Part shown: one piece after another, positions 1-37,962 of the stretch
Layout of the letters: each line of letters opens with the position of its first letter
How positions within the stretch are numbered: the first letter of the stretch is position 1
Source of the DNA: Blastococcus sp.
Lineage (GTDB): Bacteria; Actinomycetota; Actinomycetes; Mycobacteriales; Geodermatophilaceae
NCBI GenBank assembly: GCA_025965715.1
Contig: JAOPWJ010000195.1
Location: 1-37,962 of the forward strand
Direction: 5' to 3'
DNA length: 37,962 bases
Made by a program: the position numbers and the translations under genes
Notes under the pieces: model-generated
Seen by the model: the letters and a program-made list of their open reading frames with translations, nothing else
Databases searched by the model: none
Told to the model about the DNA's origin: nothing

Positions 1-67
1 CGCTCCGCCGGCCGACCCGCAGCAGGTCCCGGGCGCGGTGCGGCTCCTGCTGGGGCCTCGGGCCTGA
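1..67 (+). CDS. 3' end of an upstream gene (partial)
   Basis: An open frame runs in from the window edge and stops at TGA 65-67. The visible tail ends in GAVRLLLGPRA. The stop shares its final A with the ATG of the PAP2 gene (TGATG), the same coupling seen elsewhere in this window, which argues that the fragment is real. Too little remains to name a family. Confidence 0.4.
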   Translation, partial: APPADPQQVPGAVRLLLGPRA

Positions 68-714
68 TGCTCGTCGACGCACGCCGCGGGCTTCTCGTCA
101 GCGGATGCCTGCTGGCCGGCGCCGTCGCGGTCACCGTCCTGCATCTGCTGCCGTCGACGCGCCCGGCGCTGCAGTCGGTCGACGACGCGGTGTGGCGGTT
201 CGCCGGGGCGGTGCGCAACGAGCCGACCACCGCCGTCGCGGTCACGCTCTCCTGGCTCGGAAGCGCGGCGGTCAACTGGCCGCTGCGGATAGCGGCACTG
301 CTGTTGCTGGCCTGGCGGCGGCACTGGCTGCGCCTGGGGGCGTTCGCGCTGGCGGTCGCCACCAGCGAGCTGCTGATCGGGGTGGTGAAGGCAGCCGTGG
401 ACCGCCCCCGACCACCGGGCGGTCTGATCGCCACGACCGGCGCGGCCTTTCCCTCCGGGCACGCGGTCGCCACCGCGGTGACCGCGGTGGGCCTGATCCT
501 GGTGCTCGTCCCGCCGGGACGCCGACGGTGGCGCTGGGAGGTGCGCGCCGTCGCGTTCACCGCCGTCATGGCGCTCTCGCGCGTCTATCTGCGGGCGCAC
601 TGGCTCTCCGACACGGTCGCGGGGGCCCTGCTCGGCGCCGGTCTCGCCCTTGGCTGGCCCGCCCTCCTCACGGCGCTGCGCCACCGGCGGGACGCGGCGG
701 CACCGAAGCCCTGA
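67..714 (+). CDS. PAP2-family membrane phosphatase
   Basis: This 215-aa protein carries the full PAP2/acid phosphatase signature. K108 to RP115-116 forms KxxxxxxRP, PSGH is at 129-132, and S171-R172 with H178 and D182 forms SRxxxxxHxxxD. Hydrophobic segments near residues 10-28, 75-110, 135-150 and 185-200 place it in the membrane. Family members remove phosphate from lipid phosphates such as undecaprenyl pyrophosphate or phosphatidic acid; the substrate here is unknown. The start overlaps the stop of the preceding gene by one base, so the two are probably translated together. A gap of about 120 bp separates it from phaC. The family call is firm and the substrate open. Confidence 0.85.
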   Translation: MLVDARRGLLVSGCLLAGAVAVTVLHLLPSTRPALQSVDDAVWRFAGAVRNEPTTAVAVTLSWLGSAAVNWPLRIAALLLLAWRRHWLRLGAFALAVATSELLIGVVKAAVDRPRPPGGLIATTGAAFPSGHAVATAVTAVGLILVLVPPGRRRWRWEVRAVAFTAVMALSRVYLRAHWLSDTVAGALLGAGLALGWPALLTALRHRRDAAAPKP

Positions 715-837
715 CACCGGACTGCCGGGTCCGGGCAGCTGTGGTTCAGTGAGGGGAGTCACACCTGCGCTTGGGGGACGGCGCGACCTCCTTCCCCGTG
801 CGCGCCGGCGCAGCGCAGCGCTCAGAGGAGATCGTCG

Positions 838-2616
838 ATGGCCCAGCCCGCGACCGACACCGCCCGCAGCCGGCCGAGCGGCAAGACGCGCGCGGATGCG
901 GCGGCCGAGCCCCCGCCCGCGCAGCGACCCGTCGAGGGCGCGGACGAGGCCGCGGAGGCCGGCCTGCCGCTGGACATGGTCCTGGTCGACGCAGCGCGAG
1001 GTCCGCTGCGCAGGCTCCTGCCGCCGGCCGGCACCGCGCTCCGCTTCGGATCGGCGCTGGCCTCCAGGCCCACCACGGTCGCGAGCCGGGCCGGGGAACT
1101 GGTCCGCGAGCTGGCCAGGATCGCCGCGGGCAACTCCGAGCTGACCCCCGCCACCAAGGACAAGCGCTTCGCCGACCCCGCGTGGACGGGCAACCCCTTC
1201 CTGAGGAGGGCGATGCAGGCCCATCTGGCCACCGCCCGCACGGCCTGGGAGCTGATCGAGGACGCCGACCTGGACTGGCAGGACGACGAACGCATTCGCT
1301 TCACCGCCACGAACCTGGTCGACGCGCTGGCACCGAGCAACGTGCCCGTACTCAACCCGCTGTCGCTGAAGGCGGCCATCGACACCGGGGGGCGCAGTGC
1401 CGTCAAGGGCCTGGCCCGGTTCGTCAAGGACCTGGCGACCCCGCCCCGCGTGCCGTCCATGGTCGATCCGGACGCGTTCAGCGTCGGTGAGGACCTGGCC
1501 ACCACGCCCGGCGCCGTCGTCTTCCGCACCGACGTCTTCGAGCTCATCCAGTACCGGCCGGTGACCGAGACGGTGCGGGCGGTACCGCTGCTGATGGTGC
1601 CGCCGACGATCAACAAGTTCTACATCGCCGACCTCGCCCCGGGACGCAGCATCGTCGAGCATTACGTCTCGGCCGGGCAGCAGGTCTTCATGATCTCCTG
1701 GCGCAACCCCGACGAGCGGCACGCCGACTGGGGCCTGGACGCCTATGGCCAGGCCATTCTGGACGCGATGGACGCGATGCGGCGGGCCACCGGCCAGGAG
1801 CAGGTGTCGATCCAGGCCTTCTGCTCGGGCGGGATCATCACGTCGATGCTGCTGGCCCATCTCGCCGAGACCGGGCGGCTGGACCGGGTGCGCGCCCTGA
1901 GCCTGGCTGTCACCGTGCTCGACTGGTCGCGAGCAGGGGCGGTGTCGGCCCTCGCGGACGCGGAGTCGGTGCGGGCCGCGACGGAGAAGTCGCGACGGAA
2001 GGGGTACCTCGACGGCGCCCAGCTGGCGGAGGTGTTCGCCTGGCTGCGGCCCAACGACCTGGTGTGGAACTACTGGGTCAACAACTACCTGCAGGGCAAG
2101 CCGCCGCCCAACTTCGACATCCTGTACTGGAACGCCGACACCACCCGGATGAGCGCTGCGCTGCACCGCGGCTTCATCGACGTCGCGATGGGCAACGCCC
2201 TCACGACGGCGGGCAAGGCCACGATGCTCGGGACGCCGGTCGACCTGGCACGAGTGACCGTGGACTCCTACGTCACCGCAGGGATCGCCGACCACCTGTG
2301 TCCGTGGCAGGCCTGCTACCGAAGCACCCAGCTGCTGGGCGGGAAGAGCCGGTTCATCCTCTCGACCAGCGGCCACATCGCCTCGCTGGTCAACCCGCCG
2401 GGCAATCCGAAGTCGACCTTCCAGGTGGCCGGGGACACGCCGCCCGACCCGGAGAAGTGGCTCGCCTCGGCGGAGAAGGTCCAGGGGTCGTGGTGGCCGG
2501 ACTTCATGACCTGGCTGGGCGAGCGGTCCGGGGGGGAGATGCCGGCGCCGACGTCCCTGGGCGGCGACCTGGAGGAACTGGCCCAGGCTCCCGGCACCTA
2601 TGTCTTCGACAAGTAG
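838..2616 (+). CDS. phaC: Poly(3-hydroxyalkanoate) synthase PhaC
   Basis: This 592-aa protein polymerises (R)-3-hydroxyacyl-CoA into polyhydroxyalkanoate on carbonosome granules. Its length matches class I synthases (about 590 aa). The lipase-like box is FCSGG with nucleophile C329; D485 in ADHLCPW and H513 in SGHI complete the catalytic triad. The stretch WNADTTRM near residue 430 is also family-typical. The N-terminal 60 residues are Ala/Arg/Pro-rich and variable. GAGGAG lies 7 nt before the ATG. The depolymerase gene starts inside its last codons, which implies one mRNA and translational coupling. No phaA, phaB or phasin gene is visible here. Some actinobacterial homologues are labelled alpha/beta hydrolases, but the Cys nucleophile supports a synthase. 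Confidence 0.9.
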   Translation: MAQPATDTARSRPSGKTRADAAAEPPPAQRPVEGADEAAEAGLPLDMVLVDAARGPLRRLLPPAGTALRFGSALASRPTTVASRAGELVRELARIAAGNSELTPATKDKRFADPAWTGNPFLRRAMQAHLATARTAWELIEDADLDWQDDERIRFTATNLVDALAPSNVPVLNPLSLKAAIDTGGRSAVKGLARFVKDLATPPRVPSMVDPDAFSVGEDLATTPGAVVFRTDVFELIQYRPVTETVRAVPLLMVPPTINKFYIADLAPGRSIVEHYVSAGQQVFMISWRNPDERHADWGLDAYGQAILDAMDAMRRATGQEQVSIQAFCSGGIITSMLLAHLAETGRLDRVRALSLAVTVLDWSRAGAVSALADAESVRAATEKSRRKGYLDGAQLAEVFAWLRPNDLVWNYWVNNYLQGKPPPNFDILYWNADTTRMSAALHRGFIDVAMGNALTTAGKATMLGTPVDLARVTVDSYVTAGIADHLCPWQACYRSTQLLGGKSRFILSTSGHIASLVNPPGNPKSTFQVAGDTPPDPEKWLASAEKVQGSWWPDFMTWLGERSGGEMPAPTSLGGDLEELAQAPGTYVFDK

Positions 2617-3448
2617 GTCCGCGCGCCCTCCGAAGGGGCACGGGGAGCACGTCCGCACGGTGACCGTCGGCGGCCGGACGCTCCGCGTCTCGGTGCGCCG
2701 CGGAACGGACCCGTCCGTCCCCGCGCTGCTGCTCATGAACGGCATCGGCGCGAGCCTGGAGGTGCTGCAGCCCTTCGTCGACGCGCTCGCTCCCCGGCGG
2801 AGCGTCGTCCGCTTCGACGTGCCGGGCGTCGGCGGTTCCCCGCGCCCCGTCGTCCCCTACAACCTCACGACGTTCAGCCCGATCGTCTCCGGCATGCTGA
2901 CGCGTCTCGGCTTCGACGACCCGGTCGACGTGCTCGGCCTGTCGTGGGGCGGTGGCCTGGCCCAGCATTTCGCCGTCCAGCACCGCAGCCGCTGCCGCCG
3001 GCTGGTCCTCGCCGCGACCGCGACGGGCGCGCTCATGGTCCCGGCACACCCGCGGGTGCTGTCGCGCATGCTCACCCCTCGCCGGCACCGGGACCCCGAC
3101 TACGCGCGCCGGATCGCCGGTGAGATCTACGGCGGAACGGTGCGCAGCGACCCCGACCGGGCTGCACGGGCGCTGCACGCAGCGACCCGGCTGGGCCCTC
3201 GTCGCGGGTACTACTACCAGCTCGCGGCCAGCACCGGCTGGAGCAGCCTGCCGTTCCTGCGGCTGATCCGGCAGCCGACGCTGATCGTCGCCGGCGACGA
3301 CGACCCGATCATTCCGGTGATCAACGCCCGTGTGATGGCGCGATTGCTGCCCGACGCCCGTCTGCACCTCTACCGCGGCGGTCACATCGCGCTGATCACC
3401 GAGGCCCACGAACTGGCCCCCGTGATCGAGGAGTTCCTCGACTCCTGA
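2600..3448 (+). CDS. phaZ: Intracellular poly(3-hydroxyalkanoate) depolymerase PhaZ
   Basis: This 282-aa alpha/beta hydrolase closely resembles the intracellular medium-chain PHA depolymerase of pseudomonads. Shared blocks include NGIGASLE, FDVPGVGGS, GLSWGGGLAQ, LAATATGA and AGDDDPIIP. The triad is S115 in the GLSWGG box, an Asp of GDDDP (233-235) and H262 in GGHIALI. It should hydrolyse stored PHA to hydroxyacids. The ATG at 2600 overlaps the 3' end of phaC by 17 bp, so polymer synthesis and mobilisation are co-expressed. In pseudomonads the equivalent order is phaC1-phaZ-phaC2; here only one synthase is present. Chain-length preference cannot be read from the sequence. Confidence 0.88.
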   Translation: MSSTSRSARPPKGHGEHVRTVTVGGRTLRVSVRRGTDPSVPALLLMNGIGASLEVLQPFVDALAPRRSVVRFDVPGVGGSPRPVVPYNLTTFSPIVSGMLTRLGFDDPVDVLGLSWGGGLAQHFAVQHRSRCRRLVLAATATGALMVPAHPRVLSRMLTPRRHRDPDYARRIAGEIYGGTVRSDPDRAARALHAATRLGPRRGYYYQLAASTGWSSLPFLRLIRQPTLIVAGDDDPIIPVINARVMARLLPDARLHLYRGGHIALITEAHELAPVIEEFLDS

Positions 3449-3459
3449 GCCAGGGCGCA

Positions 3460-3473
3460 CACCCTTCCGGGTG
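3460..3473 (+). terminator. Small hairpin after phaZ
   Basis: CACCC, a TTCC loop and GGGTG form a 5-bp perfect stem 11 nt after the phaZ stop. There is no T-run, so this is at best a weak terminator or mRNA end-stabiliser. Confidence 0.3.
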
Positions 3474-3578
3474 ACCCGAGGGCGATCCGGCCACGGGGCG
3501 CCTTACAGCTTGTCCCTCCCGTGCCGATGACCACGGCGAGGCTCCTCGACGGGGGGCACGGACGAGGAAGGAACGGCG

Positions 3579-5402
3579 ATGACGACGGCGACGCCCGATG
3601 CGCCTGCAACAACCGCACGACCGTCCCCCACGACGGGCCGGCGCCGGATCCTCCTGGTCGTGCTGTCCATCGCCGCGGCCGCCCTCGCCCTGGGCCTCAC
3701 GGTCCTCCCCCGCCTGCCCGGCCCGGCGGAGCCCCTCGGGCTGCCGTGGCTGGCCTGGGTAGCGGCATTCTTCGCCGGCGAGCTGCTGGTCGTCCACATC
3801 CAGCTGCAGCGCGACTCGCACTCCTTCTCGATGACCGACCTGGTGCTGGTGGCGGGGCTGTACCTGCTGCAGCCCGTGGAGGTCGTCACGGCGCTGGTCG
3901 CCGGTGTTGGCCTGGCCCTGGTGCTGCACCGGCGTCAGTTCGGTCTCAAGCTGCTGTTCAACCTGGCCCAGTACGGGCTGGCCGGTGGGCTCGCCGCCAC
4001 GGTGTTCGCCACCCTGGGCCGCGGCACGGCGCTCGCGGGCGCCTGGGACTGGCTGGCCGCGCTGGCCGCCGTCGCCGTCGCCACGATCAGCGCCGGCGTC
4101 TGCATCTGGGGCGTCATGCGTGTCTCCGAGGCCTCCCTGGCCCTCAAGGCCCTCACCCGCATCCTCGGCCTGTCACTGCCCTTCGCCCTCGGAGTCGCGG
4201 CCGTGGGGCTGCTCGCGGCGAACACGGCGGCGCAGAACCCTGCCGCGCTCGGCCTGCTGGCGTTGCCCTCCGGCCTGCTCATCGCGGCCTACCGGGCCTA
4301 CGAGAAGGCGCGCGAGCAGCAGAACAACCTGCGACTGCTGCACGAGGTCACGTCGCTGCTCTACAACAGCAACGACGCCCCCACCGCCCTGACCGACTTC
4401 TTGACGGCGGTCCGCGGGGCGTTCCGGGCCGGGAACGCCGAGCTGGTTCTCTTCGGTGAGGGCGACGCGCCCGCCACGCTGAGCCGCAGCCGCGAGGGCG
4501 AGAAGCCCGTCGCGCTGCAGCGCCTCGAGCACGCCGATGACGCCGACGCACTGGTCGCCTGGGCCACCGAGACCGGCGAGGAGACCACGCGCACCGGTCT
4601 CGGGCGGAACTCGGCACTCGACAGCTACGCCGCCCGGCACGCCCTCAAGGACGCCATGGTGTCGGTGCTGATCACCGACGGTCGCGTGCAGGGGCTGCTG
4701 CTGGTCACCGGACGCCTCGGCGACGTGGGCACGTTCGCCGCGAGCGACCTCGCGCTGCTGGAGACGTTCGCCCGCCACGTGGCCACCTCCCTCGACCGTG
4801 GCCGGCTGGAGACGGACCTGCGGCGGGTCATCGAGCTGCAGGAGGAGCTGCGGCACGCGGCGATGCACGACCCGCTGACCGAGCTGCCCAACCGGACCCT
4901 CTTCCTCGACCGCACCGAGCACGATCTGCACCTGGCCGGGCGAAACGACCAATGGCCGGCCGTGCTCTACATCGACCTCGACGGGTTCAAGCCGGTCAAC
5001 GACACCTATGGCCACCAGGCCGGGGACCAGCTGCTCAAGGCCTTCGCGCAGCGGCTGCACGCCTGCGTGCGCACCGCGGACACGCCGGCCCGCCTGGGCG
5101 GGGACGAGTTCGCCGTCCTCCTGCACGGCCCCATCGACGAGGCGGGCGTGGAGACGGCGCTGGCGCGCATCCGCGACGAGCTGGACCGTTCCGTCGACCT
5201 GGGCGGCGGCCGCAGCGCCAAGGTCGGCGCCAGCATCGGCGTCGCCTTCAGCAGCCCGGAGACCGACATCGACACCCTCATCCGGCGTGCGGACCTCGCC
5301 ATGTACACGGCCAAGCGGCGCGGTCGCGGAACGTCGGTCTTCTACTCCCCCGAGCTGGAGCCGGAGGAGACCCAGCCCCAGACGGTCACGCCGGCCGTCT
5401 GA
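3579..5402 (+). CDS. Membrane diguanylate cyclase (7-8 TM, GAF-like, GGDEF)
   Basis: This 607-aa protein should make cyclic di-GMP from two GTP. The first ~230 residues are a run of hydrophobic segments (for example 25-43, 52-70, 84-112, 150-180, 195-225) resembling a MASE-type sensor. A GAF-like region covers about 245-395. A short helical linker around 398-425 leads to the GGDEF domain, which opens with the typical DPLTELPNR. The active-site loop GGDEF is intact at 507-511, and the inhibitory I-site RTAD sits at 498-501, exactly five residues upstream, so product inhibition is likely. No EAL domain follows. AGGAAGGA precedes the ATG. It stands alone in its transcription unit; the signal it senses is unknown. 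Confidence 0.9.
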   Translation: MTTATPDAPATTARPSPTTGRRRILLVVLSIAAAALALGLTVLPRLPGPAEPLGLPWLAWVAAFFAGELLVVHIQLQRDSHSFSMTDLVLVAGLYLLQPVEVVTALVAGVGLALVLHRRQFGLKLLFNLAQYGLAGGLAATVFATLGRGTALAGAWDWLAALAAVAVATISAGVCIWGVMRVSEASLALKALTRILGLSLPFALGVAAVGLLAANTAAQNPAALGLLALPSGLLIAAYRAYEKAREQQNNLRLLHEVTSLLYNSNDAPTALTDFLTAVRGAFRAGNAELVLFGEGDAPATLSRSREGEKPVALQRLEHADDADALVAWATETGEETTRTGLGRNSALDSYAARHALKDAMVSVLITDGRVQGLLLVTGRLGDVGTFAASDLALLETFARHVATSLDRGRLETDLRRVIELQEELRHAAMHDPLTELPNRTLFLDRTEHDLHLAGRNDQWPAVLYIDLDGFKPVNDTYGHQAGDQLLKAFAQRLHACVRTADTPARLGGDEFAVLLHGPIDEAGVETALARIRDELDRSVDLGGGRSAKVGASIGVAFSSPETDIDTLIRRADLAMYTAKRRGRGTSVFYSPELEPEETQPQTVTPAV

Positions 5403-5573
5403 CGCAACGGTCGGACCCGTCGGCGCGGAGGTGCGGTGGTACGCGTGGACGAGGGCGTGCCCCTTGCCGTTGCGGATCGGCGCGCGAGTGGGCGGTCCAT
5501 GACGGGGATGGAGGCGGTGTCCGCGGCCGGCGCGAGTTTCCGGGCCCCGGATGCCACTCCCCTCGCGGGGGCT

Positions 5574-5579
5574 TAGCCT
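5574..5579 (+). promoter_or_regulatory. Leaderless -10 box TAGCCT
   Basis: TAGCCT ends 6 nt before the ATG at 5586 and there is no Shine-Dalgarno at normal spacing. Transcription would start at or next to the start codon. No convincing -35 is visible. Confidence 0.55.
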
Positions 5580-5585
5580 TCGCTG

Positions 5586-5906
5586 ATGGCCGCCAAGGAC
5601 CTGTCGGACCTGGTACGACGCCGCCTGTGGGAGCTGGCGCGAAGCGTCGAGGAGGCCTCCCGGCGCTCCCGCCGGATCCTGACTGCGGAGACCATCTCGC
5701 GCATCGCCCGCAGCGGGGGCAGCAGCTTCATCAGCGAAGGCGTCGCCGAGCACCTGGCGCGAGCGCTCGACGTCCCGGAGAACCGAGTGCGCCGCGCGGC
5801 CGGGCTCCCGACCGTGCCCGACCCGCGCGAGAGCATCACCACGCGGCCGCACCTACGGGTGGTGCCGCGGAAGCCGGAGAATCAGGCGAACGAACGGACC
5901 ACGTGA
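5586..5906 (+). CDS. Small helix-turn-helix protein
   Basis: This 106-aa basic protein is probably DNA-binding. Residues ~36-72 (around ISRIARSGG, EGVAEHLARALDV and ENRVRRAAGLP) read like an XRE/Cro-type helix-turn-helix. The N-terminal 35 residues are Arg-rich and helical and the C-terminal 25 look disordered. The start was chosen because TAGCCT lies 6 nt upstream, as in the other leaderless genes here. Its last 25 bp overlap the 3' end of the convergent gene at 5882-6517, so each may interfere with the other. No target operator is identifiable. The HTH reading is by eye only. Confidence 0.65.
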   Translation: MAAKDLSDLVRRRLWELARSVEEASRRSRRILTAETISRIARSGGSSFISEGVAEHLARALDVPENRVRRAAGLPTVPDPRESITTRPHLRVVPRKPENQANERTT

Positions 5907-6517
5907 CCGCTGGCGCCGCCGAAGGCGTCGACCGTGAACCCGCGCACCCGGAGGACGTCGGCGAGCGCGCCGTTCATCACCTGCTGGACGGCGCTGTCGG
6001 TGGCGGGACCGTGGACCTGATCGACACTCATGCGGTCGTGCTGACGCCAGGTGACGACGATGCCGGCAAGGGCGGGCTCGGGCGTGAGGCACGCGCCGCC
6101 CACCTCGCTGTCGGCGCCGGCGCAGTCGTGCACGGGCAGGCCGGCCTCGGCCAGTGCGGCGGCGACCTCGACGACCATCGTCACCAGCGGATCCTCCTCG
6201 GCGAGGTCCGCATCCCAGTCGTCGGCGAGCCGGTCGAGCTGCCCACCCAGATGCGCGAGCCAGGCCCAGTCCTGCGGTGAGGGGCGGCGGTGCAGGACGC
6301 CGTCCGCGCGGCGGACGCCGTAGACCGGAGGGGCGCTCGCGGGGTCCTCGAGCCCGAACCCGCCGGCGGCCCACCCGACCTCGGCGCGTTCGGGGAACGG
6401 CCCGGCGAGGATCCGACCGGATCCCTCACCCTCGTCGACGACGAGCCACCAACCCTTGCCGATACCGCTGCCGACAAGAACCTCACCGCTGGGAAGACCC
6501 ACGCCGATCACCCTCAC
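5882..6517 (-). CDS. Hypothetical protein, acidic, Trp-rich N-terminus
   Basis: This protein of about 211 aa belongs to no family I recognise. It begins VRVIGVGLPSGEVLVGS and contains GKGWWLVVDEG, suggesting a beta-strand-rich N-terminal half. The middle (QDWAWLAHLGGQLDRLADDW) is helical. The C-terminal part has GGACLTPEPALAGIVVTW, then an Ala-rich end. Two in-frame GTG starts compete, at 6517 and 6511. GGAAG lies 8 nt before the second, which favours 6511 slightly. Further upstream the frame stays open but loses coding character. It is convergent with the small HTH gene and overlaps it by 25 bp. The acidic composition argues for a cytosolic protein. Confidence 0.6.
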   Translation of the reverse strand: MRVIGVGLPSGEVLVGSGIGKGWWLVVDEGEGSGRILAGPFPERAEVGWAAGGFGLEDPASAPPVYGVRRADGVLHRRPSPQDWAWLAHLGGQLDRLADDWDADLAEEDPLVTMVVEVAAALAEAGLPVHDCAGADSEVGGACLTPEPALAGIVVTWRQHDRMSVDQVHGPATDSAVQQVMNGALADVLRVRGFTVDAFGGASGHVVRSFA

Positions 6518-7208
6518 TGCTTCCGTACACCGGCCACCGCAGGGGAAGTGCGACAGCCACCGCCAGCCGTGGCGGATGCAAGAAAGGTAGGTGAGAACAG
6601 GTGCGAATCCGGACTCCCGCGACCGGCCGCGGCAGCCGCGTTCCCGAATCGTTGCGCAGTGCCCGGATGGGGACGGTGACCCGCTTCGTGCATCGGGCAC
6701 ATGTCGACAGCTGCACGCTCGCATTCGCGGGAGGGTCGGCCCGAACAGCCGCTGATCCCGCCAGGACCGCGCGTCGGATGACGCCGACCCACCACGTGAT
6801 CCACCGAGCTGGTCGGCATGCCGCCCAGCGTCTACCGGTGGGAGGCGGTGGCCCGCCGTCGCAGCCGCGCGACGCCGACCGCCTTCTCGACAGGTCCTGG
6901 ACAGCGGCGCGACGACACCGGAGGCCGCCAGGACGGACGTCCGGGGCCACGGCGGCGTCCTGCAGGTTGCCGACGGAGCACTCGTGCTCCCAGGCGTCGA
7001 GCTGTTCGGGCCGCCGCCCAGGATGCCGGTGTCGCCCCGAGAGGCCCCGCTCGCACCGGACCACGATCGGCGGCGATACGGGTAGCTTCACCGATCCGGA
7101 CGGATTGGCGTGGGCGCCGGCGTCGCTACCCGACCGGCTGGGCTGACGCCCGGGCGGAGCGATGGGGCACGGGGCGCCGCGACGATCGCGCCGACGGATG
7201 GAGACGCC
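6518..7208. other. 690-bp stretch without a recognisable gene
   Basis: None of the open frames in this interval has coding-like composition or a recognisable motif. The right end probably holds the promoter and leader of the UvrA-like gene: a TAnnnT-type box, TAGCTT, lies at 7084-7089, about 120 nt before the ATG. It may be a decayed gene, but no family remnant can be named. Confidence 0.5.
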
Positions 7209-9605
<2,397 letters not shown>

Positions 9606-9660
9606 ACCGGCCCTCCGGAGCGAGGCCGATCGCAGCCGCGATGCTCGTGCGCCGTGTGAG

Positions 9661-10257
9661 TCAGCCGCGGCGCAGGACGCGGCCGTCGGGCAGGGTTCGG
9701 CCGCCGAGCAGCGCCGCCAGCTCGCCGCTGGTGGCCAGCACGGGCTCCCCGCTGCCCCAGCGCCAGTCGGTGTCGGTCGCCTCGAGGCGGACACCGGTCA
9801 GGTCGAGGCCGAAGATCGCGCCGTCCGCGGCGGTGAGCTGGTTCAGGACGGCGATCACGGCCTCTCTCGGCGCGACCGCCGGCCGGTCGAGCGCGACCGT
9901 GGCGTCGAGGGAGTGGATCACGGCGTGGCTGAGGGCACCGTCCGGGCCGCCACCCGGCGGCTGCCACTCGTGCAGCCGCGGGGACCGCAGGTGCGCCAGG
10001 TGGTCGGCGACCGGCAGGGAGGCGTCGCGGGCGGCCACGGCGTCGGACAACACGGTGAAGTCGCCGCCTGCCGCCGCCATCTCCGCGCCGAACTGCTCGG
10101 GCGTGAGCCGTACCGGCATCGTCACGTGCGCGACGAGGTGCCGGACCTGCCACTTCTCGCAGAGGGACGGGGCGTTCCAGGTCTCGGCGGGGGCGGTGGC
10201 GAGCAGGTCGGCGAGGCCGTCGTACGTCGGCCCCACCCAGGACTGCGGGTCGGTCAC
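9661..10257 (-). CDS. DinB/maleylpyruvate isomerase-family protein (mycothiol-type)
   Basis: This 198-aa protein belongs to the DinB-like four-helix family often annotated as TIGR03086 or maleylpyruvate isomerase N-terminal. The diagnostic stretch is CEKWQVRHLVAHV (H40, H44), with a second His cluster in SHAVIHSLD (H111, H115). These are the usual metal-site histidines. Family members act with mycothiol as thiol-S-transferases or isomerases; the substrate here is unknown. The GTG start at 10257 overlaps the TGA of the small upstream gene (GTGA), so the two are coupled. It converges with the UvrA-like gene across 55 bp. A C-terminal domain around residues 135-198 (TGVRLEATDTDWRWG) matches the SCP2-like tail of this group. 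Confidence 0.75.
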   Translation of the reverse strand: MTDPQSWVGPTYDGLADLLATAPAETWNAPSLCEKWQVRHLVAHVTMPVRLTPEQFGAEMAAAGGDFTVLSDAVAARDASLPVADHLAHLRSPRLHEWQPPGGGPDGALSHAVIHSLDATVALDRPAVAPREAVIAVLNQLTAADGAIFGLDLTGVRLEATDTDWRWGSGEPVLATSGELAALLGGRTLPDGRVLRRG

Positions 10258-10478
10258 GGTGGGTCTCCTTGCGTCAGTCGGGCGAGCTGCCTCGCCAGCC
10301 GGTCCGTCCGCTCCGCCCGAACGCGCCGGCTCTCCTCGCTGCACCCGACTGCGGCCTCCAGCGCCTGGGGTTCGAGCCGGCACGGCCGGGTCTGCCGGTG
10401 CCGGCCGCGACCCACCGAGCCGTACCGCTCGAGCACCCCGAACACGGCGTCGAGGCGTTCGTCGTCGACGGTGACCAC
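10254..10478 (-). CDS. Small hypothetical protein coupled to the DinB-like gene
   Basis: This protein of about 74 aa is Arg-rich and soluble, with no family I recognise. It starts VVTVDDERLDAVFGVLERYG, and the helical C-terminal half contains RAERTDRLARQLARL, which could form a coiled coil. Two adjacent GTG codons (10481, 10478) compete; GGAG is 5 nt before the second, so I prefer 10478. Its stop overlaps the GTG of the DinB-like gene by 4 bp, the main evidence that it is translated. Confidence 0.55.
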   Translation of the reverse strand: MVTVDDERLDAVFGVLERYGSVGRGRHRQTRPCRLEPQALEAAVGCSEESRRVRAERTDRLARQLARLTQGDPP

Positions 10479-10547
10479 CACAGCTCCACTCGAGCAGTTG
10501 CCCTATCACGCGTCAACTGGATTGGTTGCGGCGCGCGCCCCCCTCCT

Positions 10548-10570
10548 CCTCGGCACCGCTGTTGCCGAGG
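10548..10570 (-). terminator. 8-bp perfect hairpin downstream of the cupin gene
   Basis: CCTCGGCA and TGCCGAGG form an 8-bp perfect stem around a 7-nt loop, about 60 bp beyond the cupin stop. No T-run follows on either strand. It may end the VOC-cupin transcript. Confidence 0.4.
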
Positions 10571-10632
10571 CCCGTGGAGCCTCCGCGTCTGTACGTGGGC
10601 CGGGCGCCCTGCTCCGCTGCGCCTCTGGCGTC

Positions 10633-11136
10633 TCAGCCGCGCCCCTCGATCTGGTTCAGCGACAGCGGGGGCCCGACGATGTCGTTCCCGTGGCGCCGGC
10701 CGGCCGCTGTCAGCCCGGGCACGTCCGGCATCGACGGCTCGGGCAGCCCCGGGCCTTCCGGAAGCCGGCCGACCTCCTCCACGAAGGCCTCGAAACCGCC
10801 GGGGGTGGTGAGCTGCAGGCCGTGCACCGGGCCTCGGGAGACGACGAACACATGCGGGACGCCGCGTGGCAGGAAGGCGAAGTCACCAGGGCCCGTCGTC
10901 CAACGTTGGTCGCCGCACTCGACGACCATCTCGCCGTCCAGCACGTAGAACATCTCGTCCTCGGCGTGGTGCACGTGCCGGGGAGGACCGAACCCCTCCG
11001 GCGCCGACCACTCGATCACGGTGAGCGCCCCCCCGGTCTCGGCCCCTCCCGCCTTGACGGTCATGCGCGTGTCGAGGAACCACCGGGTGTTTCCGACTCC
11101 CGCCCCCAGGACGTAGCCAGATCCGTCGGAGCTCAT
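10633..11136 (-). CDS. Cupin-domain protein
   Basis: This 167-aa single-domain cupin has both metal-binding motifs. The first is HVHHAEDEMFYVLDG, giving the HxH...E ligands, and the second is the PRGVPH segment with the fourth His. Such small cupins are metal-dependent dioxygenases, isomerases or sensors; no substrate can be assigned. Its ATG overlaps the TGA of the VOC gene (ATGA), so it is translated from the same mRNA. The pair is divergent from a TetR gene, suggesting an inducible two-enzyme module acting on an aromatic or electrophilic small molecule (inference). The C-terminal 25 residues (after GLTAAGRRHG) are an extension beyond the cupin fold. Confidence 0.8.
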   Translation of the reverse strand: MSSDGSGYVLGAGVGNTRWFLDTRMTVKAGGAETGGALTVIEWSAPEGFGPPRHVHHAEDEMFYVLDGEMVVECGDQRWTTGPGDFAFLPRGVPHVFVVSRGPVHGLQLTTPGGFEAFVEEVGRLPEGPGLPEPSMPDVPGLTAAGRRHGNDIVGPPLSLNQIEGRG

Positions 11137-11540
11137 GTCGCCGTCCCGTCGTCGTGCCGTTCGATGGTGTAGAGCCGGACCTCGATGCCGTCCGGGTCGT
11201 GCAGGCCGGCCAGGACCCAGCCCTGGTGGCCGCTCAGAATTCCCCCGTGCGGCTGGCCGAGGGCGTCGAGCCGGGACGCCCATGCCTCGAGGTCGGCGCG
11301 GGTGGGGACGCCCACGGCGATCGGGTCGAAGCCCGCGAGCGCTGCTGCCCGCTGAGGGTCGAGCCGGGCCGCCAGGCTCACGGTGCCGGTGGGATCGCGG
11401 AGGGCGACGCCCATGAGCACGCCGTCCTCCATGAACTCGACGTCCACCGCGAGACCGAGCACGGCCTGGTACCAGTCGCGGCTGCGGACGACGTCGCTCA
11501 CCGGCAGTTTGACGTGGTGGAAACCGCTCAACGCGGGCAT
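11133..11540 (-). CDS. VOC (glyoxalase/dioxygenase superfamily) protein
   Basis: This 135-aa protein has the paired beta-alpha-beta-beta-beta fold of the VOC superfamily. The N-terminus FHHVKLPVSD carries the first metal His, WYQAVLGL is family-typical, and the C-terminal DPDGIEVRLYT supplies the conserved Glu. Members include glyoxalase I, extradiol dioxygenases and fosfomycin or bleomycin resistance proteins; which one applies is not evident. GAGG lies 5-6 nt before the ATG at 11540; in-frame sequence upstream overlaps the TetR promoter and is not coding. It is first in a coupled operon with the cupin. The palindrome at 11563-11580 lies 23 bp upstream, so TetR repression is likely. Confidence 0.8.
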   Translation of the reverse strand: MPALSGFHHVKLPVSDVVRSRDWYQAVLGLAVDVEFMEDGVLMGVALRDPTGTVSLAARLDPQRAAALAGFDPIAVGVPTRADLEAWASRLDALGQPHGGILSGHQGWVLAGLHDPDGIEVRLYTIERHDDGTAT

Positions 11541-11562
11541 GGCGACCTCACGACGACCATTT

Positions 11563-11580
11563 GCTAGAGCTACCTCTAGC
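11563..11580. promoter_or_regulatory. Probable TetR operator between divergent genes
   Basis: GCTAGAG, a CTAC spacer and CTCTAGC form a perfect 7+7 bp inverted repeat. It sits directly before the TetR -10 box (11582-11587) and 23 bp before the VOC start. Binding would block both promoters. A partial third copy (GTAGAG) lies within the -10. Confidence 0.75.
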
Positions 11581-11581
11581 G

Positions 11582-11587
11582 TAGAGT
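11582..11587 (+). promoter_or_regulatory. Leaderless -10 box TAGAGT of the TetR gene
   Basis: TAGAGT ends 7 nt before the GTG at 11595, and no ribosome binding site is present. The box abuts the operator palindrome. Confidence 0.6.
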
Positions 11588-11594
11588 CCAGTGA

Positions 11595-12254
11595 GTGGAC
11601 GAGGTTGTCAAGGGGCCGGCGACGCGGGCTTCCCGGGCCGATCAGGCGGTAGCGACACGGCGCAGGATCGTCGAGGCGGCCGGGCGGTTCTTCCTCCGGG
11701 ACGGTTACGCGGCGACGACCCTGCAGCAGATCGCCGACGAGGCCGGTGTTGCCGTCCAGACGGTCTACTTCCACTTCGGCAACAAGCGGAGCGTGCTCAA
11801 GGAGCTGGTCGACGTCGTCGCCGTGGGTGACGATCAACCCGTCGCGCTGCTCGACCGCCCCTGGGTCGATGAGTTGCGCACGGCGTCCGGCGGGTCCGAG
11901 ACGGTGGGCCTGTGGCTAGGGGCCAGCAGCAAGATCTTCGGCCGGGTCGCACCCATCCTGCGCATCGTGCGGGACGCCGCGGGCAGCGACCCTGAGATGG
12001 CCGCGCAGTGGGATGTCAACCAGAAGCAGCGCCACACCGCGCACCGAGCGCTGGCTGAGATCCTCGACGCCAAGGGCGCGCTGCGTCCCGGGCTGACGGT
12101 GGACGAGGCCGCCGACATCCTGTTCGCGCTGATCAGCTTGGAGGTCTATGTCCTGCTCACGGTCGAGCGCGGATGGACGCCGGAGCGATGGGAGCACTGG
12201 GCCGCACGCACGGTCGCCGACGCGGTGCTCACGGAGCCGGGTCCGGCCCACTGA
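11595..12254 (+). CDS. TetR-family transcriptional regulator
   Basis: This 219-aa repressor has the classic N-terminal TetR helix-turn-helix: TRRRIVEAAGRFFLRDGY, then TLQQIADEAGVAVQTVYFHF (about residues 17-60). The remaining helical domain should bind a ligand; it is unlike any family whose inducer I could name. It is divergent from the VOC-cupin operon, and the intervening palindrome at 11563-11580 suggests it controls both itself and that operon. The GTG start is supported by the leaderless -10 box 7 nt upstream. Family confidence is high; the inducer is unknown. Confidence 0.9.
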   Translation: MDEVVKGPATRASRADQAVATRRRIVEAAGRFFLRDGYAATTLQQIADEAGVAVQTVYFHFGNKRSVLKELVDVVAVGDDQPVALLDRPWVDELRTASGGSETVGLWLGASSKIFGRVAPILRIVRDAAGSDPEMAAQWDVNQKQRHTAHRALAEILDAKGALRPGLTVDEAADILFALISLEVYVLLTVERGWTPERWEHWAARTVADAVLTEPGPAH

Positions 12255-12374
12255 CGACGGTGGGCAGCTGCACCTCTCCCCCACACCTCTGGCTGCCACT
12301 GCGACCGGATGAGGTGTTCGCGTTCACGGACGACTGGGGGATCGGGGATGTGTCACGAGCTGCCGGATCGGCGC

Positions 12375-12398
12375 GCCGCCGTCCTTGCCGCCGTCCTT
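12375..12398. repeat. 12-bp tandem repeat x2
   Basis: GCCGCCGTCCTT occurs twice head to tail and is followed by a partial third copy, GCCGCCGACC. It lies between the convergent TetR and secreted-protein genes and looks like replication slippage. Confidence 0.6.
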
Positions 12399-12402
12399 GC
12401 CG

Positions 12403-12419
12403 CCGACCGGGACGGTCGG
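12403..12419 (-). terminator. Terminator-like hairpin after the secreted protein gene
   Basis: CCGACCG and CGGTCGG form a perfect 7-bp stem with a 3-nt loop, starting 1 bp past the stop of the minus-strand gene. There is no T-run. Its position between convergent genes makes termination the likely role. Confidence 0.5.
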
Positions 12420-12420
12420 C

Positions 12421-13101
12421 TCACTTGAGCGTGAAGCCGGGCTGGCAGTAGATCGTCGTGTCGCGGGCCACGATGATCTTGGAAGGGTCACCGCATCCCG
12501 GCAGACCGCGCCACCCCTGGAATTTTGAGCCCGGCCCTGCAGTGGCCGTGAGCCGCACCACCGTTCCCACCGCAAAGCTGGCCGAGCAGGTGCCACCCGC
12601 GTTGACACCGACCGTGCAGTTGATGCCGGCCGGCTGCGAGGTGATCGTGCCGCTACCGCTACCACCCCGGATGATCCCGACGCTTCCGCTGGAGAATCCG
12701 GACTGGGTGTGGACGGTGAGAATCGCGTACGTCGTCACGGCCCCCGCGCTGCCGATGATCAGGGCTGACTGGATATTTGTCACGGGCACGGTGGTGACCG
12801 GGAAGGTCGCGCCGGTGGCACCCGCCGGGACAGTGACGCTGGATGGGACTGTCGCCGCCACGATGTCATCGCTGGACAACGCGATCGACAGACCCCCCGC
12901 TGCCGCTGGGGCCGTCAAGGTGACAGTTCCGACCACGGGGGTTCCGCCCACGACGTCGGTGGCGTTGAGCTTCACCGAGGACAGGGCCGGCGTGGACGTC
13001 GGGGTGGCTTGGGACTTGCCACCGGAGGCGAGCGCTGCCGATGGAGCGCTGAGCATCCCCACCACCGCCAGGACCGCCACGAGAACCCGGATACTTCTCA
13101 T
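12421..13101 (-). CDS. Secreted Ig-like / bacterial-repeat domain protein
   Basis: This 226-aa protein has a Sec signal peptide: MRSIRVLVAVLAVVGML, a hydrophobic core, and a cleavage site near ALAS at 24-27. The mature part starts with a Thr/Ser/Pro stretch. An Ig-like module follows at about 40-130 (LNATDVVGG, GTVTLTAPAAAGG, SSVTVPAGATGATF), as in bacterial surface beta-sandwich repeats. A Cys-containing module near 155-220 (INCTVGVNAGGTCSASF, KFQGW) resembles the divergent InlB-B/bacterial repeat. There is no LPXTG, SLH or C-terminal membrane anchor, so the protein is probably released. AAAGGG lies about 10 nt before the ATG. A 550-bp non-coding stretch precedes it. Function unknown; adhesion or cell-surface binding is only a guess. 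Confidence 0.75.
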   Translation of the reverse strand: MRSIRVLVAVLAVVGMLSAPSAALASGGKSQATPTSTPALSSVKLNATDVVGGTPVVGTVTLTAPAAAGGLSIALSSDDIVAATVPSSVTVPAGATGATFPVTTVPVTNIQSALIIGSAGAVTTYAILTVHTQSGFSSGSVGIIRGGSGSGTITSQPAGINCTVGVNAGGTCSASFAVGTVVRLTATAGPGSKFQGWRGLPGCGDPSKIIVARDTTIYCQPGFTLK

Positions 13102-13210
13102 CGAGGTGCGCCCTTTCGTGACCCATGCCGGCCATATGGCTCCTGCCCTTCAGGAAGGAGCCCCGCATCCGCAGAGTCGCACCCTGGGTGGTCGGGCGGC
13201 AGTAGACCTT

Positions 13211-13222
13211 GGTCGTACGACC
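13211..13222. promoter_or_regulatory. 12-bp perfect palindrome
   Basis: GGTCGTACGACC is a perfect palindrome about 110 bp upstream of the secreted protein gene. It could be an operator; no regulator is linked to it. Confidence 0.35.
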
Positions 13223-13229
13223 TTCACCG

Positions 13230-13266
13230 AAGCGCTGCGTGGTCCCAGACGAAAGCGCTGCGTGGT
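13230..13266. repeat. 14-bp direct repeat with a 23-bp period
   Basis: AAGCGCTGCGTGGT occurs at 13230-13243 and 13253-13266, and the bases between the copies are also partly conserved. It contains the palindromic core AGCGCT. Confidence 0.6.
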
Positions 13267-13652
13267 GCCGGACGTCCGCTCCTCCCCTCGCATGCTCCAC
13301 GTCCGACGCGTGGTTCCTGCACTCGCGGCGACACCTGGCGGCGGGCGGTCGACCACGATCCGCCGGGGCCGCCACGCCGATGCGCCCGCCGCAGCTCCAG
13401 CAACCGCGTCCAGCACCGCGCCGGCATCCGATGCGGCCACCCAGCCGGCCGATGCGCCGGCCTGCGAATCCCTCCAGCCCACCGGCCGGACAGGGGGTCG
13501 ACCAGCCATGCAGCGTCTGCCATGACGCAGCCGCTGCGGAGCCGACGACGACTGGGATACCCCTCGGCGGCCACGGCCGACACCGAGAGCGGACGCCGCT
13601 CCCCCACGCTCGACCCCCTGGGCGCGAGAGCCTCATAAGCACTTGCCTTGGG

Positions 13653-13725
13653 TGGGCCCCGTGGGAATCGAACCCACAACCCGCGGATTAAAAGTCCGCT
13701 GCTCTGCCGATTGAGCTAGAGGCCC
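13653..13725 (-). tRNA. tRNA-Lys (anticodon TTT)
   Basis: A 73-nt cloverleaf reads on the minus strand. The acceptor GGGCCTC pairs with GGGGCCC (one T-G pair), the D-arm begins TAGCTC, and the anticodon stem GCGGA/TCCGC encloses CTTTTAA, giving TTT. The T-arm is GTGGG-TTCGATT-CCCAC. The CCA end is not encoded. Confidence 0.97.
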
Positions 13726-13761
13726 CGTACGCGACCGAGTGTCCCAGACGCCTCCGCCGGG

Positions 13762-13860
13762 TCACAGGACGCCGAAGATCAGCAGCAGGATCACGGTCAG
13801 GATCGCGGAGACCATCAGCGACCCGAGGCAGCCGAGCCGGTTGGAGAACAAGAAGAACAT
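13762..13860 (-). CDS. 32-aa single-span membrane peptide
   Basis: This very small open frame starts MFFLFSNRLGCLGSL and continues as one hydrophobic helix to ...LLIFGVL, ending in TGA. After a short polar patch (SNRLG), residues 12-32 form one transmembrane segment. I believe similar ~32-aa peptides occur in other actinobacteria, but I cannot verify that here. It lies 36 bp upstream of tRNA-Lys on the same strand and could share its transcript. A TAATGT box at 13893-13898 may be its promoter. It is easily missed by gene callers. Function unknown. Confidence 0.6.
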   Translation of the reverse strand: MFFLFSNRLGCLGSLMVSAILTVILLLIFGVL

Positions 13861-14069
13861 CGCCCAGCGATGCCCCCGGGGGCGGCGCCTGAACATTACT
13901 CACTGTGCCCTGTATCACCGGAACGTGCAGGGAAGCACCCGATCAGGGGATGCCGGCGTCCCCCAATGACTACGTACGGTCAGCACGCTCCGGTCGGGTG
14001 GCGGGGCCATAGCGCCTGCCACCCTCCCCGCGACAGACTCCGCTCGCGCCCTGCGCGGGCGGCACGACC

Positions 14070-14110
14070 CCGGCCCGGCCGAACCGTTCCCCCCGGGGCG
14101 GCCGGGCCGG
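14070..14110 (-). terminator. Strong hairpin downstream of the DUF2231-Rieske gene
   Basis: CCGGCCCGGCC (14070-14080) and GGCCGGGCCGG (14100-14110) form an 11-bp perfect stem. The 19-nt loop itself contains CCCCGGGG. It lies about 45 bp past the minus-strand stop. On the plus strand a T-rich CTTCTTGG follows, but no plus-strand gene ends there. Confidence 0.55.
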
Positions 14111-14117
14111 CTTCTTG

Positions 14118-14165
14118 GTCCTACCGGCGCCGCGTCCTACCGGTGTCACGTCCTACCGGTGTCGC
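14118..14165. repeat. Three 16-bp tandem repeats across a stop codon
   Basis: Units of 16 bp beginning GTCCTACCGG lie at 14118-14133, 14134-14149 and 14150-14165. The third unit holds the last codons and TAG stop of the DUF2231-Rieske gene on the minus strand, and the other two repeat the same TAG-containing sequence just past the gene end. Confidence 0.85.
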
Positions 14166-15034
14166 CCGGGCACCCGGGCCATCACCCGGCCGGCGTCCAT
14201 GCGCACCTCGAGCTTCTCCTGCGGATTCGCGGCCGGGCCGCGCCGCGGCTGCCCCTTCTCCAGGTCGAACGCCGAGCCGTGCCACGGGCAGACCAGGCAG
14301 TCCTCCCCCGCCACCTTCTCGATCATGCCCTCGTAGAGCGGCCCCGACAGGTGCGAACAGGCGCCGACGAACACATCGACCCGTGTTCCCCGACGGACTG
14401 CCACCAGCGGGACGGCGACACTGCCGCCCTGTCCGGTGCGCAGCGCCGGCCGCCCCTCGGGCAGGTCGTCGAGCGGCCCGAGATCGATCCACTCGGTGGT
14501 CAGCGCCCGGGCCGCCGTCGCGGCGTGCGACGCACCCGAGGACTGGGCGTAGGACATGTGCCCGCCGATCGCCGCCGACCCGCCGGCGATGCCCAGACCC
14601 GAGTAGGAGAGCACCCGCCCGAGCGTGTCACGTCCCTTGCCGCGGGCAGCCAGGGATCCCACGTACAGCCCCAGCGCCGCGATGTTCAGCGTGGCGTGGA
14701 TCGCCCCGAGCCGGCGCACACCCGTTCCCTGCTCCGACCAGTCGGCCGCGCCCGCCAGCGACGCGGGTACGGCCGCGGCGACGCCGGTGCCGATGAGCAC
14801 CGTGGCCGCCGGCCGCATCGACGGAATGGCGTCGAGGAGGCCGGCGGAGACCCAGCTGCCCACCGGCACCTGCACCAGCACCGGGTGCAGCGGATGGCCG
14901 AGCCAGCTGCCGTGCAGGAAGTCCTTCAACGCCTGCGGCTTGAGAGCCCCCTGGACGGCGCGCCGGGCCGGCTCGATCACCTTGTCGAACGCATCCAGGT
15001 CAGCGACGCGGTCGAGGATCCCCATGAGACTCAT
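14153..15034 (-). CDS. DUF2231 membrane domain fused to a Rieske [2Fe-2S] domain
   Basis: This 293-aa protein joins a DUF2231-type membrane domain to a Rieske domain. The first half contains WLGHPLHPVLVQVPVGSW, the usual DUF2231 start with paired histidines, and about four hydrophobic helices up to residue ~165. The second half has both Rieske boxes: C226-S-H228 and C249-P-W-H252, binding a [2Fe-2S] cluster. It probably passes electrons at the membrane; its partner is not in the window. GGGGGG lies about 5 nt before the ATG, with a second in-frame ATG at 15025. The gene ends inside three tandem repeats. The fusion looks genuine, with no frame break between the halves. Confidence 0.85.
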   Translation of the reverse strand: MSLMGILDRVADLDAFDKVIEPARRAVQGALKPQALKDFLHGSWLGHPLHPVLVQVPVGSWVSAGLLDAIPSMRPAATVLIGTGVAAAVPASLAGAADWSEQGTGVRRLGAIHATLNIAALGLYVGSLAARGKGRDTLGRVLSYSGLGIAGGSAAIGGHMSYAQSSGASHAATAARALTTEWIDLGPLDDLPEGRPALRTGQGGSVAVPLVAVRRGTRVDVFVGACSHLSGPLYEGMIEKVAGEDCLVCPWHGSAFDLEKGQPRRGPAANPQEKLEVRMDAGRVMARVPGRHR

Positions 15035-15216
15035 GCCGCCCCCCTACCCGGACGTCGCCCGCCGGAAGCACGGCGACGTCCGCGACCCGCGGCCCCACCC
15101 TCCGTGATCAAGGCCACGGATTCATCCGGGTGACCAGGCATGTTTTTCCCGTGACAAGGGTTGGGCCGAAGAGGAGCCTTGACCATGCTCGCCCACGCTG
15201 CCGAGAGGAGGAGCCC

Positions 15217-15750
15217 GTGACCTGCGCGTCCCTGCTTCGCCTCTCGCCGGCGGCCGCCGAGTTCCTCGGCGACGTGTCGCGTGGTCCGGTGCAGCACGTG
15301 CGGGACGGCGCCGTGCGGGTGACCGCTCGTCTCCGGCGCGACGACGTGGTGGCCCAGTTCGCCAGGTTCGTGCTCGTCGGCGGCATCACCACCGTGGTGT
15401 ACGCCCTGATGTTCATCGCGCTGGGCGACCTGTGGAGCCTCAACTACCTGCCGGCCCACCTGACGGCGACGGCGTTCACGACCGCGCTGGCCAACGAGAT
15501 GCACCGGCGACTCACCTTCCGGGCCGAGGAGCGGGTCAGCTGGCTGTCGGCACAGTGGGAGGCCGGCGGCGTCACCGTGGTCGGCCTGGTCGCCACGAGC
15601 AGCGCCCTTCGCTGGCTGGACTCGGCCACTGGCACGGTGCACCCCGTCGTCCAGGTCGCGGTGGTCGCCGCCGTCACGGCGGTGATCGGCGCGCTTCGTT
15701 TCGTCGCTCTCCGCTGGATCTTCCGCCCGCACGCCCCCGTGCAGGTCTGA
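15217..15750 (+). CDS. GtrA-like membrane protein
   Basis: This 177-aa protein fits the GtrA family, small four-helix proteins thought to flip polyprenyl-linked sugars for cell-surface glycosylation. After a soluble ~45-residue N-terminus, helices lie near residues 50-70 (FVLVGGITTVVYALMF), 80-95, 112-130 and 145-165. The family signature FARFVLVGG followed by a loop and NEMHRRLTFR is present. GAGGAGG lies 6 nt before the GTG at 15217, which decides the start over an in-frame ATG at 15130. It is divergent from the DUF2231-Rieske gene and precedes the phosphoesterase by 60 bp. No glycosyltransferase partner is adjacent. Confidence 0.75.
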   Translation: MTCASLLRLSPAAAEFLGDVSRGPVQHVRDGAVRVTARLRRDDVVAQFARFVLVGGITTVVYALMFIALGDLWSLNYLPAHLTATAFTTALANEMHRRLTFRAEERVSWLSAQWEAGGVTVVGLVATSSALRWLDSATGTVHPVVQVAVVAAVTAVIGALRFVALRWIFRPHAPVQV

Positions 15751-15797
15751 GCAACCTCCTCCCCCCATTTCGTGACGCCGGCAGGCCCGTCGCCTCG

Positions 15798-15803
15798 TAA
15801 CCT
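15798..15803 (+). promoter_or_regulatory. Leaderless -10 box TAACCT
   Basis: TAACCT ends 7 nt before the GTG at 15811. GTGACG at 15772-15777 could be the -35, but at a wide 20-bp spacing. Confidence 0.6.
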
Positions 15804-15810
15804 GACCGGG

Positions 15811-17316
15811 GTGACCGAGCCGACCGATCCCCGACCGTCGCTCTGGGCGCGGCGATCCCGGTTCGTTGGCCGCGGGGCGCTCCGGGTGGTCGTCGCCCTC
15901 GTCGGCGCGCTGCTCGCTGTCGCCGTCTTCGGCCACATCTCCGCACCGATCGGGCCGTTCGACGCCAACCTGGCATTCCGGCCTGTCGGCGGCGGCGCGC
16001 AGGTCGCCGTCCCGCCGCTCGGGTCGCTCTCCGTCGACGTCTACGACGGGCCGCTCCGCCTGGAGATCCAACTGCAGCGCGTCGACCAGGAGCGGGCTCG
16101 GGCCCTGGCCGGCGACCCGGTCCGGCTGGCCGGCGTCGTCAACGAGGTCACCGACGACCTGCACGGCGCCGTGGTCCGGCTGGCGTGGACGACGGCCGGA
16201 CTGGCCCTCGGTGGCGCCGCCCTCACCTCCGTGGTCGTCTTCCGCAGACGGTGGCACGAGCCCCTGCTCGCCGCGGGCATCACCACGGCTTTCCTCGTCG
16301 CGACGGCCGGGATCGGCGCGGCCACCTGGCGGCCGGCGGCGCTCTCCCAACCGACGTACACCGGCCTGCTGGTCAACGCCAACAGCCTGATCGGCAGCGC
16401 CGAGGACATCGCCGCCCGCTTCGACGCCTACCGGGCCTCGCTGGAGGACCTCGTGGCCAACGTCGGCACGCTGTACGCGACGCTGTCGGCGCTGCCGGCA
16501 CCGGGCGGCACCACCGACACGGTGGCCCTGTTGCACGTCTCCGACCTGCACCTGAACCCCGCCGGGTTCGATCTCGTGCGGCAGGTGGTGGACCAGTTCC
16601 AGGTCGACGGCGTGCTCGACACCGGGGACATCACCGACTGGGGCAGTCAGCCGGAGAACCGGCTGATCACCTCCGTCGGCACCTTCGATGTTCCCTACGT
16701 CTACATCCGCGGCAATCACGACTCCGCGACGACCGCCGCCCTCGTCGCGGAGCAGCCCGACGCCACCGTCCTCGACGACTCGTCCGTCACCGTCGCCGGC
16801 ATCCAGATCATCGGGGCGCCGGACCCGCGCTTCACCCCTGACAAGAGCACCGGGGACGACGACGTGGATCAGGACGCCCTGACCGCGTCGGGCCAGGGCC
16901 TCGCCGACTACGCGGGGACGCTCGACCGGCCTCCCTCGATCGCCATGGTGCACGAGCCCGGGCAGGCGGCGCCCCTGGACGGCGTCGTCCCCTTGGTCCT
17001 GGCCGGGCACACCCACGAGCGCGACGTCTCGATGCTGGAGGGCGGGACGCGGCTGATGGTGGAGGGCTCGACCGGCGGCGCCGGGTTGCGCGGGCTGCAA
17101 GGCGACTACCCCGAACCGCTCATGTGCACGGTGCTCTACCTGGACCCGGACACCGGCTACCTGCGGGCCTACGACGAAATCACTCTCGGCGGCCTGGGGG
17201 AGACCGAGGTGACCATCCAGCGCACCGTCGTCCCGCCCGCCGACACCACTCCCGAGACGCCCACCGACGGCACCGCCGGGGAGGGTTCCATCGCTCCCGC
17301 GTCCCCGTCGGACTGA
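15811..17316 (+). CDS. Membrane-anchored metallophosphoesterase
   Basis: This 501-aa protein is a calcineurin-like phosphoesterase with a complete dimetal site: D245-x-H247, G272-D273, GNHD at 301-304, His in MVHEP, and GHTH at 399-402. A first transmembrane helix lies near residues 24-45 (VVVALVGALLAVAVFG) and a second region at ~125-175 has two more. The catalytic domain therefore probably lies outside the membrane. The C-terminal 40 residues are Thr/Pro-rich and disordered. The GTG start is set by the TAACCT box 7 nt upstream. Its substrate (nucleotide, phospholipid or cell-wall phosphate) is unknown. Confidence 0.85.
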   Translation: MTEPTDPRPSLWARRSRFVGRGALRVVVALVGALLAVAVFGHISAPIGPFDANLAFRPVGGGAQVAVPPLGSLSVDVYDGPLRLEIQLQRVDQERARALAGDPVRLAGVVNEVTDDLHGAVVRLAWTTAGLALGGAALTSVVVFRRRWHEPLLAAGITTAFLVATAGIGAATWRPAALSQPTYTGLLVNANSLIGSAEDIAARFDAYRASLEDLVANVGTLYATLSALPAPGGTTDTVALLHVSDLHLNPAGFDLVRQVVDQFQVDGVLDTGDITDWGSQPENRLITSVGTFDVPYVYIRGNHDSATTAALVAEQPDATVLDDSSVTVAGIQIIGAPDPRFTPDKSTGDDDVDQDALTASGQGLADYAGTLDRPPSIAMVHEPGQAAPLDGVVPLVLAGHTHERDVSMLEGGTRLMVEGSTGGAGLRGLQGDYPEPLMCTVLYLDPDTGYLRAYDEITLGGLGETEVTIQRTVVPPADTTPETPTDGTAGEGSIAPASPSD

Positions 17317-17327
17317 CCGTCGCGCCG

Positions 17328-17333
17328 TACTCT
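17328..17333 (+). promoter_or_regulatory. Leaderless -10 box TACTCT
   Basis: TACTCT ends 6 nt before the ATG at 17340. The GAGGG between them is too close to the ATG to act as a ribosome binding site. Confidence 0.55.
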
Positions 17334-17339
17334 GAGGGC

Positions 17340-17678
17340 ATGCCGACGACGTCGACGCACCGTTCCGTCCGGATCACCCCCGTCCTGCTGGCCGGGAGCC
17401 TTCTGCTGGCGCCGCTGACGGGATGCTCGTTCAGCTCGGAGAACGTGTCGTGTTCCGGCAGCACGTGCACGGTGACCTTGTCCGGGAACGGCGCCGAGGC
17501 GGAGATCCTCGGCACCACGCTGACCCTCGGGGGCGTCGAGAACGGCAAGGCATCCCTGAGCGTCGCCGGCGCCAGCGTCTCGTGCGGCGAGGGCGAGACC
17601 GTCACCGCCGGACCGCTCTCGCTGGAGTGCTCGAGCGTCACCGACGACTCGGTGAAGCTGAGCGCCTCGCTCAGCTGA
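17340..17678 (+). CDS. Small lipoprotein
   Basis: This 112-aa protein has a lipoprotein signal: basic start, then VLLAGSLLLAPLTGC, with the lipobox LTGC near residue 24. The mature part is Ser/Gly-rich and beta-strand-like, with four Cys (SCSGSTCTV, VSCGEG, LECSS) that could form disulfides outside the cell. I do not recognise the family. The start is set by the leaderless TACTCT box. It follows the phosphoesterase stop by 23 bp and converges with the next gene, only 17 bp away. Confidence 0.7.
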   Translation: MPTTSTHRSVRITPVLLAGSLLLAPLTGCSFSSENVSCSGSTCTVTLSGNGAEAEILGTTLTLGGVENGKASLSVAGASVSCGEGETVTAGPLSLECSSVTDDSVKLSASLS

Positions 17679-17695
17679 GCCGGCCGCCCCGCGCG

Positions 17696-18331
17696 TCACG
17701 CCGGATCGCGTACCTCCACGACCACCCGCTCCGGGTTCTGCATCGCGTAGACCCGGAACGGCGCCTCCGTCGTCGTCCCGACGAAGGCCACCGTCGTCCC
17801 CTCGTAGGTGGCGTCGAAGAGCACCTCGGTGACCTCTTCGGTACCGGCGGCGGTGATCGGCTCCCGGTTGGCGAACTCGTCCACGCCGGTGTCGAAGGGG
17901 TACCGGGCGCCGGTGATCGTCACCTGCAGGGTCGCGTCCCCGGCCACCTCCACCGGCTCGCCACGTCCCTGGGAGACCGCGACGTCGACGTAGCGCACGT
18001 CCCAGCCGGGCGTTCCCGCGCCGTCGATCTCGAGTACCACCCGGTCGAAGCCCTCGTGGTGGCCGAGCCGGACATCGGTCACGGTGACCGCGGCGTCCGT
18101 GGAGGCGTCCTGGGTGTCGGGCGAGGTGTCGGCGGGGAACGGCGCCGCCTCGGTCGCGTCGTCGCCCGACGGGGACGCCTGGGTCGAGGTTATGGCCCGA
18201 GGCGTCGTCGACGAGCCGCTCGCCGACGGGGTCCCGCCCGGGGCCGTGCCGCCACAGCCGGCGAGGACGGAGCCGGCCACGACGGCGACCAGAAACCCTC
18301 CGGGGGCGGCGGTCCGACCGCACCAGCGCAT
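17696..18331 (-). CDS. AMIN-like domain lipoprotein
   Basis: This 211-aa protein has a lipobox (SVLAGC) after a short hydrophobic signal, then a 60-residue Ser/Thr/Pro linker. The C-terminal ~130 residues resemble the AMIN-like domain of actinobacterial lipoproteins: TDVRLGHHEGFDRVVLEI, GWDVRYVDVAV, and a final FRVYAMQNPERVVVEVRDP. Such domains are thought to hold proteins at the cell envelope. The ATG at 18331 is preferred because it leads directly into the signal peptide. A short hairpin (GGCAG/CTGCC) lies immediately before the ATG and could affect initiation. It is divergent from the tRNA cluster. Confidence 0.75.
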   Translation of the reverse strand: MRWCGRTAAPGGFLVAVVAGSVLAGCGGTAPGGTPSASGSSTTPRAITSTQASPSGDDATEAAPFPADTSPDTQDASTDAAVTVTDVRLGHHEGFDRVVLEIDGAGTPGWDVRYVDVAVSQGRGEPVEVAGDATLQVTITGARYPFDTGVDEFANREPITAAGTEEVTEVLFDATYEGTTVAFVGTTTEAPFRVYAMQNPERVVVEVRDPA

Positions 18332-18383
18332 GGCAGGAGCCTGCCAGCCCGCCCCCTGCGCCCGGTGGCCCCACGCCGCCATG

Positions 18384-18389
18384 TATTCT
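18384..18389 (+). promoter_or_regulatory. Possible -10 box of the tRNA cluster
   Basis: TATTCT lies in a locally T-rich patch about 25 bp before tRNA-Glu. No clear -35 is seen. Confidence 0.35.
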
Positions 18390-18414
18390 TTCTTCCGCCC
18401 CCGGCGAACTACGA

Positions 18415-18487
18415 GCCCCCATCGTCTAGTGGTCCAGGACGCCGCCCTTTCAAGGCGGTAGCACGGGTTCGAACCCCGTTGGGGGCA
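18415..18487 (+). tRNA. tRNA-Glu (anticodon TTC)
   Basis: A 73-nt cloverleaf: acceptor GCCCCCA/TGGGGGC, anticodon loop CTTTCAA giving TTC, and T-arm ACGGG-TTCGAAC-CCCGT. The CCA end is not encoded. It is the first of three clustered tRNA genes. Confidence 0.97.
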
Positions 18488-18533
18488 CGCACGATGAGCA
18501 CGCATTTCGGCACACATGTTCAGCACGCACGAT
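18485..18533. repeat. 11-bp direct repeat between tRNA genes
   Basis: GCACGCACGAT occurs at 18485-18495, covering the 3' end of tRNA-Glu, and again at 18523-18533, just before tRNA-Asp. Confidence 0.6.
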
Positions 18534-18539
18534 CAGCTA

Positions 18540-18613
18540 GGCCCTGTAGCGCAGTTGGTTAGCGCGCCGCCCTGTCACGGCGGAGGTCGCGGGTTCGAGT
18601 CCCGTCAGGGTCG
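18540..18613 (+). tRNA. tRNA-Asp (anticodon GTC)
   Basis: A 74-nt cloverleaf: acceptor GGCCCTG/CAGGGTC with one G-T pair, anticodon loop CTGTCAC giving GTC, and T-arm GCGGG-TTCGAGT-CCCGT. The discriminator is G and CCA is not encoded. Confidence 0.97.
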
Positions 18614-18637
18614 CTCTCCGGTGCGAGCACCGGTGAG

Positions 18638-18711
18638 GGGCAGGTAGCTCAGTCGGTACGAGCGCTCGCCTGAAAAGCGAGAGGTCGGCGGTTCGACCCC
18701 GCCCCTGCCCA
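18638..18711 (+). tRNA. tRNA-Phe (anticodon GAA)
   Basis: A 74-nt cloverleaf: acceptor GGGCAGG/CCTGCCC, anticodon stem CTCGC/GCGAG around CTGAAAA giving GAA, and T-arm GGCGG-TTCGACC-CCGCC. CCA is not encoded. It closes the Glu-Asp-Phe cluster. Confidence 0.97.
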
Positions 18712-18737
18712 CCGGGAACATCTGTCGGCGCCGTACC

Positions 18738-18767
18738 GGCGGTCGGGGCGGCCGCCCCCCGACCGCC
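18738..18767. terminator. Bidirectional hairpin between tRNA-Phe and carbonic anhydrase
   Basis: GGCGGTCGGGG and CCCCGACCGCC form a perfect 11-bp stem with an 8-nt GC loop, 26 bp past tRNA-Phe and 10 bp past the carbonic anhydrase stop. It could end transcripts from both sides. There is no T-run. Confidence 0.6.
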
Positions 18768-18777
18768 GCGGACCGGC

Positions 18778-19266
18778 TCAGGACACCTCGCGCAGCCGCC
18801 CCGTGGCGACGTCGAAGACGAAGCCCCGCACGCTGCCCTTCTCGGGGATGAACGGGCTGTCCAGGATCCGCTGCACCGACGCCTTCACGTCGACGTCCAG
18901 GTTGCTGAACGCCTCGGACTGCCACGGTGGCAGCACGCCGACCTCCTGCTGGATCGTGGAGCGGAAGTCCGCGTCGGTGAAGGTGAGCATTCCGCAATCG
19001 GTGTGGTGGATCAGCACGATCTCCTTGGTGCCGAGCAGACGCTGGCTGATGGCCAGCGACCGGATCTCGTCATCGGTGACGACGCCCCCTGCGTTGCGGA
19101 TCACGTGCGCCTCCCCCTCGTTCAGGCCGAGGACGCGGTAGACGTCGATACGGGCGTCCATGCACGCGAGGACGGCGACGTGCTTGGCCGGCGGCAGCGG
19201 AAGGGGGCCAGTGAAACCCTCGGCGTAGCGCTCGTTGTTGGCGATGAGTTCGTCGGTCACGGACAT
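18778..19266 (-). CDS. Beta-class carbonic anhydrase
   Basis: This 162-aa enzyme interconverts CO2 and bicarbonate in the cytosol. The zinc ligands are C35 (CMDARID, with D37 and R39 forming the Asp-Arg pair), H88 and C91 (HHTDCGM). Its short length matches the compact beta-class enzymes of actinobacteria. GAGGAG lies 5-6 nt before the ATG. It is transcribed alone and converges with the tRNA cluster across a strong hairpin. A pseudogene remnant lies just upstream on the same strand. Confidence 0.92.
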   Translation of the reverse strand: MSVTDELIANNERYAEGFTGPLPLPPAKHVAVLACMDARIDVYRVLGLNEGEAHVIRNAGGVVTDDEIRSLAISQRLLGTKEIVLIHHTDCGMLTFTDADFRSTIQQEVGVLPPWQSEAFSNLDVDVKASVQRILDSPFIPEKGSVRGFVFDVATGRLREVS

Positions 19267-19294
19267 CGGGTCTCCTCGTGCTGTGCGGGTGGGG

Positions 19295-19493
19295 TCAGGC
19301 GGACGTGCTCTGCTGGCGGCAGCTGAAGTGGGCGCGGCCGGTGTCGCCCGTCCAGTCGGCGAACGACTCGCCGGTCAGCTCCTCGAGCAGCTCGATGTCC
19401 GACAGCAGCCGGTCCAGGGGCGCGCAGCGCGGTGGTGCTCGCCTTGGGTGCGCCGGCGATCACGAACGGGGGCCGGCGGTGCAGGTCGGACAT
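19295..19493 (-). pseudogene. Sulfotransferase relic with internal deletion and frameshift
   Basis: The minus strand opens with MSDLHRRPPFVIAGAPKAST, the typical start of a PAPS-dependent sulfotransferase (P-loop-like GxPKxGTT, with Ser for Gly). About 25 codons in, around 19418, coding jumps frame. The next frame reads LDRLLSDIELLEELTGESF and then DWTGDTG to a TGA at 19295-19297. That looks like the C-terminal helix of the same family. The ~250 residues normally between are absent. I therefore read it as N- and C-termini joined by a large out-of-frame deletion. It lies upstream of the carbonic anhydrase and next to sugar-related genes. The family is inferred from motifs only. Confidence 0.6.
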
Positions 19494-19579
19494 CAGCGGG
19501 TCGTCCCGGATCGCGGCGCGGACATGGCGGCGGTGTACACACAGGGACGCCGTCGTCCTCCCGAACCCGGAGCTGCCCT

Positions 19580-20503
19580 GTGTCCTCCCCTGCCCGCCCG
19601 TCGGTCGCCCCTCGGCCCCCGGAGGCCGACCGGTTCTGGGCCGACGCCGAGGTCGTCCTCGAGCCCGAGGACCCGCGGCCGGGCTCCTGGGCGGGAGGGC
19701 CGTCGGCCCAGCTGGTGGACGGCACGTGGTGGCTGGCCTACCGGCTGCGGCGGCCGGTCGGCGAGGGCCGCGGGATCGCCAACGTCGTGGCCCGCTCCGA
19801 CGACGGCGTCCGGTTCACCCCGGTGGCCGGGATCAGCAAGGACGGTTTCGGCGCCGAGTCGCTGGAGCGCCCGGCACTCGTGCACACCCCCGAGGGGCGC
19901 TGGCGGCTCTACGTCAGCTGCGCCACCCCGGGCACCAAGCACTGGCGGGTGGATCTGCTGGAGGCCGACACCGTCGAGGAACTGGCCACGGCCGTGCCCC
20001 GCACCGTCCTGCCCGGCGACGAGCGGCACGCGGTCAAGGACCCGGTGATCCGTCACGACGGAGCGACGTGGCACCTGTGGGCCTCGGTCCACCCGCTCGA
20101 CGATCCGCAGGCCACCGACCGGATGACCACCGAGCACGCGACCAGCCCGGACGGCGTGGACTGGACCTGGCGCGGCACCGCCCTGGCCGGTACGCCCGGC
20201 AGCTGGGACGCCCGAGGTGTCCGCTTCGCCACCGTGGTCCTGGACGGAGCACGCAGCTGGGCCCTGTACGACGGCCGGGCCACGGCGGCGGAGAACTGGG
20301 AGGAGCGCACCGGGCTGGCGGTGCAGACGAGCGGCGGCCGATTCCTCGCTGTGGGCGACGCGCCGTTGCTGCAGAGCCCTCATCCACCGTTCGGCCTGCG
20401 CTACGCCGACGTGGTGGCGGTGCCGGGTGGGGGTGCGCGATGGTTCTACGAGGCGACGCGGCCCGACGGTGGGCACGACCTGCGCACGGTGCTGCTGCAC
20501 TGA
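19580..20503 (+). CDS. Beta-propeller glycosidase-like protein (GH43/GH32-type)
   Basis: This 307-aa soluble protein looks like a five-bladed beta-propeller of the GH43/GH32 group. Repeated strands each carry Asp and aromatic pairs: GTWWLAYRL, RSDDGVRFTPV, EGRWRLYVSCA, VKDPVIRHDGATWHLWASV, SPDGVDWTWRG, ARSWALYDG and ARWFYEATR. The DPV near residue 154 sits where the family has its catalytic-site Asp. No signal peptide is present. GGAG lies 7 nt before the GTG at 19580; longer in-frame starts cross the sulfotransferase relic and are unlikely. It converges with a glycosyltransferase, so it may act on an intracellular glycan (inference). Enzymatic activity is unproven. Confidence 0.6.
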   Translation: MSSPARPSVAPRPPEADRFWADAEVVLEPEDPRPGSWAGGPSAQLVDGTWWLAYRLRRPVGEGRGIANVVARSDDGVRFTPVAGISKDGFGAESLERPALVHTPEGRWRLYVSCATPGTKHWRVDLLEADTVEELATAVPRTVLPGDERHAVKDPVIRHDGATWHLWASVHPLDDPQATDRMTTEHATSPDGVDWTWRGTALAGTPGSWDARGVRFATVVLDGARSWALYDGRATAAENWEERTGLAVQTSGGRFLAVGDAPLLQSPHPPFGLRYADVVAVPGGGARWFYEATRPDGGHDLRTVLLH

Positions 20504-20633
20504 CCTGCACTCCCCGGCCATAGGGCGCGCTCCTCGGATCCCGTCTCCCACGACCAAGTCGATCGTTTTGATAGAGATTACATCGCCGGTCAACCGCCCC
20601 CCGCCAGTGCGCGCCATCCGGAGGGGCGTCGCG

Positions 20634-21671
20634 TCAGACCCAGCTCCGGTCGGCGGCGACCTGCGCGTAGACCTCCTCGTGCACCCGGACGACGGCGGTC
20701 CGCTGCTCCGCGCGCCACGCACGGTCGGCCGGCCGCGGCATGGGGCGGGTCAGGGCCACGGCGACCGCGCCGGTCAGCGACACGACGTCGAGCCCGTACT
20801 CCTCGTCATTGCCGTAGGACACCACCTCCGACCACTGGTCGGCGAACCAGCCGCAGCTCGGCGCCACCACCCGGGTGCCGACGTCGCGGCAGATCTCCAG
20901 GTCGCGGGAGTGGGTGCCGCACCGCTCGGGCAGGACGGCGACGTGCAGCTGCTGCAGCTGTGCCGGCCACTCGGCGCGCGGGTGGACGACGAGCTCGATG
21001 GCGCCGCGCCCGGCCAGCTGCCAGATGTCCGGGTGGAGGCCCGACTGGTTGTCCGAGGCGACCAGCACGCGCAGCCGGCCGCCACCGGAGACCGCACCCG
21101 ACAGCGCGGCCCGCACGAGGGCGGCCGGGTCGGGGACGGCCGACGAGGACGGACCCACCCGCATGCCGACCAGCCCGCGCTCCGCCCCGAGTTCCGGATT
21201 CGGCACGGCGAGGGACGGGTGCGCGACGACGATCGCCGTCCGGCCGAACCGTTCGGCGATCTCGTCGGCGGCCCCGGGGGTCAGGGTGAGCACCACCTCG
21301 GCGGTGGACAGCAGCGCGGCGAGGTGCGCGTCGTGCCGGGCGCGGGCGTCCTGATCCGGATCGCGCAGCTGGTGCACGGTGACCACCAGGGGGATGCCCA
21401 GTCGGCGCACGGTCTCGGTCCAGCACTCCACCGCGACCTCGGCCAGGTGGCCGTATCCGGTGTGCACGTGCAGCACGTCGATGTCCCGGTAGTGCCCGAT
21501 CAGGTACGCCCGGTCCAGCCAGGGGCTCGGCGCCGTCTCCGGCCCCACCCGGACGACGTCCCGCGGAAGGACGGCGTCGACGTAGGGGTCACTGTGCGGA
21601 ATGGTTGCCACCCGGAGTCGGCTGCCCTCGCGAACGGGCAGCCGGGGTACCGGGGGGTCGATGGAAGTCAC
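20634..21671 (-). CDS. Glycosyltransferase-like protein (GT-B fold)
   Basis: This 345-aa protein resembles GT4-type glycosyltransferases. The N-terminal half has DIDVLHVHTGYGHLAEVAVE and PLVVTVHQLRDPD, followed by the TAEVVLTLTPGAADEIAERF segment typical of the first Rossmann domain. The second half contains LRVLVASDNQSG, HVAVLPERCGTHSRDLEICRD and VVAPSCGWFADQ, where donor-nucleotide contacts normally lie. The usual EX7E Glu pair is not obvious, so the donor and activity are uncertain. The start is GTG 21671; GAGGAG lies about 15 nt upstream, rather far. It converges with the beta-propeller gene. Confidence 0.7.
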   Translation of the reverse strand: MTSIDPPVPRLPVREGSRLRVATIPHSDPYVDAVLPRDVVRVGPETAPSPWLDRAYLIGHYRDIDVLHVHTGYGHLAEVAVECWTETVRRLGIPLVVTVHQLRDPDQDARARHDAHLAALLSTAEVVLTLTPGAADEIAERFGRTAIVVAHPSLAVPNPELGAERGLVGMRVGPSSSAVPDPAALVRAALSGAVSGGGRLRVLVASDNQSGLHPDIWQLAGRGAIELVVHPRAEWPAQLQQLHVAVLPERCGTHSRDLEICRDVGTRVVAPSCGWFADQWSEVVSYGNDEEYGLDVVSLTGAVAVALTRPMPRPADRAWRAEQRTAVVRVHEEVYAQVAADRSWV

Positions 21672-21839
21672 GCGGGGGAAGGACTCCTCGTGCGATCGAG
21701 CACTGGGTCAGCACGGGAGTGCTGCTCGCCTGGGTCAGCGCCCGGCCACGCTTTTCGAGCCGGTCAGGTGTCTGCCTACCCCACGTCACAGGCAGTCAAC
21801 CCGTGACAACTCCATCAGGTGACTCGCAGTGTCCCCTCA

Positions 21840-22559
21840 TCACGGAGGGCTCAGGCCCGCCGGGCCTTTCCGGGCCGCCCGGGCGGTCGCGTAGGCCGGC
21901 GCCCGGAAGCGCGCCATAGGCCCGTCGGGCACCAGCCCGGGCGGCGGGTTGAGAACGGCGTCGAAGCGGACGTCGGCGTCGAGCGGCTGCTCGGGCTCGG
22001 TCAGGGACAACCGTCCGAACGGCTGCCACGGTCGCGTTCCGCACGCCGCCACGAGCGTGAACCGGAGGGTCCGCCGCGCCACGTCGCGGGCGAGCGACTC
22101 CGGGTCCGACGGCACGCCGGACGCCTCCGGAAAGGCGGCGATGCGCAGGCTTCCGGCGTCCGACCGGTAGGCCATGATCGAGGAGTAGACGCAGCCGCTG
22201 TCACGCCGGGGCACTGGCAGCAGCCGGCTCAGCCGCCCCCTGCCGCTGCTGCTCAGGAGCAAGTGGACCGACCCGGACCGACCGGGGACGCAGACGGCCA
22301 GGCCCAGCAGGTCCGGCAGTGCAGCCGGCAGCCCGGCTCCCCGGGACAGCCGGGCGGTGGCGGGCTCGACGGCGCTCTCGTCCAGCCACGGCACGCCCCA
22401 GGGCGACGGGCTCCCGTGCCGCTCCAGCACCGCTTCGAACAGCGCTCCCCGGGGATGCATCGGCTTGCCGCGGCGCCACCGCGCGAGCGCGCCCAATGGC
22501 ACAGCCGCCAGCCGGCCGGCCAGCCGCGCCGGATCCAGCACGCCGCTCACGCCCCCCAT
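21840..22559 (-). CDS. Conserved hypothetical protein (actinobacterial, HPRG motif)
   Basis: This 239-aa soluble protein has WRRGKPMHPRGALFEAVLER near its N-terminus and LSRGAGLPAALPDLLGLAV near residue 75. It ends in a basic Ala-rich tail. Related actinobacterial proteins are sometimes labelled phosphodiesterase, but I see no metal site that supports it. Three in-frame ATGs compete (22598, 22580, 22559). GGAG is 5 nt before 22559, so I chose that one. The family's function is unknown to me. Confidence 0.6.
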   Translation of the reverse strand: MGGVSGVLDPARLAGRLAAVPLGALARWRRGKPMHPRGALFEAVLERHGSPSPWGVPWLDESAVEPATARLSRGAGLPAALPDLLGLAVCVPGRSGSVHLLLSSSGRGRLSRLLPVPRRDSGCVYSSIMAYRSDAGSLRIAAFPEASGVPSDPESLARDVARRTLRFTLVAACGTRPWQPFGRLSLTEPEQPLDADVRFDAVLNPPPGLVPDGPMARFRAPAYATARAARKGPAGLSPP

Positions 22560-22797
22560 GACGGCTCCGCTTCCTCCCATCGCCACCGGCCAGTACATGC
22601 TCCCCCGGAAGCGGGGCTCGCGCCGGGCAGCCGGAATCGGCGCACGACCGGCGCCAGTCCCGCGCCCCGCCTACCGGCCGGCCGCACGCGTGGGCACCGC
22701 GGGTCTCCTCGACCGGAATGTGCTGGTGAATCGGTCGACCGGCGAAGTATGGGCAACCAGGCGCCGATCTTCGGCGAGATCTGCCCAGCCGTACCCG

Positions 22798-22827
22798 GTG
22801 ACACGGACCGGTTCGCCCGATTACGTT
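22798..22827 (+). promoter_or_regulatory. Leaderless sigma-70-type promoter
   Basis: GTGACA (22798-22803) and TACGTT (22822-22827) are separated by 18 bp. The -10 ends 6 nt before the ATG at 22834, so the mRNA should start at or near the A of the start codon. It is the best-formed promoter in the window. Confidence 0.7.
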
Positions 22828-22833
22828 CTGTAC

Positions 22834-23049
22834 ATGCTCTCGACGCTTCTGGTCATCGGTGGTGTGCTCGTGGGGCTGCTCGTGCTGCTCGCGGTGATCG
22901 TGAGCCTCAGCGCCCGGCCGGCGCCAGCCCCGGCGGGCCGCTCCGCCGTGCGCACCCCCTCGTGGGTGGCCGACGCCGGCCGCCCGCACCCCGACGCCTG
23001 GTCGCCCCTCTCGACCGGCAACACCAGCGAGATGCCCGCCATCCGCTGA
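22834..23049 (+). CDS. Small single-pass membrane protein
   Basis: This 71-aa protein has one transmembrane helix at its N-terminus (LLVIGGVLVGLLVLLAVIVS), then a Pro/Arg/Ser-rich cytosolic or external tail with RTPSWVAD and DAWSPLSTGNTSEMPA. The start is fixed by the leaderless promoter. No family is recognised. It lies alone, convergent with the GMC gene. Confidence 0.65.
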   Translation: MLSTLLVIGGVLVGLLVLLAVIVSLSARPAPAPAGRSAVRTPSWVADAGRPHPDAWSPLSTGNTSEMPAIR

Positions 23050-23205
23050 TCTCCCGAACTCCGGCGTCCCGGCTGCGGGCCCGCCGCCGGGGCAGCGGAC
23101 CTGCGGCAAGGCTCCGTCCTCGGGAGCTGCGGCGCCGGCGCGAGGTGTGCTCCCCCGGCCCCCGGCCCCCGGTCACGCCTCGCCGGTCGGGCCACTCCCG
23201 TGCGG

Positions 23206-24720
23206 TCAGGCCGTCATGAGCTCGGCGGCACGTTCCCCCAGCATCACCGCCGTCGCCGCGGGGCCCCGCGAGGGCGCCCGGGGCAGCACCGAGGTGTCGG
23301 CGACCCGGAGCCCGCTCACCCCCCGCACTCGCAGGTTCTGGTCGACGACTGCGCCCGGGTCGGCAGCCGGCCCCATGCGGGCGGTGCCGCAGAGGTGGAT
23401 CGCGGTGGTGAGGCGCTGCCGGACCCAGGCATCCAGCGCGGCGTCGTCGGCCAGGACGTCGTCGGGCAGGCCGGTGCGCCCGGCGACCAGCGGGCGGAGC
23501 GCCCTCGTCCGCAGCAGCTCTGCGGCCAGGCGCACCCCCTCCCGGAGGCGCCGCCGGTCGGATTCCGCCGTCAGGTAGCGGTAGTCCAGCCGCGGCTGCC
23601 GCAGGGGATCGGCGCCCGCCAGGCTCAGCCGGCCCCGACTGTCCTCCCGCTGGAGGCCGACGCCCAGGACCAGTTCGTCCGCAGAGGGTCCGGCGGGCCC
23701 GCCGGTGATCCGACTGAAAGGCGTCAGCCAGGGCAGGACCTCGAGGTCGCCGGACCTCCGCCCGCCACCGGAGTCGGCGTGCAGCACCCCGTGCAGGGGC
23801 AGCCGGCCGGGCGGCAGCGGGCGGGCGGGCCGGTAGCCGACGTAGACGTTCGGGTGGTCGGTGAAGTCCGCGCCCACGCCGGACACGTCCGCGACCACGT
23901 CCACCCCCGCCGTGCGGAGCTGGTCGGCCGGGCCGATGCCCGAGAGCAGCAACAGATGCGCCGATCCCACCGCGCCGGCGCTGAGCACCACCTCGGCGGC
24001 CCGGATCACGCCGTCGGAGGTCTCCACCCCGGTCGTCCTGGTGTGCGAGATCAGCACCCGCCGCACGTGCGCGCCGCCGCGCACGGTCAGCCCGGGGCGC
24101 CCGCGGCGGGGCGACAGGTAGGCCATGGCGGTGTTGACCCGCATTCCGCCGGCCGTGGTCAGCGGCACCGGGCCGTATCCCGGGCCGGCACCGGCGTTCT
24201 TGTCCGGCTCCTCCGGAAAGCCGAGCTCCGCGGCCGCGCCCGCGAACGCCTCCGCCAGGGGCCCGGGATCCGCCGTTCGGGCGACCGGCACCGGCCCGTC
24301 GGAGCCGTGCTCCGGCCGATCCCCGTAGTCCGCGTCCGCCTCGAGACGGCGGAACGACGGAAGCACCCGCTCGTAGGACCACAGGTCGTTGCCTGCCGCC
24401 GCCCAACCGTCGAAGTCCGCGGGCGTGCCGCGGATGAAGTAGCCGGCGTTGAGCGCACTGGAACCGCCGACCACCCGCCCGCGCGGCACGCCGACGGTTC
24501 GCCCGGGCGTGAGCGTGCCGGTCAGGTTCCAGTTCGCCGGGGAACCGGGCACCGCGGCGGCCATGCGGGCAGGATCGCGGAGCTCCGGGGGGAAGTCCGC
24601 CGGCAGGGCGTGGTCGGCGCCCGCCTCGAGCAGCAGCACGCGGCGCCCCGCGTCGGCCAGCCGGGCGGCCAGCGGGCAGCCCGACGTCCCGGCGCCGACG
24701 ACTACGACGTCCCACTCCAT
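23206..24720 (-). CDS. GMC-family FAD oxidoreductase, mycofactocin-type
   Basis: This 504-aa flavoenzyme oxidises an alcohol. The FAD-binding GAGTSG is at 9-14, followed by LLLEAGAD. GRVVGGSSALNAGYFIRG and SAGAVGSAHLLLLSGIG are the two GMC signatures. The catalytic His is H442 in IHLCGTARMG. The second catalytic residue, usually in an NTNAP stretch, is replaced by SRGPAAT at 484-490. I associate that pattern with the mycofactocin-linked Rv0697/MftG group, where a redox cofactor rather than O2 is the acceptor. No mft genes lie in the window. ATG at 24720 overlaps the ligase stop by one base (TGATG), so it is the third gene of a coupled operon. Its substrate is unknown. Confidence 0.8.
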   Translation of the reverse strand: MEWDVVVVGAGTSGCPLAARLADAGRRVLLLEAGADHALPADFPPELRDPARMAAAVPGSPANWNLTGTLTPGRTVGVPRGRVVGGSSALNAGYFIRGTPADFDGWAAAGNDLWSYERVLPSFRRLEADADYGDRPEHGSDGPVPVARTADPGPLAEAFAGAAAELGFPEEPDKNAGAGPGYGPVPLTTAGGMRVNTAMAYLSPRRGRPGLTVRGGAHVRRVLISHTRTTGVETSDGVIRAAEVVLSAGAVGSAHLLLLSGIGPADQLRTAGVDVVADVSGVGADFTDHPNVYVGYRPARPLPPGRLPLHGVLHADSGGGRRSGDLEVLPWLTPFSRITGGPAGPSADELVLGVGLQREDSRGRLSLAGADPLRQPRLDYRYLTAESDRRRLREGVRLAAELLRTRALRPLVAGRTGLPDDVLADDAALDAWVRQRLTTAIHLCGTARMGPAADPGAVVDQNLRVRGVSGLRVADTSVLPRAPSRGPAATAVMLGERAAELMTA

Positions 24721-26087
24721 CACGTGGTCGGCTCCCCTGCAGGGTCCCGCCGCGAGCCCGCGAGCGGTGGGGGGAAGCGGGCGCCCTTCTGCAGCACCTC
24801 CGGCAGATCCAGCCGCCGGACCTTCCCCGTCGACGTCCGCGGCAGCTCGCCGAGCCGGTGCAGCGCCTTCGGCCGCTTGGCCGCACCCAGCCGATCCCGC
24901 GCCCAGCTCGCGAGCTCGGCCGGGTCGGCCGACCCGACGTAGGCGGCCACCACGCGCTGGCCCCACTCGTCGTCCGGAACGCCGAACACCGCGCTCTCCA
25001 CGACCTCGGGATGGGCGTCGAGGACCGCCTCCACCTCGGCCGGGTAGACGTTGACGCCGCCGGAGATGACCAGGTCCTCCCGTCGGCCGTCCAGCCATAC
25101 GACGCCGTCGTCGTCCACCCGGCCGAGGTCGCCCACGGTGACCAGGTCGCCCCGCCAGGCTGCCGCCGTCTTGTCCGGAGCCCGCCAGTACTCGAAGCGC
25201 GCCCACGGCGGAACGGCGCACCACAGCTGGCCGCGGTCATCGGTCTGCAGCCGGCGTCCCGGACGAGCGCGGCCGACGCTGCCGGGGTGGGCCAACCAGT
25301 CCGCGGTCGAGCAGACGGTGAACTGCGCCTCGGTCGACCCGTAGAACTCCCAGACGCTGTCCGCCGGCAGCGCCTCGATCACGGCCCGCTTCAGCGGCGC
25401 GGGGCACGGGGCGCCGGCGTGCGCGAGCATGCGGAACGAGGACCAGTCGACGCCCCCGTGCCCGAGCAGCCGCTGCAGGTGGGTCGGCACGCAGAAGGTG
25501 GTGGTCGGTCGCAGCTCGGTGATCGCCGCCGCCGCCTGGGCGGCGCCGAAGGCACCCGGCAGCAGCACCGAACCACCGGCCAGCAGGGTGTGCACGGCGA
25601 AGCGCAGGGGGGCGCTGTGGTGCAGCGGGGACAGGACGAGGTGCCGGTCCCCCTCCTGGAAGCCCCACAGCTCGATCTCCTCGGCGGCGAGGGCTCGGGC
25701 GTCGTCCTCAAGGAGGACGCCGGACCAGACGCCCTTGCGGCGACCGGTCGTCCCTGACGTGTAGTGCATGGGGCGCGCGAGCGGCACGTCGGCGAGGTCG
25801 GCCTGCTCCTCACCCAGCAGCCCCGCCGGGTCATCGGCGACGTCGAGGGCAGCGTCGGCGTCCTCGGCGAGGGTGGCGCGCTCGGCCGCGGGCAGGCCCG
25901 GGTCGAGCACCACGGGCACGATTCCGGTGCGCAGCGCCCCCAGGACGACGGCCAGCAGCGCCGGCGAGGCCGCGGCCGACACCAGCAGCCGGTCACCCGC
26001 GCGCAGACCCTCCGCGGCCAGCGCCGCCGCGGCCCGCCGCTGGTCGCGTTCGCTGTCCACGCTCGTCACCACCGGGACGCCGGTCAC
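24720..26087 (-). CDS. AMP-forming acyl-CoA ligase (ANL family), short form
   Basis: This 455-aa enzyme activates an acid with ATP and then forms a CoA thioester. It has YTSGTTGRRKG at 109-119, YGSTE at 249-253, GDLGRV at 319-324, and the C-terminal catalytic lysine K422 (TSTGKVRR). The usual ligase is 500-550 aa; here about 60-80 residues are missing from the N-terminal subdomain. The acid substrate cannot be read off. The GTG at 26087 overlaps the MBL stop (GTGA) and its own stop overlaps the GMC start. It thus sits in the middle of a fully coupled operon, which suggests it acts on a product of the GMC enzyme or supplies the MBL enzyme. Confidence 0.82.
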   Translation of the reverse strand: MTGVPVVTSVDSERDQRRAAAALAAEGLRAGDRLLVSAAASPALLAVVLGALRTGIVPVVLDPGLPAAERATLAEDADAALDVADDPAGLLGEEQADLADVPLARPMHYTSGTTGRRKGVWSGVLLEDDARALAAEEIELWGFQEGDRHLVLSPLHHSAPLRFAVHTLLAGGSVLLPGAFGAAQAAAAITELRPTTTFCVPTHLQRLLGHGGVDWSSFRMLAHAGAPCPAPLKRAVIEALPADSVWEFYGSTEAQFTVCSTADWLAHPGSVGRARPGRRLQTDDRGQLWCAVPPWARFEYWRAPDKTAAAWRGDLVTVGDLGRVDDDGVVWLDGRREDLVISGGVNVYPAEVEAVLDAHPEVVESAVFGVPDDEWGQRVVAAYVGSADPAELASWARDRLGAAKRPKALHRLGELPRTSTGKVRRLDLPEVLQKGARFPPPLAGSRRDPAGEPTT

Positions 26088-26953
26088 GCCAGGCGCACCC
26101 GATCGCCGGCATCCGGGACGACGCGGCCCTCCGTGCGCAGCTTGACGAGCGTGGCCCGGGTCGACTGCGCGGCGGCGGGCCACACCTCCCGCGGAACCTC
26201 GGCATAGACGACCGTGACCAGCTCGTCGACCGATCTCGGGCCACCGGCGAGCGCAGCCAGCAGCTGGCTCTCCCGGTAGGCCCGGTGGGCCAGGTAGAAC
26301 GCCAGCACGGCGCCGGGGTCCTCGGTCAGCTCGGGTCCGTGGCCGCAGTAGAGCGCGCTCGGCCCGAGGTCCTGGACGCGGCGCAGCGACTCCAGATACG
26401 CCACCACGTCCCCCTCGGGATGGGTCACCACCGACGTGCCTCGGCCGAGCACGTGGTCGCCGACCAGCACCGCGCCGGACTCCAGCCGGAAGGCGAGGTG
26501 GTCCGCGGTGTGACCGGGCGTCGCCACCACGTCGACGGTCGTGCCCGCGAGGCGCAGCCGCTCGCCCGGTTCCAGCACCCGTCCGCCCGGCCCGGCGACG
26601 GAAGCCCCGGCGGCCGCGACCTGCGCGCCGAACCGGGCGCCCCAGGGCAGTGCGGCCTCCGCGTGGTCGCCGTGGTGGTGGGTGACCAGGACGGCGACAC
26701 AACGGGCATCGCGGGCCGCCAGCGCCGCCTCCACCGCCGCGAGGTGCGCCGCGTCGTCCGGTCCCGGGTCGACGAGCACCGCCTGACCGCTCCCTGGAGC
26801 GCCCACCAGGTAGGTGTTGGTGCCGTCCAGGGTCATCGGGGAGGGATTGGGCGCCAGCACCCGGGTGACCAGCGGCTCCAGGTCCGCCGTCCGGGGCAGC
26901 GCGCCCGGCGCGGGTTGGCCCCACGCGGTACGGGGATCGGCCGGGGCATCCAC
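26084..26953 (-). CDS. MBL-fold hydrolase (LACTB2-like)
   Basis: This 289-aa metallo-beta-lactamase-fold enzyme has the dimetal motif H92-x-H94-x-D96-H97 in THHHGDH. VDPGPD (61-66), the VVATPGHTADH segment and VLVGDHVLG supply the remaining ligands. The last ~70 residues (SQLLAALAGGPRSVDELV and beyond) look like the winged-helix tail of LACTB2-type proteins. Such enzymes hydrolyse thioesters, glutathione-like thiol esters or RNA. GTG 26953 is chosen because TAGCGT ends 7 nt upstream (leaderless); an in-frame TTG at 26983 lies before that box. It is first in the MBL-ligase-GMC operon. A thioesterase role beside an acyl-CoA ligase is plausible but inferred. Confidence 0.8.
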   Translation of the reverse strand: MDAPADPRTAWGQPAPGALPRTADLEPLVTRVLAPNPSPMTLDGTNTYLVGAPGSGQAVLVDPGPDDAAHLAAVEAALAARDARCVAVLVTHHHGDHAEAALPWGARFGAQVAAAGASVAGPGGRVLEPGERLRLAGTTVDVVATPGHTADHLAFRLESGAVLVGDHVLGRGTSVVTHPEGDVVAYLESLRRVQDLGPSALYCGHGPELTEDPGAVLAFYLAHRAYRESQLLAALAGGPRSVDELVTVVYAEVPREVWPAAAQSTRATLVKLRTEGRVVPDAGDRVRLA

Positions 26954-26960
26954 GTCGCGC

Positions 26961-26966
26961 ACGCTA
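26961..26966 (-). promoter_or_regulatory. Leaderless -10 box TAGCGT of the MBL operon
   Basis: On the minus strand TAGCGT ends 7 nt before GTG 26953. It lies back to back with the lipoprotein promoter at 27000-27005, and the two presumably share their -35 space. Confidence 0.55.
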
Positions 26967-26999
26967 GCCGCGCGGCTGCCCAATCGCGCAGGGGGCGGC

Positions 27000-27005
27000 T
27001 AGCCT
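27000..27005 (+). promoter_or_regulatory. Leaderless -10 box TAGCCT
   Basis: TAGCCT ends 7 nt before the ATG at 27013. The sequence is identical to the box before the small HTH gene (5574-5579). Confidence 0.6.
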
Positions 27006-27012
27006 GCGGTTC

Positions 27013-27525
27013 ATGCGTCCAACCCTGCCCGCGTGCCGCACCGGACTGTCCGCGGCCGCCGCATTCGTGCTCCTGACCGCGTGCAGCGGTGGCGACGACA
27101 CCGACTCCTCGGCCTCCGCCGAGTCCACGACCCCCTCCAGCGCATCCGAGACGACCGCCGCCGCCAGCTCGGAGTTCTGCGGCCAGGCCGCCGCTGTCCA
27201 GGAGCGGGTGGGCGCCACCTTCTCCGGCAGTTCCGACCCCACGACCCTGCCCGCGGTCCTGCAGGAAGCCGCCACCGAGATCCGCGCGATCCAACCGCCC
27301 GAGGAGATCGCCTCGGACTGGACCTCGTTCGCCGACGGCATCGAGCAGATCGCCGCGGCCGCGCAGATCGATTTCACCGACCAGGCCGCCGTGGCCACGT
27401 TCCAGCAGCAGGCCGGCGCGCTGCAGCAGCAGTACGGAACGGCGTTCACCAACGTGGAGACCTACCTGAGCGACGAGTGCGGGTTCACCGACACTCCGAC
27501 GGAGACATCCGCGCCCACCAGTTGA
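27013..27525 (+). CDS. Lipoprotein, helical
   Basis: This 170-aa protein has a lipoprotein signal (LSAAAAFVLLTAC, lipobox LTAC) and then a 35-residue Ser/Thr linker. A helical domain follows (FCGQAAAVQERVGATF, AVLQEAATEIRAIQPPEEI, WTSFADGIEQIAAAAQIDF, FQQQAGALQQQYGTAF) and a final Cys in SDECGF. The two Cys could pair. Such helical lipoproteins are common in actinobacteria and have no known role that I can assign. The start is set by the TAGCCT box. It is divergent from the MBL operon across only 59 bp. Confidence 0.7.
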   Translation: MRPTLPACRTGLSAAAAFVLLTACSGGDDTDSSASAESTTPSSASETTAAASSEFCGQAAAVQERVGATFSGSSDPTTLPAVLQEAATEIRAIQPPEEIASDWTSFADGIEQIAAAAQIDFTDQAAVATFQQQAGALQQQYGTAFTNVETYLSDECGFTDTPTETSAPTS

Positions 27526-27551
27526 TCCGAGCTGATCCCAGCCGGTCGTAC

Positions 27552-27594
27552 AGCTGCGGCCCGTCACCCATCCCCGAGGTGACGGACCGCAGCT
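27552..27594. terminator. Strong bidirectional terminator hairpin
   Basis: The arms 27552-27568 and 27578-27594 pair over 16 of 17 positions around a 9-nt loop. They lie 26 bp past the lipoprotein stop and 33 bp past the M23 stop, between convergent genes. No T-run is present, as is common in high-GC actinobacteria. Confidence 0.75.
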
Positions 27595-27627
27595 CGATCG
27601 AGGGCCGGCCGAGCCGGCCGGCGAGGG

Positions 27628-28995
27628 TCAGCAGCCGCTGACGTCGATGCCCCGGGCACGCAGCCACGGCATGGGGTTGACCGAACCGCTGTACATGCGG
27701 CCGCTCGGGTGCACCTCGAAGTGCAGGTGCGGCCCGGTCGAGTGGCCCCGGTTGCCGACCTCGGCGATCAATTGGCCGGTGACCACGTGCTGGCCGGTGC
27801 GCACGAAGTCCTGGTTGACGTGGCCGTAGACGGTGACCGCACCGTCGTAGCCACGGATGTACACGGCCTGACCGAAGCCGGTCGCCGGGCCGGTGCGGGC
27901 CACGACCCCCGAGCCGGCGGCGTAGATGGCCGTCCCGATGGGGGCGCCGACGTCCACGCCGGCGTGCAGCCGGCCCCAGCGGTACCCGTAGCAGCTGCTG
28001 ATGTGGCCCGACGTCGGGAAGACGTAGTTGCCACCACCACCGCCGGACACCGAGCCGTTGTCACCCGCCGACCCCGCGAGGCTGGCGGCCACCGCACGGG
28101 CCGCGGCGGCCGCGGCTGCCGCGGCCCGGGCTGCCTTCTCGGCCGCCTTCCTCGCGGCCGCCTCCTCGGCGGCCTTCTGCCTCACCCACTGCTGGTAGGC
28201 GTTGCGGGCGCCCTGGAGCTCGAGCAGACGGATCTGGGCCGCCTGCAGCTGCTGGTCGTAGGTCGCCTTCTGCGCGGCCACCTTCTCGTACTCGCTCTGC
28301 TCGACGGCGAGCCGGCTGTCGGCCGTCGCCTTGGCGGCCGCCGCCACCTCCTGGGCGTCCGCCATCTGGTCGCGGGCGGCGCGGGCGGCCGAGTCGGCGT
28401 TCGCCTGCTTCACCCGGGCCACCTCGAGCTGCCCCAGCACGTCGACCTGGTTGTCGGCGACGTAGTCCAGGAGCGCCGCGCGCTGGATGAGCTCGCCCGG
28501 GCCCTCGGCGCTGAGCAGGGCGGCCGAGGTGCTCAGCGAGGTGCCGTTCATGTAGCTGTCGTGCGAGAACGCGGCGATCCGCGACCGCGCGGCCGTGACG
28601 CCGGCGGCGGCCCTCTCCAGCTCGGCCGCGGTCGCGTCGGCCGCCGCCTGCGCCTCCTCGAGGGCCTCCTCCGCCTCGAGGTAGGCGGCTCCTGCCGCCT
28701 CCGCCTCGACACTGACCCGCTCCAGCGCGGCCTCGGCCCCGGCGACCAGCCCGGCGATGCGTCCGACCTCGGCCGCGGCGGCCTCGCGCTCGCTCTGGGC
28801 CGCGCCGATCTCGGCGTCACTGGGGTTGGGCGGCGGGGCGGGGGCGGCGAAGGCGGTCGTCATGCTCCCGACCAGTGCCGCCCCGGCGGCCACGCCGACC
28901 AGGGCCGTACGCAGCGTGTGGGACCCGCGTCCCGTCGACGCGCGGCGGCAGCCGGGTCGCGAGGACGCCGGTCCGGAGGGACGGCGCTGGAACAT
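27628..28995 (-). CDS. Secreted M23 peptidase with long coiled coil
   Basis: This 455-aa protein has a long signal peptide (basic start, then LRTALVGVAAGAALVG, cleavage near TAFA-AP). An Ala/Glu-rich coiled coil runs about 60-320, and an M23 peptidase domain covers about 330-450. The zinc ligands are H344 and D348 (HAGVD) and H425 (HLHFE). The general-base His is H392 (YGHVN) or H423. It should cleave peptidoglycan cross-bridges outside the cell, as in the NlpD/EnvC-like group, where the coiled coil controls the peptidase. All catalytic residues are present. GGAG lies 6 nt before the ATG at 28995. The 140-bp upstream region carries an inverted repeat. Confidence 0.88.
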   Translation of the reverse strand: MFQRRPSGPASSRPGCRRASTGRGSHTLRTALVGVAAGAALVGSMTTAFAAPAPPPNPSDAEIGAAQSEREAAAAEVGRIAGLVAGAEAALERVSVEAEAAGAAYLEAEEALEEAQAAADATAAELERAAAGVTAARSRIAAFSHDSYMNGTSLSTSAALLSAEGPGELIQRAALLDYVADNQVDVLGQLEVARVKQANADSAARAARDQMADAQEVAAAAKATADSRLAVEQSEYEKVAAQKATYDQQLQAAQIRLLELQGARNAYQQWVRQKAAEEAAARKAAEKAARAAAAAAAAARAVAASLAGSAGDNGSVSGGGGGNYVFPTSGHISSCYGYRWGRLHAGVDVGAPIGTAIYAAGSGVVARTGPATGFGQAVYIRGYDGAVTVYGHVNQDFVRTGQHVVTGQLIAEVGNRGHSTGPHLHFEVHPSGRMYSGSVNPMPWLRARGIDVSGC

Positions 28996-29020
28996 GAGTG
29001 CTCCGAGGGGAAGAGGGTGC

Positions 29021-29089
29021 GGCGGGGTGTGCCTCAGAAGAGTCGCAGGATCACCCTGAGTCACACGCGCAACACGCGGCACACCCGCC
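29021..29089. repeat. Long inverted repeat upstream of the M23 gene
   Basis: GGCGGGGTGTGCC (29021-29033) and GGCACACCCGCC (29078-29089) pair over 12 bp with one bulged base, spaced 44 nt apart. It lies in the leader or promoter region of the minus-strand peptidase gene and may be an operator or an mRNA structure. Confidence 0.5.
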
Positions 29090-29133
29090 ACGCTCGTTAC
29101 CGAGTCGTGTCCTCCCCCGTCGGCACTGCCCCG

Positions 29134-29961
29134 CTAGCCCGGCTCGGGCCGCTCCAGCTCGTGCGCCAGCTGGTCCAGCTCCGCGCCGCCGGCCATCAGA
29201 CGGGTCAGCCCCTCGCGGGTCACGTCGTCCTTGGCGTAGTGCCCGAGGCTGCGGCCCCGGTTGAGCAGCAGGAAACGGTCGCCCACGGGATGGGCGTGGT
29301 GCGGGTTGTGGGTGATGAAGACGACGCCCAGTCCCCGGTCGCGCGCACGGGCGATGTACCGCAGCACCACGCCGGCCTGCCGCACACCCAAGGCCGACGT
29401 CGGCTCGTCGAGGATGAGGACGCGAGCACCCAGGTGCACCGCGCGGGCGATCGCGACCGACTGCCGCTCGCCGCCCGACAGCGTGCCGACGGGCTGGTCG
29501 GGGTCGCGGATGTCGATGCCCATCGCGGCGAGCTCGCGCCGGGTGGTCTCCTTGGCCGCGGCCCGGTCGAACCGGCGGAACGGGCCCCAGCCCGTGGTGG
29601 GCTCCGAGCCCAGGAAGAAGTTCCGCCAGATCGCCATCAGCGGGATCATCGCGAGGTCCTGGTAGACCGTGGCGATGCCCGCGTCGAGGGCGTCCCGGGG
29701 CGCGCCGAAGGTCACCGGCTGCCCGTCGAGGAGGAGCTCGCCGCGGTCCGGCCGGTGCACCCCGGACAAGACCTTGATCAGGGTCGACTTGCCCGCACCG
29801 TTGTCGCCCAGCACGCAGGTGACCTCGCCGGCGCGCACCGACGTGCTGATGTCGTCGAGCGCGATCACCGGCCCGAAGCTCTTGCCGACGCCGCGCAGCT
29901 CGAGGAGCGGAACGGCTCCTCCGCCCCTCGTGACTGCGCCCCTCATGCCTGGGTCGGTCAT
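29134..29961 (-). CDS. Sugar ABC transporter ATP-binding protein
   Basis: This 275-aa ATPase powers sugar import. Walker A is GDNGAGKST near residue 53, the signature is TLSGGERQS, Walker B is [12 protein letters not shown], and the H-loop follows in [10 protein letters not shown]. It has a single ATPase domain, as in FrcA-type importers, whereas RbsA/AraG types carry two. ATG at 29961 overlaps the permease stop (ATGA). It is last in the binding protein-permease-ATPase operon. The substrate is probably a monosaccharide such as fructose, ribose or xylose; it cannot be fixed from sequence. Confidence 0.9.
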
Positions 29962-31013
29962 CGCCTGGCCGCCTCGGCGTAGCGCCGGACGAGCCGGTTG
30001 GCCAGCACCGCGAGCAGCAGCATGGCTCCCAGGAAGAAGTAGAACCAGTCGGCGTTCCAGTTCAGGTACACGATGCCGAGCTGCGTCATGCCGAAGATCA
30101 GCGCACCGAGCGAGGCGCCCACCGCGGAGCCGAAGCCCCCGGTGAGCAGGCATCCGCCGATCACAGCCGCCACGATGTAGATCAGCTCCTGGCCGATCCC
30201 GGTGTTGGCCTGCACATTGGTCAGCCGGACGGCCAGGGTCGTGCCGACGAACCAGGCGGCGGTGGCCGTGGTCAGGAACAGCACGATGGTGGTCCGCTGC
30301 GCCGGGACGCCGACGTTGCGGGCCGCGACGTCGTCCCCACCGGTGGCGAAGATCCAGTTGCCGAACCGCGTGCGCAGGAGCACGTAGGAGGCCAGGACCG
30401 TGGCCAGCACCCACCACAGGACGGCGATGCGGATCTGGGCCGCGCCGAGGGTGATCCGGGAGGCGAAGACCGCCTCCGCGAGGTCGTAACCGGGCGCGCG
30501 GGCGATCCCGCCGGCGGTGACCGTCCCGGTGAAGAACTTGGTCAGCCCGAGGTTGATGCCCTGCAGCATCAGGAACGTGCCCAGCGTGATGATGAAGCTC
30601 GGCAGGCCGGTGCGGGTGACCAGCCAGCCGTTGAGGAATCCGACGGCCAGCGCGACGGCCAGCGCGATCGCGATGCCCAGCCAGATGGACTGCTCGAACT
30701 CGCCGGCCACGATGCCGACAGTCAGCGCCGTCGTCCCGGTCATCACTCCGGCGGACAGGTCGAAGTGACCGCCGATCATGAGCAGCGCGACGGCCACGGC
30801 CATGATCCCGAGCGTCGAGGCGGGGTCCAGCCAGTTGGCGATGCCGCGCGGGGAGCGGAACACCCCCGACTGGGCCGCGAAGAACGCGAAGATGACGACC
30901 GCGCCGACCAGCGCGCCGAGCTCCGGCTTGACCAGCAGCCGCCGGAGCGGGCCGACGGCGGAGATCCGCTCGTCCGCGCCCGTTCCGGCGGTGGCGACCT
31001 CCCGGGTGCTCAG
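29958..31013 (-). CDS. Sugar ABC transporter permease
   Basis: This 351-aa membrane protein has ~9-10 helices of the RbsC/FrcC family, with [16 protein letters not shown] and [20 protein letters not shown] as signature loops. ATG or GTG codons are absent from the plausible N-terminal region in this frame. CTG at 31013 overlaps the binding-protein TGA as CTGA, parallel to the ATGA and GTGA overlaps elsewhere, so I propose a CTG start. The resulting N-terminus matches the expected length before the first helix ([16 protein letters not shown]). Confidence 0.85.
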
Positions 31014-31978
31014 CGGGTGCCGGCCGAGGCCAGGTCGGCGATCTCGTCGACGTTGTCGGCGTCGACGATGCCGGGGCCGGTGAGCACCGGCTGCCCACCG
31101 CCGACGGTGTTGAGGTTCTCGGCGTACAGCTCGAGCATCACGATGGGCAGATAGCCCTGCTCGTACTGCTGCTGGTCGACGGCGAAGGTGATCGTGCCGT
31201 CCTGGATGCCGGTGATGACCGCCTCGTTGAGGTCGAAGGTGGCGATCTGGGCCTGGGACCCTGCGTCCTCGGCGGCGGCCACGGCAACGGCCGCGACCGC
31301 GGAGTTCAGCGTGAGGACGGCGTCGATGCCCGGGTCGCTCTGCAGCTGCGAGGTGATCGTCGACTGGGCGGCCTGCAGGTCGTTGACGTCCACCTGCAGG
31401 GTGTTCACCTCGCTGCCGAGGCCCTTCGAGGCCCCGGAGCAGCGCTGTTCCAGCCCGATGTTGCCCGCCTCGTGGACCACGCACAGGACGTTCTCCGCGC
31501 CGGCCCGGGCCAGCTGTCGGCCCGCGCCCTGCCCCGCGATGGTCTCGTCCTGCCCGACATGGCCGATGGCGCCGAACTCCGCGGACCGCTCGCCTCCGGA
31601 GTTGATCGTGACGACCGGGATGCCCGCCGCGACCGCCGCCTCGACGGAGTCCTGGAGGGCGTCGGGGTTGGCCATCGACACGACGATGCCGTCGACCTCC
31701 TGATTGACCGCCGCGTCGATCAGCTGGGCCTGGCGCTGCGGGTCACCGTCGCTCTGGTAGTCCACCGTGATGCCGAGATCCTTCCCGGCGGCCTTGGCGC
31801 CGTTCTGCACGACGTCCCAGAACGCGTCACCGGCGGAGCCGTGGGTCACGACCGCGACATGCAGGTCGCCGCCGCTCCCGCCACCGGTCCCGCCGGTACC
31901 CCCGTCGTCGGCCGAGCAGGCCGCGAGGAGCAGGGGTGCGGCCACCGCGAGGGCCAGCAGTCGCTTCGGTCGGGGCAT
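31010..31978 (-). CDS. Sugar ABC transporter substrate-binding lipoprotein
   Basis: This 322-aa periplasmic-binding-type lipoprotein has a lipobox LLAAC, then a Gly/Ser linker ([13 protein letters not shown]). The mature part is a type I binding fold: [52 protein letters not shown] and [11 protein letters not shown]. It resembles RbsB/FrcB proteins and should deliver a sugar to the permease. AGGAGG lies 5 nt before the ATG at 31978. It is first in the operon and its TGA overlaps the permease start. The divergent neighbour is a Leu/Val dehydrogenase, 87 bp away. Confidence 0.9.
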
Positions 31979-32053
31979 GGAGTCCTCCTGTGATCGCGGA
32001 GGCCGCACCGCCTCCGCTGGGTGTCCACCCAAGGATGATGCCTGGCGCGGTCC

Positions 32054-32059
32054 TAGGCT
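32054..32059 (+). promoter_or_regulatory. Leaderless -10 box TAGGCT
   Basis: TAGGCT ends 6 nt before the GTG at 32066; no ribosome binding site is present. Confidence 0.6.
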
Positions 32060-32065
32060 CCCCCC

Positions 32066-33130
32066 GTGGACGTCCTGAGTTCCGGTCACGAACAGGTTGT
32101 GTTCTGCTCCGACGCCGAGTCGGGACTGCGCGCGATCATTGCCATCCACTCGACGGCGCTGGGTCCCGCCCTCGGTGGCACGCGGTTCTACCCGTACGCG
32201 ACCGAAGAGGCGGCGGTCGCCGACGCACTGCGGCTGTCGACGGCGATGTCCTACAAGAACAGCCTGGCCGGGCTCGACCTCGGTGGCGGCAAGGCCGTCA
32301 TCATCGGCGATCCGCGCACCGACAAGACCGAGGCGCTGCTGCGGGCCTACGGGCGCTTCGTCGAGGCCCTCGGCGGGCGGTACCTGACCGCCTGCGACGT
32401 CGGCACCTACAACGCCGACCTCGACATCGTGGCCCGCGAGACCCGCTTCGCCCACGGTCGCTCCGAGGCCTACGGCGGCTGCGGCGACTCCTCCGTCCTC
32501 ACCGCCTACGGCGTCTTCCAGGGCATGCGCGCCGCCGCGCAGCACTGCTGGGGCGCGCCATCACTGTCCCGGCGCACGGTGGCGGTCGCCGGCGTGGGAA
32601 AGGTCGGCTCACACCTGACCGCGCTCCTGGTCGAGGACGGCGCGGACGTCGTCGTCACCGACGTCGATCCGGCCGCCGTCGAACGGCTCCAGGCCCGGTT
32701 CCCCGCCGTACGGTCGGTCGCCGACACGGCCGCGCTGGTCCGCACGCCGCACGACGTCTACGCCCCCTGCGCACTGGGCGGCGCCCTGGACGAGGAGACG
32801 GTGGCGGCGCTGCCGTCGCGGATCGTCTGCGGCGGGGCCAACAACCAGCTGGCCACGCCCGCCGCCGCCGGCCAGCTGCGGGACCGGGGCATCCTCTACG
32901 CGCCGGACTACCTGGTGAACGCCGGCGGCGTCATCCAGGTCGAGGACGAGCGGCACGGTTTCTCCTTCCCCCGGGCGCAGTCGAAGGCGAGCGGCATCTT
33001 CGACGTGGCGTTGCGGGTGTTCCGGGCCGCCGACGAGCAGGGCGTCTCCCCCGCCACCGCGGCCGACTCGCTGGCCGAGGAGCGCATGCGGTCGGTCGGC
33101 CGGCTGGCCACCATCCGCCTTCCGCGCTGA
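32066..33130 (+). CDS. Leucine/valine dehydrogenase (Glu/Leu/Phe/Val family)
   Basis: This 354-aa enzyme oxidatively deaminates a branched-chain amino acid with NAD. The catalytic Lys pair is K64 (MSYKNSLAG) and K76 in the GGGKAVI motif. The Rossmann GVGKVG is at 176-181 with acidic D199, favouring NAD. Length and the [14 protein letters not shown] segment match Bacillus Leu-DH and Streptomyces Val-DH. The products feed branched-chain fatty acid or polyketide starters. The GTG start is fixed by the leaderless TAGGCT box. It is transcribed alone, with a terminator-like repeat 24 bp after the stop. Leu versus Val preference cannot be decided. Confidence 0.88.
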
Positions 33131-33625
33131 ACCGGTCCGCCCGGTAGGCACATCGGGCCCGTCGACGACGGGCCCGTCGACGACGACCGCGAGGCGCGCC
33201 ATGCACCCGAGCGGCGTCCAGACGATCGGCCTGCCGACGACGACGGCGGACGGCACCGCGCCCGCGGCCGGCGATGACGCACCGGCGGTCGATGCCAGCT
33301 CCGGCCGCTCGTCCGCCCCCGGGCCACCTGTCGCCCGTCGCACCGGGCCGGGCACTTCCACCTGTGGCCAGCGCCGGGCGAGGAGCGGGCCGAGCGACGT
33401 CTGCGTCGTCCGTGCCGGTGCCTGGAGCGTCCCGGTGGCCGACCGGCAGCACGATCCCAGGGAGTGGCTGGCGCCTCGAGTCCGGCCTCGGGAGGGGGAC
33501 GTGTGCCCGCTCCCGATCCGTGTCGTAAGCTCGTGCCAGACATTGTCACCCAGTCGGGGTCGCCACGCGGGCCGTTTCCAGCCCGGGGCTGGTCTCCCGC
33601 ACTCCGTAGCGAGGGGGTCGAGCCG
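33131..33625. other. 495-bp region without a gene
   Basis: It holds the terminator hairpin after the dehydrogenase (33154-33176). A TAAGCT -10-like box at 33526-33531 could give the DUF3073 gene a leader of roughly 85-90 nt. The open frames between show no coding signal. Confidence 0.5.
33154..33184 (+). terminator. Terminator-like hairpin in a 15-bp tandem repeat
   Basis: GGGCCCGTCGACGAC is duplicated head to tail (33155-33169, 33170-33184). Because each copy is partly self-complementary, CGGGCCCGTCG (33154-33164) and CGACGGGCCCG (33166-33176) form a long stem. It lies 24 bp after the dehydrogenase stop. Confidence 0.55.
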
Positions 33626-33844
33626 ATGGGGCGCGGCCGAGCGAAGGCCAAGCAGACACGCGTGGCCCGTGAGCTCAAGTACAGCTCACCCAACACCGAT
33701 CTTTCTGCACTGCAGAAAGAACTCACCGGTGCGCCGTCGACGTACACCGCGCCTGCGCGGGCGACCGACGACGACGACGACGAGTACGCCGACCGCTGGG
33801 CGGATGGCGACACGGATGACGGCTGGGCGGCGACGTCTCGCTGA
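33626..33844 (+). CDS. DUF3073 protein
   Basis: This 72-aa protein is a clear DUF3073 member: MGRGRAKAKQTRVARELKYS, then SSPNTDLSALQKEL. After this conserved basic head comes an acidic tail (DDDDDEYADRW...DDGW). The family is restricted to actinobacteria and its function is unknown to me; the charge split suggests nucleic-acid or ribosome contact (inference). GAGGGGG precedes the ATG by 8-9 nt. It converges with purM across a 15-bp hairpin, a linkage I recall in other actinobacteria. Confidence 0.9.
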   Translation: MGRGRAKAKQTRVARELKYSSPNTDLSALQKELTGAPSTYTAPARATDDDDDEYADRWADGDTDDGWAATSR

Positions 33845-33869
33845 GCCGACCCTCCTGAACGCAGCGCAC

Positions 33870-33903
33870 TGACGCGGGACCTCCGAACGGAGGTCCCGCG
33901 TCA
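33870..33903. terminator. 15-bp perfect bidirectional terminator
   Basis: TGACGCGGGACCTCC, a GAAC tetraloop and the exact complement form a 15-bp perfect stem between DUF3073 and purM (convergent). It is the strongest hairpin in the window. There is no T-run. Confidence 0.85.
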
Positions 33904-33920
33904 GGCGTGCCAGTTCGCAG

Positions 33921-35024
33921 CTACCGGTAGGAACCGACGAGCCGGGCCGCAGCTCCGGCCGCGTCCTCGCGCGCCCCGATGCTGCCGGCCACCCAGGCCG
34001 GCACTCCAGCGGCGGTCAGCTGCCTAGCGGCCGCCTCGGCGACCTCGGCGGCGACCACGGCCACCATGCCGACGCCGCAGTTGAACGCCCGCTCCGACTC
34101 CACGCGCGGAACGCCGTGCTCCTCCAGCAGTCGCACCGCGGCCGGCAGCGCCCAGGTCCCGCGGTCGAGCACCGCCTCCAGGCCCTGCGGAACGACGCGC
34201 GCGGCGTTGCCGGCCAGCCCGCCGCCGGTGATGTGCGCGAAGGCGTGCACACCCTCGACGCCGAAGCGGGCCACGAGGTCCAGGCAGTCGCGGGCGTAGA
34301 TGCGGGTGGGCTCGAGCAGCACCTCCCCCAGCGGCCGGTCCAGGCCGGCCGGGGTCGCGTGCAGATCGAGACCGGCCGCATTGACGACCCGGCGCACCAG
34401 CGAGTAGCCGTTGGAGTGGAAGCCCGATGACGCCATGGCGATCACGGCGTCCCCCTCGACGACGCGCTCGGGCCCGAGGACGGCGTCGGCCTCCACTACG
34501 CCCACGGCGGTCGCGGCCAGGTCGTACTCGTCGGCGTCCATGAGGTCGCCGTGCTCCGCGGTCTCGCCGCCGACGAGGGCCGCGCCGGCCTGCGTGCAGC
34601 CCGTCGCGATGCCGGTGACGATGGCGGCGATCCGTTCGGGCACCACCTTGCCGCAGGCCACGTAGTCCTGGAGGAACAGCGGTTCGGCACCGCAGGCGAC
34701 CAGGTCGTCGACGACCATCGCGACGAGATCGATACCCACGGTGTCGTGCCGGTCGAGCTGGCGGGCCAGCGCGATCTTCGTGCCCACGCCGTCGGTGGAG
34801 GAGGCCAGCAGCGGACGCCGGTACTTGGCGGTGTCCAGCGCGAACAGTCCCGCGAAGCCGCCGAGGCCGCCCACGACCTCGGGCCGGTTGGTCTTCTCGA
34901 CCGCCGCACGCATGAGCGTCACCGCGCGCTCGCCGGCGTCGATGTCGACTCCCGACGCGGCGTAGGTGAATTCGTGGTTCCCGCCCACCGGGGTGGACGC
35001 GGTGTGTCCCGCCGGTCCGGTCAT
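33921..35024 (-). CDS. purM: Phosphoribosylformylglycinamidine cyclo-ligase
   Basis: This 367-aa enzyme performs the fifth step of purine synthesis, closing FGAM to AIR with ATP. Family blocks include LLASSTDGVGTK, VDDLVACGAEPLFLQDY, LVGGETAEH, ASSGFHSNGYSLVR and HITGGGLAGNAARV. ATG 35024 overlaps the purF TGA (ATGA), so it is translated directly after purF. The N-terminal 20 residues (THRV-type lead GPAGHTASTPVGG) are variable in the family. The length is normal (about 345-370 aa). Confidence 0.96.
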   Translation of the reverse strand: MTGPAGHTASTPVGGNHEFTYAASGVDIDAGERAVTLMRAAVEKTNRPEVVGGLGGFAGLFALDTAKYRRPLLASSTDGVGTKIALARQLDRHDTVGIDLVAMVVDDLVACGAEPLFLQDYVACGKVVPERIAAIVTGIATGCTQAGAALVGGETAEHGDLMDADEYDLAATAVGVVEADAVLGPERVVEGDAVIAMASSGFHSNGYSLVRRVVNAAGLDLHATPAGLDRPLGEVLLEPTRIYARDCLDLVARFGVEGVHAFAHITGGGLAGNAARVVPQGLEAVLDRGTWALPAAVRLLEEHGVPRVESERAFNCGVGMVAVVAAEVAEAAARQLTAAGVPAWVAGSIGAREDAAGAAARLVGSYR

Positions 35025-36559
35025 GGCCGGCTGAGCGCGTCCTCGGCGCCGCCGGGGACGTTCGCGCTGCCCGCCTGCCTGCCGGTCCAGCCGCTGACGG
35101 CACGGTGCTCGATGCCCTCGAGCACGTGCTTGCCGAGCACCTCGGGCTCACCGAGCGGGATGGGGTACTGCCCGGTGAAGCAGGCCGTGCACAGCCGGCT
35201 CTTCGGCTGCTCGGTGGCCGCGATCAGCCCGGCCTCCGACACGTAGCCGAGCGAGTCGGCGTTGATCGAGGCCCGCACGCCGTCGGTGTCCAGGCCATTG
35301 GCCACGAGTTCGGCTCGGCTGGCGAAGTCGATCCCGTAGAAGCAGGGCCACTTCACCGGCGGCGAGGCGATCCGGACGTGCACCGCGACGGCGCCGGCCT
35401 CACGAAGCATGCGGATCAGCGCCCGCTGGGTGTTCCCGCGCACGATCGAGTCGTCGACGACGACCAGCCGCTTGCCCCGGATGACATCGCGGAGCGGGTT
35501 CAGCTTGAGCCGGATGCCGAGCTGGCGGATGGTCTGGCTGGGCTGGATGAAGGTGCGCCCCACGTAGGAGTTCTTGACCAGCCCCAACCCGTAGGGGATG
35601 CCGCTGGCCTCGGCGTACCCGACAGCCGCCGGGGTGCCGGACTCCGGGACCGGGATGACCAGATCGGCGTCGGCGGGGTGCTCCTTGGCCAGCCGGCGGC
35701 CGATCTCGACGCGCGCGGCGTGCACACCCCGGCCGGAGATCGTGGTGTCGGGCCGCGCCAGGTACACGTACTCGAAGACGCAGCCCTTGGGCTGCGGAGG
35801 AGCGAAGTGCTGGCTGCGCAGGCCGTTCTCGTCGATCGCGATGAGCTCGCCGGGCTCGACCTCACGGACGACGGACGCGCCGACGATGTCGAGCGCCGCG
35901 GTCTCGCTCGCCACGACCCAGCCGCGCTCCAGCCGGCCGAGCACCAGCGGGCGGACGCCCTGCGGGTCGCGCGCCGCGTACAGCGTGTCCTCGTCCATGA
36001 AGGTGATGCTGAACGCGCCCCGCAGTTGGGGCAGCACCTCCATGGCCGCGGCCTCGACCGAGAGGTCCTGGTTGGCCGCGATCAGGGCGGTGATCAGGTC
36101 GGAGTCGTTCGTGGCCGTGAACGCTCCCGGCACACCGGCGTCCGCGGCCTTGCTCGCGAGCTCGGCGGTGTTCACCAGGTTGCCGTTGTGGCACAGCGCC
36201 AGGCCGGTGCCGGCGTCCGTCGTCCGGAACGTGGGCTGAGCGTTCTCCCAGGTGGACGCGCCGGTCGTGGAGTAGCGGGTGTGGCCGACGGCCAGATGCC
36301 CGCGCAGCGAACCCAGCGTGGCCTCGTCGAAGACCTGGCTGACCAGCCCGAGATCCTTGTAGACGACCACGGAGGCGCCGTCGGACACCGCGATCCCCGC
36401 CGCCTCCTGACCGCGGTGCTGGAGGGCGTACAGACCGAAATAGGTCAGCTTCGCGACCTCCTCCCCCGGCGCCCAGACACCGAAGACGCCACAGGCGTCC
36501 TGAGGTCCGGGAGATTGGGGATCGAGGTCGTGCGTCAGCCGTCCATCACCGCGAGGCAC
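35021..36559 (-). CDS. purF: Amidophosphoribosyltransferase
   Basis: This 512-aa enzyme makes 5-phosphoribosylamine from PRPP and glutamine, the first step of purine synthesis. The Ntn-type catalytic Cys is C23 (DACGVFGV), so a propeptide of ~22 residues would be removed. The PRPP-binding VVVDDSIVRGNT is present. The cysteines in PCFYGID and LCTACFTG fit the [4Fe-4S] subtype known from Bacillus. GTG 36559 is chosen because TACCAT ends 6 nt upstream (leaderless); CTG at 36538 is an alternative. It forms a coupled operon with purM. Confidence 0.95.
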   Translation of the reverse strand: MPRGDGRLTHDLDPQSPGPQDACGVFGVWAPGEEVAKLTYFGLYALQHRGQEAAGIAVSDGASVVVYKDLGLVSQVFDEATLGSLRGHLAVGHTRYSTTGASTWENAQPTFRTTDAGTGLALCHNGNLVNTAELASKAADAGVPGAFTATNDSDLITALIAANQDLSVEAAAMEVLPQLRGAFSITFMDEDTLYAARDPQGVRPLVLGRLERGWVVASETAALDIVGASVVREVEPGELIAIDENGLRSQHFAPPQPKGCVFEYVYLARPDTTISGRGVHAARVEIGRRLAKEHPADADLVIPVPESGTPAAVGYAEASGIPYGLGLVKNSYVGRTFIQPSQTIRQLGIRLKLNPLRDVIRGKRLVVVDDSIVRGNTQRALIRMLREAGAVAVHVRIASPPVKWPCFYGIDFASRAELVANGLDTDGVRASINADSLGYVSEAGLIAATEQPKSRLCTACFTGQYPIPLGEPEVLGKHVLEGIEHRAVSGWTGRQAGSANVPGGAEDALSRP

Positions 36560-36565
36560 CCCCTG

Positions 36566-36571
36566 ATGGTA
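36566..36571 (-). promoter_or_regulatory. Leaderless -10 box TACCAT of purF
   Basis: On the minus strand TACCAT ends 6 nt before the GTG at 36559. The CAGGGG between is too close to the GTG to work as a ribosome binding site. No purine-type operator is evident. Confidence 0.5.
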
Positions 36572-36704
36572 GCGGGCCGGCCGACATCGACGGGGACGGA
36601 TGGAGTGAGCGCGGCCACTGTCGCCCGCGTCCACGCGGAACTGCGGTGCCGCGTGGTGCGTTGTCCCACGCAGGTCCCCGCCAGCCGGCGACAGGAGACA
36701 GCGG

Positions 36705-37019
36705 ATGCCGACCGACCGGCCCGACCCGGGCGACTTCCTCGAGCAGGCCCAGCGGATGCTGCGTGAGCTGTTCGGCAACCCACGCGAGGGCGACCAGCGG
36801 TGGTCGGAAGCGACGGGCCCGCGGCGCGGGTCCGAGGCGGGTGACCGGCTGAGCGCCGAGGAACGGCGGGAGAACCTGACGTTCTCGCTGGCGACGCGCG
36901 CCGTCGAGGCGCTCGAAGACCTGGCGCTCGATGTCGCCGCGATCCGCCAGCGCCTCGAGCGCACCGGCTCGCAGACCCAGGACCGACGCCCGGACGGGCA
37001 CGACGCGCCGGGGAAGTGA
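36705..37019 (+). CDS. Small hypothetical protein, helical
   Basis: This 104-aa soluble protein is charged and mainly helical. The head DPGDFLEQAQRMLRELFG and the core LATRAVEALEDLALDVAAI look like amphipathic helices; the middle (NPREGDQRWSEATGPRRG) is disordered. AGGAGA lies 8 nt before the ATG. It is divergent from purF across 145 bp and converges with an MBL gene. I do not recognise a family. Confidence 0.6.
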   Translation: MPTDRPDPGDFLEQAQRMLRELFGNPREGDQRWSEATGPRRGSEAGDRLSAEERRENLTFSLATRAVEALEDLALDVAAIRQRLERTGSQTQDRRPDGHDAPGK

Positions 37020-37039
37020 CGCTCAGTCCCCGTCGACGC

Positions 37040-37657
37040 TCACACCACGTTCGGCATTTCGGCGGCGATCGACGTGTCGTCGCCGTGCCCGGTCTTCACC
37101 ACGGTGTCGGCGGGCAGCGCGAAGAGCCGCTCACGGATCGAGCGGAGGATCGTCGGGTGGTCGCTGTAGGAGCGTCCGGTCGCCCCGGGACCGCCACAGA
37201 ACAGCGTGTCGCCGGTGAACACCGTGCCGAGGTCCGGGGCGTGCAGGCACGTGCTGCCCGGCGAGTGGCCGGGCGTGTGCAACGCGATCAGTGTCGTCCC
37301 GGCGACCGACAGCCGCGTGCCGTCACCGAGCTCCTCGTCCGGGGTGGCGTCGGGGCGCGACGCCCCGTAGACCTGGTCCCACAGCATCCGGTCCTCGGAG
37401 TTGAACCAGATCGGCGCGCCGGTGGCATCGCGCAGGGCCACCGCCGCGGTGATGTGGTCGTTGTGCCCGTGGGTGAGCACGATGCCGCCGACCCGCCGCC
37501 CGCCGATCGCGCTCAGGATCGGCGCGGCGTCGTGCGGCGCGTCGACGACGAGCACCTCCTCGTCGTCGCCGACCAGCCACACGTTGTTCTCGACGTCGAA
37601 GTCCTGCCCGTCGAGGCTGAAGACGCCTGGGACGACGACCCTGTCGATGCGGGTCAC
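37040..37657 (-). CDS. MBL-fold hydrolase coupled to a mycothiol formaldehyde dehydrogenase
   Basis: This 205-aa metallo-beta-lactamase-fold enzyme has H63-x-H65-x-D67-H68 (THGHNDH), the HTPGHSPGS and FTGDTLF ligand motifs and a late GHGDD. It resembles glyoxalase II-type thioester hydrolases. Its GTG overlaps the stop of the S-(hydroxymethyl)mycothiol dehydrogenase (GTGA). That dehydrogenase makes S-formylmycothiol, and a thioesterase here would release formate and recycle mycothiol. This is inference from context and fold. I recall the same gene order in mycobacteria (adhE2 with an MBL gene). Confidence 0.8.
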
Positions 37658-37962
37658 GGGAAGACCACCACGCTCCGCAGCACCTCGCCCTTGTGCATCT
37701 TGTCGAAGGCCTCCTCCACGTCGCCCAGGCCGATCGTCTCCGAGACGAAGGCGTCGAGGTCGAAACGACCCTGCAGGTAGAGGTCGATCAGCATCGGGAA
37801 GTCGCGGCTGGGCAGGCAGTCGCCGTACCAGGAGGACTTGATGGAACCGCCGCGGCCGAACACCTCGATGAGGGGGAGTTCGATCGTCATGTCGGGGGTG
37901 GGGACGCCGACCAGCACGACCCGGCCGGCGAGGTCGCGGGCGTGGAACGCCTGCTCGAACAC
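37654..37962 (-). CDS. mscR: S-(hydroxymethyl)mycothiol dehydrogenase, C-terminal part
   Basis: Only the last 102 codons are inside the window. They read ...[39 protein letters not shown] and [13 protein letters not shown]. These match the C-terminal end of class III-type zinc alcohol dehydrogenases that use mycothiol (MscR/AdhE2), which oxidise the formaldehyde-mycothiol adduct with NAD. The zinc and NAD motifs lie beyond the edge. Its stop overlaps the start of the MBL hydrolase. Other zinc ADHs are possible, but the SSWYGDCLP stretch is typical of this group. Confidence 0.75.

Follow-up and report, generated by a model that had tools for sequence, protein, structure and literature searches.

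An MftG gene outside the mycofactocin cluster, behind an MBL-fold hydrolase gene and a compact acyl-CoA ligase gene in Geodermatophilaceae

MftG, the mycofactocin dehydrogenase of the GMC superfamily, has been studied in mycobacteria. In M. smegmatis it reportedly oxidises mycofactocinol and feeds the electrons into respiration, and mftG frequently lies within 5 kb of the mft cluster, a linkage that the same paper calls frequent and a hallmark, not a requirement (PMC11778925). Geodermatophilus obscurus is listed in a table of mycofactocin-linked oxidoreductases (PMC3023750). A literature search whose scope excluded preprints and most subscription journals found no paper on mycofactocin in Geodermatophilaceae or Blastococcus, and within the same scope mftG, operon and acyl-CoA came together only in PMC11778925. 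Described relatives of the other two enzymes considered here include human LACTB2, reported as a mitochondrial endoribonuclease (PMC4770246), the o-succinylbenzoate-CoA ligase MenE, and compact ligases encoded near coaE or rpsA in Aeromicrobium and other actinobacteria.

Here we describe a locus of Blastococcus sp., a member of the soil and stone-dwelling Geodermatophilaceae, in which genes for an MBL-fold hydrolase, a compact acyl-CoA ligase and MftG follow one another. The stretch of DNA analysed, 37,962 nucleotides long, is called the window (Table 1). The locus is best read as a variant arrangement of the known mycofactocin/MftG system in which mftG has been relocated. Its MftG resembles that of M. 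smegmatis in scoring above the equivalog cut-off, in GMC family membership, FAD motif and active-site His, and in co-occurrence with mftC; it differs in being unlinked to the mft cluster and in sharing an operon with the hydrolase and the ligase.

Table 1. Features of the three-gene locus in window coordinates; gene spans include the stop codon.
Feature	Position	Strand	Description	Basis
MBL-fold hydrolase gene	26953..26084	minus	LACTB2-like, BLACT winged-helix tail; first gene	PF00753, PF17778, relative 4ad9
Compact acyl-CoA ligase gene	26087..24720	minus	ANL superfamily; 455 aa	PF00501, PF13193, motifs
MftG gene	24720..23206	minus	Mycofactocin dehydrogenase, GMC superfamily; 504 aa	TIGR03970, clade, motif
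Predicted -10 element TAGCGT	26961..26966	minus	7 nt before MBL GTG start; leaderless-type promoter	
GTGA stop-start overlap, MBL/ligase	26084..26087	minus	4 nt	Sequence
TGATG stop-start overlap, ligase/MftG	24718..24722	minus	1 nt	Sequence

The GMC protein scores 468 bits against the MftG model TIGR03970 (cut-off 387), and falls below the cut-offs of GMC_mycofac_2 (TIGR04542; 197 bits, cut-off 400) and of two choline dehydrogenase models (367 bits against 605, and 313 against 732 for BetA, TIGR01810). The FAD motif GAGTSG (GxGxxG) and the active-site His442 both align. In a tree of 53 rows (15 of the 38 family GMC sequences, 10 of the 32 from the order-level family f8, and 28 others, leaving out L003, the same gene as L002, and L208, from the same genome as L131), it falls within a 31-row MftG clade together with mft-linked MftGs and apart from other GMC enzymes (stem support no higher than 90/89), and its sister rows come from f15 genomes carrying mftC. 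A search for mftC in the genomes behind 19 clade rows found it for 18; the one without is an assembly that is 57% complete. An RG[P/T] motif is present in all 31 clade rows and in none of the 22 others. As the earlier note had proposed, SRGPAAT takes the place of the usual second catalytic Asn/His motif: an Asn-containing motif occupies that site in 21 of the 22 rows outside the clade. Outside the family, genome G338 carries mftC, and its best GMC match falls outside the MftG clade.

Does this protein nevertheless act on something else? Its score lies below those of most f8 MftGs (572-746 bits, with four at 435-496), so that a shifted substrate or acceptor is conceivable, and the general GMC models match it too, at the 367 and 313 bits given above. 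That it is a relative of MftG with a different substrate, in other words an ordinary dehydrogenase of the alcohol or choline type, seems to us highly improbable, however, given a score above the equivalog cut-off, placement in the MftG clade, the clade-specific motif and the absence of the protein from all five high-quality family genomes that lack mftC. An ordinary choline dehydrogenase is ruled out by score, tree and motif, and the TIGR04542 subtype by score. On these criteria the organism's MftG is encoded by the GMC gene, in line with the enzyme type that the earlier note had associated with its motif. The note's direction of electron flow, towards mycofactocin, has to be reversed, as MftG is reported to draw electrons from mycofactocinol (PMC11778925).

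The mft genes that the earlier note proposed to look for elsewhere in the genome lie on a contig (C137) separate from that of the trio. It carries mftR, mftB, mftC (649 bits), mftE, mftF and a probable mftA, along with a dehydrogenase matching TIGR03989 at 580 bits (cut-off 440); no mftD above cut-off was found in this 80%-complete genome. Separation is also the pattern in the family, where mftC and MftG occur together in 94 genomes, on the same contig in 42 of them, with nearest copies 151-398 kb apart. Searching near mft genes alone would overlook this MftG. Among 96 high-quality family genomes, MftG is present in 86 of 91 with mftC and in none of the five without (Fisher p 4e-6, kinship ignored); a kinship-corrected test on an MBL tree of 41 genomes yielded three supported pairs, too few for a verdict, with two agreeing, none opposing and a median p of 0.5. 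Eight family genomes have mftC without this MftG (G029, G070, G072, G073 and G074, all high-quality, and G066, G071 and G095), and two incomplete assemblies, G036 and G097, have MftG without a detected mftC. The absence of MftG from every high-quality mftC-less genome lends comparative support to its role from another family, and extends an enzyme studied in mycobacteria to a family that keeps mftG outside the mft cluster.

Both stop-start overlaps that the earlier note described are present in the window and common in the family. In a nearest-start survey of 34 Geodermatophilaceae loci (the window and 33 from named records), the 4-nt MBL-ligase overlap recurs in 29 of the 33 loci with both genes, and the ligase-GMC junction is an overlap at 31 of 34 loci, with 17 nt separating the genes at the remaining three. 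The MBL start was placed by alignment at the GTG at 26953 (the gene caller gave 26962). A scan for TANNNT 5-9 nt before the aligned start codon found the hexamer at 6-8 nt in all 32 family upstream regions, whereas mononucleotide shuffling gave 0.2 of 32; the start call is one base off at L084. The loci are related by kinship, so these are not 32 independent events. The pattern fits the single leaderless promoter predicted from the window, and the trio is probably transcribed as one unit.

The three genes are no peculiarity of this strain: of 112 Geodermatophilaceae genomes, 73 carry the ligase, and 60 of these have the trio tightly packed, which bears out the gene-order conservation that the earlier note had asked about. 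(The count uses 104 of 109 MBL rows, excluding five at about 46-50% identity, and takes a split gene by its best piece alone.) The ligase is absent from 24 of the 96 MftG-bearing family genomes, and in all 24 the MBL gene sits directly upstream of MftG. Such adjacency might be a neutral by-product of kinship, with genes of unrelated roles simply inherited jointly: conservation is observed in one family only, there are genomes that keep MBL alone or the ligase without MftG, and disruptions are tolerated, among them a 454-aa gene inserted between MBL and ligase in G065, a 3.6-kb stretch separating ligase from MftG in G012, and an MBL gene 38 kb away in G079. We regard this as unlikely, though far from negligible. 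Both the overlaps and the hexamer near the start have survived while family MftGs have diverged to 58-81% identity to the window protein and ligases to 78-90%, and MftG stays behind MBL where the ligase is missing. This suggests that at least co-expression is under selection.

The ligase matches PF00501 and PF13193 and contains YTSGTTGRRKG, YGSTE, VGDLG, GRREDLVISGG and TGKVRR, that is, the P-loop, YGxTE, GD and catalytic Lys motifs, a set that we take to define the ANL acyl-CoA ligase superfamily. It would accordingly form an acyl-CoA from a carboxylic acid, ATP and CoA. The closest solved fold to its structure model (pLDDT 88.9) is MenE (5x8g; TM 0.82 by query length, 27% identity), yet its 190 bits fall below the menE cut-off of 330. 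The earlier note was right that the protein is shortened, and put the size and place of the loss differently: instead of 60-80 N-terminal residues, about 17-28 are missing at the N terminus and a further 28-41 before the P-loop, relative to full-size homologues. A truncated, broken enzyme is ruled out by the intact motifs and by a compact length common to the family and to outside relatives (439 aa in an Aeromicrobium record).

These relatives bear on whether the ligase depends on mycofactocin. Among 57 matched genomes outside the family, the 34 best-scoring (at least 371 bits; the other 23, at most 320 bits, were left out of the mftC check) encode compact ligases with 45-62% identity over most of their length, and 28 of the 34 lack mftC. 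Unlike the trio, the 22 outside loci searched showed no MftG or MBL gene beside the ligase, which in 18 of them lies near coaE or rpsA; the loci were counted by tblastn because the gene caller missed the ligase in five (L263, L270, L275, L277 and L278). Within the family, G032 keeps ligase and MBL and has no mftC, no mftD above cut-off and no MftG. Dependence on mycofactocin is therefore not supported, and the ligase is best read, from these distributions, as independent of it.

The MBL protein combines a metallo-beta-lactamase-type MBL domain (PF00753, 57 bits) with a BLACT_WH tail (PF17778, 47 bits), as does LACTB2, its best solved sequence match (4ad9, beta-lactamase-like protein 2; 113 bits). 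In contrast to the human protein, it is bacterial, and its activity is a predicted one. Glyoxalase II (TIGR03413) is rejected at 79 bits (cut-off 201), and the protein is best described as a LACTB2-like hydrolase. Orthologues share 72-88% identity in most family genomes and about 46-50% in five; the gene is present in all five high-quality mftC-less genomes and survives in genomes that have neither MftG nor ligase.

Do the three enzymes form one pathway? The earlier note envisaged oxidation of an alcohol, activation of the acid and hydrolysis of a thioester. In such a pathway the electrons from alcohol oxidation would leave through mycofactocin and MftG, the ligase would form the acyl-CoA, and the MBL enzyme would act as a thioesterase or lactonase. 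The overlapping order and the complete ligase motifs would suit such a scheme, MFT-dependent dehydrogenases are reported to co-localise with ACP/CoA-modifying enzymes (PMC8728441), and in the high-quality family set MftG is present in 66 of 67 genomes with the ligase and 20 of 29 without (p 6e-5, kinship uncorrected), an association that could reflect a functional link. We nonetheless consider a single pathway improbable: 24 of the 96 MftG genomes do without the ligase, G032 and most outside genomes have the ligase without mftC, and the MBL gene outlasts both partners. A neat operon need not equal a pathway, and the trio suggests co-expression rather than a new route.

What probably holds instead is that MftG has been relocated throughout the family and is expressed together with two other enzymes, a resident LACTB2-like hydrolase and a ligase independent of mycofactocin. 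An NDMA-type alcohol dehydrogenase encoded near the mft cluster probably oxidises an alcohol, yielding mycofactocinol, from which MftG, by analogy with M. smegmatis, would take electrons to the respiratory chain. With mftG far from the mft cluster and directly behind the resident MBL gene, the leaderless promoter of that gene probably drives it, and in most lineages the ligase gene sits between them as a third overlapping member, giving co-expression and coupled translation. The ligase may then activate a carboxylic acid without needing mycofactocin, and the MBL enzyme may hydrolyse a substrate of its own. A more elaborate idea starts from the report that long-chain acyl-CoAs are effectors of MftR in M. 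smegmatis (PMC8728441): acyl-CoA made by the ligase would lift the repression that MftR exerts on the distant mft cluster, the MBL enzyme would remove it as a thioesterase, and MftG would drain the electrons, coupling acyl-CoA supply to mycofactocin recycling. We see this as a long shot; if true, the relocation of mftG would have split an inducer-cofactor feedback circuit over two loci. Genomes that differ in whether they have the ligase and whether they have mycofactocin form a defined set in which to probe the function of the compact ligase, whose model also has amide-bond synthetases among its fold matches.

The third gene of the overlapping trio is best read from its sequence as encoding MftG, the mycofactocin dehydrogenase, an assignment supported by its profile score, its place in a tree and its active-site motif. 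The GMC protein reaches 468 bits against TIGR03970 (cut-off 387); its scores against TIGR04542 (197 bits, cut-off 400), NF038210 (101, cut-off 300) and BetA (313, cut-off 732) are under threshold, and thus only the first of the two profiles named in the earlier note identifies it. In a 53-row tree, a 31-row clade (support 90/89) unites the trio proteins with the MftGs of f8, a family of the same order that we take to be Mycobacteriaceae, and with proteins of the families f4, f10 and, in some cases, f15. Replacement of the Asn motif, to which the earlier note drew attention, was correctly seen and proved a useful marker: RG[P/T] occupies this position in 31/31 rows of the MftG clade and in 0/22 others. 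Because the f8 MftGs mostly score 572-746 bits on TIGR03970, with four at 435-496, the window protein is a divergent member.

Genes of the trio (contig C263, the window) and mycofactocin genes on contig C137 of the same genome
Gene	Location	Strand	Detail
MBL-fold gene	C263, 26953..26084	minus	GTG start; overlaps ligase gene by GTGA
Ligase gene	C263, 26087..24720	minus	overlaps GMC gene by TGATG
GMC gene (MftG)	C263, 24720..23206	minus	third of three overlapping genes
mftR	C137		227 bits, cut-off 225
probable mftA	C137		40-aa ORF, C-terminal end IDGMCGVY
mftB	C137		110 bits, cut-off 33
mftC	C137		649 bits, cut-off 265
mftE	C137		334 bits, cut-off 172
mftF	C137		382 bits, cut-off 280; cut by contig end

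Is this MftG tied to mycofactocin? The window's genome (3.55 Mb, 80% complete, 263 contigs) carries the mycofactocin genes on another contig, as listed; the mftA assignment follows from its characteristic ending, not from a profile score. Among 96 high-quality Geodermatophilaceae genomes, MftG occurs in 86/91 with mftC and in 0/5 without it (G032, G090, G093, G099, G111; Fisher p 4e-6), a p value weakened by kinship; of three supported independent pairs, two agree and none opposes. All 112 family genomes divide into 94 with both genes, 8 with mftC only, 2 with MftG only (G036 and G097, both incomplete) and 8 with neither. In the tree, mftC accompanies 18 of the 19 MftG-clade rows whose genomes were searched (the clade's other twelve rows being five from the family and seven from f8); the exception, G268, is 57% complete. 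Of the 22 rows outside the clade, 12 belong to genomes in which no mftC passed the cut-off and 10 to genomes that have it; among these ten are three (G066, G072, G338) where no MftG-clade protein was found. One mftC-less genome, G164, has two divergently oriented GMC genes at locus L176, neither in the clade.

In PMC11778925, MftG is reported to oxidise mycofactocinols and to supply electrons to the respiratory chain; the earlier note's suggestion that the GMC enzyme hands electrons to mycofactocin therefore has the direction reversed. By analogy with that chemistry, electrons would pass from an alcohol dehydrogenase to mycofactocin, then to MftG and respiration. An NDMA-dependent alcohol dehydrogenase (TIGR03989, 580 bits, cut-off 440) lies ~3.5 kb from the mft genes on C137. 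The same paper reports that mftG is often no more than 5 kb from mft genes, and MftG adjoins mftF, mftE and mftC in two f8 genomes (G430, G172). In Geodermatophilaceae, mftC and MftG share a contig in 42 of the 94 genomes with both, their nearest copies 151-398 kb apart, and mftG is therefore relocated wherever this can be checked. The marker mftC itself is present in two or three copies in G024, G086 and G105. No mftD over cut-off was found in the window's genome, nor any at its mft cluster (L130, C137:16000-32879), where mftC and mftF are separated by genes for a GGDEF-EAL c-di-GMP protein, for an NCS1-type permease (72 bits, below its cut-off) and for a product that matches nicotinamidase weakly (29 bits). 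Eleven of 14 genomes searched have mftD; the other two without it over cut-off, G032 and G093, also lack mftC, and in part of the family mftD is distant from mftC or on a different contig.

The overlapping layout described in the earlier note is confirmed, and the three genes are likely, from their sequence, to share one transcript. Upstream of the MBL gene, the hexamer TAGCGT stops 7 nt short of the GTG start, and TANNNT hexamers occur 6-8 nt before the aligned start in 32/32 family upstream regions, against 0.2 expected from shuffles. About 60 bases away begins a divergently oriented ORF whose start resembles that of a lipoprotein.

Across the 112 family genomes, the MBL gene is found in 109 (five at 46-50% identity), mftC in 102 (101 over cut-off), MftG in 96 (matches of at least 400 bits; next best 290) and the ligase in 73, with the closest ligases at loci named Blastococcus, Geodermatophilus and Klenkia, on which we base the family name Geodermatophilaceae. 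Surveyed for gene order, the 73 ligase genomes show tight spacing (100 nt or less by alignment) of MBL gene and ligase in 65, of ligase and MftG in 65, and of the whole trio in 60; the rest include contig ends, partial matches and G032, which lacks MftG. In G012 a 3.6-kb stretch (L170, 8402-11973), apparently an insertion, separates ligase from MftG; its G+C content is 59%, against 75-76% in the flanks. A 454-aa gene, amidohydrolase-like by eye, interrupts the trio of G065, and 38 kb separate the MBL gene in G079. MftG follows the ligase in 33/33 named-record family loci, themselves found by their ligase. The Geodermatophilaceae trio, at 72-86% identity, is also present in a record titled Bacillus sp. 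AZ43 (L051, marked unverified), whose organism is probably mislabelled.

Since the MBL gene directly precedes MftG in 24/24 MftG-bearing genomes without ligase (gaps 14-133 nt), we regard MBL-MftG as the basic pair and the ligase as a module added or lost; on a 41-genome MBL tree the ligase changes seven times, mftC four and MftG four. The MBL gene also keeps its place behind an M23 gene in G029, G090, G093, G099 and G111, all without ligase and MftG. The MBL gene was found at none of nine non-family loci around MftG relatives; two non-family loci have ligase homologues, one of 557 aa (32%) beside MftG (L178) and one (30%) two genes away (L175).

The earlier note had suggested that the three enzymes could form one pathway from alcohol to acid to thioester. 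This is not supported, because in G032, a single-contig genome that lacks mftC and MftG, the MBL gene and the ligase gene are still neighbours, and mftC is absent from 28 of the 34 best-scoring outside genomes with a compact ligase, all high-quality. A more local functional link between ligase and MftG is possible, given their association among high-quality Geodermatophilaceae genomes (MftG in 66/67 with ligase vs 20/29 without; p 6e-5, uncorrected for kinship). Because long-chain acyl-CoAs are reported to release MftR (PMC8728441), one might speculate, by analogy, that the ligase is linked to mft induction through such release.

Beyond the family, the class also has compact ligases that share 45-62% identity. 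At 22 such loci, coaE is near in 16, rpsA in 15, both in 13 and neither in 4, and no MBL gene or MftG was found near; the ligase is thus a recurrent stand-alone coaE/rpsA neighbour in actinobacteria (18/22 loci; L259-L276, L081, L082). The window's ligase retains the core motifs; compared with full-size homologues, about 17-28 residues are missing at its N-terminus and another 28-41 ahead of the P-loop. Among solved folds, its good-quality structure model (pLDDT 88.9) comes closest to MenE, the amide-bond synthetase McbA and malonyl-CoA synthetase chimeras, with identities of 27-29%.

No published description of the trio was found in a literature search that took in few subscription journals and no preprints. 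The best solved-structure match of the MBL protein is LACTB2 (4ad9, 113 bits); glyoxalase II fell under its cut-off. At 37040-37962 of the window (minus strand), a gene for an S-(hydroxymethyl)mycothiol dehydrogenase, present as its C-terminal part, overlaps a second MBL gene; the dehydrogenase's TIGR03451 score of 184 bits over the last 100 positions is below the whole-protein cut-off because the window end cuts the gene, and this MBL gene possibly encodes a formylmycothiol hydrolase.
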